64,000 nt of DNA from positions 1 to 64,000 of the forward strand of contig CAMYLZ010000025.1 of assembly GCA_947259375.1 (NCBI GenBank). The letters are read 5' to 3'. Shown in pieces: positions 1 to 64,000 of the stretch. Below the pieces are notes generated by a model that was not told the DNA's origin, did no database searches, and saw nothing but the letters and a program-made list of their open reading frames with translations. The position numbers and the translations under genes are program-made. This DNA is from an uncultured Parvularculaceae bacterium. GTDB taxonomy: Bacteria > Pseudomonadota > Alphaproteobacteria > Caulobacterales > Parvularculaceae. Every line of letters starts with the position of its first letter. Position 1 is the stretch's first letter.

Positions 1-324
1 ATAAAACCGTTTCCTTCGCCACAGCCCCCTTTCGAGGGGCCGCCCGCGCAAGATCCAGGCGTTCGGCCGGCCGGTTCCTGAGCTTGAGGTCCGTTACGCC
101 TCTCTCAGGCCGCGCGCCGCCGGTCCGGACCGTAAGGGACGGTAGGCCTTGACGCCTCTCCGTGTCCGGACTGTTTCGCAGTATAGGGGCGCCGGCCAGG
201 GGGGTGGATAACTATCCACCAAAAGCGGGATTCATGGCCGTTTTCATCAGATATGAGGTATTTTCGACAGGGGTATGCGCGTCATGCGTGTAGGCGGATT
301 TGGGGGTTTTTTTGACCTATCCCT

Positions 325-597
325 CCGCACCGATTCGCTGCGGCTTGACCGTGGCGTCCATCACCGGAACCATCCGCATACGCTGTGCTCGCGGCAAGGA
401 CGGGAGTTGGGCCCCACGCTTGAAGCGTGGGGAGCCGCGAGAGGAAAGGCTAGCGCCCCATTCGAATCAAACGCTCTCGCGTCATCTCATACGCGCCCTC
501 TCCACCCGCACCGAATCGCCACGGCTTGAGCCAAGGCGCCCATCGCCGGAACGATCCGCATAGGATGCGCTCGCGGCAAGGGCGGGAGTTGGGCCCC
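325..597. repeat. Degenerate ~90-bp direct repeat, copies ~325-414 and ~506-597
   Basis: Both copies share the pattern 'cgcaccga.tcgc..cggcttga.c...ggcg.ccatc.ccggaac.atccgcata...tg.gctcgcggcaag.gcgggagttgggcccc'; compared by eye. Confidence 0.75.
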
Positions 598-891
598 TGT
601 GTGTTGGGATTGAGGTATAAAGGGAACCGGGAAGTAGTCCGCTGGACCCCTAGCGCGTATGACGCCGATGCGTGGCTTGGGCCACGGCGGACCATGCGAA
701 TATTACACGGCTTTGTAACATTGGCGGGCGGAGTTCTACGCTACCGGCGATTATAGTGCCCACAACAGACGTTTGTTTTGTTTAGTAATGTACCCAAAAT
801 TATTGTAGAGATCCTTAAAAGTGTTGCGTATTGGAAGTACAAATTTAATCTGGTATTCTCCAGCGGTTTAAAATATTTGGATTGTGATGCC

Positions 892-1980
892 ATGGAAAAT
901 GCAATTTCCTTTGCAATTCTCGCGAGAATTGGAATTGAGCGCGAGATTCGCGAAGCCCTGTTGAAAGTTGCAGATGTTGATGTCACTCAGCCGTCAATGA
1001 TCCGTATCGCTGTTACGGATAGGTGTAATTACAGATGTGCGTATTGTAACCACTGGAAACAGGATCGTTACAAGAGGGAGCTTTCCTTAGTTCAGTGGCG
1101 TCAGGTGTTTAAAAACCTTCAAGCAGTCAGTGCTAAATCGATAATACAATTTACAGGTGGTGAACCATTCTTGCGGCGTGATTTTCTGGAAATCGCTGGT
1201 TGCGCAGAAGAAGCTGGTTTCTATTGGGGAGTAATCACTAACGGATACTGTCTGACTGAGAAAGTGTGTGAGGCCATATGCAGGCTGTCGCCAGTTAACA
1301 TCGACGTGTCGATAGATGGAGCTTGCGAAACAATCCATGATCAGGCGCGTGGCGTTCCGGGATCGTTTGCTGCCGTCACGCGGGGTGTCAAGGAATTGTG
1401 TGCTGCACGTAGAAAGAGTAATAAAAATTTTAAAATACGGATTAAGACCACCGTTCATAAATTAAACATCTCAAGCCTGACTGATGTGGCTTCACTTGCG
1501 GCGGAGTTGGGGGCAGACAGCATTGATTTCTCGCCTATACGCCATGAGGACGATTCTAGTAGGAAATGGTTGTTGCCAGATGATGGGCAATTGAACGAAT
1601 TAGAAAGGTCAATTGATGCGCTATGCGGATTAAAAAAAGCGGGTATTCCAATCGAAACCTCAGAGAGGAAACTACGGTTATTCTCCAATCATTTCGGTGA
1701 TAAAGTCGTCCGGCATGGAACTGTAAAATGCAAGGCGCCGCTGCGAGACTTGTTTATTGATCCGTCAGGAGAAACTAGATTTTGTTGGGCATATGGATCT
1801 CTTGGAAACATTGTAAATTCTTCTGCAGAAGAAGTATGGAGTTCGCATTCAAGTCGATTGCGCAGGCATGAAGCAATGACCTGTTCAAAAGCTGGGAGCA
1901 GCTACTGCGCTACCTCTTGTTTGAGTCACAGGAAATTCAGTGATAATGTGAAACGAGCTCTATTGCATGCTGAGTTTTAG
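892..1980 (+). CDS. Radical SAM protein with C-terminal SPASM-like domain
   Basis: CNYRCAYC radical-SAM CxxxCxxC motif, FTGGEPFLR, and C-terminal Cys-rich segment CKAPLRDLFIDPSGETRFCWAYGSLGNI...YCATSC. The ORF track starts at a TTG at 778; the ATG at 892 is more plausible. Confidence 0.85.
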   Translation: MENAISFAILARIGIEREIREALLKVADVDVTQPSMIRIAVTDRCNYRCAYCNHWKQDRYKRELSLVQWRQVFKNLQAVSAKSIIQFTGGEPFLRRDFLEIAGCAEEAGFYWGVITNGYCLTEKVCEAICRLSPVNIDVSIDGACETIHDQARGVPGSFAAVTRGVKELCAARRKSNKNFKIRIKTTVHKLNISSLTDVASLAAELGADSIDFSPIRHEDDSSRKWLLPDDGQLNELERSIDALCGLKKAGIPIETSERKLRLFSNHFGDKVVRHGTVKCKAPLRDLFIDPSGETRFCWAYGSLGNIVNSSAEEVWSSHSSRLRRHEAMTCSKAGSSYCATSCLSHRKFSDNVKRALLHAEF

Positions 1981-2608
1981 TGCAGATCAACGGTTTTTTT
2001 GGTTTGACCGTCAGGTTCGCGGCTTTTTTGCGTACTCGCGTATACGAAGATTTATTTCAGAACTTCATGTACCTTCTGGTGCGCATATCATTGACTTAGG
2101 AGGTAGGCCAGAGCATTGGCATAGAATGCCGATGAGTCTGCGTGTTGATATCTTAAATACAAAAGAAGAAATTCAGCAGTTTCATCAACATAAGTATCAT
2201 AATATTCAAATTATTGAAGGAGACGTGACAAAACCGATTCAGTCAATACACCAGTATGATTTTATTTATTGTAATAGTGTTCTTGAGCATGTTGGAGGCA
2301 AAGCAGCGCGCTCGTTAATGGCCGCCAATATTCTGGCAGCGGATAAACCTTACTGGGTTCAAGTTCCATCCCAAAAGTTTCCAATTGAGCATCATTGCCG
2401 TGAACTGTTTTGGTGGAGGATGGGCGATGCAAAAAAGAAAAAAAAGATTGAACAATGGAAACGAACTTGGCCGTTTATGGCCGCACAAATGGAAAGTACG
2501 AATGCAGTTAGAAGGGACGAATTAGCACAGCTTTTTCCGTGTGCGGTGATAAGGCGGGAGTTCGTGTTGGGGTTTGAGAAGTCTTTGATAGCTGCAAGAG
2601 TTAGATAA
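1967..2608 (+). CDS. Class I SAM-dependent methyltransferase
   Basis: HIIDLGGRPEHW, IIEGDV and FIYCNSVLEHVGG motifs; ATG overlaps the 3' end of the upstream radical SAM gene by 14 nt. Confidence 0.75.
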   Translation: MLSFSADQRFFWFDRQVRGFFAYSRIRRFISELHVPSGAHIIDLGGRPEHWHRMPMSLRVDILNTKEEIQQFHQHKYHNIQIIEGDVTKPIQSIHQYDFIYCNSVLEHVGGKAARSLMAANILAADKPYWVQVPSQKFPIEHHCRELFWWRMGDAKKKKKIEQWKRTWPFMAAQMESTNAVRRDELAQLFPCAVIRREFVLGFEKSLIAARVR

Positions 2609-2715
2609 ACTGTGTATTGTGTTGTTTCAGTGCACCCCATGCATTGCACTACAGCGGCGGGGTGACCAAAGGGTGGTGGCCTTGCTCCGGAAAGGGCGCG
2701 AGATTTCGATCACCA

Positions 2716-5106
2716 TTATGGTTTGCGTTGCGTTTTCCGCACACCCTTCGGTTTGCTCCGAATATTCGACACGGTTCCTTCGCTTTTCTTGATCCGGCCT
2801 TGTGAGGCGGCTTCGACCCTGGACTCAATCGCGCTTTGCCGCGCAAGCGGGTCGTCGTGGACGGCGAGTTCGACTTCCTGAAGCCGTTTGATTTCGTCGC
2901 GCAGGCGCGCGGCTTCTTCAAATTCCAGGTTGGACGCCGCTTCGCGCATCTGTTTTTCAAGGCCGGCAAGATGCGCCTTGAGGTTGTGTCCCGGGCCCAT
3001 GAAGTCTTTATCGTCTTCCGAGAAGCCGCGCCCGGCAGCCCGACCGCGAAGGCGGTCATGCCCAACGAACGTCTGGCCCATGGCGGCCTTGGCGCCTTCA
3101 TCGTCGCTGGTCGCGATCTCGGCGATTTTCGCCTTGACGGTGGCGGGGGTGATGCCGTGGGCCTCATTATGGGCGATCTGTTTCTCGCGCCGCCGCTCGG
3201 TCTCGCCCATGGCCCGCTCCATGGAGCCGGTGATATGGTCCGCATAGAGAATGACACGTCCGTCGACATTGCGCGCCGCGCGGCCGATCGTCTGGACAAG
3301 CGAGGTTTCCGACCGCAGGAATCCTTCCTTGTCGGCGTCGAGAATGGCCACCAATTGGCATTCGGGAATGTCGAGCCCCTCGCGCAACAGGTTGATGCCG
3401 ACCAGCACGTCGAACGCGCCGAGGCGCAGATCGCGGATGATCTCGATCCGCTCCAGCGTGTCGATATCGGAGTGCATGTAACGCACGCGCACGCCCTGTT
3501 CATGCATATATTCGGTAAGATCTTCGGCCATGCGCTTGGTCAGCGTGGTGACGAGCACGCGCCCGCCTTTTGTCGCGATCGTCTTGCATTCGGCGATGAC
3601 GTCGTCAACCTGGTTCGAGGTGTCGCTTGTCACCGGACGCACTTCAACCACCGGATCAATGAGGCCGGTCGGGCGGATGACTTGTTCGGTGAAAACGCCG
3701 CCGGTGCGGTCGAGTTCCCACGGGCCGGGCGTTGCGGAAACATGCACCGTCTGTGGGCGCATTTTCTCCCACTCCTCGAATTTCAGCGGCCGGTTGTCCA
3801 TACAGGAGGGCAGGCGAAAGCCATATTCGGCGAGTGTGCGCTTGCGGTTGAAGTCGCCGCGGAACATCGCGCCGATCTGTGGCACGGTGACGTGGCTTTC
3901 ATCGCAAAAGATCAGCGCGTTTTCCGGCAGATATTCAAACAGGGTCGGCGGCGGTTCGCCCGGCTGGCGCCCGGTGAGATAGCGCGAATAGTTTTCGATG
4001 CCGTGACAAACGCCGGTGGCCTGTAACATCTCCAGGTCGAACTGCACACGTTGTTCGAGGCGCTGCGCTTCGAGCAGGCGGCCTTCCTCGCGCATCACGG
4101 GCAGGACTTCCGCGAGCTCGTTCTGAATGCCTTCGATCGCCTGATTTAGCGTCGGACGCGGCGTGACATAGTGCGAATTGGCGTAAAGCGTCACCTCTTC
4201 AAGGTCGGCGGTCTTTTGCCCGGTAAGCGGATCGAATTCGGTGATCGCCTCGATCTCGTCGCCGAACATCGAAACCCGCCAGGCGCGGTCTTCATAGTGA
4301 GCCGGAAAAATCTCGATGACGTCGCCGCGCGCCCGGAAACAGCCGCGGGCAAACGCATTATCATTGCGCCGATATTGCAAAGCGACGAGATCGGCGAGGA
4401 TTTTCTTGCGTTCGATTTCCTGACCGAGCTTCAGCGAGAACGTCATCGCCGTATAGGTCTCGACCGAGCCGATGCCGTAAATGCACGACACGGAGGCAAC
4501 GATGATGACGTCCTCGCGCTCGAGCAGGGCGCGGGTCGCGGCGTGGCGCATCCGGTCGATCTGCTCGTTGATGGACGACTCCTTTTCGATATAGGTGTCC
4601 GTACGCGGAACATAAGCTTCGGGCTGGTAATAGTCGTAATAGGAAACGAAATATTCGACCGCATTGTCCGGGAAGAACGCCTTGAACTCGCCATAGAGCT
4701 GGGCGGCGAGGGTCTTGTTCGGGGCAAGGATCAGCGCCGGGCGCTGGCATGCCTCGATCACTTTCGCCATGGTGAAGGTTTTGCCGGTGCCGGTGGCGCC
4801 GAGCAGCACCTGGTCCCATTCGCCATTGCGCGCGCCTTCGGAAAGATCCCGGATCGCGGTCGGCTGGTCGCCGGCGGGGGCATATTCGGAGACCACTTTC
4901 AGCGGATTCGAGCCGCGGGTTTGCGGGCGCGCCGGGCGATGCGGCGTCCAGTCCGCCAGCGGCGTCGCGAGGCGATCGTGATAGGTCGCGACGGCTTCTG
5001 AAAAGCCGCCTTTGGTCACCTCGCTTTGCGGCGTGGTGGGCTGGGCTTTCGGGCGCTTGGCTTTCGGGTCGTATCCGGGACGGGCTGGCGGCATGTTCGC
5101 GAACAT
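2716..5106 (-). CDS. uvrB: Excinuclease ABC subunit UvrB
   Basis: [59 protein letters not shown]; UvrC-binding C-terminus. Start placed at [10 protein letters not shown]; the 986-aa ORF has a spurious N-terminal extension. Confidence 0.97.
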
Positions 5107-5209
5107 AATGCGAACGCGGCGAAAGAAAAGAGGGGAGCGATAAGCGGGAGAAGGAAGCGGGTATTGGCAATCGCGCGCCCGCAGCCGCCCCCCTCTTTGT
5201 TGCGGTTTT

Positions 5210-5959
5210 TCAAAATGACGCGCTGAAGCCGGCGCCGAACCAGAATCCGCTGGCGTCCAGCGTGCCGGCGATGGAATCGTCGATGATCGAGCCCCCGCCA
5301 ATATCGGATCCGCCATATCGCGCGCCGACATAGAACGACCCGTTATCGGAATAGGCGTAGGAGATGTCCGCGGTGGCCAGGCCGTAGAGATAATCGGTCC
5401 CGCCCGTATCATCGACCACGTAACCGAGCGCGCCGCCGAGATCGAAGCTTGTCTTTTCGGCGAGCGGGATTGAATAGCCGGCCCCGCCTTCGAAGGTGGT
5501 CGCGTCGAGCATGAGGTCATGATAGATATAGACCGACGGCGATAGCGGAAGGTCAAAGGAAAGGCCGCCGAAAATTTCGACGGTGTTCGCGCCGAGGCCG
5601 TCGCCGTCTTCCTCGAAAATATCGAAAAAACCGCTCTGGGCGTCCGGATAGGTGTAATAGGTGACGCCTGCGTCAAACGAGATGATTTGCGTTAATGGCG
5701 CGCTGTAACCAGCGAAGAGATCGAGCTCGTCGCCAAAGGCGACGTCATCGTCGCCCACCGGCAAGGCGAACCAGGCGCCGCCATAGAAATTTCCATATGA
5801 CAGAGTGATTGCGGGCTGTACGCTTGCTTCTTGCAACTGGATCCCGCGAAAGACGTAGCGCGATTCAAACGCCACATCTGTTGAAACCTCCAGTGACTGG
5901 GCCGCGGCGGGCGCGCTAGCCGCCGCGAGCGTGGCGGCGGCGATACATATCCGATACAT
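5210..5959 (-). CDS. TorF family putative porin (Gcw_chp-type beta-barrel)
   Basis: Signal peptide ending [48 protein letters not shown] is typical of the family; C-terminal aromatic residue. Confidence 0.8.
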
Positions 5960-6292
5960 AGACTCCTCCTTTTACTGCGCAATAAAAAATACGCAGCAGG
6001 CTGATCAGAACGATTGGCTTACGGAGGAAGCGTGAAATCAAATGATGCAACGCACAATATCATTTCCGAGGCGATGATCAAAAAATATTAGCAAATGGGG
6101 GAAATAGCTTCATAAATAGGAGAAACGTCGACGAAAAAGGCAGAAAATGCCATAACTGGCGTGGTGATTTCGCCTATGCAGCAATTGTGTGTTGCATCGC
6201 GAAAAACTCGCCATTAGGCTTGAGACGATTCCCGGCCTTGGCGCGATCTCATAATAATGCGTGTACGGGAAAATAATGGAGGCGGGCAGAAG

Positions 6293-6631
6293 ATGAAATA
6301 CATCATTGCGGTCGTGAAGCCGCACCGGCTTGAAGATATTCGCAACGCGCTGACAACGATCGGCGTTGAAGGCATGACGGTTTCCGACGTCAAGGGGTTT
6401 GGGCGGCAGAAGGGGCATAGCGAAGTCTACCGGGGCGCCGAGTATCAGGTCGACTTTGTTCCTAAGACGAAAATTGAAATCGCAATTACCGCCGACAAAG
6501 CAGCCAAAGTCGTCGAAGCAATCTGTAAATCAGCCACGACCGACCGGATCGGTGACGGCAAGATTTTCGTGCTGGACTTGCAGGAAGTCGTGCGCGTGCG
6601 CACGGGCGAGAGCGGCGCGGCGGCGTTGTAA
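6293..6631 (+). CDS. glnK: P-II family nitrogen regulatory protein
   Basis: MKYIIAVVKPHRLEDIRNAL, GFGRQKGHSEVYRGAEYQVDFVPK T-loop, GDGKIFVLDLQEVVRVRTGE; directly upstream of amtB. Confidence 0.95.
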   Translation: MKYIIAVVKPHRLEDIRNALTTIGVEGMTVSDVKGFGRQKGHSEVYRGAEYQVDFVPKTKIEIAITADKAAKVVEAICKSATTDRIGDGKIFVLDLQEVVRVRTGESGAAAL

Positions 6632-6647
6632 GCGAGGGGTGATTATC

Positions 6648-7949
6648 ATGAGAGCCAAATACAAGCTGATTGCATCGCCCATCGCGGCGGGGCTTGTCTG
6701 TGCGTCAGGCGCAGCAGCGCAGGAGGCCGCGCCGGTAGCATCGGATGCATCGGTTTTCGTATTCAACACGCTTTTGTTCTTAATGTCGGGCATGGTCGTC
6801 ATGTTCATGGCGGCGGGATTTTGCATGCTCGAAGCGGGGCTGGTGCGTGCGAAAAACGCGGCGACCATCTGCCTCAAAAACATAGCGCTATATTCCGTCG
6901 CCGGCCTGATGGTGTACCTGACTGGGTACGACCTGATTTACGGCATCGGCGAGGGCGGAATCATCGCGCCGTTGAATATATTCTGGGGCGGCGATGAAAG
7001 CGGGGCGCTGGCGGACGGCTATTCCGCGCATTCCGACTGGTTTTTCCAGATGGTGTTCGTAGCGACCGCGGCCTCAATTGTTTCGGGCACGCTGGCAGAG
7101 CGCATCAAGTTGTTCCCGTTTCTTATCTTCGTCGCGCTGTTGACGGGGATCATCTATCCGATCCAGGCGGGCTGGGTCTGGGGCGGCGGCTGGCTCGATG
7201 CGCGCTTTGATGATTTCGCCGGCTCGACGTTGGTGCATTCGACCGGCGGCTGGGCGGCGCTTGCCGGCGCGATCGTGCTGGGGCCGCGCAAAGGCAAATA
7301 TGTCGGCGGCAAAGTGGCCCCGATTCCCGGATCGTCTTTGCCGATGGCGGCGCTGGGCACGTTCATTCTCTGGCTTGGTTGGTTTGGGTTTAATGGCGGG
7401 TCGCAATTGGCGCTCGGCACGATCTCGGACGCGACCGACGTGTCGAAAATCTTCGTCAACACGAATATGGCGGCCTGCGGCGGCGTTGTCGCCGCGTTAT
7501 TGCTGACGCAAGCGCTCTACAAAAAAGTCGACCTCACCATCGTTTTGAACGGTGCAATAGGCGGGTTGGTGTCGATCACCGCAGAGCCGTTGCAGCCCGC
7601 TGTGTGGCAGGCGATTTTGATCGGCGGCGTCGGCGGTGTTATTGTTTCGCTCGCCGTGCCGGTGCTTGATCGTTTCAGGATCGACGACGTTGTCGGCGCG
7701 ATCCCGGCGCATTTGCTTTGCGGCATATGGGGCACGCTTGTCGTGCCCCTCAGCAATAGCGGCGTGACCTTTTTCGGCCAGTTGACCGGCATCGTCACGA
7801 TTGGCGCATTCGTCTTCGCCGTGAGCTTTTTATGCTGGCTGGGACTGAAATATACGCTCGGCGTCAGGGCGAGCGAGGAGCATGAGCATCTGGGGCTGGA
7901 CAAGGCTGAACTGGGTCTTGAAGCTTATCCGGAATTCACGCCGGGCTAA
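6648..7949 (+). CDS. amtB: Ammonium transporter
   Basis: Signal peptide; MVVMFMAAGFCMLEAGLVRAKNA; WLGWFGFNGGSQLAL; C-terminal DKAELGLEAYPEF. Confidence 0.96.
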   Translation: MRAKYKLIASPIAAGLVCASGAAAQEAAPVASDASVFVFNTLLFLMSGMVVMFMAAGFCMLEAGLVRAKNAATICLKNIALYSVAGLMVYLTGYDLIYGIGEGGIIAPLNIFWGGDESGALADGYSAHSDWFFQMVFVATAASIVSGTLAERIKLFPFLIFVALLTGIIYPIQAGWVWGGGWLDARFDDFAGSTLVHSTGGWAALAGAIVLGPRKGKYVGGKVAPIPGSSLPMAALGTFILWLGWFGFNGGSQLALGTISDATDVSKIFVNTNMAACGGVVAALLLTQALYKKVDLTIVLNGAIGGLVSITAEPLQPAVWQAILIGGVGGVIVSLAVPVLDRFRIDDVVGAIPAHLLCGIWGTLVVPLSNSGVTFFGQLTGIVTIGAFVFAVSFLCWLGLKYTLGVRASEEHEHLGLDKAELGLEAYPEFTPG

Positions 7950-7985
7950 TGTGTTGAGTATTTGGAGGCTGATATTTCTGAGCGG

Positions 7986-9416
7986 ATGTTAAAGTTCGTT
8001 TCGCGCGATCGCGAAACACCGACCAAAAGAAATTCCGGCGAGCGTCGCGGGGATTTCGACGAAATCTATGCGCGCTTCGCCGAGGATCGTGCGGCGGCGC
8101 AAGCCAGCCGTTGCAGCCAATGCGGCGTGCCCTTTTGCAGCGATCATTGCCCGCTGGGCAATGATATTCCCGACTGGCTCAAGGCTGTGTCCGAAGGCCG
8201 GCTCAAGGACGCCTATGCGCTTTCTTCCGCGACCAACAACATGCCGGAAGTGTGCGGTCGCATTTGCCCGCAAGACCGTCTGTGCGAAGGGTCCTGCGTC
8301 ATTGAGCAGTCCGGGCACGGAACGGTGACGATTGGCGCGGTCGAGCAATATATCACCGAGACCGCCTGGGAGAATGGCTGGATCACCCCGGTGAAACCAG
8401 CACGCGAAAGCGCACAGTCGGTGGGTATCATCGGGGCCGGGCCGGCCGGGCTCGCCGCGGCGGAGGAGCTGCGCAAAAAGGGTTTCCAGGTCAAGGTGTA
8501 TGATCGCTATGACCGCACCGGCGGGCTGCTGGTTTACGGTATTCCGAATTTCAAGCTGGAAAAGGATGTTGTCACGCGGCGTACGGATTATCTGGAACGC
8601 AGCGGCGTTGAGTTTGTGCGAAATGTGGATATTGGCCGCCATGTAACCATGGCCGAGCTGAGGGATGAACATGACGCCGTGCTGGTCGCGACGGGCGTTT
8701 ATAAATCCCGCGATCTTGTCTGCCCGGGGATCGGCAATGCCGGCGTCGTCGCCGCGCTGGATTATCTGACGGCGTCGAACCGAAAGGGGTTCGGCGATAG
8801 CGTGCCGGAATTCGAGAACGGCGCGCTTGATGCGGCAGGCAAGAAGGTGGTCGTCATTGGCGGCGGGGATACGGCGATGGACTGCGTGCGCACCGCTGTG
8901 CGGCAGGGGGCGAAGGCCGTGACCTGCGTTTACCGCCGCGACCGCAAGAATATGCCGGGCTCGGTGCGTGAAGTCGCCAATGCAGAGGAAGAAGGCGTCG
9001 TTTTTGAGTGGCTCGCCTCCCCGAAAGCGGTGATGGGCGACGCGGCGCGGGCGGCGGGCTTGCGTGTCGCGAAGATGGAGCTTGGCGCACCGGATGCAAG
9101 CGGCAGGCGCGCGCCGGTGGAAGTCGAGGGAGCGGAGTTCGACCTTGAGGCCGATCTTGTGGTCAAAGCGCTCGGTTTCGAGCCTGAAAACCTGCCGGCG
9201 ATGTTCGGCGAGCCAGCGTTGAAAATAACGGCGCGCGGAACGTTGCGTGTGGACGGCGAGACGATGGAGACGAGCCTGCCGGGCGTTTATGCGGCCGGTG
9301 ATATTGTGCGCGGCGCGTCGCTGGTGGTCTGGGCGATTGTCGACGGGCGCAAGGCCGCCGCCGCGATCGCCAGCCGTCTGAGGGCAACCGAACCGACATT
9401 GCTCGCTGCTGAATAA
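7986..9416 (+). CDS. gltD: Glutamate synthase small subunit (NADPH)
   Basis: CSQCGVPFCSDHCPLGNDIPDWL, CGRICPQDRLCEGSCV, GAGPAGLAAAEELRKKG, GGGDTAMDCVRTA. Confidence 0.95.
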   Translation: MLKFVSRDRETPTKRNSGERRGDFDEIYARFAEDRAAAQASRCSQCGVPFCSDHCPLGNDIPDWLKAVSEGRLKDAYALSSATNNMPEVCGRICPQDRLCEGSCVIEQSGHGTVTIGAVEQYITETAWENGWITPVKPARESAQSVGIIGAGPAGLAAAEELRKKGFQVKVYDRYDRTGGLLVYGIPNFKLEKDVVTRRTDYLERSGVEFVRNVDIGRHVTMAELRDEHDAVLVATGVYKSRDLVCPGIGNAGVVAALDYLTASNRKGFGDSVPEFENGALDAAGKKVVVIGGGDTAMDCVRTAVRQGAKAVTCVYRRDRKNMPGSVREVANAEEEGVVFEWLASPKAVMGDAARAAGLRVAKMELGAPDASGRRAPVEVEGAEFDLEADLVVKALGFEPENLPAMFGEPALKITARGTLRVDGETMETSLPGVYAAGDIVRGASLVVWAIVDGRKAAAAIASRLRATEPTLLAAE

Positions 9417-9432
9417 AAAAAGAAGAATAGCC

Positions 9433-12400
9433 ATGAATGACTGCGTAACTGCTTATTCACGCCGTCGCGACCAGCTCGTTGCGGCAAACGCCTATGATCC
9501 GCTCTCGGAACGTGACGCGTGCGGCGTCGGCCTCGTCGCGGCGCTTGATGCGCGCCCACGGCGCGAAATTGTCGATATGGCGATCGCCGCGCTAAAGGCT
9601 GTGTGGCATCGCGGCGCGGTGGATGCCGATGGCAAGACCGGCGACGGGGCTGGCATTCGGCTCAATGTGCCGCAAGAGTTGTTCCGAGGCTTCGTCGAGC
9701 GCACCGGCCATACGGCGCACAAGACGGATATTTGCGTCGGCATGTTGTTTCTGCCGCGCACCAGCCTTGGCGCGCAGGACGCTGCGCGTGCGATTGTCGA
9801 ATCGGAGATCCTGCGCTGCGGCTTCTATATCTATGGCTGGCGCCAGGTGCCGGTGCGCGCACGCGTGCTGGGCGCAAAAGCCAACGCCACGCGCCCGGAG
9901 ATCGAGCAGGTATTGTTCTGCGACCCGAAAGGGCGCGATCAGGATGCGCTTGACCGGATCTTGTATGTGGTCCGCCGACGGATCGAAAAGCAGGCCCGCA
10001 AACAGGGCTTGCACGAACTATATGTTTGCTCCCTGTCGTCCCAGGATGTGGTCTATAAGGGCATGTTCCTCGCCGAGGAGATCGACAATTTCTATCCAGA
10101 CCTGACCGACACGCGTTTTGTCAGCCGTGTTGCGATCTTCCACCAGCGCTATTCCACCAACACATTTCCGGAGTGGCGGCTGGCGCAACCCTTTCGCATG
10201 CTCGCCCATAATGGCGAGATCAATACGCTGAAGGGCAATGTCAACTGGATGAAGAGCCATGAAATTCCGATGGCGGCGGAGGTTTTCGGCGCCGATGGCG
10301 ATGACATAAAGCCGGTGATCCAGCCGGGCTCATCGGACTCGGCCACCCTCGACCAGGTGTTCGAATTGCTGGTCCGCGCCGGCCGCACCGCGCCGATGGC
10401 GAAGACTTTGCTGATCCCCGAAGCGTGGTCGAAACGCGCCTCGGTCATGCCGGAGAAATGGCGTGCGCTTTACGAATATTGCAATGCCGTGATGGAGCCA
10501 TGGGACGGACCGGCGGCCATCGCCGCCTATGACGGGCGCTGGGCCGTCGCCGGCCTGGATCGAAACGGACTGCGCCCGCTGCGCTATGCGATCACCGAAG
10601 ACGGCATTCTCGCGGTCGGATCCGAAACCGGCATGTGTCCGCTTGAAGGTCATAATGTCGAACGGCGCGGGGCAATTGAGCCGGGGCGCATGATCGCCGT
10701 CGATATGCAAGATGCGAAGTTCTATTCATCGACCGAAGTGCTTGACGTACTTGCTGAAAAGCATCCCTATACGGAGTGGCTGGAAAATATCGTTGAGCTG
10801 GAGCCGAAGATCGGCCCGGGACCGGAAGAACGCCTGTTCGAAGGCGAGGCGCTATTACGCCGTCAGGGCGCTGCCGGATACGACCTCGAAGCGCTGGACC
10901 TCATTCTCCGGCCGATGGCCGAGACCGGCAAGGAAGCGATCGGCTCCATGGGCGACGATACGCCGATTGCGGTGCTGTCCGGAAATTATCGCCCGCTGTC
11001 GCATTTCTTCCGCCAGAATTTTTCGCAAGTCACCAATCCGCCGATCGACCCCTTGCGTGAAGACGGGGTGATGAGCCTCAAGACCCGGTTCAAAAATCTT
11101 GGCAATATTCTTGTAACGGACAAAACGCAGACCGACGTGTTCGTGCTTGAAAGCCCGATCCTCACCAATGGGATGTTCACGCGGCTCAAGGATTACCTTG
11201 ACCAGAAGATCGTCGAGATCGACTGCACCTATGATGTCAAGGATGTCCGCAACAATGGCGAGGCGCTGCATGCCGCGCTTGACCGTATTCGCGCGGAAGC
11301 CGCGGCGGCGGTGCGCGACGGAGCTGGGCATGTGATCCTGACCGATGAGCGTCAGGGGCCTGATCGCGTCGCCGTGCCGATGATCCTCGCCGCCGGCGGC
11401 GTTCATGCGCATCTCACCAAAGTCGGACGCCGGACATTTTGCTCGCTTATTGTGCGTTCGGCCGAATGCGTCGACGCGCATTATGCGGCGGTGCTGGTCG
11501 GGGTTGGCGCTACGGCGGTGAACCCATATCTCGCTTTTGACTCGCTCGCGCAGGCGCAGTCCGCCGGGCGCTATGGCGATCTCAGCCTCAATAAGGGCGC
11601 GTTCAATTACAAATGCGCGCTCGAAGCGGGGCTGATGAAGATTATTTCAAAAATGGGGATTTCGGTGATTTCCGCCTATCGCGGCGGCTGCAATTTCGAG
11701 GCGTTGGGGCTGTCGCGGACGCTGGTGGCGGAGTTCTTTCCCGGCATGACAAGCCGCATATCCGGCATCGGTCTTGCCGGGCTTGAAAAGAAAACCGCCG
11801 AGTTGCACGCGGTCGCGTGGCGCGGCGACGCCGCGCGTCTGCCTGTAGGCGGATTTTATCGCCATCGCCGCAGGGGCGAGCATCATATCCTGGAAGCGGA
11901 GTTGGTGCGCGATCTGCAATTTGCGGTGAAAAATGACGACCCCAGCGCCTATGCGCGGTATTCGACGGCGCTTGAAAATCAGCCCCCATCGCAAATTCGA
12001 GACCTGCTGCGCACAAGACCGCTGGGCGATGCGATCGGCGTTGACGAGGTCGAAACTGCAAATGATATCCGACGCCGTTTTATAACGCCGGGGATGTCGC
12101 TGGGCGCGCTGTCGCCGGAGGCCCATGGGGCGCTCAACATCGCCATGAACCGGATTGGCGCAAAGTCAGTGTCAGGCGAGGGCGGCGAGGTGCCGGAACG
12201 CTATCAGCCGTTGCCGAATGGCGACAACGCCAATTCGGCGATCAAGCAAGTGGCTTCAGGCCGCTTCGGGGTGACGGCGGAATATCTCAATCAAGCCAGA
12301 GAGTTGGAGATCAAAGTTGCGCAAGGCGCGAAGCCCGGCGAAGGCGGGCAACTGCCCGGTTTCAAGGTCACCGAGTTTATCGCCCGCATGCGCCATTCGA

Positions 12401-13947
12401 CGCCGGGCGTGACGCTGATCTCGCCGCCGCCGCATCATGATATCTATTCGATCGAGGATCTGGCGCAGCTCATTTATGACCTCAAGCAGATCAATCCGGA
12501 TGCGCGGGTTTGCGTGAAGCTGGTCTCTGCTTCCGGCATCGGTGCGATTGCGGCAGGCGTTGCAAAGGCGAAAGCCGACGTCATTCTCATTTCCGGCAAT
12601 GTCGGCGGCACCGGGGCGAGCCCGCAAACCTCGATCAAATTCGCAGGAGCGCCGTGGGAGCTCGGGCTTGCCGAAGCGCACCAAGTCCTGACACTGAACA
12701 ATTTGCGCGAACAGGTGACGCTCAGGACCGATGGCGGCATCCGCACCGGGCGCGATGTGGTGATTGCCGCGATGCTGGGCGCGGAAGAATTTGGAATCGG
12801 TACGATATCGCTGATCGCCATGGGGTGTCTCATGGTGCGGCAATGCCATTCAAACACCTGTCCGGTGGGCGTGTGCACCCAGGATGAGGCCCTGCGCGAA
12901 CATTTCACAGGTTTGCCGGAGCATGTAGTGAATCTGATGACATTCATTGCCGAGGAAACGCGGCAAATCCTCGCTGGTTTGGGCGCCAATGCGCTTGAAG
13001 ACGTCATCGGAAGGGCGGATCTGCTCGATCAGGTGAGCCGCGGCGCGCCCCATCTTGATGACCTTGATCTTAACCCGATCCTGACGCTGGTCGATGCGGG
13101 CGACCGGCCGAAGCGGTCGGCCCGCAGCGGTCGTCAGGAGATCGTTGATACGCTGGATCAGCGCATCGAGCCGGAGCTTGAGCCGTTTTTCGCCCGCCGT
13201 GAAAAATTACAGCTGTCATTTCCGGTAAAGAACACCGATCGCGCTGTCGGCGCGCGAATTTCCTCACGCATCGTGCGAAATTTCAAGAGAGAAAATCTCA
13301 CCGAGGATCATGTGGCGATCCGCCTCAAAGGCTCGGCTGGTCAGTCTTTGGGGGCGTTTTCCGCCTACGGACTGAAGCTTATCGTTGATGGCGACGCCAA
13401 TGACTATGTGGGCAAGGGGCTTTCCGGCGCGACTATTGTCGTGCGCCCGGCCGAAGCGGGAATTGGCGAGGGCGACGCCATAATCGGCAATACCTGCCTT
13501 TATGGCGCGACGTCGGGGGCGCTGTTCGCGGCGGGCCGGGCGGGCGGGCGCTTTGCGGTTCGAAATTCCGGCGCGACGGCGGTGATCGAAGGCTGCTCGG
13601 CCAATGGCTGTGAGTATATGACCGGCGGCGTCGTGGTGGTGCTGGGATCGGTCGGGTCTAATTTTGCAGCCGGCATGACGGGCGGGCGTGCTTATGTCTT
13701 GGACGAGGACGGGGCCTTTGGCGGCAATGTCAACGCCGAGAGCGTCGCCATACGCGGCTTTGCGGACGGCGACGATGATCGGGAATGTAGGATGCTGATT
13801 GAGCAACATTGGCGCGAGACAAGGTCGGCCAAGGCGCGCCGTCTGCTTGATGGTTGGGCGAGCGCCCGCGCGAGGTTTCGGGTGATCGAGCCGCGCGAAC
13901 TTCTCGCCCGCCAGCAGAAATTGGAGGCCGCCGCAAAAACGGCGTGA
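9433..13947 (+). CDS. gltB: Glutamate synthase large subunit
   Basis: 1504 aa; N-terminal CGVGLVA Ntn amidotransferase start, RYSTNTFPEWRLAQPFRMLAHNGEINT, FMN domain AQGAKPGEGGQLPG, NTCPVGVCTQD. Confidence 0.97.
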   Translation: MNDCVTAYSRRRDQLVAANAYDPLSERDACGVGLVAALDARPRREIVDMAIAALKAVWHRGAVDADGKTGDGAGIRLNVPQELFRGFVERTGHTAHKTDICVGMLFLPRTSLGAQDAARAIVESEILRCGFYIYGWRQVPVRARVLGAKANATRPEIEQVLFCDPKGRDQDALDRILYVVRRRIEKQARKQGLHELYVCSLSSQDVVYKGMFLAEEIDNFYPDLTDTRFVSRVAIFHQRYSTNTFPEWRLAQPFRMLAHNGEINTLKGNVNWMKSHEIPMAAEVFGADGDDIKPVIQPGSSDSATLDQVFELLVRAGRTAPMAKTLLIPEAWSKRASVMPEKWRALYEYCNAVMEPWDGPAAIAAYDGRWAVAGLDRNGLRPLRYAITEDGILAVGSETGMCPLEGHNVERRGAIEPGRMIAVDMQDAKFYSSTEVLDVLAEKHPYTEWLENIVELEPKIGPGPEERLFEGEALLRRQGAAGYDLEALDLILRPMAETGKEAIGSMGDDTPIAVLSGNYRPLSHFFRQNFSQVTNPPIDPLREDGVMSLKTRFKNLGNILVTDKTQTDVFVLESPILTNGMFTRLKDYLDQKIVEIDCTYDVKDVRNNGEALHAALDRIRAEAAAAVRDGAGHVILTDERQGPDRVAVPMILAAGGVHAHLTKVGRRTFCSLIVRSAECVDAHYAAVLVGVGATAVNPYLAFDSLAQAQSAGRYGDLSLNKGAFNYKCALEAGLMKIISKMGISVISAYRGGCNFEALGLSRTLVAEFFPGMTSRISGIGLAGLEKKTAELHAVAWRGDAARLPVGGFYRHRRRGEHHILEAELVRDLQFAVKNDDPSAYARYSTALENQPPSQIRDLLRTRPLGDAIGVDEVETANDIRRRFITPGMSLGALSPEAHGALNIAMNRIGAKSVSGEGGEVPERYQPLPNGDNANSAIKQVASGRFGVTAEYLNQARELEIKVAQGAKPGEGGQLPGFKVTEFIARMRHSTPGVTLISPPPHHDIYSIEDLAQLIYDLKQINPDARVCVKLVSASGIGAIAAGVAKAKADVILISGNVGGTGASPQTSIKFAGAPWELGLAEAHQVLTLNNLREQVTLRTDGGIRTGRDVVIAAMLGAEEFGIGTISLIAMGCLMVRQCHSNTCPVGVCTQDEALREHFTGLPEHVVNLMTFIAEETRQILAGLGANALEDVIGRADLLDQVSRGAPHLDDLDLNPILTLVDAGDRPKRSARSGRQEIVDTLDQRIEPELEPFFARREKLQLSFPVKNTDRAVGARISSRIVRNFKRENLTEDHVAIRLKGSAGQSLGAFSAYGLKLIVDGDANDYVGKGLSGATIVVRPAEAGIGEGDAIIGNTCLYGATSGALFAAGRAGGRFAVRNSGATAVIEGCSANGCEYMTGGVVVVLGSVGSNFAAGMTGGRAYVLDEDGAFGGNVNAESVAIRGFADGDDDRECRMLIEQHWRETRSAKARRLLDGWASARARFRVIEPRELLARQQKLEAAAKTA

Positions 13948-14076
13948 ACCGGTCATGATGCTGCTGGCGTTACGGCGCCATAATAGACGCCTTCCGGCGG
14001 ACGGAAAACGGGCTTGGGTACGCCTTTCAGTCCGCCGGCATAACGATCCGAAACAACACCAAACTTTCCGCGCCAG

Positions 14077-15261
14077 ATGAAAACCGAAGAAGAATTCCAT
14101 CGCATCAAGCAGCTTCCCCCTTATGTGTTCGAGGAAGTGAACGCCTTGAAAGCGAAATTGCGGGCCGAGGGACGCGACATCATCGATCTCGGCATGGGCA
14201 ATCCGGACATGCCGACCCCGGCGCATATCATCGACAAATTATGCGAGGCAGCGCGTAATCCGAAAGCGCATCGCTATTCGGTTTCGCGCGGGATTATCGG
14301 TTTGAGGCGCGCCATGGCGCGTTATTACAAGCGCCGCTTTGATGTAGAGCTGTCGCCGGAGACCGAGATTGTCGCCACCATCGGGTCGAAAGAAGGCTTC
14401 GCGAACCTCGCCCAGGCGATCACCGGGCCGGGCGATATGGTGCTGGCGCCGGACCCGGCTTACCCGATCCATGCATTCGGATTCATCATCGCCGGCGGGG
14501 TCATCGCCGCCATACCGGCGCCGACGCCCGAAGCCTATCTTAGAGGCGTCGCCGACGCGATCGCCGCCGCGCCGAAAAGCCCGCGTGCGCTGGTGCTGAA
14601 CTATCCGTCGAACCCGACAGCGCAGGTCGTTGATCTTGATTTTTACAAGGAAGCGGTCGCGCTGGCGAAGCGCCACGACATCTACATCCTTTCGGACCTT
14701 GCTTATGGCGAGATTTATTTCGGCGAGACGCCGCCGCCGTCGATATTGCAGGTCGATGGCGCACGCGACATCGCCGTTGAGATCAATTCGCTGTCAAAGA
14801 CTTTCGCCATGGCCGGCTGGCGTGTCGGCATGGCGGTCGGCAATGAAAGGCTGATCAAGGCGCTGGCGCGGGTAAAGTCCTATCTCGATTATGGCGCCTT
14901 CACCCCGATCCAGGTGGCCGCTGTCGCCGCCCTGGACGGGCCCTGGGGCTGCGTCGAGGAAATTCGCGCAATTTACAAGGCGCGCCGCGACGTTCTGATC
15001 GAACATTTCGCCATGGCGGGCTGGGCTATTCCGTGCCCGGACGCATCGATGTTCGCCTGGGCGCCGATTCCTGAAAAATTTCGGGCCATGGGTTCGGTGG
15101 AATTTGCGAAAATGCTGATGGAGCGCGCCGACGTCGCCGTCGCGCCGGGGCTCGGCTTCGGCAAGGCGGGCGATGATCATGTGCGCATTGGGCTTGTTGA
15201 AAACCAGCAGCGCATTCGGCAGGCGGCGAGAAACCTCAAAAGGGTTTTCAAAGGGAATTAG
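14077..15261 (+). CDS. Class I/II pyridoxal-phosphate aminotransferase (AlaC-like)
   Basis: DLGMGNPDMPTPAHI, NYPSNPTAQVVDLDFY, SLSKTFAMAGWRVG (PLP lysine). Confidence 0.85.
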   Translation: MKTEEEFHRIKQLPPYVFEEVNALKAKLRAEGRDIIDLGMGNPDMPTPAHIIDKLCEAARNPKAHRYSVSRGIIGLRRAMARYYKRRFDVELSPETEIVATIGSKEGFANLAQAITGPGDMVLAPDPAYPIHAFGFIIAGGVIAAIPAPTPEAYLRGVADAIAAAPKSPRALVLNYPSNPTAQVVDLDFYKEAVALAKRHDIYILSDLAYGEIYFGETPPPSILQVDGARDIAVEINSLSKTFAMAGWRVGMAVGNERLIKALARVKSYLDYGAFTPIQVAAVAALDGPWGCVEEIRAIYKARRDVLIEHFAMAGWAIPCPDASMFAWAPIPEKFRAMGSVEFAKMLMERADVAVAPGLGFGKAGDDHVRIGLVENQQRIRQAARNLKRVFKGN

Positions 15262-15423
15262 CAGCGGCGAAAAAGCGCGCCCCCTTGATTTCGCCCCTTG
15301 CTTTCAAATAGCTGGTGGTCCGAAGGCATTGCGAGCAACACGCGTGAGCGCGCCTCGCGATCTCCCGCCGCCTTCGCGCATCGGCGCGCACCGCGCCGGT
15401 TCCATCCTGGTTGCGATACGCCC

Positions 15424-16692
15424 ATGAAGCCGAAATTGCTCACGACTCTGAGAACCTATTCGCTATCGCTTTTCGCAAGCGATGTTATTGCCGGCGTCAC
15501 AGTCGCCATGGTGGCGATGCCTTTGAGCCTCGCTATTGCGATCGCCTCCGGCGCGGATCCTGCTACTGGAATTGTCACGGCGATCATAGGCGGGTTCCTG
15601 ATTTCCGCGCTTGGCGGCAGCCGGGTGCAGATCGGCGGACCGACCGGGGCTTTCATTGTCGTCGTCTATGATGTGATCGCCCAACACGGATATGACGGGC
15701 TTGTCCTCGCTACGTTTATGGCTGGCGTCATTTTGTTGCTCGCCGGCGCCATGCGCGCGGGCCGCCTCATCGCCTATGTGCCCGAAGCGGTCGTGAACGG
15801 GTTTACGATCGGCATCGCGATTATCATCGCCTCGAGCCAGCTCAATGACCTTTTCGGCCTGGGCGCGCACAACGTTCCCGCCGCCTTTCTCGAAAAGGCG
15901 CCGGTGCTCTGGGAGGCGCGCGGGAGTTTCAACGGTGCAGCCTTCGCAATTGGCGTTATGACGATATTCCTTATCGTTGTGTTGCGCCGGCTCGCGCCGA
16001 AAGCGCCGGGGTTGATCGTCGCCGTCGCGGCAACATCGGCTTTCGTTGCGCTTTTCGCATTGCCGACGGACACGATTGCGTCGCGCTTTGGCGCGTTGCC
16101 CAATCATTTGCCCGCGCCGTCATTGCCGGAGGCTTTGTCCTATGCGCGGGTCCTGGAGCTGGCGCCGTCGGCGCTGGTGATCGCCTTTCTCGCTGGTGTT
16201 GAATCGCTTCTTTCGGCCATGGTGGCGGACAAGATATCCGGCGGAAAGCACCGTCCGAATGCGGAAGTTCTGGCGCAAGGCGCGGCCAATATCGGCTCTG
16301 CGCTATTTGGCGGCCTCCCGGCGACCGGCGCGATTGCGCGAACCGCGACGAATATCAGGGCGGGGGGCAAGACCCCGGTGGCCGGGCTGGTCCATGCCGT
16401 AACGATTCTGGTGGTGATGCTTCTGGCGGCGCCGCTTGCCGGCTATCTCGCCATGCCCGCATTGGCGGGCCTCTTGATGATCACCGCCTGGAATATGAGC
16501 GAGCCGCAAAACTGGAAAAGCTATTTTCTCGAAGGGCGGCTTTCCGATCGTGCGCTTCTCATCGTGACGCTTGTGCTGACGGTGGCCACGGATTTGACGA
16601 TTGCAATCGGCGTCGGGGTCTCGCTTGGGCTTGCGATCCGGCTGCAACGCCGTCACGTGCCGCCAGCGGAATGGCGCATGCCGGAACGCTGA
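15424..16692 (+). CDS. SulP family inorganic anion transporter, apparently lacking a STAS domain
   Basis: GVTVAMVAMPLSLAIAIASGADPATGIVTAIIGGFLISALGGSRVQIGGPTGAFIV; the ORF ends ~20 residues after the last membrane helix. Confidence 0.88.
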   Translation: MKPKLLTTLRTYSLSLFASDVIAGVTVAMVAMPLSLAIAIASGADPATGIVTAIIGGFLISALGGSRVQIGGPTGAFIVVVYDVIAQHGYDGLVLATFMAGVILLLAGAMRAGRLIAYVPEAVVNGFTIGIAIIIASSQLNDLFGLGAHNVPAAFLEKAPVLWEARGSFNGAAFAIGVMTIFLIVVLRRLAPKAPGLIVAVAATSAFVALFALPTDTIASRFGALPNHLPAPSLPEALSYARVLELAPSALVIAFLAGVESLLSAMVADKISGGKHRPNAEVLAQGAANIGSALFGGLPATGAIARTATNIRAGGKTPVAGLVHAVTILVVMLLAAPLAGYLAMPALAGLLMITAWNMSEPQNWKSYFLEGRLSDRALLIVTLVLTVATDLTIAIGVGVSLGLAIRLQRRHVPPAEWRMPER

Positions 16693-16759
16693 TGCGTGCT
16701 CGAAGCATGCTGTGAAATAGCCGTATCTGCTAAAATCAAATTCCCCATAAAATATCCTG

Positions 16760-16788
16760 TTGACGCTTTCGCAGTTGCGAAGTAAGAG
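16760..16788 (+). promoter_or_regulatory. Possible sigma70-type promoter for the met operon
   Basis: TTGACG - 17 nt - TAAGAG just upstream of the riboswitch; by eye only. Confidence 0.4.
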
Positions 16789-16796
16789 CGATGTTA

Positions 16797-16920
16797 ACTC
16801 ATCAAGACCAGTCGAGGGATAGGCCCGTTGACGCTGGGGCAACCGCCGAAAAAGCCGGACCGGCTTTTGGGAAAGGTGCCAATTCCTGCGAGCGAGCTTT
16901 GCCTCTCTCGAGAGATGAGT
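16797..16920 (+). ncRNA. SAM-I type (S-box) riboswitch aptamer upstream of metX
   Basis: P1 ACTCATC (16797-16803) / GATGAGT (16914-16920); core 'gaGGGAtaGGCCCgtTGAcGCtgGGGCAACC' and 'AAAGGTGCCAATTCCTGC' match the SAM-I consensus; followed by met genes. Confidence 0.9.
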
Positions 16921-16981
16921 CGGACGACGAATAGCGAGTGCGCGTCCGATTTGGTCTCTAGCGAATTTCCGAAAATGAGTT

Positions 16982-17007
16982 GGCCCCGCATGGCGGGGCT
17001 TTGGTTT
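16982..17007 (+). terminator. Intrinsic terminator / expression platform of the SAM riboswitch
   Basis: GGCCCCGC-AT-GGCGGGGC-like hairpin followed by TTTGGTTTT, between the aptamer and the metX ATG. Confidence 0.65.
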
Positions 17008-17031
17008 TGGAACGGACGCAAGAGATCGGCG

Positions 17032-18027
17032 ATGACCAGCGCGCAAATTGAAATAGACGAGGCGGGCCAGCCCAAGACGGTGCTCTATTGCGAGGTGAGC
17101 GTCTTTCTGCCTGCCGAGATTATGCTCGACAGCGGCGAGACGCTCGCCAAGCCGGAGCTTAATGTCAGATTTTATGGCGACCTGACCCAACCTGCCGTGG
17201 CTGTCGCCGGCGGCGTTTCGGCCGGGCGGGTCATTGCCGATACCAGCAGCGACAAGGGCTGGTGGCGCGACATTGCACGGCCCGGCGGCGCCATCGATCT
17301 CGATAATTATTGCGTTATCGGTTTTGACTTTCTGCCCAATCCCGGCGAAGCAGCGCGGACCATCTCGACCGCGGATCAGGCGCGTGCTTTTGCTTACGCG
17401 CTTGAAACAATCGGCGTTTTAGAACTTTACGCTTTTGTCGGCGCCTCCTATGGCGGCATGGTTGCCTTGCGCTTCGCAGAACTGTTCCCGGAGCGGATTA
17501 AAAAATTATGCGTGGTTTCCGCGCCGGAACGTTCCCATCCGGCGGCGACCGCCCAGCGCGGCGTGCAGCGGCGGATCATCGCGCTTGCCGCGCGTTGCGG
17601 CGCAGAGAAGGAAGGCGTCTCGCTCGCTCGCCAACTCGCCATGATTTCCTACCGTACGCCGGAAGAATTTGAGCAGCGCTTTGACGCCGCGCCCGTGGGC
17701 GAGGCGACGGGCGACCCATACGATATTTGCGAATATCTCATCGCCCGAGGCGAAGCCTATGAGGTTTGCGCCGACCGATACCTGACCTTGTCCGATTCCA
17801 TTGACCGCCATCGCGCCGATCCGGCGAAGATCGGCGCGGAAACGCTGGTCATCGCCGCCGAAGGCGACCGCCTGGCGCCGGCGAGCGACCTTAAACGGCT
17901 GGCCGCTGCGCTGAAGCGCGGGCGCTATGCCGAAATTCCATCCAATTACGGCCATGACGCATTCCTGAAGGAAGCTGACCGGCTCGGCCCCCATATTCGT
18001 GAATTCCTCAAGGAGCTGCAGTCATGA
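17032..18027 (+). CDS. metX: Homoserine O-acyltransferase, MetX-type alpha/beta hydrolase (acetyl versus succinyl specificity not determined)
   Basis: VGASYGGMVALRFAELFPERI nucleophile elbow, PSNYGHDAFLKE C-terminal His; start MTSAQIEIDE placed after the riboswitch. Confidence 0.85.
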   Translation: MTSAQIEIDEAGQPKTVLYCEVSVFLPAEIMLDSGETLAKPELNVRFYGDLTQPAVAVAGGVSAGRVIADTSSDKGWWRDIARPGGAIDLDNYCVIGFDFLPNPGEAARTISTADQARAFAYALETIGVLELYAFVGASYGGMVALRFAELFPERIKKLCVVSAPERSHPAATAQRGVQRRIIALAARCGAEKEGVSLARQLAMISYRTPEEFEQRFDAAPVGEATGDPYDICEYLIARGEAYEVCADRYLTLSDSIDRHRADPAKIGAETLVIAAEGDRLAPASDLKRLAAALKRGRYAEIPSNYGHDAFLKEADRLGPHIREFLKELQS

Positions 18028-19232
18028 GTGAAACACTCCGCACTGAAACGATTATCGCCGGCGCCGGCGTTGCGGAAGACCCTGCCTTTAACGCGGTCTC
18101 GCCGCCGCTGCACCTTTCGGCGAATTACGGTTGGAATGATCCGCTCGACAAGCCGCAATATGACTATGCGCGCTCCGGCAATCCGACGCGTACGCAGCTT
18201 GAGACGGCGCTGGCAAAGCTAGAAGGCGGCGCGCGCGGCATTGTCGTTTCTTCCGGCATGGCGGCGCTGGATCTTGTGTTCAACCTTGTTGATCCGGGCG
18301 AGCTGGTGATTGCGCCGCATGATTGTTACGGCGGCACGCACCGGCTGTTGACTGCGCGCGCCAAGCGGGGACATTTCGAGCTCGCGTTTGTAAACCAGAC
18401 CGATCCGGTCGCGTTGGCGAAGGCCTTCTCGCGCAATCCAAAGCTGGTGCTGATCGAAACGCCGTCGAACCCGCTCTTGCGCATTACCGATATTCGCGCC
18501 GTCGTGGCATTCGCGCGGGAATGCGGCGCCATCACGGTCGCCGACAACACGTTCTTGTCGCCGGCGCTGCAACGCCCGCTTTCGCTCGGCTGCGACGTGG
18601 TGGTGCATTCGACGACGAAATTCATCAATGGCCATTCGGACGTGGTCGGCGGCGCGGTTATCGCAAAAGATGCGGCGCTGGGCGAAGAGCTCGCCTGGTG
18701 GGCGAATTGCACCGGCGTCACCGGCGCGCCGTTTGATTCCTTCCTGACTTTGCGGGGGCTGCGCACGCTGTTCCCGCGTATCGAGCGCCAGCAGAAAACC
18801 ACGAGCGATGTCGTTGCGGCGCTGGCCGCGGATGAGCGTGTCGCGAGGGTATTCTATCCGGGACTTGAAGATCATCCGGGCCATGAAATTGCGAAAACGC
18901 AACAGGACGGCTTCGGCGCCATGTTCAGCGTCGAGTTTGCCGAAGGCGTCGATGTGATTGAGCTGCTGCGGAACTTACGCATTTTTACCATTGCGGAGTC
19001 GCTTGGGGGCTTTGAAAGCCTTGTATGCACGCCTGCGACCATGACCCATGCGGCGATGACGCCGGAGGCGCGTGAGACAGCGGGTATTTCCGACCGGTTG
19101 GTCAGGTTCTCGGTCGGTCTTGAGCATACGGATGATCTCTTGCGAGATATTTCGCATGGGCTCGAGCATGCGGCGCAAAGCGCCGCGAATGTAGCGTATC
19201 TGTCAAAAGGGGCGGCTAGCCAATGTGCCTGA
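18024..19232 (+). CDS. metB: Trans-sulfuration enzyme, cystathionine gamma-synthase family
   Basis: YDYARSGNPTRTQLETALAKLEGG, HSTTKFINGHSDVVGG (PLP lysine), ESLGGFESLVCTPATMTHA; 4-nt overlap with metX. Confidence 0.88.
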   Translation: MSETLRTETIIAGAGVAEDPAFNAVSPPLHLSANYGWNDPLDKPQYDYARSGNPTRTQLETALAKLEGGARGIVVSSGMAALDLVFNLVDPGELVIAPHDCYGGTHRLLTARAKRGHFELAFVNQTDPVALAKAFSRNPKLVLIETPSNPLLRITDIRAVVAFARECGAITVADNTFLSPALQRPLSLGCDVVVHSTTKFINGHSDVVGGAVIAKDAALGEELAWWANCTGVTGAPFDSFLTLRGLRTLFPRIERQQKTTSDVVAALAADERVARVFYPGLEDHPGHEIAKTQQDGFGAMFSVEFAEGVDVIELLRNLRIFTIAESLGGFESLVCTPATMTHAAMTPEARETAGISDRLVRFSVGLEHTDDLLRDISHGLEHAAQSAANVAYLSKGAASQCA

Positions 19233-20266
19233 ATGTAGAAGATAAGGAATTTTCGTTGAACGACAACGCTGCGCCGGTGCGCCGGCGCTTGCGCGTGGCT
19301 GTGGCCGGGCTTGGCGTGATCGGCGAGGGCGCCGCGCTTGAACTGGCGAAGGATGAAACGCCTTATGCGTTGTGTGCGGCGCTGGTGCGTGATCCGTCAA
19401 AGGCGCGCGCAGCGAAACTGGCGGCGTTAAGAACATATGCGGACCCGGCGGTGATGCTTGTCGAGCATCCTGATGTGGTGATTGATGCGCTTCCGTCGGG
19501 CGAGGCGGGCCGGCGGCTGATCGAGGCGGCGCTTTCCAAAGGCGTTAGCGTCGTTACCGCCAACAAACAGGCGATTGCCGGGGCGTTGGCGCTTTTGCAC
19601 AAGCACGCGGCGCAACATCATGCAGTGCTTGAATATGCGCCATCCGTCGGCGGCGGCGCGCCGATGGTTGAAACCGTCAGGCGCGCGCGTTCACTCGGCG
19701 CGCCGCGAGAAATTTCGGCGATCCTCAACGGCACGGTGAATTTCATTCTTTCCGCCATGAAGAACGGCGCGGCGTTTTCCGACGCGGTCAAGCGCGCGCA
19801 GGATGCAGGGTTTGCAGAACCCGATCCGAGTGCGGATCTTTCCGGAGAGGATGCAAGGGCGAAGATATCAATCCTCACTTATGAAGCGTTCGGACGGGAG
19901 ATCGATCTCGACGCAATTGCGGTCGAACCGCTTACCGAGGAACGCGCAAACGCCTTTTCGAAGAATGGCGGCGTATGGAAGCAACTTGCCCGTATTACGC
20001 GCGACGCCAATGGCGGCCTGCGCGCCGGGGTCGGTTTCCAGCGCGTCGATAGCGATCCGTTATTCCGCAAGGTAGAGAGAGAGGGCAATGCGCTGCGCGT
20101 CGTCAATGCAGACGGCCGCGCCCTGACGTGCGAGGGTCGGGGCGCGGGGCGCGAACCAACTGTGGAAAGCATCCTCGGCGACCTCAACCGCATTGCGCTG
20201 GCCTTGCCCCTGCGGAAACTGGAAGGCGAGGAAAACGCTTTGCGCCGGCGGGTGAGCGTCGGTTAG
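19223..20266 (+). CDS. hom: Homoserine dehydrogenase, catalytic region only (no ACT domain)
   Basis: VAVAGLGVIGEG Rossmann, VVTANKQAIAG, GGGAPMVETVR, ILNGTVNFIL, ADLSGEDARAKISIL; ends at GRGAGREPTVESILGDL. Confidence 0.9.
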   Translation: MCLNVEDKEFSLNDNAAPVRRRLRVAVAGLGVIGEGAALELAKDETPYALCAALVRDPSKARAAKLAALRTYADPAVMLVEHPDVVIDALPSGEAGRRLIEAALSKGVSVVTANKQAIAGALALLHKHAAQHHAVLEYAPSVGGGAPMVETVRRARSLGAPREISAILNGTVNFILSAMKNGAAFSDAVKRAQDAGFAEPDPSADLSGEDARAKISILTYEAFGREIDLDAIAVEPLTEERANAFSKNGGVWKQLARITRDANGGLRAGVGFQRVDSDPLFRKVEREGNALRVVNADGRALTCEGRGAGREPTVESILGDLNRIALALPLRKLEGEENALRRRVSVG

Positions 20267-20275
20267 AAAGCCGCT

Positions 20276-21430
20276 ATGGCGAATTCAACGCAAATGGATG
20301 CCGCGCCCGCCGCCCGCGCCGCGAAGGCGGCAAAGCGGCTGGTGATCAAGGCGGGCTCCGCCATTCTTTGCGGAGATGGCGGCGCCGTGCGCGCGGAATG
20401 GCTTGCAAGCCTTGCGACGGATATCGCGGCGTTGCGCGCCTCTGGGGTAGAGATCGCCATTGTAAGCTCCGGCGCGATCGCGCTTGGGCGCAAAGCGCTG
20501 GGGCTAACCGGCGCGCTTCGGCTTGATGAAAAACAGGCGGCGTCCGCCGCCGGGCAGGCGGCTCTGGCGCAGGCCTGGCAGGCGGCGTTTACGCCGCATG
20601 GCCTCACCATCGGGCAGGTGCTTTTGACGCTTGACGATACCGAAGGCCGCCGGCGCTATCTCAATGCGCGCGCGACCATGCGCACATTGATCGACCTCGG
20701 GGCGCTGCCGCTGGTCAATGAGAATGACACGATCGCGACAAGCGAGATTCGCTATGGCGATAATGACCGGCTGGGGGCGCATACGGCGCAACTGATCGAA
20801 GCAGACATGCTGATGATCCTGTCCGACATTGACGGTCTTTACACGGCCGATCCGCGACGAGATACGGCCGCGCGTCATATCGCCGTGGTCGATGCGATCA
20901 CGCCGGCGATTGAGGCGTCGGCGGCAGGGCCGAATTTTGAGGCCGGCGTCGGCTCCGGCGGCATGGCGTCGAAAATCGCTGCGGCGAAAATTGCTTGCGG
21001 CGCTGGCTGCGCTTGCGTCATTGCGCCGGGCCTTATTGAGCATCCCTTGCAGGCGGTTCTCAATGGCGGTGCGGCGACGCTGTTTCGCCCGTCAAGCTCA
21101 GGCGAGAGCGCGCGACGGCAATGGATTGCCGGCCGGCTTAAATCCGCAGGGCGTATCCTGGTGGATCGCGGCGCCGCAAAGGCGCTGGCGAAAGGCGCCA
21201 GTCTCTTGCCTGCCGGCGTGACAGGCGTTGAGGGCGATTTTTCACGCGGCGACGCTATAGAGATCGCCGGGCCGGATGGCGTGGTTATCGGCAAGGGGCT
21301 TTCGGCTTACGATGCGGCGGATGTTCGAAAAATCGCCGGGCGTAAATCCGAGGAGATCGGTTCGATTCTCGGCTATCGCCGCCGTCCTGCCGTGATCGAG
21401 AAAAACGACCTGGTTATGAGAGGAACATGA
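20276..21430 (+). CDS. proB: Glutamate 5-kinase
   Basis: LVIKAGSAIL, IVSSGAIALGRKALG, NENDTIATSEIRYGDNDRLGA, C-terminal PUA-like segment. Confidence 0.95.
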   Translation: MANSTQMDAAPAARAAKAAKRLVIKAGSAILCGDGGAVRAEWLASLATDIAALRASGVEIAIVSSGAIALGRKALGLTGALRLDEKQAASAAGQAALAQAWQAAFTPHGLTIGQVLLTLDDTEGRRRYLNARATMRTLIDLGALPLVNENDTIATSEIRYGDNDRLGAHTAQLIEADMLMILSDIDGLYTADPRRDTAARHIAVVDAITPAIEASAAGPNFEAGVGSGGMASKIAAAKIACGAGCACVIAPGLIEHPLQAVLNGGAATLFRPSSSGESARRQWIAGRLKSAGRILVDRGAAKALAKGASLLPAGVTGVEGDFSRGDAIEIAGPDGVVIGKGLSAYDAADVRKIAGRKSEEIGSILGYRRRPAVIEKNDLVMRGT

Positions 21431-22714
21431 ATGGCGCAGGCGCCAGAAAATTACGCATTGCTCTGCGATTACATGGATGCGCTGGGCGTTGACGCCAAAG
21501 CCGCGGCGCGCGCTATGGCGGCGGCGCCGGCGGCGGCGAAAAACGCCGCGTTGCGAAAAGCTGCGAATGCGATCCGGGTGCGGAGCAGGCAAATTCTCGC
21601 CGTCAATGCAGAGGAGCTCGCGGCGGCGAGTACAAAAGGGGTGCAACCGGCCTTCATCGATCGCATGGCGCTGGACGCATCGCGCATCGAATCAATCGCC
21701 AAAGCGCTTGAAGAGATAGCCGCGCTTGATGACCCGGTGGGGAAAGTAATCGCAAGTTGGTCACGTCCCAATGGGCTTGAGATTGCGCGCGTCAGGACGC
21801 CCATCGGCGTCATCGCCGTCATCTATGAAAGCCGCCCGAATGTTACGGTCGATGCGGCGGCGATCGCGATAAAGGCAGGCAATGTTGTGATCCTGCGCGG
21901 CGGGTCTGAGTGCATCCGAACGTCAAAGGCGCTATTCGACTGCTTTGCGGAAGCCATGGCGGCGGCGGGGTTGCCGCAAGGCGCTGCTCAGTTTGTCGAG
22001 ACCACGGATCGCGCAGCAGTTGGCGCGCTCCTTTCAGGGCTCGGCGGGCGCATCGACCTCGTCATTCCTCGCGGCGGCAAGTCGCTGGTGGCGCGCGTCC
22101 AGTCGGAGGCGCGTGCGCCGGTGCTGAGCCATCTGGACGGGATCTGCCACGTTTATGTTGATCGTGATGCGGATTTGCGCAAAGCGGTAGAGGTTACGGT
22201 CAATTCGAAAATGCGGCGAACGGGCGTGTGCGGCGCGGCTGAAACATTGTTGATCGACAAGTCGGTTGCAGAGTTGTTTTGGCCGGCGGCGGTGGCCGCT
22301 TTACGCGAAAAAGGATGCGAATTACGCGGCGATGCGGCTGTGCGCAATCTGGACCCGTCCGTAGCAAAGGCGAGCGAAGAAGACTGGCATACGGAATATC
22401 TCGCGCCGATCCTTTCTGTCGCGATTGTCGATGGCGTTGATGGCGCGATCGCCCATATAGCAAAATATTCGTCCGGTCATACTGAATCAATTATTACGGA
22501 GAATGCCGCAACTGCCGACGCGTTCATCGCCTGTGTCGACAGCGCCATCATTTTGCATAACGCATCAACCCAGTTCGCCGATGGCGGCGAGTTTGGCCTC
22601 GGCGCGGAAATCGGCATCGCCACCGGCCGTTTGCATGCGCGCGGCCCAGTGGGCGTTGAAGAGTTGACGACTTACAAAAATGTCGTGCGCGGCACCGGAC
22701 AAGTACGGCTTTAA
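21431..22714 (+). CDS. proA: Gamma-glutamyl phosphate reductase
   Basis: TPIGVIAVIYESRPNVTVDAAAIAIKAGNVVILRGGSE, VIPRGGKSLVARVQSEARAPVLSHLDGICHVYVD. Confidence 0.96.
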   Translation: MAQAPENYALLCDYMDALGVDAKAAARAMAAAPAAAKNAALRKAANAIRVRSRQILAVNAEELAAASTKGVQPAFIDRMALDASRIESIAKALEEIAALDDPVGKVIASWSRPNGLEIARVRTPIGVIAVIYESRPNVTVDAAAIAIKAGNVVILRGGSECIRTSKALFDCFAEAMAAAGLPQGAAQFVETTDRAAVGALLSGLGGRIDLVIPRGGKSLVARVQSEARAPVLSHLDGICHVYVDRDADLRKAVEVTVNSKMRRTGVCGAAETLLIDKSVAELFWPAAVAALREKGCELRGDAAVRNLDPSVAKASEEDWHTEYLAPILSVAIVDGVDGAIAHIAKYSSGHTESIITENAATADAFIACVDSAIILHNASTQFADGGEFGLGAEIGIATGRLHARGPVGVEELTTYKNVVRGTGQVRL

Positions 22715-23313
22715 ACGCCAGCGAAGGACAGGAACCGCTTTTGCAGGGCGAGGTCGGTCTGGAATACGCCCGTGAACTGGTTGGTGATCGTGTCGACGCC
22801 ATGTTTGTGCACGCCGCGGGTCGCCATGCAATGATGCTCGGCGCGGATGAGTACGGCGACGCCTTTGGGCGCCAGTGTCTCGTCGATGGCGTTGGCGATT
22901 TGCACGGTAAGTTTTTCCTGCACCTGCAGGCGTTTTGAATATGCATCGACGAGCCGAGCGAGCTTTGACAGGCCGACAACCCGCCCACAAGGAACGTAAG
23001 CAACGTCGGCGGTTCCGATGATCGGCGCCAAATGATGTTCGCAATAGCTTTCGAGACGTATGCCGCGCAGATGCACGATATCGTTATAGCGCTCGACTTC
23101 GCCGAAAGTCTTTGACAAGATTTCGGACGGGTTCGCTTCATATCCGGAAAACCATTCGGTGAAAGCTCGCGCCACGCGCGATGGCGTTTCGCGCAAGCCC
23201 TCCCGGTCGGGGTCGTCGCCGATCCAACGCAGAAGCGTGCGCACTGCGTCTTCGGCGTCATCTTGTGTGACAGTCAATGCGGCTTGCGCCGGCTGGAGGG
23301 CCAGGTTCGTCAT
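22711..23313 (-). CDS. folE: GTP cyclohydrolase I
   Basis: LLRWIGDDPDREGLRETPSRVARAFTEWFSGY, ESYCEHHLAPIIGTADVAYVP, AEHHCMATRGV. Confidence 0.96.
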   Translation of the reverse strand: MTNLALQPAQAALTVTQDDAEDAVRTLLRWIGDDPDREGLRETPSRVARAFTEWFSGYEANPSEILSKTFGEVERYNDIVHLRGIRLESYCEHHLAPIIGTADVAYVPCGRVVGLSKLARLVDAYSKRLQVQEKLTVQIANAIDETLAPKGVAVLIRAEHHCMATRGVHKHGVDTITNQFTGVFQTDLALQKRFLSFAGV

Positions 23314-23365
23314 GAGAAGTTCATTCCGCTTTTGGATTGGGATTTGAGGGCGGATCGGGCGACGT

Positions 23366-23857
23366 TTATTCCGTGTCGCCAGCCGTTGACGCGGCGGACA
23401 GCGATTTCAGATATGCGATGATCGCTTCTCGTTCCCCTGCGTCAGGAAGGCGAAACCCCATGGATGTGCCGGGCGCGAAAGCAGGCGGGTTTTCAAGCCA
23501 CGCGTCCAGCGTTTCGTCGTTCCATACCACATCAATTTCGCGTAGCGCCTTGCTGTAGCGGAACCCCTCAACGCTGCCCGCCTTTTGGCCGTATACGCCC
23601 CGGTGTTTCGGACCGACGCGGTTGGCGTCGGGCGAATGACAGGCGCCGCAGCGACGCTGGTAAAGCTCCCGGCCTTTTCCGATAAGTTCGAGGGAGGCGC
23701 CGGGGGAGTTGGCGCCTCCCTCCGGCTCCGCCAATGATATACGCTCACTGTTCCCGGTGCTGGTTCCGAGCATGGAATTGTCGCCATGCGGCAGGAGGGC
23801 TGTTGCACCGAGTGCGATGCCGATGAGTGAAAACATTACTGCTAACCTTCGATTCAA
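23366..23857 (-). CDS. Class I c-type cytochrome (c2-like), membrane-anchored or exported
   Basis: CGACH heme motif, N-terminal hydrophobic segment, GTSMGFRLPDAGEREAIIAYLKSL. Confidence 0.88.
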   Translation of the reverse strand: MNRRLAVMFSLIGIALGATALLPHGDNSMLGTSTGNSERISLAEPEGGANSPGASLELIGKGRELYQRRCGACHSPDANRVGPKHRGVYGQKAGSVEGFRYSKALREIDVVWNDETLDAWLENPPAFAPGTSMGFRLPDAGEREAIIAYLKSLSAASTAGDTE

Positions 23858-23877
23858 ATTGTCGGGAGGCGTATTTC

Positions 23878-24462
23878 TTAGCCGAACATCAACGCGTCTT
23901 TCGGAACGGCCTCGCCAAGCGCATTGGCGAGGATCGCCGCATGAAAGGCTTCATCGCCCGCCATCTGCGCCGCCACTTTGTGATAGTCAGGACCGAGCGA
24001 CGGGATCAGGCCGAGATAGGCGTTGGCGGCGCCGCGCTCGAGTTTCAGGGCGAGGCGCAATACGCCTTCTTGATCTGTCAGTGCGCCGGCGTTGAAATCG
24101 GCGGCGTATTCTTCAAGCGTCTTTTCTTCCACCGGCGCGCCGCCCAGTTCTCTCACGGCATTCGTCAGAATATCGCGATGCCCTTTATGGTGGCCTTGAA
24201 AGGTCACGCCGAGATCGAGAACGGCAGGCTGAAGCAGGCCGCTCGTTGCGCCGATCTGATAGGCGGCGATGCCTTCATGTTCGAGTGCAATCGCAGCATT
24301 CAGGATGGCGACGTCCTGCGCCACATCGTCCGATTTTTTTGCCGCATAGGCGGATGTGACGCCGCCGCCCAGCGCGATGGCGACCCCCGCAAGCGAAAGC
24401 GTCTTCCCGGCGCCGCTAATGATTGCGCGGCGTGTTGCGGATTTGTCCAACTGTTCGACCAT
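23878..24462 (-). CDS. Ferritin-like domain protein with putative Tat-type signal
   Basis: N-terminus TRRAIISGAGKTLSLAGVAIALGGGVTSAYAA; ILNAAIALEHEGIAAYQIGA and KGHRDILTNAVRELGG ferritin-like helices. Confidence 0.75.
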   Translation of the reverse strand: MVEQLDKSATRRAIISGAGKTLSLAGVAIALGGGVTSAYAAKKSDDVAQDVAILNAAIALEHEGIAAYQIGATSGLLQPAVLDLGVTFQGHHKGHRDILTNAVRELGGAPVEEKTLEEYAADFNAGALTDQEGVLRLALKLERGAANAYLGLIPSLGPDYHKVAAQMAGDEAFHAAILANALGEAVPKDALMFG

Positions 24463-24491
24463 GTCAGTTTTCCTTATCTGTTGGGTTAAAA

Positions 24492-25184
24492 TTACTGCGT
24501 TGGGGGAATGTCGAGCGCCGCGAGGACGCGGGCGGTCATCGCCTCGCAATCGGCGCCGGCAAAGGCGATGGTTCCGTCCAGCAATGTGCGCATGTCAGGC
24601 GAGAGTGCGTCGCGCAACCGGCGCCGCGCGCGCAGCAGCCGGGTCTTGATTACCGCTTCGCTTACCTCCAGCGCCTGTGCTGTATCGCGAACCGACATGC
24701 ATTCTATCTCGCGCAAAATGAAGACGGTTCGATATTCGTCCGGCAAATCGGCGATAGCGGCGGTTAGCAGGCGTGATAGTTCCTTACGGGCGAGGCTGGT
24801 TTCGGGCGTTATCCCCGCGGTCTGGGCGAAACGCGCCTTATACTCATCCAACATTGCGACATCCTGCTCCAGCAATTCCGTCCTTCTTCTCTCCGCCGCA
24901 CGTTTGCGATCAAGCGCGGCGTTGATGACGATACGCGTCAGCCAGGTTGACAGGCTTGAAGCGCCTTCGAACCGGTCTAGTGAGCGGAACGCTTTGAGAT
25001 AGGCTTCCTGCACCACATCCTCCGCATCCGCATTATTGCGGAGGACGCCCCAAGCGGCGCGAAACAACCGCTGATTATTGCGCGTGGTGATGAGCCTGAT
25101 CGCTGCAGGGTCGCGGCCGGCGGCCTCGCGCGCAAGCACGACATCGCTGACAGATTCAAGATTGAGCTTGTGGCGCATCGTCAA
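24492..25184 (-). CDS. ECF-type RNA polymerase sigma factor
   Basis: Region 2 GVLRNNADAEDVVQEAYLKAFRSLDRFEGASSLSTWLTRIVINAALD; region 4 LPDEYRTVFILREIECMSVRDTAQALEVSEAVIKTRLLRARRRL. Confidence 0.92.
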   Translation of the reverse strand: MTMRHKLNLESVSDVVLAREAAGRDPAAIRLITTRNNQRLFRAAWGVLRNNADAEDVVQEAYLKAFRSLDRFEGASSLSTWLTRIVINAALDRKRAAERRRTELLEQDVAMLDEYKARFAQTAGITPETSLARKELSRLLTAAIADLPDEYRTVFILREIECMSVRDTAQALEVSEAVIKTRLLRARRRLRDALSPDMRTLLDGTIAFAGADCEAMTARVLAALDIPPTQ

Positions 25185-25526
25185 AACGTCCTTTCAGCCA
25201 GATAGACGCCGGCAAATGTAAATGGTTACAGGCGGGGACAATAATGCCGCCGCGCCGTTTGTGCTTGCTGATGGGCGCGCACGCTGCATCGCGTGGGAGG
25301 AAGGTTGGGTGCATCGCAACGTGGGCTGTTTGGCGCGGCGCAGGAGATTTTCCAAAGTTGGAGGGTGCGTTCAATATTATAGCATAAAATACCACAAGTA
25401 GCGCACGGGCGCGAGAGACACGCATAAAACATAAAAAAACCGATAGTTTTTGCTTGTTTGTTTGCGCGGGCGCGTTGTAAGCGTGGTTTCGGCGTTGCAG
25501 CAAAAGCGCCGCTCGGGATACGCGCC

Positions 25527-25688
25527 ATGTTTGGGCTGAAGGAATTGGGATTGATTGCGGACAGCGTGGCTTTGGCTGCGAATCCGTTGTTTTCGTCTTT
25601 GCCGGCTATGTCGGTAAGCCTTTTGCTCGTGGTCGTGGTGCTCCTTATTAGCCCCTCCGGGGGAGCGGCCATGGAGCCCGCGCGCTAG
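25527..25688 (+). CDS. Putative ilv leader peptide (alternative internal ATG at 25608 gives a 26-aa peptide)
   Basis: ...MSVSLLLVVVVLLISPSGGAAMEPAR*: run of Leu/Val/Ile codons immediately before attenuator hairpins and ilvD. Confidence 0.8.
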   Translation: MFGLKELGLIADSVALAANPLFSSLPAMSVSLLLVVVVLLISPSGGAAMEPAR

Positions 25689-25741
25689 TTTAGCAGCACG
25701 GATCTTCAGACGCCCGCTCCCGACAGGAAGCGGGTTTTTTT
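25652..25741 (+). promoter_or_regulatory. Transcription attenuator for the ilv operon (competing 1:2, 2:3 and 3:4 RNA helices)
   Basis: 1:2 CCCC(25652-25655)/GGGG(25659-25662); 2:3 GGGAGCGG(25661-25668)/CCGCTCCC(25714-25721); 3:4 terminator CCCGCTCC...GGAAGCGGG + TTTTTTT (25713-25741). Confidence 0.8.
25713..25741 (+). terminator. Rho-independent attenuator terminator upstream of ilvD
   Basis: CCCGCTCC-CGACA-GGAAGCGGG (one bulged A) followed by seven T. Confidence 0.88.
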
Positions 25742-25771
25742 ATGTCTGATGGTCCGTTTGAGGATGAACGG

Positions 25772-27481
25772 ATGAGTGACGAAAGACAAAAGCGATCTGA
25801 TGCGATCACCAAGGGGGCGGCGCGTGCGCCAGCGCGCGCCATGCTGCGCGCCGCCGGGCTCGACGATAAGGATTTCACCCAGCCTCTTGTGGCGGTGGTC
25901 AATACCTGGTCGACGGTGACGCCGTGCAACATGCATCTCGACAAGCTCGCCGAACCGGTGCGCGAAGGCGTGCGTCAGGGCGGCGCGACGCCGATAGATT
26001 TCAACACGATTGTTGTTTCCGACGGAGTCACCATGGGCGGCGAGGGGATGCGCGCCTCACTGATCTCGCGCGAGGTGATCGCCGATTCAATCGAACTCGC
26101 CGTACGCGGACATTCGCTTGACGCCGCCATCATTCTTGTCGGCTGCGACAAGACATTGCCCGCTGCCGCTATGGCGCTGGCGCGTATGGATATTCCCGGC
26201 GTGATTTTCTACGGCGGCACGATCCTGCCTGGGCATTGTAATATTCGCGGCGCAGAAAAAGACCTGTCCATTCAGGACGTGTTTGAGGCGGTTGGCGCGC
26301 ACGCCAAGGGCGCAATGAGCGATGCGGAGCTTGACAAGATCGAGCGTGCGGCCTGTCCCGGCGCAGGGGCTTGCGGCGGGCAATTCACGGCGAACACAAT
26401 GGCGATGGCGCTGGCGTTTTTGGGGCTCGCGCCCATGGGCGCAGGCGATCCGCCTGCGGTCGACGGTCAAAAAGCAGCGGAAGCTGCGCGCTGCGGTGCG
26501 CTGGCTGCAAAGCTTGCTCATGACGGCAAGACAGCGCGCGAATTCGTCACCGAGGCGAGCCTTGAAAATGCGGCGACCTCGGTGGTCGCCAGCGGCGGAT
26601 CGACCAATGCGGTCCTGCATCTGGCGGCCATTGCAGCAGAGGCCGGCGTTCCGTTCTCCATTGATATTTTCGACGCGCTTTCGCGCGCAACGCCGGTTAT
26701 CCTCGACATCAAACCGGGCGGGCGTTTTCTGGCGAAAGATCTGTATGACGCTGGCGGCGCGCGGCTGTTCGGCAAGAGGTTGATGGACGGTGGGGCGCTT
26801 CGCGATGCGCCGACTGTCAGCGGCGCCAGTCTTTTTGAAGAGCTGACAAAAGCGGAAGAAACGCCGAGTCAGCAAATCATTCGCACCATGAACGATCCGG
26901 TAAAAAAGACTGGAGGCTTGCGCATTCTATATGGCGACGTTGCGCCTGAAGGCGCCGTGCTGAAAACCGCCGGATATTCAAACGGCGCTTTCGAAGGGCC
27001 GGCGCGGATTTTCGACAGCGAGGAAGCGGCGTTCAAGGCCGTCTCCGAGCGCGCGATCAAGGAAGGCGACGTCGTCGTCATTCGTTATGAAGGCCCGAAA
27101 GGCGGGCCCGGCATGCGCGAAATGTTGTCGGTAACGGCGGCGCTCGCCGGACAGGGCCTTGCCGGCAAGGTCGCATTGATGACTGATGGCCGGTTTTCCG
27201 GTGCGAGCCACGGTTTTGTTATTGGCCATATAGCGCCCGAAGCGGCGGTTGGCGGGCCGATTGCGTTGCTTGAAGAAGGCGACTTGATCTGCATCGACGC
27301 CGAAGCGCGCCGCATCGACGCGGATATCGATTGGGGGACGCGCAGGGCGTTTTACGCGCCGCGCCGGCTAAAGCGCATGGGCGGCGCCTTCGACAAATTC
27401 GCAGCGCTTGTTTCTTCGGCGTCGAAAGGCGCCGTCACCATCCAATCATTGAATGACCAAGGCGAAGGAATGACGACATGA
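25772..27481 (+). CDS. ilvD: Dihydroxy-acid dehydratase
   Basis: [60 protein letters not shown]. The ATG at 25742 overlaps the terminator T-tract, so 25772 is preferred. Confidence 0.96.
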
Positions 27482-28488
27482 AAGTCTATACGCAAGACGA
27501 TGCAAGCCCGGAACTGGTGAAATCAGCGCCGGTCGCTGTCATTGGCTATGGCAGTCAGGGGCGAGCCCATGCGCTGAACCTTAAAAATGCCGGATGCGAC
27601 GTCGTTGTCGGCGTGCGCGAGGGCGGGCCGGGCGCGCGCCGCGCCGCCGAAGACGGGCTCGAAGTCGCCTCCGTCGCCAGGGCCTGTACAGGCGCGACGC
27701 TGATCGCGATCCTGACGCCGGATATGACGCATGAGAAAATATTCAACGAAGAGATCGCGCCATATCTGGAACCGGGCGACGCCTTGTTGTTCGCTCACGG
27801 GTTTACAGTGCTTTACGGCCGGGTGAATCCGCCGAAAGAGGTCGATGTCATCATGGTTGCGCCGAAAGGGCCGGGCGATCTCGTGCGTCGCGAATTTGAG
27901 CGCGGGCGCGGGGTGCCGTGCCTGTTCGCGGTGCATCAGGACGCCAGCGGAAAGGCGAAGGAAAGGGCGCTCGCATACGCCAGCCTGATCGGCGGCGCGA
28001 CCGCCGGCGCGATTGAAACAACATTCAGGGAAGAGACCGAAACCGACCTCTTTGGCGAGCAAGCGGTTTTGTGCGGCGGCGCTTCGGAACTCGTCATCGC
28101 CGGTTTTGAAACATTGGTCGAAGCCGGCTACCAGCCGGAAATCGCCTATTATGAATGCCTGCATGAGCTAAAGCTGATCGTTGATCTCTTTTATGAGGGC
28201 GGCATCACGCGCATGCATGACTTCATCTCTGAAACCGCAAAATATGGCGATTTTGTTTCGGGTCCGCGGGTCATAAACGCCGAAACCAAAGAACGCATGC
28301 GCGAGGTTCTCAAAGATATCCAGAGCGGTTCCTTCGCTCGAGAATGGATTTTGGAAAATCAGGCGGGCAAGCCGCGATATAGTCAGATGTTGGCCGCTGA
28401 TCTGGGTCATCCGATCGAGAAAACGGGCAAGGAGTTGCGCGCCCGGATGCCGTGGCTGAAGCCCGGCGCCAACGCCCGGGAAGCGTGA
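27478..28488 (+). CDS. ilvC: Ketol-acid reductoisomerase
   Basis: [77 protein letters not shown]. Confidence 0.96.
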
Positions 28489-28497
28489 GCGTCACTC

Positions 28498-30291
28498 ATG
28501 AGTTCACCCGCCGCCATGCAATCAATCGCCTCCGAGCCGATCTCGAAGCCCGGCGCGTACTTGCTGCTCGATGCGCTGGAGGAACAGGGCGTTGAGGTAA
28601 TTTTCGGCTATCCCGGCGGCGCTGTGCTGCCGATCTATGATGCGCTTTATGAGCGCGAGACCATCCGCCATGTGCTGATGCGTCATGAACAGGGCGCGTT
28701 GCATGCGGCCGAAGGCTATGCGCGCTCTACAGGCAAGGTCGGTGTAGCGCTGGTGACGTCCGGCCCTGGCGCCACCAATGCGGTCACCGGCCTTGCCGAT
28801 GCGCTCCTGGACTCAATCCCGGTGGTCTGCATTACCGGGCAGGTGGCGCGGCCCCTGATCGGCACGGATGCATTTCAGGAATGCGACACGACCGGTATAA
28901 CCCGTTCGTGCACGAAGCATAATTATCTGGTTGAGTCGGCGCGCTCGCTTTCCGGTACGGTGCATGAGGCGTTTCATGTGGCGCGGCGGGGCCGGCCCGG
29001 CCCGGTGCTGATCGACATTCCAAAGGATATTCAGTTCGAAACCGCCCCCTATACGAACCGCGCGGCGGCGAGCAATCGAAATTGCATTGTCCTGCCGGAA
29101 ATCGACCATGCGACGATCGAGCAAGTCGTTGATCTGATGCGTTATGCGCGCCGACCGGTATTTTACACAGGCGGCGGCGTCATCAATGCGGGGCCGGCGG
29201 CGTGCGCGGCCTTGCGCCAGCTCGCGAGCGTCACCGGGTTTCCGGTAACGTCGACTTTGATGGGCCTTGGCGCGTATCCCGCTTCCGACCCGCAATGGCT
29301 GGGCATGCTCGGCATGCATGGGTCATTCGAGGCCAATAACGCCATGCATGATTGCGATTTGATGATCGCTATCGGCGCGCGGTTCGATGACCGCGTGACG
29401 GGCCGGCTCGACGCCTTCTCGCCCAATTCACGCAAAGTGCATATTGATATTGATCCGTCTTCCATCAACAAGAATGTCGCGGTGGATATCGGCATTGTCG
29501 GCCATGCGGGCGAGGTGATGGATGCGATGTTAGCTGCGTGGGCGGCGCGCGAAGCCGGAGAGCCGCATGACAGCGCGCGGCTCGCGCCATGGTGGAAACA
29601 ACTCCATGGCTGGCGTGCGAAAAAGTCGTTTGACTATGCGCCGAGCAAGAAACGCATCAAGCCGCAACATGCGATTGAACGGCTTTACGCGCTGACGCGC
29701 GGGAAGGACGTTTATGTATCGACTGAAGTCGGCCAGCACCAGATGTGGGCCGCGCAATATTTCCATTTCGACGAGCCGAACCGCTGGATGACGTCCGGCG
29801 GGCTCGGGACCATGGGTTACGGCTTGCCGGCGGCGCTCGGCGTGCAGGCTGCGCATCCGGACGCGCTAGTGATCGACATTGCCGGCGACGCCTCGGTGCA
29901 GATGACGATGCAGGAATTTTCAGCCGCCGTGCAGCATGGGTTGCCGATCAAGATCTTTATTCTGAACAATGCCTATCTCGGCATGGTGCGCCAATGGCAG
30001 GAGCTTTTGCATGGCGGACGCTATTCGCATTCCTATTCTGAAAGCCTGCCGGATTTCGTCAAGCTCGCCGAAGCTTTTGGCGGCCTCGGCCTGCGCGCGG
30101 AAAGCCCCGTGGAACTTGACGCGAAAATCATGGAGATGATCGACAGCGACAAGCCGGTGCTGTTCGACTGCGTCGTCACCCAGGAAGAAAACGTCTTTCC
30201 CATGATCCCGTCCGGTGCGGCGCATAATGAAATGCTGTTTGGCGAAGTCAGGGGCGATGAAGTCAGCGACGCCGGAAAGGTGCTGGTATGA
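28498..30291 (+). CDS. ilvB: Acetolactate synthase large subunit
   Basis: GVEVIFGYPGGAVLPIYDAL, MRHEQGALHAAEGYARSTGKVGVALVTSGPGATN, TSGGLGTMGYGLPAALGVQ, GDASVQM. Confidence 0.96.
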   Translation: MSSPAAMQSIASEPISKPGAYLLLDALEEQGVEVIFGYPGGAVLPIYDALYERETIRHVLMRHEQGALHAAEGYARSTGKVGVALVTSGPGATNAVTGLADALLDSIPVVCITGQVARPLIGTDAFQECDTTGITRSCTKHNYLVESARSLSGTVHEAFHVARRGRPGPVLIDIPKDIQFETAPYTNRAAASNRNCIVLPEIDHATIEQVVDLMRYARRPVFYTGGGVINAGPAACAALRQLASVTGFPVTSTLMGLGAYPASDPQWLGMLGMHGSFEANNAMHDCDLMIAIGARFDDRVTGRLDAFSPNSRKVHIDIDPSSINKNVAVDIGIVGHAGEVMDAMLAAWAAREAGEPHDSARLAPWWKQLHGWRAKKSFDYAPSKKRIKPQHAIERLYALTRGKDVYVSTEVGQHQMWAAQYFHFDEPNRWMTSGGLGTMGYGLPAALGVQAAHPDALVIDIAGDASVQMTMQEFSAAVQHGLPIKIFILNNAYLGMVRQWQELLHGGRYSHSYSESLPDFVKLAEAFGGLGLRAESPVELDAKIMEMIDSDKPVLFDCVVTQEENVFPMIPSGAAHNEMLFGEVRGDEVSDAGKVLV

Positions 30292-30842
30292 ACGCCGCTA
30301 ATCCGACATTGCAATCGGTCTATCCGGTCACCGGCGATGAGGGGGCGGTGCGCGAGGTCATTCTCGCCGTCATCGTCGATAATGAGCCGGGGGTTCTTTC
30401 GCGTGTCGTCGGACTGATTTCCGCGCGCGGCTACAATATCGAAAGCCTCACCGTGGCTGAAACCGATATGGAAAAGCACACCTCGCGCATCACTGTGGTA
30501 ACGCAAGGAACGCCTGCGAAAATCGAACAGATCAAGGCGCAATTAGGCCGGCTGGTGCCGGTGCGGCGCGTCATTGATGTCAGCGCAGAGAGCGATGCGC
30601 TCGAACGCGAACTCGCCCTTGTTAAAGTCGTCGCCACCGGCGAGCACCGGCTCGAAGCCATGCGTGTTTCAGGGATATTTCGCGCCCGGGCGCTTGATAC
30701 AACGCAAACGTCCTTTGTGTTCGAGGTGACGGGCGCACGCGATAAAATCAACGCCTTTATTGAATTGATGAAGCCGCTCGGGCTGACCGAAGTCTCCCGC
30801 ACGGGCGTGTTGTCAATCCGGCGCGGCGTTGAGAGGGACTGA
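30288..30842 (+). CDS. ilvN: Acetolactate synthase small subunit
   Basis: ILAVIVDNEPGVLSRVVGLISARGYNIESLTVAETD ACT domain; 4-nt overlap with the large subunit gene. Confidence 0.95.
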   Translation: MNAANPTLQSVYPVTGDEGAVREVILAVIVDNEPGVLSRVVGLISARGYNIESLTVAETDMEKHTSRITVVTQGTPAKIEQIKAQLGRLVPVRRVIDVSAESDALERELALVKVVATGEHRLEAMRVSGIFRARALDTTQTSFVFEVTGARDKINAFIELMKPLGLTEVSRTGVLSIRRGVERD

Positions 30843-30843
30843 A

Positions 30844-30999
30844 ATGCGGGCCATCGCCAGAACAGCAAGGACTTTAGCATCACGCAATCTGGAGCGCTTT
30901 CGCATCGTCAAATGCTGCGCATTTGCGCGTCGGGAATGCGCTCAGGCTTTTCATGGGCGTTTGCGAAACCTTCGCCTGCTCCTTAGCCCCGCGCGGTGA
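30844..30999 (+). CDS. Putative leu leader peptide (51 aa, ending LRNLRLLLSPAR*)
   Basis: Short ORF between ilvN and leuA with 5 Leu codons in the last 12 codons; its stop lies inside a strong hairpin. Confidence 0.45.
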   Translation: MRAIARTARTLASRNLERFRIVKCCAFARRECAQAFHGRLRNLRLLLSPAR

Positions 31000-31010
31000 A
31001 ATCACCGCGC
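30991..31010 (+). promoter_or_regulatory. Hairpin at the leu leader stop codon
   Basis: GCGCGGTG-AAAT-CACCGCGC perfect 8-bp stem; no clear U-tract downstream. Confidence 0.55.
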
Positions 31011-31054
31011 GCAACAAATGGGCTGATCAGGAACAGAATTGAAGGATTTGAGAC

Positions 31055-32644
31055 GTGATAACCGAACAACCCGACATTGGCGACGTAGCCGCGAACAACC
31101 ATGTTAAAATTTTTGATACGACGCTGAGAGACGGCGAGCAGGCGCCGGGATTTTCCATGTCGACTGACGCAAAGCTGATTGTTGCGCGCGCGCTCTCGGC
31201 GTTGAATGTCGATATTATCGAGGCCGGATTCGCTGCCGCCTCGCCGGGCGATGCTGCCGCCATCGCAACAATCGCGCGAGAGATTGAAGGGCCGACCATC
31301 GGCTCGTTGGCGCGGCTCAACAAAGGCGACATCGAGGCGGCGGCTCGTGCAATTGAGCCGGCGAAGAAAAAACGCATCCACACTTTTATTGGCACAAGCC
31401 CCTTGCATCGAGAGGCCAAGCTGAAAATGTCGAAGGATGAAATCCTCAGAGCCATCTCTGAGAATGTCGCCTTTGCCCGCGCGGCTTGTAACGATGTGGA
31501 GTTCTCACCGGAAGACGCAATCCGCACCGAGCGTGCCTATCTGATCGAAGCGGTGGAGGCGGCGATTGAAGCCGGCGCATCGACCATCAACATCCCTGAC
31601 ACCGTCGGATATACGACGCCGGAAGAGATTACTGCTTTGTTCCGTTTCCTGACGGAAAACGCCAAAGGCGCCGACGGGGTAACGTTTTCCGCACATTGCC
31701 ATGACGATCTCGGCATGGCGGTGGCGAATTCGCTTGCCGCCGTGCGCGGCGGCGCCCGGCAAGTCGAATGCGCGATTAACGGCATTGGCGAGAGAGCCGG
31801 TAATTGTTCCATGGAAGAAGCGGTGATGGCGCTGGCGACGCGGCGCGACTTTTTTGGCGTGACGACGCAAATCGATACGACGAAAATCTATCCGGCGAGC
31901 CTCGCGCTTGCCCGCGTCACTCACAATCCTATCCCGCGCAACAAGGCGATTGTCGGGCGCAACGCCTTCGCTCATGAAGCCGGCATTCACCAGCACGGCG
32001 TGCTTGCGGACAAACGCACCTATGAAATCATGGATGCAGAAGCGGTCGGCATGCCGTCGAATTCCATCGTGCTTGGCAAACATTCCGGCAAGCACGCTGT
32101 CGCCGCACGGGTGAAAGCGCTGGGCTTCAAAGTTTCAAGGCAGAAGATCGAGGATATTTTTCCGGCGTTCAAACGCCTTGCCGACACTTGCCGCGAAGTC
32201 ACCGATGCGGGGCTGGTGCGCCTCATCACCGGCAATGCGGAAACGGACGGGCGCATTGGCCCATGGCGAATGCGCAAAACGGAATTGCATGTGGATTTTG
32301 AAGGCGACAAGCGCCCTCATGCGCGGATCACCATGGAGCATGATACAGGCGCACGCCGCTCTGTCATCGAAGAAGGCGAAGGTCCGATTGATGCGGCTTT
32401 CGCAGCGGTTTGTGCAATTGCGAACGTGCCGGGGCATATCCACACGCTAGATCTCAATCACATAGCGGCGGAGGGCGTCGTGCGCGCCGAGGCGGTCGTT
32501 GAGGTGGAAGGCAAGCACTATTCCGGCAAGGCGCAGGAGGTCGATATCGCCGATGCTGCCGTTGCGGCCTTTGTGGCGGCGGTGAACCAGGCCGCCGCGA
32601 TCCGCGCGGGCGCCGGCATGATCGAGGAAAAGGCCGCATCATGA
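31055..32644 (+). CDS. leuA: 2-isopropylmalate synthase
   Basis: [70 protein letters not shown]. Confidence 0.96.
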
Positions 32645-34062
32645 GTATGCCGAAATCATTGTTCGATAAATTATGGGAACGCCATGTAGTGGTCGGCGAG
32701 ACCCCGGATGCGCCGGCGGTGCTTTATATCGACCTGCATCTTGTCCACGAAGTGACGTCGCCGCAGGCCTTTGCAGTGCTTGACGGGCGCGGACTGAAGG
32801 TCCGGCGGCCTGACAATACATTTGCTACGCTTGATCATTCGACGCCGACGCTGCCGGCAAACGCCAAGGGCGAGCTGCCTTTTTCAACGCCGGGAGCGCG
32901 GCGCCAAGTCGAAACGCTTATCGCCAATTGCGAAAAACACGGCATAGAGTTGTTGGGCCTTGGCGATCCGCGACGCGGCATTGTTCACGTGATTGGGCCG
33001 GAGCTGGGGCTGACCCAACCAGGTAAGACAGTCGTCTGCGGGGATAGCCATACATCGACACATGGCGCCTTTGGCGCGCTTGCCTTCGGCATCGGCACGA
33101 CCGAAGTCGGTCATGTGCTGGCGACGCAATGCGTCCTGCAGCGCAAGCCAAAATCCATGCGCGTCATTTTTGACGGCGCGTTATCGCCGGGCGTCGGCGC
33201 GAAGGATATGGCGCTGGCGATGATTGCAGAAATCGGCGCCGATGGCGGGCAAGGCTATGCGATTGAGTTCGCCGGCGAGACGGTGCGCGCGCTTTCCATG
33301 GAGGGGCGCATGACATTGTGCAATATGTCGATTGAGGCGGGCGCGCGCTTCGGCATGATTGCGCCGGACGAGACAACCTTTGACTGGGTGAAGGGCCGCG
33401 ATTTCGCGCCGTCGGGCGAGGCGTGGGCCGCGGCGCTCGCAAAGTGGCGCGGCCTGGCGACAGAAGAGCGCGCGGAGTTCGCAAAAGAAGTGCGCATTGA
33501 TGCTTCAACGATCCGTCCAATGATCACCTATGGCGTATCGCCGGACGCGGCTGCGCCGGTCTGCGCCAATGCGCCGGCGCCGCGAACGGCAGCGGAAAAA
33601 CATGCGGCGGACTACATGAAGCTCGATGCGGGCCGACCGTTTACAGAGCAAGAAGTCAATCGCGTCTTTATCGGCAGTTGCACCAATTCGCGGCTTTCTG
33701 ACCTGCGCGAAGCGGCGGCGGTGATGCGCGGGCGGCATGTGGACGAGGGCGTTGTCGCACTGGTCGTGCCAGGCTCCGAGGCGGTGAAACGTGCGGCTGA
33801 AGCGGAAGGGCTTGATGCGGTGTTTGTCGCTGCCGGCGCCGAATGGCGCGAACCGGGCTGTTCCATGTGCATCGCCATGAATGGCGATGCGGGCGCGCCG
33901 GGAGAACTGGTTGTTTCCACCTCAAACCGAAATTTTATTGGCCGCCAGGGCAAGGGCGTCAGGACCGTACTCGCCAGTCCGGCGACCGCTGCGGCTTCGG
34001 CGATTGCGGGGCGCATCGCCGACCCGCGTCCCTTTCTGTGCGACATGAAGGAGGACGCTTAA
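32641..34062 (+). CDS. leuC: 3-isopropylmalate dehydratase large subunit
   Basis: [61 protein letters not shown]. Confidence 0.96.
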
Positions 34063-34644
34063 ATGGCATTCGAACCGTTTAAAACGCTTGTCTCGCGGAC
34101 GGTGGTGTTGGCGCAAGACAATATCGACACCGATCAAATTATCCCGGCACGGTTTTTAACGACCACGTCCCGCGACGGGCTCGGCCAGTCGGTCTTTTAT
34201 GACTGGCGCTTTGATGAAGCTGGACGACCGAAAAGACCGTCGCTTTTCAACGACTATAATCCCGATACGCATAAAATTCTGGTGGCGGGATCGAATTTCG
34301 GCTGCGGATCGTCGCGCGAACATGCGCCATGGGCGCTTTATGGATTTGGATTTCGGGCGGTCATTAGTTCGGACATTGCCGACATCTTCAAAAGCAACGC
34401 GCTAAAAAACGGCTTACTGCCGGTGGAGGTTGATCAAACGGCCCATGCACAGTTGCTGACAACGCCTGATGCGGAGATCGCTGTAGACCTTGAAAAACTC
34501 ACGGTGACCCTGGGCGAGGCGGATATTGCGCATTTCGAAGTGGAAGCCTTTGCGCGCCAGTGCCTGCTCAATGGCGTTGACCCTTTAGGCTATTTACTGA
34601 AACAGACGCGCGAAATCGCGGCCTATGAGGCGAAAACAGCATGA
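34063..34644 (+). CDS. leuD: 3-isopropylmalate dehydratase small subunit
   Basis: NIDTDQIIPARFL, ILVAGSNFGCGSSREHAPWAL. Confidence 0.96.
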   Translation: MAFEPFKTLVSRTVVLAQDNIDTDQIIPARFLTTTSRDGLGQSVFYDWRFDEAGRPKRPSLFNDYNPDTHKILVAGSNFGCGSSREHAPWALYGFGFRAVISSDIADIFKSNALKNGLLPVEVDQTAHAQLLTTPDAEIAVDLEKLTVTLGEADIAHFEVEAFARQCLLNGVDPLGYLLKQTREIAAYEAKTA

Positions 34645-35681
34645 CAAAAAGAATTGTGCTTCTCGCCGGCGATGGCGTCGGTCCGGAAGTCGTCGTTGCC
34701 GCGCGCAAAGTGCTGGCCGCCGCCGCAGAGAAATTTGCGCTGTCGCTGGAATATGATGACCGCCTGTTCGGCGGTGCGGCCATTGATGCGACAGGCAATC
34801 CATTCCCGGCGGAGACAAAGGCCGCCTGCCTCAAGGCGGATGCGGTTTTTCTGGGCGCTGTCGGCGGGCCGAAATGGGATAGCGGCGCTCTACGCCCGGA
34901 GGCCGGCCTGTTGGCGTTGCGTAAAGCGCTTGGCGTTTACGCCAATTTGCGGCCGGTCAGCGTTGCGGCGGGCATGGAGCATCTCTCGCCGCTGACCCCG
35001 GACCGCGCCAAGAGCGTCGACCTTCTTATCATTCGTGAGCTGACGGGCGGGATGTATTTCGGAAAGCGCGACGAAGGCGATGAGACCGCGCGCGACGAAT
35101 GTCTCTACACGAGGGATGAGGTTACCCGCGTTGCGCGTATTGCCTTTGAAACGGCAAGGAAACGGCGTGGGCGCGTCGCCTCCATTGACAAGGCGAATGT
35201 GCTGGCGACCAGTCGGTTATGGCGGGCCGCCGTCAATGCGCTGCATGCGGCGGAATTTAGGGATGTTGAGCTCTCTCATGTGCTGGTCGACGCCATGGCC
35301 ATGAGACTTATTCAACAGCCTGCGGCCTTCGATGTGATCCTGACCGAAAATCTCTTTGGCGACATTCTGAGCGACGAGGCATCTGTGTTGTCAGGCTCGA
35401 TCGGTCTTGCACCATCGGCGTCGCTGGGCGAGGGGCCGCGCGGCCTTTACGAGCCTATTCACGGATCGGCGCCGGATATAGCGGGACAGGACAAAGCCAA
35501 TCCGGTGGGCGCGATCCTCAGCGCGGCGATGATGTTGCGTTATAGCCTTGATGCGGGCGCCGCCGCGGATGCGATTGACAAGGCGGTGTCAATAGCGCTT
35601 GGCGATGCCCGCGGTACGGTTGATATCGGCGGGCCGGATTCGACCGCATCTTTCGCCGAAGCGATCGCCGCGTTGGTTTGA
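34641..35681 (+). CDS. leuB: 3-isopropylmalate dehydrogenase
   Basis: IVLLAGDGVGPEVV, LTGGMYFGKRDE, DVILTENLFGDILSDEASVLSGSIGLAPSASLG, YEPIHGSAPDIAGQ. Confidence 0.96.
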   Translation: MTKRIVLLAGDGVGPEVVVAARKVLAAAAEKFALSLEYDDRLFGGAAIDATGNPFPAETKAACLKADAVFLGAVGGPKWDSGALRPEAGLLALRKALGVYANLRPVSVAAGMEHLSPLTPDRAKSVDLLIIRELTGGMYFGKRDEGDETARDECLYTRDEVTRVARIAFETARKRRGRVASIDKANVLATSRLWRAAVNALHAAEFRDVELSHVLVDAMAMRLIQQPAAFDVILTENLFGDILSDEASVLSGSIGLAPSASLGEGPRGLYEPIHGSAPDIAGQDKANPVGAILSAAMMLRYSLDAGAAADAIDKAVSIALGDARGTVDIGGPDSTASFAEAIAALV

Positions 35682-35700
35682 GTGTCAGAACCAAGGCCGT

Positions 35701-36315
35701 TCATGACGGTTTTTCGAACACAAGCTTGCTCCAGGTGATGCCCGCTTGCCGGTTGCATGACTGGAGCGAGGTGTCGTTGCGAATGCAGGCAATGGTTTGA
35801 AGTTCATTGCTTTCGGCGAGGGCGATGGTTTCCTCAGGCGCGACGTCGAACATAATGCGTCCTTCCGGCGCCGGCCCGTGACGCAGCGACATGAACAGCC
35901 GTCCGCCGGGTTTTAACAAATGCGCGACGGCTTTCATGGCGGGTGGGCGATCTTGCGTTTCAAGATGCATCCACACTGCGGTGATCAGGACAATGTCAAA
36001 CGCATTCGGCTGGTCGGAAAGTCCGGTAAGGGCGGGCAGGCGATCATCAACCCAGCGAATAGCCGGCGGGTGCGCTTTTCGTCCGTATGCGCGAAATGCG
36101 GCGGTCGGCTCGATAGCGGTGACGTGGAATCCTTTCAACGCCAGCGCGCCCGCATCGCGGCCGGGCCCTGCGCCAATGTCGAGCACGGCGCCCGGCGGTT
36201 TGGGAAAAAGCGCGATGACGGCGGCGTGAACATCCTCAAACCGGATTGCTTCATATCGCGCAATCAGTTCTTCCGCCGCCTCGGCGTAACCCGCGGGGGC
36301 GTCGCTTCCAGGCAT
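35701..36315 (-). CDS. Class I SAM-dependent methyltransferase
   Basis: GAVLDIGAGPGRDAGALALKGFHVTAIEP; HLLKPGGRLFMSLRHG. Confidence 0.85.
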   Translation of the reverse strand: MPGSDAPAGYAEAAEELIARYEAIRFEDVHAAVIALFPKPPGAVLDIGAGPGRDAGALALKGFHVTAIEPTAAFRAYGRKAHPPAIRWVDDRLPALTGLSDQPNAFDIVLITAVWMHLETQDRPPAMKAVAHLLKPGGRLFMSLRHGPAPEGRIMFDVAPEETIALAESNELQTIACIRNDTSLQSCNRQAGITWSKLVFEKPS

Positions 36316-36321
36316 TCGGCC

Positions 36322-36768
36322 TTACTCCATGATGTCTTCGTTCCACAGCATCGGCCGCTCGCGAATGAAACGCGCCATCAGTTCAAGCGATGCCGGATGC
36401 GCGGCGTCGATCACCTCAACGCCGTGGCTGCGCAGGAATTCCTCATTACCGCCGAAATTATCCGTGTCGTTAATGACGGTGCGCGGGATCTTGAACTGTA
36501 CGATGGTTCCCGCGCACATCATGCAAGGGGAGAGCGACGTATATAGCGTCAGGTCGCGATAGGAGTTTTGCCGTCCCGCCTTGCGTAGGCAATCCATCTC
36601 GCCATGAGCGATCGGGTCGCCCTGTTGCACGCGTTGATTATGGCCGGCGGCGATGAATTCGGGTCCGCGCGCCAGCACCGATCCGATTGGCAGCCCGCCT
36701 TCGTCATAGCTCTTTTTCGCTTCCCGGAAGCTGCGCTCGATAAACTCGTGGTCCCAGTCATTCAACAT
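36322..36768 (-). CDS. Nucleoside/cytosine deaminase (Fcy1-like)
   Basis: HGEMD and [11 protein letters not shown] zinc motifs; C-terminus [15 protein letters not shown] resembles the fungal cytosine deaminase ending (FIDERPQDWFEDIGE, recalled from memory). Confidence 0.8.
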
Positions 36769-36800
36769 CGGGGATCCCTTCGATAGACAATTCGGCCATC

Positions 36801-37484
36801 ATGCCTGATAAAGGCGCACCGAAAATGCAAAAACAACAGGCGAGGGGCATGACGCAAACGCTGACAATCGTCGATCATCCGCTGATCAAGCACAAGCTGA
36901 CTATTTTGCGCAATAAAGAGACGCCGACAGCGCATTTTCGTCAGGTTCTGCGCGAGATTTCTTTCGTTCTCGGCTGCGAGACGACGAAAGACCTGGCGCT
37001 TGGCGAGATCGAGATTGAAACGCCGCTGGAGAAGATTTCCGCGCCTTATCTGGAAGGTAAGAAGCTGTGCCTTGTCTCGATCCTGCGCGCCGGCAACGGC
37101 CTTATTGAAGGCCTTTTGGACCTTATTCCCTCTGCACGGGTCGGTCATGTCGGGCTTTACCGCGATCATGAGACGCTTGAAGCGGTGAAATATTATTTCA
37201 ACATGCCGGAAGATCTGAGCGAACGTCAGGTGATCATGGTCGATCCGATGCTCGCCACCGGCAATAGCGCAATCGCCGCTGCGGACGAGCTTAAAAAGGC
37301 CGGCGCGAGACAGATCAAGTTCTTGTGCCTCGTCGCAGCGCCTGAGGGCGTGGAGCAGTTTTCCAAGGCGCATCCCGATATTCCGGTCATCACTGCGGCG
37401 CTCGACCGCGAGCTCAATGACAAGGGCTATATCCTGCCGGGCCTGGGCGACGCCGGCGACCGGATTTACGGCACCAAGAGTTAG
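36801..37484 (+). CDS. upp: Uracil phosphoribosyltransferase (start could be 36825 or 36849)
   Basis: [75 protein letters not shown]. Confidence 0.95.
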
Positions 37485-37933
37485 TTCGCAGGCGGAATGT
37501 AAGCGGGATCCGCCGCTTCATGCGAAATGCCTTCGAGCTCTTTCGGTATGTAATTCTCGTCATGCTTGGCGAGAATGGTCTTTGCGTGGAAGACGCCTTC
37601 TTCGTCAAATGCGCCTTGCGCGATGACGCCCTGACCCTCGCGAAAGAGATCAGGAACGATCCCCGCATAAGCGACCGGCAGGGTGGCGTCGCCATCGGTG
37701 ACGCGGAACGTGATCTCTAGCCCGTCGCCATGAACGAGGCTGCCATTTTGCACCAGCCCGCCAAGGCGAATGCGCGTATCGGGGCCAAGCCCGGCTTCCG
37801 CTGCTTCGCTCGGTGTGTAGAAATAGGAAATATTGCGCTCAAGCGCTGCGAAAATGAGCCAGGCCGCGCCGCCTAAAAGGACGGCGCCGGCGGCAATGAG
37901 GCCGAGGCGGCGATTGCGATGAACCGGTTTCAT
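37481..37933 (-). CDS. ccmE: Cytochrome c maturation protein CcmE
   Basis: [71 protein letters not shown]. Confidence 0.95.
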
Positions 37934-38070
37934 GGCGGGAATTTAGGCGTTTGCGGTTGTATGTACAAACCCTGCATGGTTGGACGCTTTGTCGCGTAGC
38001 GGTTGCGCCGTCGCGAAAACCCGTCCAAATGCTGCAAGGTTTTGGCGCCGCGTCAGGCGTCGGCGGAGCG

Positions 38071-38706
38071 ATGATGGAGCCTTACGCGCAGCCGATTGGC
38101 TTTGAAGCCGAGAACGCCGGGTGCGACCGCGCTGGCGCGGAGATCGTGCGCGGGGTGACATTCTCATTGAAGCCAGGCGATGCGCTGCAGCTTTTTGGCC
38201 CTAACGGCTCTGGCAAGTCGAGCCTGTTGTCGATGTTTGCCGGGCTGATTGAGCCTGCCGAAGGCACGGTCTCATGGCGGAATGGCCCGGCGCAATCGGC
38301 GGCGCCCTTTCCGGGATCCCTGTTTTTTCTTGGTCATGAGGCCAGCGTAAAGCCGTCTTTGACCGCTAAGGAAAATATCGCCTTCTGGGCTAAGACCTAT
38401 GGTGCCTGGCGCGCGCATGGCAAGCGCGTGGCGGCCGCGCTCGAATTTGTCGGCGCCAATGGGTTTTCACATTTGCGCGCTGGACGATTGTCGGCCGGTC
38501 AGCGCCGCCGGCTCGATATTGCCCGGGCGTTGTTGGCTGAGCGGCCGGTGTGGCTCATGGATGAGCCAACCGCGGCGGTCGATCGCGACGGCATCGATAT
38601 TGTGCGCAAGCTGACGGCGGATCATCGCGCGCGCGGCGGCATTGCTATTATCGCGACGCATGATGATCTGGGGCCCGGTTATCACCGGCTGGAGCTGGGG
38701 CGATGA
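38071..38706 (+). CDS. ccmA: Heme exporter ATP-binding protein CcmA
   Basis: LFGPNGSGKSSLLSMFAGL Walker A, LSAGQRRRLDIARALL, LMDEPTAAVDRDG; start at MMEPYAQP preferred. Confidence 0.92.
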   Translation: MMEPYAQPIGFEAENAGCDRAGAEIVRGVTFSLKPGDALQLFGPNGSGKSSLLSMFAGLIEPAEGTVSWRNGPAQSAAPFPGSLFFLGHEASVKPSLTAKENIAFWAKTYGAWRAHGKRVAAALEFVGANGFSHLRAGRLSAGQRRRLDIARALLAERPVWLMDEPTAAVDRDGIDIVRKLTADHRARGGIAIIATHDDLGPGYHRLELGR

Positions 38707-39383
38707 TGGGCGGGTTGGCGATCGTCGGGGCGGTGCTGGCGCGCGATCTCAAAATCGCTTTTCGCTCCGGCGGCGGGTGGTTTTACGCGCTTTTCTTTTT
38801 CGCCGTATTTACCGCGCTTGCTGCGATTGCCTTTGGCCCAGCGCTTTCGGCGCTGGCGGCGGCGGCGCCGGCGACGCTTTGGCTGGCGGCGGCGTTGTCG
38901 ATCCAGTTTGCGGCGGCTGGCGTTTTTGAAGACGATTTACGGGACGGTTCCTTGCGGGCGTTCGCGGCGGAGCAGGGCGGGCTTTTCCATTACTGGCTGG
39001 CGAAAGCCGGCGCGCTCGCCCTAACCGCAGCGGCGCCGATGATTATCGCCGCGCCGTTTTTCCTGACCATGCTTGGCGTGCCGTTGGCCGATGGCGCGCG
39101 CGCCGCGCTGATCTTGCTGGCGGGGACGCCGGCGCTGTTGATGATCGCATTGCTGACAGCGGCGCTTGCTGGCGGCTTGCGGGCCGGCGGCTTGTTGGCG
39201 ACGATTATCGCCGCCCCCTTTGCGGCGCCGCCGCTGATTTTCGGTGTCAGCGCCGCCAAGATTGTGATTGCCGGCGGCGGGCTTGTGTCGCCCGAAAGCT
39301 TGATTTTGGGCGCTTTGAGCCTCTTTATGGCGGCGGTGACGCCGGCATTCGCGATTGCCGCATTGCACATCAGTCTTGAATAG
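38703..39383 (+). CDS. ccmB: Heme exporter protein CcmB
   Basis: Polytopic membrane protein, 4-nt overlap with ccmA, FFAVFTALAAIAFGP, FEDDLRDGSLRAF. Confidence 0.92.
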   Translation: MMGGLAIVGAVLARDLKIAFRSGGGWFYALFFFAVFTALAAIAFGPALSALAAAAPATLWLAAALSIQFAAAGVFEDDLRDGSLRAFAAEQGGLFHYWLAKAGALALTAAAPMIIAAPFFLTMLGVPLADGARAALILLAGTPALLMIALLTAALAGGLRAGGLLATIIAAPFAAPPLIFGVSAAKIVIAGGGLVSPESLILGALSLFMAAVTPAFAIAALHISLE

Positions 39384-39397
39384 GAGCGTATTTCTCA

Positions 39398-40144
39398 GTG
39401 TGGAGCCGGTTTTCCAATCCAGCGAAATTTGAAGGCCTGGCGCGGGTTGCGGCGCCGGTTGCGATGGGGGTCTTCGCAGTCTGCGCCGCTTATGGTCTGG
39501 TTGCGGGTTTGTTTTTCGCGCCAGCCGAGCAATATCAGGGCGAGTCGGCGCGGATCATGTATGTGCATGTGCCTGCGGCATGGATGGCTATGGCCGCATA
39601 TTCTTTCATTGCACTGATGAGCCTCGTCGCCTTTGTTTGGAGGCACAGCCTCGCCGATATGGCGGCGCGGTCCGCCGCGACGCCGGGTGCGGTGTTTACA
39701 GCGCTTGCGCTATTCACCGGTGCGGTGTGGGGCAAGCCTACCTGGGGTGCATTCTGGGTTTGGGACGCGCGGCTGACCTCGATGTTGCTCCTGCTGTTTG
39801 TCTATTTCGGATATATGGCGGTGTGGCAGGCCGTGCCGGAGCAGGCGCGGGCGGCGCGATTTGCACGCATTCTCGCGCTTGTCGGATTCATCAATATTCC
39901 GATAATCAAGTTCTCTGTTGAATGGTGGAACTCGCTGCACCAGCCGGCGAGTATCATTCGCGCGGACGGGCCGACCATTGATCCAAGCATGTTGTGGCCC
40001 TTGCTTGCGATGATCACCGCCTATACGGCGCTGTTTACCTGGCTCGTCTTTCTCGGCATGCGCGCCGACCTTGCCCGGCAGCGGGCGGAAAAGCGCGTTG
40101 CACGCAAGGCGAGCCGTCCGGTCGCCGCCGTAACGCAAGCATAG
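39398..40144 (+). CDS. ccmC: Heme exporter protein CcmC
   Basis: RIMYVHVPAAWMAM, WGKPTWGAFWVWDARLTSMLLLLFVYFGY, VEWWNSLHQPAS tryptophan-rich heme-handling motif. Confidence 0.96.
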   Translation: MWSRFSNPAKFEGLARVAAPVAMGVFAVCAAYGLVAGLFFAPAEQYQGESARIMYVHVPAAWMAMAAYSFIALMSLVAFVWRHSLADMAARSAATPGAVFTALALFTGAVWGKPTWGAFWVWDARLTSMLLLLFVYFGYMAVWQAVPEQARAARFARILALVGFINIPIIKFSVEWWNSLHQPASIIRADGPTIDPSMLWPLLAMITAYTALFTWLVFLGMRADLARQRAEKRVARKASRPVAAVTQA

Positions 40145-40154
40145 GAGCGCATAA

Positions 40155-40298
40155 ATGGATTTTGGTTCCCACACGCCCTATATCGTTGTTGCTTATGGCG
40201 CATCGATTGTTGCGCTGGCCGGCCTGATTGCAATGCGGCTGCGCCGTTTCAAAGCGGCGCAGCGCGGTGAAAGCGAGAATCGAGAGGCCGGGGACTAG
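40155..40298 (+). CDS. ccmD: Heme exporter protein CcmD (47 aa, missed by the ORF track length cutoff)
   Basis: Translated by eye: MDFGSHTPYIVVAYGASIVALAGLIAMRLRRFKAAQRGESENREAGD*; located directly after ccmC. Confidence 0.9.
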   Translation: MDFGSHTPYIVVAYGASIVALAGLIAMRLRRFKAAQRGESENREAGD

Positions 40299-41143
40299 CC
40301 CGCGGCCTTTTTCGCTTCGGCAATCTTTTGGCGCAGCACATCCGGCTGATAGCCGCTGACGATTTCGATAAACTGGCCATCTACGGATGCGACGATAAAC
40401 GCGGGCGTATAATCGACGCCAAGCGCGCCGGCGAGCGCGTGATTATTCGCAACCATCTCTTCAAGGCGATCATTTTCGATCGCCGCTTCCATTTTTGCAA
40501 CATCAAGGCCCTGCTTGCGGGCGATTTGCTGCACACGTTCTTTGGTAAGAACGCCGGATGCGCCAAGCATGGCGAAATGAAAGTCGAGGAATTTGCCCTG
40601 ATCGCGCGCCGCCAGCGACATTTCCGCCGCGTAGCCGGATTCTTTACGCAGGATAGGCAGTTCGCGAAACACAACTTTCACGTCCTTATCCGAAGCGGTT
40701 ATATTTTTGACGAGACCGGAGGCGCGCTTGCAGTACCCGCAGTGATAATCATAAAGCTCGATGACCGCGACTTTTGCGTTTGCCGGATCCTTGCCGGCGA
40801 TAAAGCTGGTTTGCGGGTCGAGAAGATACTGGATGTTTTCTGCAGCGCTAATGCGAGCGCGCTCTTCGCTGGCGAGGCGCTGGCGTTCGCTATAGCGATT
40901 AACGGCTTCGATAATCACTTCGGGGTTGTCGAGCAGGTAAGCGCGCACGACCTCGCGGATTTCGTCTTCTTCCATTTTCGAGAACGACGTAGCCAGCCGT
41001 TCCGATTCGCTAGGCGCATGAGAAGCAGTCTCGCCTTGTTCCGGCGCGCGGCTTTGCTGCGCTGATGAAAAGCCGACGGCCACGGCTCCAAGAACGAATG
41101 CGCCCGCGAGCGCCGCGCCTATGGCGAGTTTTGCGTTTAACAT
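40295..41143 (-). CDS. DsbA family periplasmic thiol:disulfide oxidoreductase
   Basis: VAVIELYDYHCGYCKRASGLVKNI (CGYC active site), cis-Pro region YTPAFIVASVDGQFIEIVSGYQP; N-terminal hydrophobic segment. Confidence 0.92.
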   Translation of the reverse strand: MLNAKLAIGAALAGAFVLGAVAVGFSSAQQSRAPEQGETASHAPSESERLATSFSKMEEDEIREVVRAYLLDNPEVIIEAVNRYSERQRLASEERARISAAENIQYLLDPQTSFIAGKDPANAKVAVIELYDYHCGYCKRASGLVKNITASDKDVKVVFRELPILRKESGYAAEMSLAARDQGKFLDFHFAMLGASGVLTKERVQQIARKQGLDVAKMEAAIENDRLEEMVANNHALAGALGVDYTPAFIVASVDGQFIEIVSGYQPDVLRQKIAEAKKAAG

Positions 41144-41207
41144 CTTATACCTCTTACCTGTGTTCACGCCTTTTTCGCGGGCGCGGCATCCTTTTGTCGA
41201 TTTAGTG

Positions 41208-42692
41208 TCAGCGCGTTCCGCCGTCGATGACGATCACGGGATCGGGAACATCCGGCGTGGCGTCTTTCTCAGCTTCAGGCTGCGGGGGCAGGGGCTGCGG
41301 TTGGCTTTCCTCGACGCCCTGGGGCAGCGATGCTTCCGCGCCTTCGGGCTGGGTTGCGAGGATAATGTCCGCAGCTTGGCGCCATTCCGGCGAGCCGCGA
41401 TTGAGCCCCGGCATGGCGCGGCGCGCAAAATGATTGGCGTCTGGTTTGGCGCCGGCCTGATAACGCGATTCCGCCGTGGCAAGATTGGCGAGCGGCTCAT
41501 TGCCTTGCGCGCCGTAAACCCGCGCCAGTTCGAACCAGGCGAAACTGTTGTCGCGCTCGAGAATGGTGGCGCGCTTCAACTCTTTTTCCGCTTCCTTTAG
41601 CTGCTCGGGCCCGCCCGCCGACAGCAATGCGCGGCCGAGATTAATTCTGAAAAGCGCGTTGTCAGGGATCAGCGCAATGGAATTGCGGTGCGGTTCGACT
41701 GCTTCCGCCGCGCGCCCATATTCAAAAAGTATCTGGCCTTCAAGTTCGTGATAATAGGGGTTTTCCGGATGCGCATCCGTCAGTATGCGAACCGCTTTAA
41801 GCGCGTTGTCAATGTCCGAATAGCGGTAATAAGCTACCGAGCGTGCATAATGGGCCGGCTCCGATTGGTCCGATAACGGAAACTCGCGCAAGGTGCGGTT
41901 CGGGTCGTGAAGAAAGCCTTTGATCTTCGCCTGGATCAGCCGCAGGCGATGAATTTCTTCAGGCGAATCCCCTTTTTCAAAATATGGAGATGCTTCAGCG
42001 CGGGTCTGCAGCGCCGAAAGGCGCGCATTCGCGAGCGGATGGGTTTGCAGATAGGGGTTAACGCGCCGGCCGGTGATGATCTGCGAGTTGCGGACACGGC
42101 TCCAGATTTCAAGCGCGCCCTTGCTGGAATGGCCGACATTGTCAAGAAAGGTGATGGAGAGCTGGTCGGCAGTCGATTCCTGGCTGCGGCTGTATTTCAA
42201 AAAGTTCGCCGTGCCGACGGTCTGGCCGAGGCCGAGCAGGCCAATGCCGGCGTCGGGCGCGCCAGCGGCGATCGCACCAGCGGCAAGCAACAGGCCGAGA
42301 AGCATCGGCGCGCTGGCGGCGGCGGCGGCATCTTGCGCGCGCACTGAATGGCGTGCTTTGAGGTGTCCGACTTCGTGGGCGAGAACCGCCTCGATTTCAT
42401 TCGGGGTTTCGGCGAAATTGATCAGGCCCGTATTGACCCCGATATAACGCCCGCCGGCGAAGGCGTTGAACGAAGCATCATTGACAATCAGGATTTCGAT
42501 GGAGCTCGGCGGGATATCCGCCACTTCGAGGATTGGGTGCGTGTAGTCTTCGAGAAACTGTTCGATTTCCGCATCGCGCAACAGCGAGATCCCTTGCGCA
42601 TTCGCCGCCGGCGCAGCCAAGGCGGCAAGCGCCGCTGCGGCGCCCGCGAAGGCCCTGCATACTGGATTTCGTCGAATGCCCGGTAACGCCAT
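41208..42692 (-). CDS. M48 family metalloprotease with C-terminal TPR-like region (BepA-like)
   Basis: IEAVLAHEVGHLKARHSVR (HExxH), signal peptide AAPAANAQG, helical repeats at the C-terminus. Confidence 0.92.
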   Translation of the reverse strand: MALPGIRRNPVCRAFAGAAAALAALAAPAANAQGISLLRDAEIEQFLEDYTHPILEVADIPPSSIEILIVNDASFNAFAGGRYIGVNTGLINFAETPNEIEAVLAHEVGHLKARHSVRAQDAAAAASAPMLLGLLLAAGAIAAGAPDAGIGLLGLGQTVGTANFLKYSRSQESTADQLSITFLDNVGHSSKGALEIWSRVRNSQIITGRRVNPYLQTHPLANARLSALQTRAEASPYFEKGDSPEEIHRLRLIQAKIKGFLHDPNRTLREFPLSDQSEPAHYARSVAYYRYSDIDNALKAVRILTDAHPENPYYHELEGQILFEYGRAAEAVEPHRNSIALIPDNALFRINLGRALLSAGGPEQLKEAEKELKRATILERDNSFAWFELARVYGAQGNEPLANLATAESRYQAGAKPDANHFARRAMPGLNRGSPEWRQAADIILATQPEGAEASLPQGVEESQPQPLPPQPEAEKDATPDVPDPVIVIDGGTR

Positions 42693-42820
42693 CTTCGCTT
42701 CCTCACCCATATCGGCAATTTAGGCAGGCTTTGCGCCGATTTCGAGGCGCCTGCCGGGCGGCGCCGCAATTGTGAGCCGCACCGCCCTTTTAAACGCCGC
42801 ATGAGGCGGGAAACCGTCGC

Positions 42821-45814
42821 TCAGGCGCCCCGGTTCCACCAACCGCGCTTTTTCGGCTTCGGTTTCGCTGGCGGCGCGAGCTCTGATTCAGCTTCCTCCG
42901 TCTCGCCCGTCACGGCTTCCGGATCGCTTGCCGCAGGCTGTTCCGTCGTTTTTTGTTCACCATGGCTTGCGCCATTGGCTTTGGTCGCAGGAGCGGGTTC
43001 GGGCGACATTTGCTCTGCGTCCTCCGCATCGGCCCGATTCTCACCTTGGCTTTCCTGCCCGGCGGCTTGCGGCTCTTCTGCGATCATGTCGCCAGAAGCC
43101 GGCGTCTCGCTGGCGGGTTGTTCGCCGTCAGCAATCTGCGCGCTATCATGCTGCTCATTCGGCGCGCCTTCGCTGACCTCGGCTTGTTCGCCGCGACCGC
43201 GCCGGTTGCGCCGACCGCCGCGGCGACCGCGCCGGCGGCGCTTGCGCGCGCCATCTTCATCGCTATCGCCGTCGCGGGAGCTATCGCTAGCCTGTTTTTC
43301 ATTCGCTTCGACGGCGCCTTCGTCGGCGTCGTCTTCGCTGTCGCTCGTCTCTTCGGCGCGGGCGTCGCGCGACGAGGCGTCTTTGCGCCGGCGGCGGCGG
43401 CGGCGTTTTTTGCGTTCGCCTGTTTGTTCGCCCTGATCGTCAGCGTCGTTATCGTCGGCGGCTTCGGCCGGATCTTCCACTTCGACAAACTCGGTCTGGT
43501 CGGCCTGGATAACCGTCGCCGTCGAAACCCGTTCACGCGGCACGCCGCTTTTTTCCAGTGAGAAATCATCACCGGCTTTTTCGCGGTCGGGAACGATCTC
43601 GACCGAAACGCCTTGTTCGTCCTCAATCCGCTTTAGCCAGTCGCGATGCTGATTAAGGATATAGACGGCGACATCAATCGATGTGTGCACCGTAAGAATG
43701 CCGGCCTTGCCCGCGACCGCTTCGCCTTCGATGGCGCGCAGAATGCGCAAGGCGGCCATTTCCGCGGAGCGGATGACGCCCGCGCCCGTGCAGGTCGGGC
43801 AAGCTTGCGTCGTGCCGTCGACAATGCCAGAGCGGCGTCGTTGGCGCGACATTTCCAACAGGCCGAAATTCGAAATCCGGCCCAGTTGAATGCGCGCGCG
43901 ATCATGCTTGATCGCGTCCTTCAGCGCCTTTTCAACCTTGCGGTTGTTTTTCGGCTCTTCCATATCGATGAAATCGAGCACGATGAGGCCGGCAAGGTCT
44001 CGCAGTCGGAACTGGCGCGCAGCCTCGTAAGCTGCTTCGATATTTGTTTTGAGCGCTGTTTGTTCGATATTGCGCTCACGCGTGGCGCGGCCGGAGTTCA
44101 CGTCGATCGCGACGAGCGCTTCGGTCTGGTGAATGACGATATAGCCGCCGGATTTCAGCCGCACCGTCGGCTGATACATGCCGTCGAGCTGGGTCTCGAC
44201 GCCGTTTTTCAAGAAAATCGGCGCACGTTCCTTATAAGGCTGAACATGCTTGGCGTGGCTTGGCATCAGCATTTTCATGAAGTCTTTCGCTTCACGATAG
44301 CCGGCCTCGCCCTCGACTAGGACTTCGGAAATATCCTTGTCATACAGGTCGCGAATGGCGCGCTTGATGAGGCTTGCTTCCTCATAGATGAGGCAGGGCG
44401 CGATGGATTTTAATGTCAGTGTCCGGATGTTCTCCCACAGGCGTAGAAGATAGTCGTAGTCGCGCTTGATTTCCGTCTTGGTGCGCTTGGCGCCGGCGGT
44501 GCGGATAATCAGCCCCATGCCTTGCGGCACGTCGAGACTGTCGACGACGCGGCGCAGGCGCCGGCGGTCGGTCGAGTGGGGGATCTTGCGAGAGATGCCG
44601 CCGCCGCGTGCGGTATTCGGCATCAAGACGCAATAGCGCCCGGCGAGAGACATGTAAGTGGTCAGCGCCGCGCCCTTATTGCCGCGCTCTTCCTTGACGA
44701 CCTGGATCAGCAGGATTTGCCGGCGCTTGATGACTTCCTGGATCTTGTAATTGCGCAAGAGCTGCGAGCGTTTGCGCTTGGCTTCCTTATAGCGTTCGAA
44801 CAATTCTTGGCGCCGGGCGGCGGGGGACTTCCCGCGCTTTTCATTGTCGGACTTATCGCCCGCATCGTCGGCAGATTCTTCAACGCTTTCTTCGTCATCG
44901 TCGCCTTTTGCGCGAGATTCCGGTTCTTCGCTGCCTGCTTGATCGGCCTGCGCCGATTCGTCGAGGTCTTTGGTCTCGCTGGCGGCATGTATCGCTGCGG
45001 CTTGCGCGGGGCCCTGGTCTTCCTGCTCATCACCGTCGGCGACGCCGGTTTCAGCCGGGTCGTCGGCACCGTCAGCGTCGGATTTTATCGGGGCGTCTTT
45101 CGGTTTTTCTTCGCGCCTGGCTTTGATCGCCGGCGCGTCTTCGACATCGCCGTCGTCTTCGCCGTCTTCTTCCTCTTCTTCTTCTTCTTCAGACGACATT
45201 TCGGCGATCTCGTCAGTCGGATCGTCGTCACCAGCGCGATTGCTGTTGTCGCTCTCGTCACTGGCCTCGTCTTCGCTGGCGTCTTCTTCGGCGGCTTCAA
45301 CGGCTTTGGCGGCGCGCCGGCGGCGCTTGCGCCGGGGTTTTACTTCCCGCTGATCGCTTTCATCCTCTTCGGCGTCACCCTCGTCCCCGTCAAAGCGGGC
45401 CCGCTTGGCGTCGCGAACCTCATCATCGCCATCGTCGTCCGGCCCATCATCATGGTCATCATGGTGATGATCGTCCTCATCCTCGTCGCCGCGTTGCGAA
45501 AGTTCGAGTTCGGCAGCCAGTTCGGCGACTTCCGCTTCAGCCGCCTGCAAAGCTTGCCGGTCGGAAACCGGGATCTGGTAATAATCAGGGTGGATCTCGC
45601 TGAAGGCGAGGAAACCGTGGCGATTGCCGCCATATTCAACGAAAGCGGCCTGCAGGGACGGTTCGACACGGGTTACCCGCGCCAGGTAAATATTGCCTCT
45701 AAGCGGCTTTCGGGCCGCGGATTCGAAGTCGAAATCCTCGACTTTCCCATTGTCCAGCAGCGCGACGCGGACCTCTTCCGGGTGGGCCGCGTCGATCAGC
45801 ATCTTCTTTGTCAT
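42821..45814 (-). CDS. rne: Ribonuclease E with large acidic insertion in the S1 domain
   Basis: MTKKMLIDAAHPEEVRVALLDNGKVEDFDFE, AFVEYGGNRHGFLAFSEIHPDYYQIP, VDVNSGRATRERNIEQTALKTN, CPTCTGAGVIRS. Confidence 0.96.
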   Translation of the reverse strand: MTKKMLIDAAHPEEVRVALLDNGKVEDFDFESAARKPLRGNIYLARVTRVEPSLQAAFVEYGGNRHGFLAFSEIHPDYYQIPVSDRQALQAAEAEVAELAAELELSQRGDEDEDDHHHDDHDDGPDDDGDDEVRDAKRARFDGDEGDAEEDESDQREVKPRRKRRRRAAKAVEAAEEDASEDEASDESDNSNRAGDDDPTDEIAEMSSEEEEEEEEDGEDDGDVEDAPAIKARREEKPKDAPIKSDADGADDPAETGVADGDEQEDQGPAQAAAIHAASETKDLDESAQADQAGSEEPESRAKGDDDEESVEESADDAGDKSDNEKRGKSPAARRQELFERYKEAKRKRSQLLRNYKIQEVIKRRQILLIQVVKEERGNKGAALTTYMSLAGRYCVLMPNTARGGGISRKIPHSTDRRRLRRVVDSLDVPQGMGLIIRTAGAKRTKTEIKRDYDYLLRLWENIRTLTLKSIAPCLIYEEASLIKRAIRDLYDKDISEVLVEGEAGYREAKDFMKMLMPSHAKHVQPYKERAPIFLKNGVETQLDGMYQPTVRLKSGGYIVIHQTEALVAIDVNSGRATRERNIEQTALKTNIEAAYEAARQFRLRDLAGLIVLDFIDMEEPKNNRKVEKALKDAIKHDRARIQLGRISNFGLLEMSRQRRRSGIVDGTTQACPTCTGAGVIRSAEMAALRILRAIEGEAVAGKAGILTVHTSIDVAVYILNQHRDWLKRIEDEQGVSVEIVPDREKAGDDFSLEKSGVPRERVSTATVIQADQTEFVEVEDPAEAADDNDADDQGEQTGERKKRRRRRRRKDASSRDARAEETSDSEDDADEGAVEANEKQASDSSRDGDSDEDGARKRRRRGRRGGRRNRRGRGEQAEVSEGAPNEQHDSAQIADGEQPASETPASGDMIAEEPQAAGQESQGENRADAEDAEQMSPEPAPATKANGASHGEQKTTEQPAASDPEAVTGETEEAESELAPPAKPKPKKRGWWNRGA

Positions 45815-46423
45815 TTTGATAGGCTCCGCAATGCGGGGAATGACCCGGCGCATTGACTAAGTTGGTTCGCTGGAGCGCGGACGCACGCTCACAGCCGCGC
45901 GCCGTTTCGGCGACATCGGTTGGCGTAAAGGCGACCTGTCTCATCAGCGAAAGCTCATTTCCATGCAGGTTCGCGCCTGTCAGCGCGGTCTGCGGTTCAT
46001 TTTTTCCAGCGCGTCCAGCGCCTTTTTGCATTCCGGCGCATCCAGCGCCGCTCGTATTGCTCCTCGCGCGTCCGCCCAAAGGGCCGGTTCCGCGGGCCGG
46101 CGTCAGGAGCTGCCGGCGGTTAAGTTTCTGAAAAAGCGCTATTTCTCACGCTTTCTCGGAAAAATTCCATATGACCTGCCGAGGCAACCTCCAGTAGAAT
46201 CTCCCCTATCGTCTCTCGTAAGGCCTCTTTGCCATGTGGCGGATAGGCAACCCATGCGCAAGTCTTTTCTGAACATGCATGAGCCCGGGGAAAAAGAAAA
46301 CCCGTCAACCCTATCGACTCAGTGTTCCATGGAAAAGTCGACGAATGATTAAGATGGCGTTAACGCTAGTTTATTCAAATTGTGGTTCCTAGATAAACGC
46401 GAACTCACGGGAAAATAGCGCAT

Positions 46424-47821
46424 TTGGGCTTAGTGTGCCCGCCGATGGCGGAGGCTGATCGTCTGACTGGCGTATGGATGGGCAAAATGGCCGAGTTTTG
46501 TAGTTTGTTTCAACGAATTGGCGCGCGCGCGGTGCGGGCAGGGCTCGTTGTCCTGACGGCCGCCGCCAGCCTTTTGGGCGTAGCGCATGCGGCGCCGGAG
46601 CTGATTGGCGTGCGGTTCGGGCCGTCGGCGGAGGCAACGCGCATCGTTTTCGATCTCGCCGGCGGGCCGGAATATTCGGTTTCGGGCGATGATGACGGCG
46701 TGGGGCGGCTCTATGTGGAATTCGCTGCCCTCGAGCTTGAAAACGCCGATAAGGCCTTCCGGGCGGGGCAGGGGCATATCGCGCGCTATGGTTTTTCTGA
46801 ACGGCGCGGGTCCGTGCAGGCGGTGTTCGAATTTGGAAAAACAGCGAGAATCAAAGAGGTCTTCCTGCTGGAGCCGAGTGCTGGCGTCGCCAAGCACCGG
46901 CTGGTGGTGGACCTCGTTACCGCCGACAAGGAAGCATTTCTCGCCAGCCTGCCGGAGCGTTATGGGGACCTGACGCAAGTGATCGAGCAGGCGACGGCAC
47001 AGACTGATGCGCCGCTCGTGGTCTCGGCGGCGCCGCAAGCGGCGCTGCCGCCGACGCCGACCCGCAAGGAAGGGGCCGGCCCGGAAATCACCCCGGCGCC
47101 AGTCGAGACGCTGACCGTCGTGATCGATCCCGGCCATGGCGGCCGTGATCCGGGCGCGACCGGCCAGGACGGAACCCTCGAAAAAGTCGTCAATATGGCG
47201 GCGGCGACGGAACTGGCGAAGATCCTTGAAAAGCGCGGGCGTTATGATGTCGTTCTCACCCGCGATGGCGATGAAACCATCCGTCCCGACGAACGCGAAG
47301 CGCTGGCGCGAGAGGCGGGCGGCAAGAAGCTTTTCATCTCGTTGCATGCCGACGCAATTGATAAGCATGCGGTGCGCGGCGCTTCCGTCTATACGCTTTC
47401 CGACAAGGGGAGCGTGCGCTCGGCTCAGATTGCCAAATCACAGGGCGGCTATCATGTCTATGATATCGCCCTGAATGATTATGACAGTGTTGTCGGCGAT
47501 ATTCTATTCGACAAGGCGCAGGATACGACGCTGACCAATTCGTCAAAATTCGCCGCAAAGCTGATCGAGAATCTGACGGGCGTGACGCCGCTGCTTAACC
47601 GGTCGCATCGCAAAGGAAATTTGCGCGTTCTGCTCGCGGCGGACGTACCGGCCGTGCTGCTTGAAATGGCGTTTATTTCGAACGCGAAGGATGAGGTGAA
47701 TCTCAATTCAGCCGTCTGGCGGCGACGCACCATGACGGCGGTTGCCGACGCCATTGACGCCTATTTCGACGAACAGCAATTGCAACGCCATGCCGATGCG
47801 CGCGCCGGGGCGGCCCAATAG
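46424..47821 (+). CDS. amiC: N-acetylmuramoyl-L-alanine amidase with AMIN domain (start could be 46445)
   Basis: AMIN-like RFGPSAEATRIVFDLAGG; VIDPGHGGRDPGATG, LFISLHADA, LEMAFISNAKDE. Confidence 0.92.
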   Translation: MGLVCPPMAEADRLTGVWMGKMAEFCSLFQRIGARAVRAGLVVLTAAASLLGVAHAAPELIGVRFGPSAEATRIVFDLAGGPEYSVSGDDDGVGRLYVEFAALELENADKAFRAGQGHIARYGFSERRGSVQAVFEFGKTARIKEVFLLEPSAGVAKHRLVVDLVTADKEAFLASLPERYGDLTQVIEQATAQTDAPLVVSAAPQAALPPTPTRKEGAGPEITPAPVETLTVVIDPGHGGRDPGATGQDGTLEKVVNMAAATELAKILEKRGRYDVVLTRDGDETIRPDEREALAREAGGKKLFISLHADAIDKHAVRGASVYTLSDKGSVRSAQIAKSQGGYHVYDIALNDYDSVVGDILFDKAQDTTLTNSSKFAAKLIENLTGVTPLLNRSHRKGNLRVLLAADVPAVLLEMAFISNAKDEVNLNSAVWRRRTMTAVADAIDAYFDEQQLQRHADARAGAAQ

Positions 47822-48014
47822 CAGCGGGCTTAGAGGCGACTTGTGGTTTGCGCCTCGATATCGGCCAATTTATGCGCTAGTAGTTGTGGCGAGTTTCTTT
47901 CAGGACGCCGGTTAACGCGGCGACAAGGGGCCTGAACAGATAATGGGGTGGCGGCATATTTGGGTCGCCTTGGGGTAAACGGGCTGTGAGCAAAGACTGT
48001 TAGCGTAAATTGCA

Positions 48015-51000
48015 ATGAACGATCACAACGACGACAAGCCGCAACGCACGCCGCCGACAAAGATTGGCCATCTGTCATTTACCGATGCGCCTGAGCCGGT
48101 TGGCGCGCCGGACGACCGTTCGCCAGTTGGTGAAATCGAGTCTGATGACGCCGCCGCGTCCGCAGGCGAGGCTGAGCGTGGCCATGAGGCGTTGGGGGAT
48201 GACGCGCTTGTTGAGGAGGCTTCGAGCGAGGACCGGCTACGCGGAGAGATTAAAGAAGAGGCCGCATCGCCTCTGTGGGTCGGTAAAATGGAGCCGGAAT
48301 CGGCGGAACCTGAAAATGCCGAGCCGGAAATGACCCCACCGGAAACACCAGAATCCGCAAATGCAGAATCCGAACTGCCAGAGCCGGAAATAAACGAACC
48401 GGAAACGCTTGAACTTGGCGAAGACGAAATCCATGGCTCGCCACATGCGTCGCCGGTTGAGGATGAACACTCATTTCAGCATCACGAGGAATATGGCGAC
48501 CCCGGCGAGGATGAGGCGAGCGGGGAAGTCTTCGCGGCGGCGCCGGACCCGGATCATGCGGATGATGACGGCGAACTGGTGCTCGGCGAAGAGGATGAAG
48601 CGGCGCAATCAGCACCCCTTGCAGCGCCGGCGCGCCGCGTTTCGCGCGAACCCGTTGACGCGCCGAAGCCGAAGCAGCGCGCGCGTGGAAATGGCGACGG
48701 CGATGGCGGGAACAACCGCGCGGGCAATGGCGGCGGGGGCTTTTTCGGCGGTATGCTAAGATTTATCGGCTTTGGCTTTGCGGTGGCGGCGCTTGGCGTG
48801 GTCGGCGTTGCTGGCGTTGCGGCGTGGTATATTAACGAGCTCAACAAAAATCTTCCGGACTACCAGCAGCTTGCAGAATATGCGCCGCCAGTGACAACCC
48901 GCGTATATGCCGGGGACGGATCACTGGTCGCCGAATTTGCGCGGGAACGGCGCTTATTCGTGCCGATCGAGTCGATGCCGGATCACGTGAAATATGCGTT
49001 TGTTTCGGCAGAGGACAAGTCGTTTTACGAGCATAACGGTATTGATTTTCGCGGAATTACCCGCGCGCAGATTTCGAATGTTGGCAATATCCTGCGCGGG
49101 CGGCGGCTGGAGGGCGGTTCGACCATTACGCAACAGGTCGCAAAGAACTTTCTGCTGACTAGCGAACAGAAGATCGAACGCAAGCTGCGTGAAATGCTGA
49201 TCGCGCGAAAGATGGAGCGCACCTACACCAAGGATCATATTCTTGAGCTCTATCTGAATGAGATCTATCTCGGTAATCGCTCCTATGGCGTTGCGGCGGC
49301 GGCGCTCAACTACTTTGATAAATCGCTCTTGGATCTGACGATTGCGGAGGCTGCGTATCTTGCCGCGATCACTAAAGGGCCGAGCAATTATCATCCAATC
49401 AATCATGAAGAGCGCGCTGTCACTCGCCGGAATTGGGTGATTGGCCGGCTGCTCGCCGACGGACGCATCACCGAAGAAGAAGCGCGCGATGCGCAAAGCC
49501 AGCCGCTGGGCGCTGATATTGCGCCGCCGCTCGGCGCACGCGACTGGACCATGGAATATTTCGCCGAGGAAGTCCGTAAGCAGATTGTCGATCTTTACGG
49601 CGTTGAGGCGCTTTACGATGGCGGGCTCGCGGTGCGGACGTCCGTTGATCCGCATTTGCAGAAAAAAGCCGGGGAGGCGCTGCGCCGCTGGCTTGTCGCT
49701 TATGATATGCGCCATGGCTGGCGCGGTCCCTTGTCCAAGATCGAATTGGGCGATGCGTGGATCGAAACGCTCGGGGAGGAAGTCGAAGCGTTGCGTAAGA
49801 CCCGCAAGGTGTCTGACGATATGGCGCCCTGGCGGCCTGCCGTGGTGCTGTCGGTTTCCGACGCAGCGGCGCGCATCGGTTTTCCGGATGGCGCAGAAGC
49901 GGATATCCCGGTCGAGCTTCTCTGGTGGGCGCGCGATTATGTTTCGGCCAATAGTCTCGGCGAAGAAGTCAACGCTGCGTCAGATGTCCTCTCGGCGGGC
50001 GATGTCGTTTATGTCGAGAAATATCTTGAGGCGCGGCTGCCGAAAAAAGATCCGGATGCGGAGGGCGAAGGCCGCCCGGCGCCGGAGAGCGCCTATGCGC
50101 TGCGCCAAGCGCCGGCGGTCAATGGCGGGCTGATCGCCATGGACCCCCATACGGGCCGGGTGCTCGCCATGGTCGGCGGCTTTTCGTTCCAAATGTCGGA
50201 ATTCAATCGCGCCGTGCAGGCTGAACGCCAGCCGGGCTCGACATTCAAACCCTTTGTTTACTCGGTGGCGCTCGACAGCGGTTACAACCCGTCTTCGATC
50301 GTGCTTGACGCGCCCTTCGTCGCGCCGAGCCTCGATAGCTGGTACAAGCCGGGCAATTATATTGAAGGGCGCTATTACGGTCCGTCGACGCTGCGGCTCG
50401 GTATTGAGCAATCGCGCAACGCCATGACCGCACGGCTTGCACAAGATCTCGGCATTGGCCGTATCCTCGAATATGTCAATCGTTTCAAGCTTTCCGACAG
50501 ATTGCCGCGCGAATTGGCGATTTCCTTGGGGGCTGGCGAGACGACACTGATGCGCATCACCGCCGGTTATTCGGTATTCGTCAATGGCGGCAAAGGCGTG
50601 GAGCCGGTGCTGATCGACCGGATCCAGGATCGGACGGGCAAGACTATTTACAAGCGCGACCAACGCCAATGCCCGACCTGCGACGCTGAATTCTGGTCGG
50701 AACAGGCGGAACCGCAATTGGCTGATACGCGCCGCCAGGTGATGGATCCGCGCACCGCCTATCAGATCACGTCGATCCTCGAAGGCGTCGTCATCCGCGG
50801 CACAGGGACGGCGGTGCGCCGCGCCAGCCGCAAGCCGATCGCGGGCAAGACCGGCACCACAAATGATTACAAGGATGCGTGGTTTGTCGGCTTCTCACCG
50901 GACCTTGCCGCGGGGGTCTATGTGGGCTTCGACATGCCGCAGACGCTGGGGCAGGGCGAAGCAGGCGGCAAGGTCGCCGCGCCGATCTTTGCGGATTTCA

Positions 51001-51242
51001 TGGTCGAGGCGCTCAAAGACGATGCCGGCATTCCATTCCGGGTGCCGTCCGGCGTGCGTCTGGTGCGGGTCAATGCCAAAACCGGCAAACCGGCGGGGCC
51101 GGGTGATTCAAATGTCATCCTTGAAGCGTTCAAAGGTGATGATGTGCCGGGCGCCGACCGCCTCCAGGACTTCAATATCGATCTCTTGAGCGCCGCCCCG
51201 CGCGGCGAAGAGGAAGAAGAAGACCTCAACGGCCTTTACTAG
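48015..51242 (+). CDS. mrcA: Penicillin-binding protein 1A with long acidic N-terminal cytoplasmic extension
   Basis: Transglycosylase AFVSAEDKSFYEHNGIDFRGI, EGGSTITQQVAKNFLL; transpeptidase RQPGSTFKPFVYSVALD, RKPIAGKTGTTNDYKDAWF. Confidence 0.94.
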   Translation: MNDHNDDKPQRTPPTKIGHLSFTDAPEPVGAPDDRSPVGEIESDDAAASAGEAERGHEALGDDALVEEASSEDRLRGEIKEEAASPLWVGKMEPESAEPENAEPEMTPPETPESANAESELPEPEINEPETLELGEDEIHGSPHASPVEDEHSFQHHEEYGDPGEDEASGEVFAAAPDPDHADDDGELVLGEEDEAAQSAPLAAPARRVSREPVDAPKPKQRARGNGDGDGGNNRAGNGGGGFFGGMLRFIGFGFAVAALGVVGVAGVAAWYINELNKNLPDYQQLAEYAPPVTTRVYAGDGSLVAEFARERRLFVPIESMPDHVKYAFVSAEDKSFYEHNGIDFRGITRAQISNVGNILRGRRLEGGSTITQQVAKNFLLTSEQKIERKLREMLIARKMERTYTKDHILELYLNEIYLGNRSYGVAAAALNYFDKSLLDLTIAEAAYLAAITKGPSNYHPINHEERAVTRRNWVIGRLLADGRITEEEARDAQSQPLGADIAPPLGARDWTMEYFAEEVRKQIVDLYGVEALYDGGLAVRTSVDPHLQKKAGEALRRWLVAYDMRHGWRGPLSKIELGDAWIETLGEEVEALRKTRKVSDDMAPWRPAVVLSVSDAAARIGFPDGAEADIPVELLWWARDYVSANSLGEEVNAASDVLSAGDVVYVEKYLEARLPKKDPDAEGEGRPAPESAYALRQAPAVNGGLIAMDPHTGRVLAMVGGFSFQMSEFNRAVQAERQPGSTFKPFVYSVALDSGYNPSSIVLDAPFVAPSLDSWYKPGNYIEGRYYGPSTLRLGIEQSRNAMTARLAQDLGIGRILEYVNRFKLSDRLPRELAISLGAGETTLMRITAGYSVFVNGGKGVEPVLIDRIQDRTGKTIYKRDQRQCPTCDAEFWSEQAEPQLADTRRQVMDPRTAYQITSILEGVVIRGTGTAVRRASRKPIAGKTGTTNDYKDAWFVGFSPDLAAGVYVGFDMPQTLGQGEAGGKVAAPIFADFMVEALKDDAGIPFRVPSGVRLVRVNAKTGKPAGPGDSNVILEAFKGDDVPGADRLQDFNIDLLSAAPRGEEEEEDLNGLY

Positions 51243-51326
51243 TTCGGCGACAATGAATACGAACACGGGCCCGGCGCTTGGGGCTTGTTGATCCCGCGCC
51301 GGCGCATCAGTGCAGGAGACATTCCC

Positions 51327-52434
51327 ATGCGCGCGGAAATGGAAGCGCTTGTCGGTGAAATCAAGCAGTCGGTCGAACTGCTGAGGAGGCGTCTTTGACT
51401 GGGATAAGGCGCAAAAAGAGCTAGGCGAGTTAAACGCCAAGGCTGAAGATCCGCATCTCTGGGACAATCCGGAAGAAGCCCAGGCGCTGATGCAAAAACG
51501 CACGGCGCTGGTAAGCCAGATGAATGCGGTCGGCGAAATTCAGAGCGAACTGGACGATCTCGTCGAGCTTGCGGCGCTTGCCGCCGAAGAGGATGACGAC
51601 GATAGCCTCGATGAAACGCAAGAGCTGATGGCGGCGTTGCACAAGCGCGCAGCCAAAGCCGAGATCGAGGCGCTTCTCTCCGGCGAGGCGGACGCGAATG
51701 ACTGCTTTGTCGAAATTCACCCTGGCGCGGGCGGCACTGAATCTAACGACTGGGCGTCGATGCTGTTGCGCATGTATGTGCGCTGGGCGAAAGCGCGCAG
51801 CTATAAAGTCGATGTTATTGAGGAGCAGCCGGGCGAAGAAGCGGGGATCAAATCGGCAACCATTCAGGTCAAAGGGCATAACGCTTATGGCTGGCTGAAG
51901 ACCGAGTCTGGCGTGCACAGGCTGGTTCGTATTTCGCCATTTGATTCCAATGCGCGCCGGCATACGTCATTCGCTTCGGTCTGGGTTTATCCGGTCGTTG
52001 ACGATAATATCGATATCGACGTCAATGAAAGCGATTGCCGCGTTGATACATTCCGCGCGTCTGGCGCTGGCGGACAGCATGTGAACACCACCGACTCGGC
52101 TGTGCGCATCACGCATATTCCGACCGGCATCGTCGTGCAGTGCCAGAATGAGCGCTCGCAGCACAAGAACCGCGCGACCTGCTGGAACATGCTCAAAGCG
52201 CGGCTGTATGAACAGGAGCTGCAAAAACGCGAGGAAGCAGCGCAGGCAGAGGCGGAATCAAAGACGGATATCGGTTGGGGCCACCAGATCCGCTCTTATG
52301 TGCTGCAACCCTATCAGATGGTGAAGGATCTGCGCACGCAGGTTGAAAAGCCGGACCCCGATGCGGTCCTAGGCGGCGCATTGGATGATTTCATGAATGC
52401 CGCGCTTGCTCAGCGCGTTGGCGGCGACGCTTAA
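51327..52434 (+). CDS. prfB: Peptide chain release factor 2, expressed by +1 programmed ribosomal frameshift at 51393-51399
   Basis: Frame 1 [23 protein letters not shown] then CTT TGA C; +1 frame continues [29 protein letters not shown] into the listed [23 protein letters not shown]. Confidence 0.96.
51384..51399 (+). promoter_or_regulatory. prfB programmed frameshift site
   Basis: AGGAGG-CGT-CTT-TGA-C: SD-like sequence 3 nt upstream of the slippery CTT, in-frame UGA followed by C. Confidence 0.95.
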
Positions 52435-52845
52435 TCCCCGACATTAAGGGCGCGCTTTTCACTTTAAGGCGCGGCCGCGTTCTTGCCGCCTGTGCGGCGT
52501 CGATCCTCCGAATACGCACGACTTCGCAAGTGCGGCGAGCATACGCTTGCTCGCGCGGAGCATGACCGGCTACAGAAATTAGGATTTTGTTAATAAAGGT
52601 TACCAAAACGTTTAAAAGTGAATATGGTTAATGCGGGTTTTGGTTGACGCTGCGCGCATCCTGTTATTCGATAGTCCTTGTAGGTACTATCCCATCTTTG
52701 TACCGATGAATGGATTGTTTAACCAAGCACGGAGCAAAAATTCTGATACGAGTTTGAACGAAGGAACATAAATCCCGGACCACGCAACAGAACACATTCG
52801 GAAAAGATAGCGAAAACTGGCAAGCTGGCTAGGGATTGATGGAAG

Positions 52846-52877
52846 CGCGCGAGGATAGCGATATCCTCGCGCGTTTT
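52846..52877 (+). terminator. Strong intrinsic terminator in the prfB-abgT intergenic region
   Basis: Perfect 12-bp stem CGCGCGAGGATA-GCGA-TATCCTCGCGCG followed by TTTT. Confidence 0.85.
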
Positions 52878-53032
52878 GCGCTTAATGGGTGCGGAGTTTT
52901 AGGGCGCTTTTCGTCAGGGCGCTGCCGGCAAGGTTCAATGAAATCCCGGCTCAGGCATCGGGCGCTGCACGCTGATTTGATCTTGTGCGCGATTTTCGCC
53001 AATGTCGCCGGAAAATTTTGGGAGGTGCATCA

Positions 53033-54619
53033 ATGGCGAATGCAAGTGCAAACGCAGCCACAGCCGATACGCAAAAAGGCGTTCTCGGATGGATCGAGCG
53101 GACCGGCAACAGGTTGCCGGACCCGGTCTTCATTTTCTTTTACCTGATCCTCGTGCTTGTCGCGGTCAGCATCGTCGCCGGCCTGTTCGGCTATTCCGCG
53201 CCGCATCCGACGCTGAAGGTCGAGGGCACGGGCGAACCGCAGATCATTACCGCCGTCAGCCTTTTGTCGGCGGAAAATATCCAGCGGCTGTGGGTCGACA
53301 TGCCGGCGACCTTCACGCACTTCCATCCGCTCGGCTATGTTCTGGTTGTGATGCTCGGCGCCGGAGTCGCCGAACGCACCGGGCTTTTTGGCACGGCGAT
53401 GCGCGCGGCGGTGCGCCGGGCGCCGAAGTTCCTGTTGACGCCGATGGTCGCGCTTGTCGCCATGGTCGGCAACCTCGCGGCCGATGCAGCCTACGTTGTG
53501 CTGATCCCGCTTGCGGGCGTTTTATTTGCGGCGGCGGGCCGGCATCCGATAGCCGGTATTGCGGCGGCCTTTGCCGGCGTTTCCGGCGGGTTTTCCGCAA
53601 ACCTCCTGCCGGGCCAGCTCGATGCGCTGCTTTTCGGCATCACCGAGGCGGCGGCGGAGTCGATCGTGCCTTCGTGGGACGCGAATATCGCCGGTAACTG
53701 GTTTTTCATCCTGGCGATGACGTTTTTGTTCCTGCCGGTGATCTGGTTCGTCACTGATCGCATCGTTGAGCCGCGCATGGGCGCCTACAAACCCGAAGGC
53801 CCGGCTGGCGAGATGATCAAGGATGGCGACAAGCCATTGACGCCGGAGCAGAAAAAAGGCCTCGCACGGGCCGGCTTTGCCGGGATCGCCGTTTGCGCCT
53901 TGTGGCTGTTCTTCACGATCGGGCCGGGAACGCCGCTGATCGATGAGGCGGCGAAGCCTGAAGCGCGCCTGTCGCCATTCTACAAGTCGCTGGTCGCCGC
54001 ATTTTTCATCCTGTTCCTCGCCGCCGGCTGGGTCTATGGCAAGACGGCAGGCACCGTCACAGGCCATCGCGATATCGTTCGTATGATGGCCGAAGCGATG
54101 GGCGATCTTGCCTATTATCTCGTGCTGGCATTCGCCGCGGCGCATTTCGTCGCCATGTTCGCCTGGTCCAATCTCGGGTTGATTTTCGCGGTGCAGGGCG
54201 CGGCGGGGATCGAGGCGCTGGGCATGCCGATGCCGGTGACGCTGGCCTTGTTGGTGTTGCTGACCGGTGTGGTGAACCTTTTTGTCGGGTCCGCCAGCGC
54301 AAAATGGGCGCTTTTGGCGCCAGTGCTAATCCCGATGCTGATGCTGCTCAACGTGTCGCCGGAGATGACCACCGCAGCTTATCGGGTGGGCGACTCTGCG
54401 ACCAACATCATCACGCCGCTGATGGTTTATTTCCCGTTGATCCTTACCTTCTGCCAGCGCTGGCGTAAGGATTTCGGCCTTGGCAGCCTGACGGCGACGA
54501 TGATCCCGTATTCGGTCTTCCTGATGATCGGCGGCCTTGTGCTGGTCATGGCCTGGGTCGTGCTCGGCCTGCCGTTGGGGCCGGGCGCCGGGCTCGAATA
54601 CACGCTGCCGACGGAGTAG
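53033..54619 (+). CDS. AbgT family transporter (p-aminobenzoyl-glutamate/antimetabolite transporter family)
   Basis: GWIERTGNRLPDPVFIFFYLI, HFHPLGYVLVVMLGAGVAERTGL, NLFVGSASAKWALLAPVLIPMLMLLNVSPEMTTAAYRVGDS. Confidence 0.93.
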   Translation: MANASANAATADTQKGVLGWIERTGNRLPDPVFIFFYLILVLVAVSIVAGLFGYSAPHPTLKVEGTGEPQIITAVSLLSAENIQRLWVDMPATFTHFHPLGYVLVVMLGAGVAERTGLFGTAMRAAVRRAPKFLLTPMVALVAMVGNLAADAAYVVLIPLAGVLFAAAGRHPIAGIAAAFAGVSGGFSANLLPGQLDALLFGITEAAAESIVPSWDANIAGNWFFILAMTFLFLPVIWFVTDRIVEPRMGAYKPEGPAGEMIKDGDKPLTPEQKKGLARAGFAGIAVCALWLFFTIGPGTPLIDEAAKPEARLSPFYKSLVAAFFILFLAAGWVYGKTAGTVTGHRDIVRMMAEAMGDLAYYLVLAFAAAHFVAMFAWSNLGLIFAVQGAAGIEALGMPMPVTLALLVLLTGVVNLFVGSASAKWALLAPVLIPMLMLLNVSPEMTTAAYRVGDSATNIITPLMVYFPLILTFCQRWRKDFGLGSLTATMIPYSVFLMIGGLVLVMAWVVLGLPLGPGAGLEYTLPTE

Positions 54620-54630
54620 CGCGAATGAAA

Positions 54631-54665
54631 AAAAAGCGCGCCGCTTTCGGGCGGCGCGCTTTTAT
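54631..54665. terminator. Likely bidirectional terminator between the abgT-family gene and cobS
   Basis: AAAAAGCGCGCCGC-TTTC-GGGCGGCGCGCTTTTA hairpin with A-tract and T-tract between convergent genes. Confidence 0.88.
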
Positions 54666-54686
54666 TCTCGCATCTCGATTTGCTTG

Positions 54687-55676
54687 TCAGGCGACGCTGA
54701 CCTGCGGCGCGGCTTCGGGCAGATCCTCCCCAAAGGCGCGCTGATAGAACTCCGCGACTGTCGGGCGTTCCAGCTCGTCGCATTTGTTGAGGAATGTTAC
54801 CCGGAAAGCGTAGCCGATATTCTGGAAGATTTCGGCGTTCTGCGCCCAGGTGATGACCGTACGCGGGCTCATCACCGTGGAAATGTCGCCAGCGATGAAG
54901 GCGTTGCGGGTCATGTCGGCGACGCGCACCATGGCGTCGATGGCTTTGCGGCCTTCCTCGGAATTGTAGAGCGGCGCTTTTGCGACGACGATCGCCGCTT
55001 CTTCGTCATGCTCAAGATAATTCAGTGTCGTGACGATTGACCAGCGGTCCATCTGACCCTGGTTGATCTGCTGCGTGCCGTGATAAAGCCCGGTGGTGTC
55101 GCCAAGCCCGATCGTGTTGGTGGTGGCGAACAGGCGGAACCACGGGTTCGGCGTCAACACCTTGTTCTGATCGAGCAGGGTGAGGCGGCCTTTCGCTTCG
55201 AGAACGCGCTGGATGACGAACATCACATCCGGCCGGCCGGCGTCATATTCGTCAAAGACGAGCGCGACCGGGCGTTGAAACGCCCAAGGCAGGATGCCTT
55301 CCTTGAATGCGGTCACCTGAACGCCGTTCTCAACGACGATAGCATCCTTGCCGATTAGGTCGATGCGGCTCACATGGCTGTCGAGATTGACCCGGATGCA
55401 CGGCCAGTTAAGGCGCGAGGCGACTTGCTCGATATGGGTCGACTTGCCGGTGCCGTGATAGCCTTGCACCATGACCCGGCGATTATGCGCGAAGCCCGCG
55501 AGGATCGACAGAGTCGTTTCCGGATCGAAGCGATAAGCCTCGTCCGCCGGGGGGACATATTCATTCGGGCTCTCAAACGCCGGAACGTCGAGATCGATAT
55601 TTACGCCGAAGACCTTCCGCGCTGAAACGGTCTTGGTCGGCTTTTCCGGAAACGCATCGTCAGAAATCACGGACAT
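54687..55676 (-). CDS. cobS: Cobaltochelatase subunit CobS (AAA+ ATPase)
   Basis: [92 protein letters not shown]. Confidence 0.94.
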
Positions 55677-55798
55677 GAGGTTTGTCTTACTCGTTTTTGC
55701 AGGGCGCTGTTAAGCGGGCCGCAATGGCGGGCCGGCCCGATTTCGCCGGAACCTCGCCCGAAAGCGGCCCTGAGACAAGGGTTCTTGGCGCCTAACCG

Positions 55799-56437
55799 TC
55801 AGAGAAACTGCGCTTTCTTGAGAATCTGATGCGCCTTGACCACCTCGGTCAACTGCTCCTCGGCGCTGCGGTCGCCGCCATTGGAATCCGGGTGGAAGCG
55901 GCGCAATAGCTCCGCATAACGCCTGCGGATGTCGCCGGATGGCGCGGCATAGGGCAGGGCCAGCGTATCGAAGGCGTTCACCTGCAGCTTGGTCAGCCGC
56001 TTGCCGCCGCGATAATGGCCGCGAGCTTCGGTCTGGATTTTGGCTTCCTTGCCCACGAGGCCAAAGGCGTCGTCCATATCGGCCGGGCCGCGGGCATTGG
56101 CGGCGGCGCGGGCGCGGTCGTTCTTACCCATCGACCAGGTCGGCCGGTCGCCATATTGGCTCGCCTGACGGACTTTGGCCGCCTCGTCATCGGACAGGCC
56201 GTCGAAATAATTCCAGTTGCGATTATGCTCGCGGGCATGCTGCAGGCAGAGCCAGATCCGCTCGCGCGGATCGCGCGGGGATTTGGGCAGGCTGCACGCC
56301 GCCTTGCTGTCGCAATCGTCGGCCGCACAGGTCTGGTCGCCCGGATCCTCAAATGCGGTTTTGGGTTTCTTCTCTTTGCCAGGCGGCTTGACCCGGATGT
56401 CGAAGCCGAGCCGCGGTTTGTATTTTTTCTGCGTCAT
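55799..56437 (-). CDS. J-domain-containing molecular chaperone family protein
   Basis: Start MTQKKYKPRLGFDIRVKPP; C-terminal J domain ...IRRRYAELLRRFHPDSNGGDRSAEEQLTEVVKAHQIL. Confidence 0.85.
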   Translation of the reverse strand: MTQKKYKPRLGFDIRVKPPGKEKKPKTAFEDPGDQTCAADDCDSKAACSLPKSPRDPRERIWLCLQHAREHNRNWNYFDGLSDDEAAKVRQASQYGDRPTWSMGKNDRARAAANARGPADMDDAFGLVGKEAKIQTEARGHYRGGKRLTKLQVNAFDTLALPYAAPSGDIRRRYAELLRRFHPDSNGGDRSAEEQLTEVVKAHQILKKAQFL

Positions 56438-56510
56438 GCAGTGCAATATGGGGCGGCTCGCGTCTTGACACAATCTTGACGAATAGGCTTGTTACGGGTT
56501 GTGTGCGGCC

Positions 56511-56792
56511 ATGTCTGTTGCTCAATCCATCCGAACAAAATTATCCGAAGCGCTCAAGCCGGAAACGCTGCGCGTTGAGGATGAATCGCACCTTCATGCC
56601 GGTCACGCCGGGGCGCGCGAAGGCGGTGAATCGCATTTTCGCATTTATGTGGTCGCCGGCGCGTTTGAGGGGCTCTCGCGCGTTGCGCGCCAGCGTCTCG
56701 TCAATGATGTGCTTCGAGAGGAATTGGGCGGGCCGGTTCACGCGCTCGCGATGAAAACGCTCACCCCCGACGAAGCTGCGCAAGACCTTTAG
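56511..56792 (+). CDS. bolA: BolA family protein
   Basis: LRVEDESHLHAGHAGAREGGESHFRIYVVAGAFEGLSRVARQRLVNDVLREEL. Confidence 0.92.
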   Translation: MSVAQSIRTKLSEALKPETLRVEDESHLHAGHAGAREGGESHFRIYVVAGAFEGLSRVARQRLVNDVLREELGGPVHALAMKTLTPDEAAQDL

Positions 56793-56828
56793 CCGCAAGC
56801 CGAGCAGCCACCAAAACCTTAAGCGAGC

Positions 56829-57428
56829 ATGTCCATGCAACTTCCCGGCGCGCCGGCGGTTTACGCCTTGATCATCGCGAACATCATTCCGAGCATCTAC
56901 GCGCTTTCAATCGATCGTGGGTTCGTTGGCGGTTACGCGTTCAATGTGGGCGCGCTGGCGCATCGCGGGCAGCATTATCGCGTCTTCACGTCATCTTTTC
57001 TGCATGGCGATTATTTCCATCTCGCCTTCAACATGATGACGCTTTTGTTTTTTGGCCCGGAAGTGGAAAAGCTTCTTGGTGCGGATGGATTTCTTGTCGT
57101 GTATTTCGGCGCAATCCTGGCGAGCGGGATCGTCTCATTCTATGCTAACCGCAATGATCCGACATACACCTCGGTCGGCGCTTCTGACGGTGTTTCGGGC
57201 GTCATCCTGGCCTATTGTCTGTTCTACCCGCTTGATAAAATCTACTTCATGTTTGTGCCATTCGGTATTCCGGCAATCATATATGGCGTTTTGTTCATGG
57301 CGATCTCGGCGAGCATGATGGGCGGCGGCGGGCGTATCGCGCATGAAGGCCATCTTGGCGGCGCGATTGCAGGCGTTATCCTTACGCTGATGATGCGTCC
57401 GGAAATTATCACGCAGATTTTCAGTTAA
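56829..57428 (+). CDS. Rhomboid family intramembrane serine protease
   Basis: SSFLHGDYFHLAFNMMTL, TSVGASDGVSG catalytic Ser loop, IAHEGHLGGAIAG catalytic His helix. Confidence 0.88.
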   Translation: MSMQLPGAPAVYALIIANIIPSIYALSIDRGFVGGYAFNVGALAHRGQHYRVFTSSFLHGDYFHLAFNMMTLLFFGPEVEKLLGADGFLVVYFGAILASGIVSFYANRNDPTYTSVGASDGVSGVILAYCLFYPLDKIYFMFVPFGIPAIIYGVLFMAISASMMGGGGRIAHEGHLGGAIAGVILTLMMRPEIITQIFS

Positions 57429-58213
57429 GGCCGCGTCGCCACATACAGCACCTCTCGCGGATTGAATCCGTATCGCTCGGCATCAGCGCCGAAAATGCCG
57501 CGGCGTTGGCGCCAGTCGATCAATTCGAGCGAAAAGCCGGCCTGTTCCAGACGCGCGCCATAGTCTCGCCCATAGAGCCGAACGTGGTCGGATTGCCCAA
57601 ACGCGGCTTCCCGCGCTGCGGGGGCCGTTATTGTCTCGTCTTCATGGGTGGCGGCCTCGCTTGCGGCGACAGGAACCTGCAACAGCGCGCGTGCGCCGGG
57701 CTTCATCACGCGCCGGATCTCCGCCATCGCCCGGCGATCATCGCGCACATGTTCGAGCACATGATTACAGATGATCGCGTCAAAGCACGCCTCGGAAAAG
57801 GGCAGGGCCTGCAGGTCAAGCGCGACGCTCATGGACGGCCGCAGATAGTCCGCGGTGATATAAGCGACACCGGGGCGCGCGCCAAAAAAACGGGCGATGC
57901 CGGGTTCCGGCGCCAGATGCAGAACAGCGCCGTTGTCCGGATGAAAATCCGGGGAGCCCGCCACGAAAGCCAGCGCCAGCCTTTCGCGGTCGGTGGCGCG
58001 GCAGACCGGACATGCATTGCCCTGGCGATAGCCGCAGCCAATCACGTCTTTTTTGCGCAGAACAGCGAGCCTGGCGCCGCTTGCGAGAAACCCGCGCAGC
58101 CGCGCGCCGCAAGCGCGGCATTCCTTGGCTCCGCCGCGCATGGCGGCGGCCCGCAGACGGTCGCGTAAACGCCGAGCGTGTTCCGTAATCACTCGTGCGG
58201 CCCCGGGCGCCAC
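57425..58213 (-). CDS. Class I SAM-dependent methyltransferase with N-terminal Cys-rich (zinc-finger-like) region
   Basis: CRACGARL...CPVC motifs; FDAIICNHVLEHVRDDRRAMAEIRRVMKPGARALLQVP. Confidence 0.85.
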   Translation of the reverse strand: MAPGAARVITEHARRLRDRLRAAAMRGGAKECRACGARLRGFLASGARLAVLRKKDVIGCGYRQGNACPVCRATDRERLALAFVAGSPDFHPDNGAVLHLAPEPGIARFFGARPGVAYITADYLRPSMSVALDLQALPFSEACFDAIICNHVLEHVRDDRRAMAEIRRVMKPGARALLQVPVAASEAATHEDETITAPAAREAAFGQSDHVRLYGRDYGARLEQAGFSLELIDWRQRRGIFGADAERYGFNPREVLYVATRP

Positions 58214-58337
58214 TTTGTGTCCTCCCCGTAAGCGGCAGGGCGAATGGTAAGTGATTTGCCGCGCGGCGGCTATTGACGGCGCTTGCCGACTTCGGGGCGC
58301 GGCGTGTTATAGTCGTCACGCGCGAATAAAGAGGGGA

Positions 58338-58751
58338 ATGATGAGCGATAAAGCGTTGCCGGAGGGCGTGCCGCCGTCGAACGACAAGGCCGAATTGACC
58401 GGCGAGCGCGACTTCATTGCGCCGAATGTGGCGACGCCGCAATTTGCTCATTCCGCCGTTCCAGGTCGCGACGCGCGCGGCTTGCATGCATCAGTCCTGA
58501 ACATCCGTGGCGGCGAGCGTTTCGTCGAAGACCCTGCTGATGACGAGGATAACGACGGCGAAGACGGCAATTCCCGTCCAAAGGCGCAGCCTGTGAACGG
58601 GGTGCACGCGCCGGGCGCGTTTGCCATCATTATAGCGATTGTTCTGGTGCTTGCGGCGATTGCGTCATTCGTGCTGGCGCAAAATCGCGAGCCGCTGCCG
58701 CTATGTTCCGAACAGCCTTCCTGGAACCAATATAATTGCCGCACGCGCTAA
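58338..58751 (+). CDS. Hypothetical single-pass membrane protein
   Basis: ORF with one hydrophobic segment AFAIIIAIVLVLAAIASFVLA near the C-terminus; ATG pair at 58338/58341 with upstream GAGGGG. Confidence 0.6.
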   Translation: MMSDKALPEGVPPSNDKAELTGERDFIAPNVATPQFAHSAVPGRDARGLHASVLNIRGGERFVEDPADDEDNDGEDGNSRPKAQPVNGVHAPGAFAIIIAIVLVLAAIASFVLAQNREPLPLCSEQPSWNQYNCRTR

Positions 58752-58757
58752 GCGGGA

Positions 58758-59297
58758 TCAAATGATCCGGCTGGTTGATGCGCCGCGCTCGCGCATGATC
58801 TTTTGATAAGCTAGATTGACTTTCTGCGTGGTGAGGATCGCAGCGCGCGTAATCTCTTCATCAAGGCCCAGCGAGGCGAGCGTGTCCGGGTGGACGGCTT
58901 TGATGCGCGCCTTGTAGGCGGCGCGGATTTCGTCAGCGCCTGCGTCAGGCGACACCCGCAGCAGACTGTAAGGATCGCCTGAACTCGCCGAGATCGCCTG
59001 CTTGATAGCGTCCTGGTCAAAGCCGTCATTGAGCGGCTCGCGGGCTCGCCTTGGGGTCTCTTCAGCGCGCCGTTCGAGCACATATTCGATTTGCGTTTTG
59101 GCGATGAGCATGGTCTCGCCAGTCCCGGTGCGCACGGGGATGAAAGTCCGCTCGTCATTGAGAAGGTCCTGGGCGCGCTCGCCAGGGCTGGCGAAGATGG
59201 TGACGGCGAGGTCTTCATCTGCGCCTTTGAGGCGCAACGCCACGTTAATCTCGTTGCGGTGGCGGAAGGTCCGGTTCTTACTGTCAAAAACGCTCAT
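58758..59297 (-). CDS. J-domain protein
   Basis: DPYSLLRVSPDAGADEIRAAYKARIKAVHPDTLASLGLDEEI (HPD motif). Confidence 0.88.
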   Translation of the reverse strand: MSVFDSKNRTFRHRNEINVALRLKGADEDLAVTIFASPGERAQDLLNDERTFIPVRTGTGETMLIAKTQIEYVLERRAEETPRRAREPLNDGFDQDAIKQAISASSGDPYSLLRVSPDAGADEIRAAYKARIKAVHPDTLASLGLDEEITRAAILTTQKVNLAYQKIMRERGASTSRII

Positions 59298-59376
59298 CTG
59301 GCGGCCCCGTTCGCCGGCGATCCGGCGCTTCGGGAAAGCTCTTGCAACGCCCTTGCCAGTTAACCTTTCCGAAGTG

Positions 59377-59586
59377 TTAATGGCGCTTGCCGGGATCGCC
59401 TTCCATCCATTGCATCAAGTAGCGCGCGGGAAACGCCCAGGCGACGCCGGCAGTGAGATAATAGGCGACTTTCAAAAGCTGGATATCCGGCACGCGCTCG
59501 CCAAGCGCGGCGGCGGCGAAGAAATACAGCATCAGCACCGGTAGAAACAACGCGATGCCGACAAGCTTTCTGACCCGGGGCGGCAT
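59377..59586 (-). CDS. DUF2842 domain-containing small membrane protein
   Basis: MPPRVRKLVGIALFLPVLMLYFFAAAALGERVPDIQLLKVAYYLTAGVAWAFPARYLMQWME. Confidence 0.8.
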   Translation of the reverse strand: MPPRVRKLVGIALFLPVLMLYFFAAAALGERVPDIQLLKVAYYLTAGVAWAFPARYLMQWMEGDPGKRH

Positions 59587-59677
59587 GGCGGCGTTTATCC
59601 TTGTTTGACATGGCGCGACGCGCCGTCGCGCCCATCCGGGCTGTCTGGCTGCGCGCGAAAGGCTATATCGGTGCATT

Positions 59678-60763
59678 ATGAGCACTAGCACTCAACTCCG
59701 CTTCACGCAAAACGCCGGCGCCGCTTCACCGCAATCGGCCCGCCGCATCGCTTTCTGGCTGTTTGTCATGTGCGGGCTGGTCGCCGCCATGGTGATCGTC
59801 GGCGGTGCGACGCGGCTGACGGATTCCGGCCTTTCGATTACTGAGTGGCGTCCCGTTACCGGCGCCGTGCCGCCCTTGAGCGAACAGCACTGGCTTGAAG
59901 AATTCGAGAAATACAAAACGATCCCGGAATATGAGGAAGTCAATTACGGGATGGGTCTTGCGGAATTCAAAACCATCTATTGGTGGGAATGGGGACATCG
60001 TTTGCTCGGCCGGCTGATCGGCATGGCGTTCTTTATCCCGATGGCGTTTTTTCTCGCGACAGGGCAGGCGCGCCGCCCGTTGGCGCTAAAGCTTGGCGGT
60101 TTGTTTATGCTGGGCGGCATGCAGGGGGCGCTCGGCTGGTGGATGGTGTCGTCGGGCCTCGCCGAGCGCGTCGATGTCAGTCAATACCGCCTCGCGGCCC
60201 ATCTTTCCCTAGCGGTGGCGCTCTTTGCACTGATGTTCTGGTTGGCGCTTGATTTATGGCCGTCGAGGAGGCGTGAGGTCTCCAAAACGCTGCGTATCGG
60301 CGCTTATGCGCTTGTTGGCGGCGTCTTCGCACAAATTGTGCTCGGCGCGTTCGTCGCGGGCCTGCGCGCCGGGCGAACCTTCAATAGCTGGCCGCTGATG
60401 GATGGAAAATTCTTTCCCGATGGCTATTTCGCCGGCGCGCCCGGCTTCAACGATCTTTTTGAGACGATTGCTGCGGTTCAGTTCAACCATCGGATTGGCG
60501 CTTACCTGCTGGCAGCCGGCGCCGTGTGGCTATTCTTCGCGGCCCGCAAGAGCGCGCTCGCAAGGCCCGCGGCGATTATCCTCGCTGCGGTGGGCGTGCA
60601 GGTGGTTTTGGGCGTCTGGACGATCCTCGCCGCGACGCCGATTGCGCTGGGATTGGCGCATCAGGCCGGGGCGCTAATGGTGCTCGCCGCCGCCCTCTAC
60701 GCCGCCCATGGCGCAACGGCTTATTCAGCCGGCTCGACAACCGGTTCAGGTACGGAAATCTGA
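59678..60763 (+). CDS. ctaA: Heme A synthase (COX15/CtaA)
   Basis: VIVGGATRLTDSGLSITEWRPVTGAVPPL, EFKTIYWWEWGHRLLGRLIG, NHRIGAYLLA, LAHQAGALMVL. Confidence 0.95.
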   Translation: MSTSTQLRFTQNAGAASPQSARRIAFWLFVMCGLVAAMVIVGGATRLTDSGLSITEWRPVTGAVPPLSEQHWLEEFEKYKTIPEYEEVNYGMGLAEFKTIYWWEWGHRLLGRLIGMAFFIPMAFFLATGQARRPLALKLGGLFMLGGMQGALGWWMVSSGLAERVDVSQYRLAAHLSLAVALFALMFWLALDLWPSRRREVSKTLRIGAYALVGGVFAQIVLGAFVAGLRAGRTFNSWPLMDGKFFPDGYFAGAPGFNDLFETIAAVQFNHRIGAYLLAAGAVWLFFAARKSALARPAAIILAAVGVQVVLGVWTILAATPIALGLAHQAGALMVLAAALYAAHGATAYSAGSTTGSGTEI

Positions 60764-61878
60764 AGCCGGGAGACTTCACCCGTTTTCTCGCCGCGCGGCG
60801 ATACGGCTTCGCCGACTTCAAGCGACAATGCGTTTGCAAGACTGCTGGCGGGCGTGATGCGGACAATCGGGCCTTCTTCGCCTTGCGCCGCGAAAGCCAG
60901 AATGCCGTTTCGGTAAAGCGCACCCAGATTGGCGCTCGAAACGCCGAGGACATTTGCCCGGTCAACGCCGGAAAGCGCGTCCGTTCCTTTATAGGCGACA
61001 ATCCCAAGCGGGCGACCACTGTCCCGATTGAAGACATGAAGCGCGCCGTCAGCCACGTCGAGCACCAGGATCTGTTCCTTTACGGCCGCATCCTCGCCTT
61101 CGCCGACCATTGACCGGACCACCGCGATGTCGCCCGGCTGTTCTATTTCCGCCTTGGCCAACGGCGCTTCGAAAGCCTGATCACTATCGAGACGAAACAC
61201 CGCGCCATTATCGGCCAAAAGGGTCAAGGCGCCTTCCTGATCGACCGCGCAGCGCATGAGATTGCCCGGCGTATCGATGACGCCTTCTGCGGACACGGCA
61301 ACGCCGTCAGCATCGGCGGCGAGGTTATAGAATTGAACGCCGGTTTCTTGAACTATGAAGAGGGTTGGCGTGGCCCCTTTCGGCGAACGGCCGAAGCAGA
61401 AATCCCGAACCTCGCCTGTAATCGCCGGTGCGCCTTCGAGCGGCAGAAAGGCCCGTGTTTCATTATCGACGCCGAAAAGCCGAAAGGCGCCGGCGCCCGC
61501 GTCGATGAACGCTGCAATTCCTGCGGCCCTGGCGCCGAGCCCGAAATAGCTGACCGCCGCGCCTTCGGCGCTGAAACCGTCAACGCGCGAGACTTCCGAT
61601 CCGTTTTCCATGTTGTAGGCGACGACGCCGTCCTGATTGGCCACGATCAACAGGCTGTTGAACGGCATGGACGGATGCTCCCAGAAGGCGAGGCCCGTCG
61701 CTGCGGCGGAAATTCCCGGCAGCTCGTCGCTAATGACGGCCTCGACGCGGGCCGTCGCCGCAGGCGCTTCTGTTTGAGCAGGCGCCTGCGCGGCTTCGGG
61801 CGTGGTTTCATCGGCCGCGCGATCACAGGCGGCGAGCAGCGCGAGCGCGCTGATTGAGGCGAGGGCGGCTAGACGCAT
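60721..61878 (-). CDS. Lipoprotein with phytase-like beta-propeller
   Basis: Lipobox LALLAAC; ATGLAFWEHPSMPFNSLLIVANQDGVVAYNMENGSEVSRVDG resembles the bacterial beta-propeller phytase N-terminus. Confidence 0.65.
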   Translation of the reverse strand: MRLAALASISALALLAACDRAADETTPEAAQAPAQTEAPAATARVEAVISDELPGISAAATGLAFWEHPSMPFNSLLIVANQDGVVAYNMENGSEVSRVDGFSAEGAAVSYFGLGARAAGIAAFIDAGAGAFRLFGVDNETRAFLPLEGAPAITGEVRDFCFGRSPKGATPTLFIVQETGVQFYNLAADADGVAVSAEGVIDTPGNLMRCAVDQEGALTLLADNGAVFRLDSDQAFEAPLAKAEIEQPGDIAVVRSMVGEGEDAAVKEQILVLDVADGALHVFNRDSGRPLGIVAYKGTDALSGVDRANVLGVSSANLGALYRNGILAFAAQGEEGPIVRITPASSLANALSLEVGEAVSPRGEKTGEVSRLQISVPEPVVEPAE

Positions 61879-62222
61879 TTTCAACTCCGTATTCCCGGGC
61901 CCGCCTGTTCCGGCGGCGCTCCCACATGAACCCCGGATGAACGGGCCCCAGATTAAACCGGCATTTATATGTCCGATTTGAGCGGTCTCCGCTATCCCGG
62001 TGATATAAAGAATTGATGGCCGTCGGCTGGTAACGCATATGAGGTAATTCAATACCACATGAATAATTATCTGATTTCAAACAATTTATTCGAAAGTGGT
62101 TGACGGGAACGGAATTCGGCTTTACCTGCCGCGCTTCCAATGCGGCCTGGCGGCGTTTTCTCGTCCGGTGCGCATGAGAATTCAGGACAGTGATCCGAGA
62201 ATACGTAACCAGGATACGTGAA

Positions 62223-62696
62223 ATGAAAACCTACGCCATGAAACCGGCGGAAGCGGCGGACCAGAAAAACTGGATCCTGATCGACGCAGAGGGCCTCGTG
62301 GTCGGCCGTCTGGCTTCGGTCATTGCAACGCGCCTCCGCGGCAAGCACAAGCCCGCCTATACGCCGCATGTTGATTGCGGCGACAATGTCGTTGTCGTCA
62401 ACGCCGAGAAAGTCGCTTTCACCGGCCGCAAGATGACGGACAAGAAATTCTACTGGCATACCGGCCATCCGGGCGGGATCAAGGAACGCACGATGGAAAA
62501 ACTCATTGGCGGCGCGCACCCTGAGCGTGTCCTGATGAAAGCCGTCGAGCGCATGATGCCGAAAGACTCGCCGCTCGCCCGCAAGCAGATGACCAATCTG
62601 CGCATCTATGCCGGAACCGAGCATCCGCATGAAGCGCAAGCGCCGGTCAAACTCGACGTGGCCGCCATGAACTCCAAGAACCAGAGAGACGCCTAA
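62223..62696 (+). CDS. rplM: 50S ribosomal protein L13
   Basis: [68 protein letters not shown]. Confidence 0.97.
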
Positions 62697-63188
62697 ATGA
62701 GCACGACAAGCCTTGAAGACTTGAAAGACGTCGCCGCTGAAGCTGGCGTTGTCGCCGCGCCGGAAGAAGAAACGGTCGTCGCGGAACCGAAGATCGACGA
62801 GCTTGGCCGCGCTTATGCGACGGGCAAGCGCAAGACCGCTGTCGCGCGGGTCTGGATCAAACCGGGCTCGGGCCGCATTTCGGTCAATGGCAAGGATCAC
62901 ACTGAATATTTCGGTCGCGCCGTGCTGCAGATGATCATCAAGCAGCCTCTGGTCGCCGCTGAACGCAATGATCAGTTCGATGTCGTCTGCACGGTTGCAG
63001 GCTCCGGCCCATCGGGCCAGGCTGGCGCGGTGCGTCACGGCATTGCCCGTGCGCTGACGTTCTATGAGCCAGGGCTGCGTTCAGCCCTGAAAAAAGGCGG
63101 CTTCCTGACGCGTGACAGCCGCGTTGTGGAACGCAAGAAATACGGCCGCAAGAAAGCCCGCCGTTCGTTCCAGTTCTCGAAACGCTAA
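62697..63188 (+). CDS. rpsI: 30S ribosomal protein S9
   Basis: [27 protein letters not shown]-terminus [23 protein letters not shown]. Confidence 0.97.
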
Positions 63189-63231
63189 TCGCGTTTCTAG
63201 GGCCAGTTCTCGAAACGCTAATCGCGTTTCT
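63170..63231. repeat. Perfect 29-nt tandem duplication (63170-63198, 63203-63231) containing a palindrome, spanning the rpsI stop
   Basis: CCAGTTCTCGAAACGCTAATCGCGTTTCT twice; internal inverted repeat GAAACGC-TAATC-GCGTTTC. Confidence 0.95.
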
Positions 63232-63294
63232 GGAGCAGGGTTTCGAACGAGTTGGCGCGCTTTCGCGCCGGGCTTTCGAAAGATTAATCTTTTG

Positions 63295-63342
63295 GGAAAA
63301 GCCGCAGTCCAGCGTTTATGCCGGGTTGCGGCTTTTCCTTTT
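63295..63342 (+). terminator. Intrinsic terminator downstream of rpsI
   Basis: Perfect 12-bp stem GGAAAAGCCGCA ... TGCGGCTTTTCC followed by TTTTC. Confidence 0.88.
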
Positions 63343-63443
63343 CTAATCGGTAATGTTTGCGCGCATTCCATGTCCGAACGTTAATTTGAGATCGACGTGT
63401 TCGCGCGCGACATTAGGGTCCTCCCACAAAACAGTTTCCAAGG

Positions 63444-63483
63444 GGCGCCGCTTGATCCAGACGAGCGGCGCCTTTGGTTTTTC
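63444..63483 (+). terminator. Second plus-strand intrinsic terminator
   Basis: GGCGCCGCT-TGATCCAGACG-AGCGGCGCC followed by TTTGGTTTTTTC. Confidence 0.75.
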
Positions 63484-63522
63484 TGGGGGTGAAATTCTTC
63501 GCCGCGCATTATGTCGCGATGG

Positions 63523-64000
63523 TCAGAAATCTTTCTCCCAGTTCGCCGACACGGTCTGATCGCCATTCTGTTCGAGCTCGCTCTCAATGGTGATGTTGTC
63601 GGTGATTTCATATTTGACGCGCACCGAGCCGTTCTTGCCTTCAGCGTCTTGCGTTGCGGAGACGAAAAACCCTTCAGCGACATATTTTCCGACGGTCAGT
63701 GATCCGCCGCCATTTTCAGGATCGATATCCACATTGAGAAGGTCGAGGCCGACCGCATTGCGCAGCCGTCCGGTCAACCCTTCACCGCCAAACGGCCCGA
63801 CGCCGCTTAATGAGGCGAGGGCTTCAGCCGTTTGAATTGATTCGAATGCGGAGAGTTCCTGCGCCGGCTTGCCAAAAAGGACGAGAGACATCACATCCTC
63901 CGGCGGTCGCGCGGGCGTTGATGTCAGCGAAATGGAAGGTTCGTTTGCCCGCCCTGATATGACGATCGCCGCCGTAACGCCGTCGCCTGCCGCGAGCTCG
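63523..64000 (-). CDS. tamB: TamB-like translocation/assembly module protein, C-terminal part (runs off the right edge)
   Basis: Reading frame stays open from 63894 to the window edge (...ISGRANEPSISLTSTPARPPEDVMSLVLFGKPAQELSAFESIQTAEALASLSG...), typical of the TamB/DUF490 C-terminus; ends with aromatic residue WEKDF. Confidence 0.82.
   Translation of the reverse strand, partial: ELAAGDGVTAAIVISGRANEPSISLTSTPARPPEDVMSLVLFGKPAQELSAFESIQTAEALASLSGVGPFGGEGLTGRLRNAVGLDLLNVDIDPENGGGSLTVGKYVAEGFFVSATQDAEGKNGSVRVKYEITDNITIESELEQNGDQTVSANWEKDF

Follow-up and report, generated by a model that had tools for sequence, protein, structure and literature searches.

A probable ribosome-mediated attenuator ahead of the branched-chain amino acid biosynthesis genes in an uncultured Parvularculaceae bacterium

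The ilvGMEDA, ilvBN, leu and trp attenuators of Escherichia coli share a leader peptide with control codons, four RNA segments numbered 1 to 4, and a terminator with a T run. The comparative prediction of classical attenuators of proteobacterial amino acid operons by Vitreschak and others (2004, FEMS Microbiol Lett 234:357; cited in PMC1262725) reportedly includes the ilv operons of Xanthomonadales. The element described here resembles the E. coli attenuators in its segments 1 to 4, in the T-run terminator and in a stop codon placed shortly after segment 2, and differs from them in sequence, in the operon it precedes and in the absence of an Rfam match. None of the 4227 Rfam families matched the locus at the gathering threshold, and the relaxed threshold gave only a chance-level match (E 2) on the opposite strand. 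Attenuators of the same kind in E. coli operons are mentioned in PMC1183508. Within the same order, an attenuator is known for ilvBN of Caulobacter crescentus (PMC4117421, citing Tarleton, Malakooti and Ely 1994). The C. crescentus element, like the present one, has a leader open reading frame (ORF), there with tandem Ile/Val codons, and a Rho-independent terminator before an operon for branched-chain amino acids (BCAA); it differs in standing before ilvBN, whereas the present element stands before ilvD at the head of ilvDCBN-leuACDB and has mixed, Leu-rich codons.

This kind of attenuator is already known and classical, and the present element is a further example. In the literature searched, from which most subscription journals were absent, no paper describes such an attenuator for the ilvD operons of Parvularculaceae. 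The ilvD motif WRC-18-2 also occurs ahead of ilvD, in some cases together with a terminator, and is described as a weak riboswitch candidate restricted to Veillonella (PMC8632094); we rejected it as a relative of the present element because nothing ties the Veillonella motif to this leader.

In the window, i.e. the whole 64,000-nucleotide stretch of DNA analysed, the run ilvD-ilvC-ilvB-ilvN-leuA-leuC-leuD-leuB (25742-35681, counting the longest ilvD ORF) covers the whole BCAA pathway, with the steps common to valine and isoleucine and the leucine branch. The named close relatives of the source organism are Parvularcula, Marinicaulis and Aquisalinus, which places its genome among the Parvularculaceae of the Caulobacterales. 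The features of the control region and of the genes that follow it are these:

25527-25688, + strand: leader peptide ORF MFGLKELGLIADSVALAANPLFSSLPAMSVSLLLVVVVLLISPSGGAAMEPAR, from ATG 25527 to TAG 25686-25688, 53 codons plus the stop
25620-25649, + strand: run of ten successive control codons by the codon list, Leu3 Val4 Leu2 Ile1
25641-25655, + strand: segment 1, CTCCTTATTAGCCCC, which includes the last three control codons (CTC CTT ATT) and pairs with the segment 2 region
25659-25676, + strand: segment 2, GGGGGAGCGGCCATGGAG, with core GGGAGCGG at 25661-25668; its alternative partners are segment 1 and segment 3
25672-25687, + strand: 5' strand of the antiterminator's apical extension, overlapping the leader stop codon (from folds and relatives)
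25691-25708, + strand: 3' strand of the apical extension, with the conserved consensus AGCAnCACGGACCTCCA (from folds and relatives)
25713-25721, + strand: segment 3, CCCGCTCCC, with core CCGCTCCC at 25714-25721; 3' arm of the antiterminator and 5' arm of the terminator
25726-25734, + strand: segment 4, GGAAGCGGG, 3' arm of the terminator (from the terminator fold)
25735-25741, + strand: terminator T run of seven T, read directly; nearly all relatives have a T run in this position
25772-27481, + strand: ilvD, encoding dihydroxy-acid dehydratase and heading the run, above the cut-off of NF002068
27478-35681, + strand: ilvC, ilvB, ilvN, leuA, leuC, leuD and leuB, downstream of ilvD on the same strand

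With 212 bp separating ilvN from leuA, a single transcript across ilvDCBN-leuACDB is an inference; reading of that gap by eye (30842-31055) revealed no second attenuator. The longest ilvD ORF begins at ATG 25742, which abuts the terminator T run, too close for a ribosome-binding site to fit in between, so that ATG 25772 is the more likely start. The latter is preceded by GAGG at 25760-25763, and the ilvD similarity of relatives mostly begins several residues into the 25742 version, near 25772. On the other side, the neighbour is a divergent sigma factor gene (24492-25184, minus strand), so there is no annotated upstream gene on the plus strand for the terminator to end. A consensus promoter scan found nothing, and a simple consensus terminator scan did not report this terminator, the stem of which has a bulged A. 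Elsewhere in the window, a SAM-I (S box) riboswitch was detected on the plus strand at 16796-16921 (79 bits); by eye, the ORFs at 16828-18027 and 18024-19232 downstream resemble a homoserine O-acyltransferase and a PLP enzyme of Cys/Met metabolism, respectively.

The control codons read CTT TTG CTC GTG GTC GTG GTG CTC CTT ATT, and the 12-residue stretch around them, with 11 of 12 residues Ile, Leu or Val (I/L/V), is the densest that any of the six frames of the window contains. A point against the attenuator reading is the lack of a strong Shine-Dalgarno sequence at the leader start codon; translation could alternatively begin at TTG 25551, which has AAGGAA ahead of it. Among relatives, leaders begin with ATG or GTG 44-49 codons ahead of the same stop, these starts align with ATG 25527 of the window, and leader frame, length and stop position are preserved. 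Codon choice in the leader region is skewed relative to ilvD: CTC and CTT make up 77% of Leu codons (vs 44%), GTA 23% of Val codons (vs 4%) and ATT 79% of Ile codons (vs 35%, with only 14 Ile codons to count). Such a bias fits the theory in which sensitivity depends on the choice of codons (PMC1183508), and pairing constraints could account for part of it.

The preliminary description, made from this sequence, placed upstream of ilvD a leader rich in Leu, Val and Ile codons and four mutually exclusive segments, among them a second strand able to pair over 8 bp with the 5' arm of a strong terminator ending in seven T. Every one of these elements is where it was said to be: the ten codons precede BCAA genes and are kept in relatives, the identity of ilvD is borne out by its NF002068 match, GGGAGCGG (25661-25668) pairs with CCGCTCCC (25714-25721) over 8 bp, and the terminator hairpin (25712-25741) reaches -15.4 kcal/mol with a z of -3.9 as a single sequence. 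Segment 3 is common to the antiterminator (2:3) and the terminator (3:4), which makes the two mutually exclusive. Two structures turned out larger than described. The CCCC/GGGG hairpin is present as 1:2, but CUCC 25641-25644, within the control codons, also pairs with GGAG 25673-25676 and enlarges it; the antiterminator is likewise present but longer than 8 bp, in that the last leader codons and the stop (25672-25687) pair with 25691-25708. The GGAG thus has two alternative partners, one in the 1:2 hairpin and one in the apical helix, and the leader stop codon sits within that helix.

Single-sequence folding gave the antiterminator (25660-25720) -28.0 kcal/mol with a z of -2.2, significant as is that of the terminator, and the 1:2 hairpin -12.8 kcal/mol but a z of -0.1, so that its energy is not unusual. 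As calculated, the antiterminator state (-31.3 kcal/mol) and the termination state of 1:2 plus 3:4 (-28.2 kcal/mol) are predicted to be near in energy, as a switch requires. The 2:3 duplex taken in the window alone was not significant (z -0.9, p 0.15), and the complementarity could be due to chance there because the stretch is so G+C-rich. With neither 1:2 nor 2:3 significant in this one sequence, the case must be comparative.

Within the genus, a covariance model of the element matched directly upstream of ilvD at E 1e-12 or better in all 23 genomes whose close ilvD is intact at its 5' end. Nine of the weak matches of the model elsewhere in the genomes of relatives were read; two are leaders before ilvC, and the others looked like ordinary terminators. 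In an alignment of 26 sequences spanning the whole control region, the codons CTC CTT ATT AGC CCC and the tail GGAGCGGCCATGGAGCCCGCGCGC are near-invariant, synonymous sites included, and the N-terminal half of the leader is variable. Across 15 pooled pairs, the last 17 leader codons have a pS of 0.14 and the N-terminal part one of 0.27; such a halving is as expected of a coding stretch that doubles as structured RNA. In the same 26 relatives, paired cells amount to 97.6% for the 2:3 helix and 94.7% for the terminator, but shuffles come near on most measures; the values are 89% and 97% for the 1:2 pairs and 79% for the apical extension. Since the helices are nearly invariant, RNAalifold found almost no covariation in the genus alignment, and wider clades were therefore used. 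The difference between own and permuted partners of leader and segment 3 was not significant within the genus.

Two further observations concern the genus. In same-genus relatives (for example L011, L013 and L016), a conserved palindrome, TTAGCA-N5-TGCTAA, precedes the leader stop by about 280-310 nt; it lies upstream of the leader promoter region and is absent in other clades. At least 10 of its 12 half-site positions are present in 17 of 26 loci, a result reached in 1% of shuffles; the copy in the window, at about 25379-25395, is degenerate (8/12). It may be a putative operator for some regulator of the operon. Separately, two same-genus genomes, G020 (given as 100% complete) and G004, have no ilvD match, and G005 has distant matches only; the pathway has possibly been lost or replaced.

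The wider comparison used ilvD loci fetched by name. An I/L/V-rich leader, a G+C-rich hairpin and a T run precede ilvD in nearly all other Caulobacterales loci examined, including those of Brevundimonas, Robiginitomaculum, Maricaulis and Hyphomonadaceae, and in most Xanthomonadales loci (Lysobacter, Luteimonas, Dokdonella). The sequence differs across clades and the anatomy is retained: the I/L/V run is conserved in about 90 ilvD loci, and 53 of 82 loci have the segment 2 core starting 25 nt ahead of the leader stop, with nearly all others having it 10-26 nt ahead. Against shuffles, the 2:3 duplex has a median z of -2.3, with p <= 0.05 in 60 of 91 loci. The core pairing in most Xanthomonadales joins GGCGCGG or AGCGCGG with CCGCGCC, and in some GGTGCGG or AGTGCGG with CCGCACC; across loci, the fourth core pair is A-U in 51 cases, C-G in 9, G-U in 8 and U-A in 3. 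Leader arms paired with their own segment 3 average -19.1 kcal/mol vs -17.2 kcal/mol for permuted partners, a value matched by none of 2000 permutations. Taken alone, the other Caulobacterales gave 0 of 5000, and the Xanthomonadales alone were not significant. The covariation in relatives that the preliminary description had put forward as a check is thus seen across clades but hardly at all within the genus.

In two relatives with an operon headed by ilvC (L117, L118), a similar leader and terminator stand ahead of that gene; the element thus keeps to the operon head. Four Xanthomonadales loci of Dyella, Tahibacter and Luteibacter (L105, L107, L108, L110) have no leader or T run before ilvD, and in at least two of these the stretch before ilvD reads by eye as the end of another gene, taken for leuB. 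In an ilvD relative from another family of the same order (L030), a leader-like ORF ends in SLLLLRP, with Leu as the sole repeated control codon, and is followed by GGGAGCGG and then by the terminator CCCGCTCC; it may represent a leucine-only version of this attenuator.

The conservation upstream of ilvD of the leader run, of the exclusive 1:2, 2:3 and 3:4 pairings and of the terminator argues that the BCAA biosynthesis genes are under ribosome-mediated transcription attenuation, a reading to which we assign a probability of roughly 93% on these sequence comparisons. An ordinary small hydrophobic membrane protein as the product of the leader ORF, with a terminator that just ends its mRNA, is very improbable. 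The run is indeed hydrophobic and the ORF is under moderate purifying selection, with a pooled pN/pS of 0.64 in its N-terminal part, but that N-terminus diverges freely where the I/L/V run, the stop position and the RNA pairings are retained. The ORF, moreover, has no Pfam match above cut-off, it stays at the head of BCAA operons, including those that start with ilvC, and terminator and leader arms co-vary across clades, none of which favours such a protein.

A switch independent of the leader, in which a metabolite riboswitch or an RNA-binding protein picks between 2:3 and 3:4, has the same very small probability. In favour of such a switch, the long antiterminator folds strongly (-28 to -31 kcal/mol), and no ribosome is needed to sequester segment 3. 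Yet no Rfam family was found at the locus at either threshold, the codon run is the sole evident conserved leader element upstream of segment 1, and it corresponds to the very amino acids made by the downstream genes. The least probable of the three alternatives is a constitutive partial terminator that does not respond to amino acids and sets only basal operon expression; it would leave the conserved control codons and the alternative pairings unexplained. What speaks for it is the ilvB leader of Streptomyces coelicolor, in which replacement of comparable codons had no effect (PMC1262725), a result that also calls for caution as a point against the attenuator reading here.

Under the attenuator reading, the stalling mechanism set out in the preliminary description is very likely right, as judged from the arrangement of codons and pairings and from what is established about attenuation. 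A shortage of charged Leu-, Val- or Ile-tRNA would stall the leading ribosome near the end of the run, with Val-Val-Leu-Leu-Ile (25635-25649) as the best site; it would mask segment 1 and free segment 2, so that the long antiterminator, made up of 2:3 and the apical helix, could form and let RNA polymerase read through into ilvD. The last five codons should matter most, since a ribosome stalled at the beginning of the run would not cover segment 1. When amino acids are plentiful, the ribosome would reach the stop codon at 25686, inside the apical helix, a location that suits disturbance of segment 2 and the antiterminator by a terminating ribosome; the antiterminator would be blocked there and the 3:4 terminator would form. 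If the leader were not translated, 1:2 would form first and also permit termination.

The trp leader peptide of Sinorhizobium is reported to act in trans (PMC7298713). By analogy, the present leader peptide, the C-terminus of which (GAAMEPAR) is conserved, might also act in trans on other genes, or the short RNA left by termination might do so; we consider this quite improbable, and the conservation of the C-terminus is already accounted for by the RNA pairing.

One attenuator design tracks the operon head in Caulobacterales and Xanthomonadales, despite the lack of a matching Rfam model; the genus alignment and covariance model could seed an Rfam family, and the leader peptide could join gene sets. 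For a little-studied alphaproteobacterial family, these results annotate clearly how a complete BCAA gene set is probably regulated; the predicted switch would very probably restrict the synthesis of the BCAA enzymes to shortage of leucine, valine or isoleucine.
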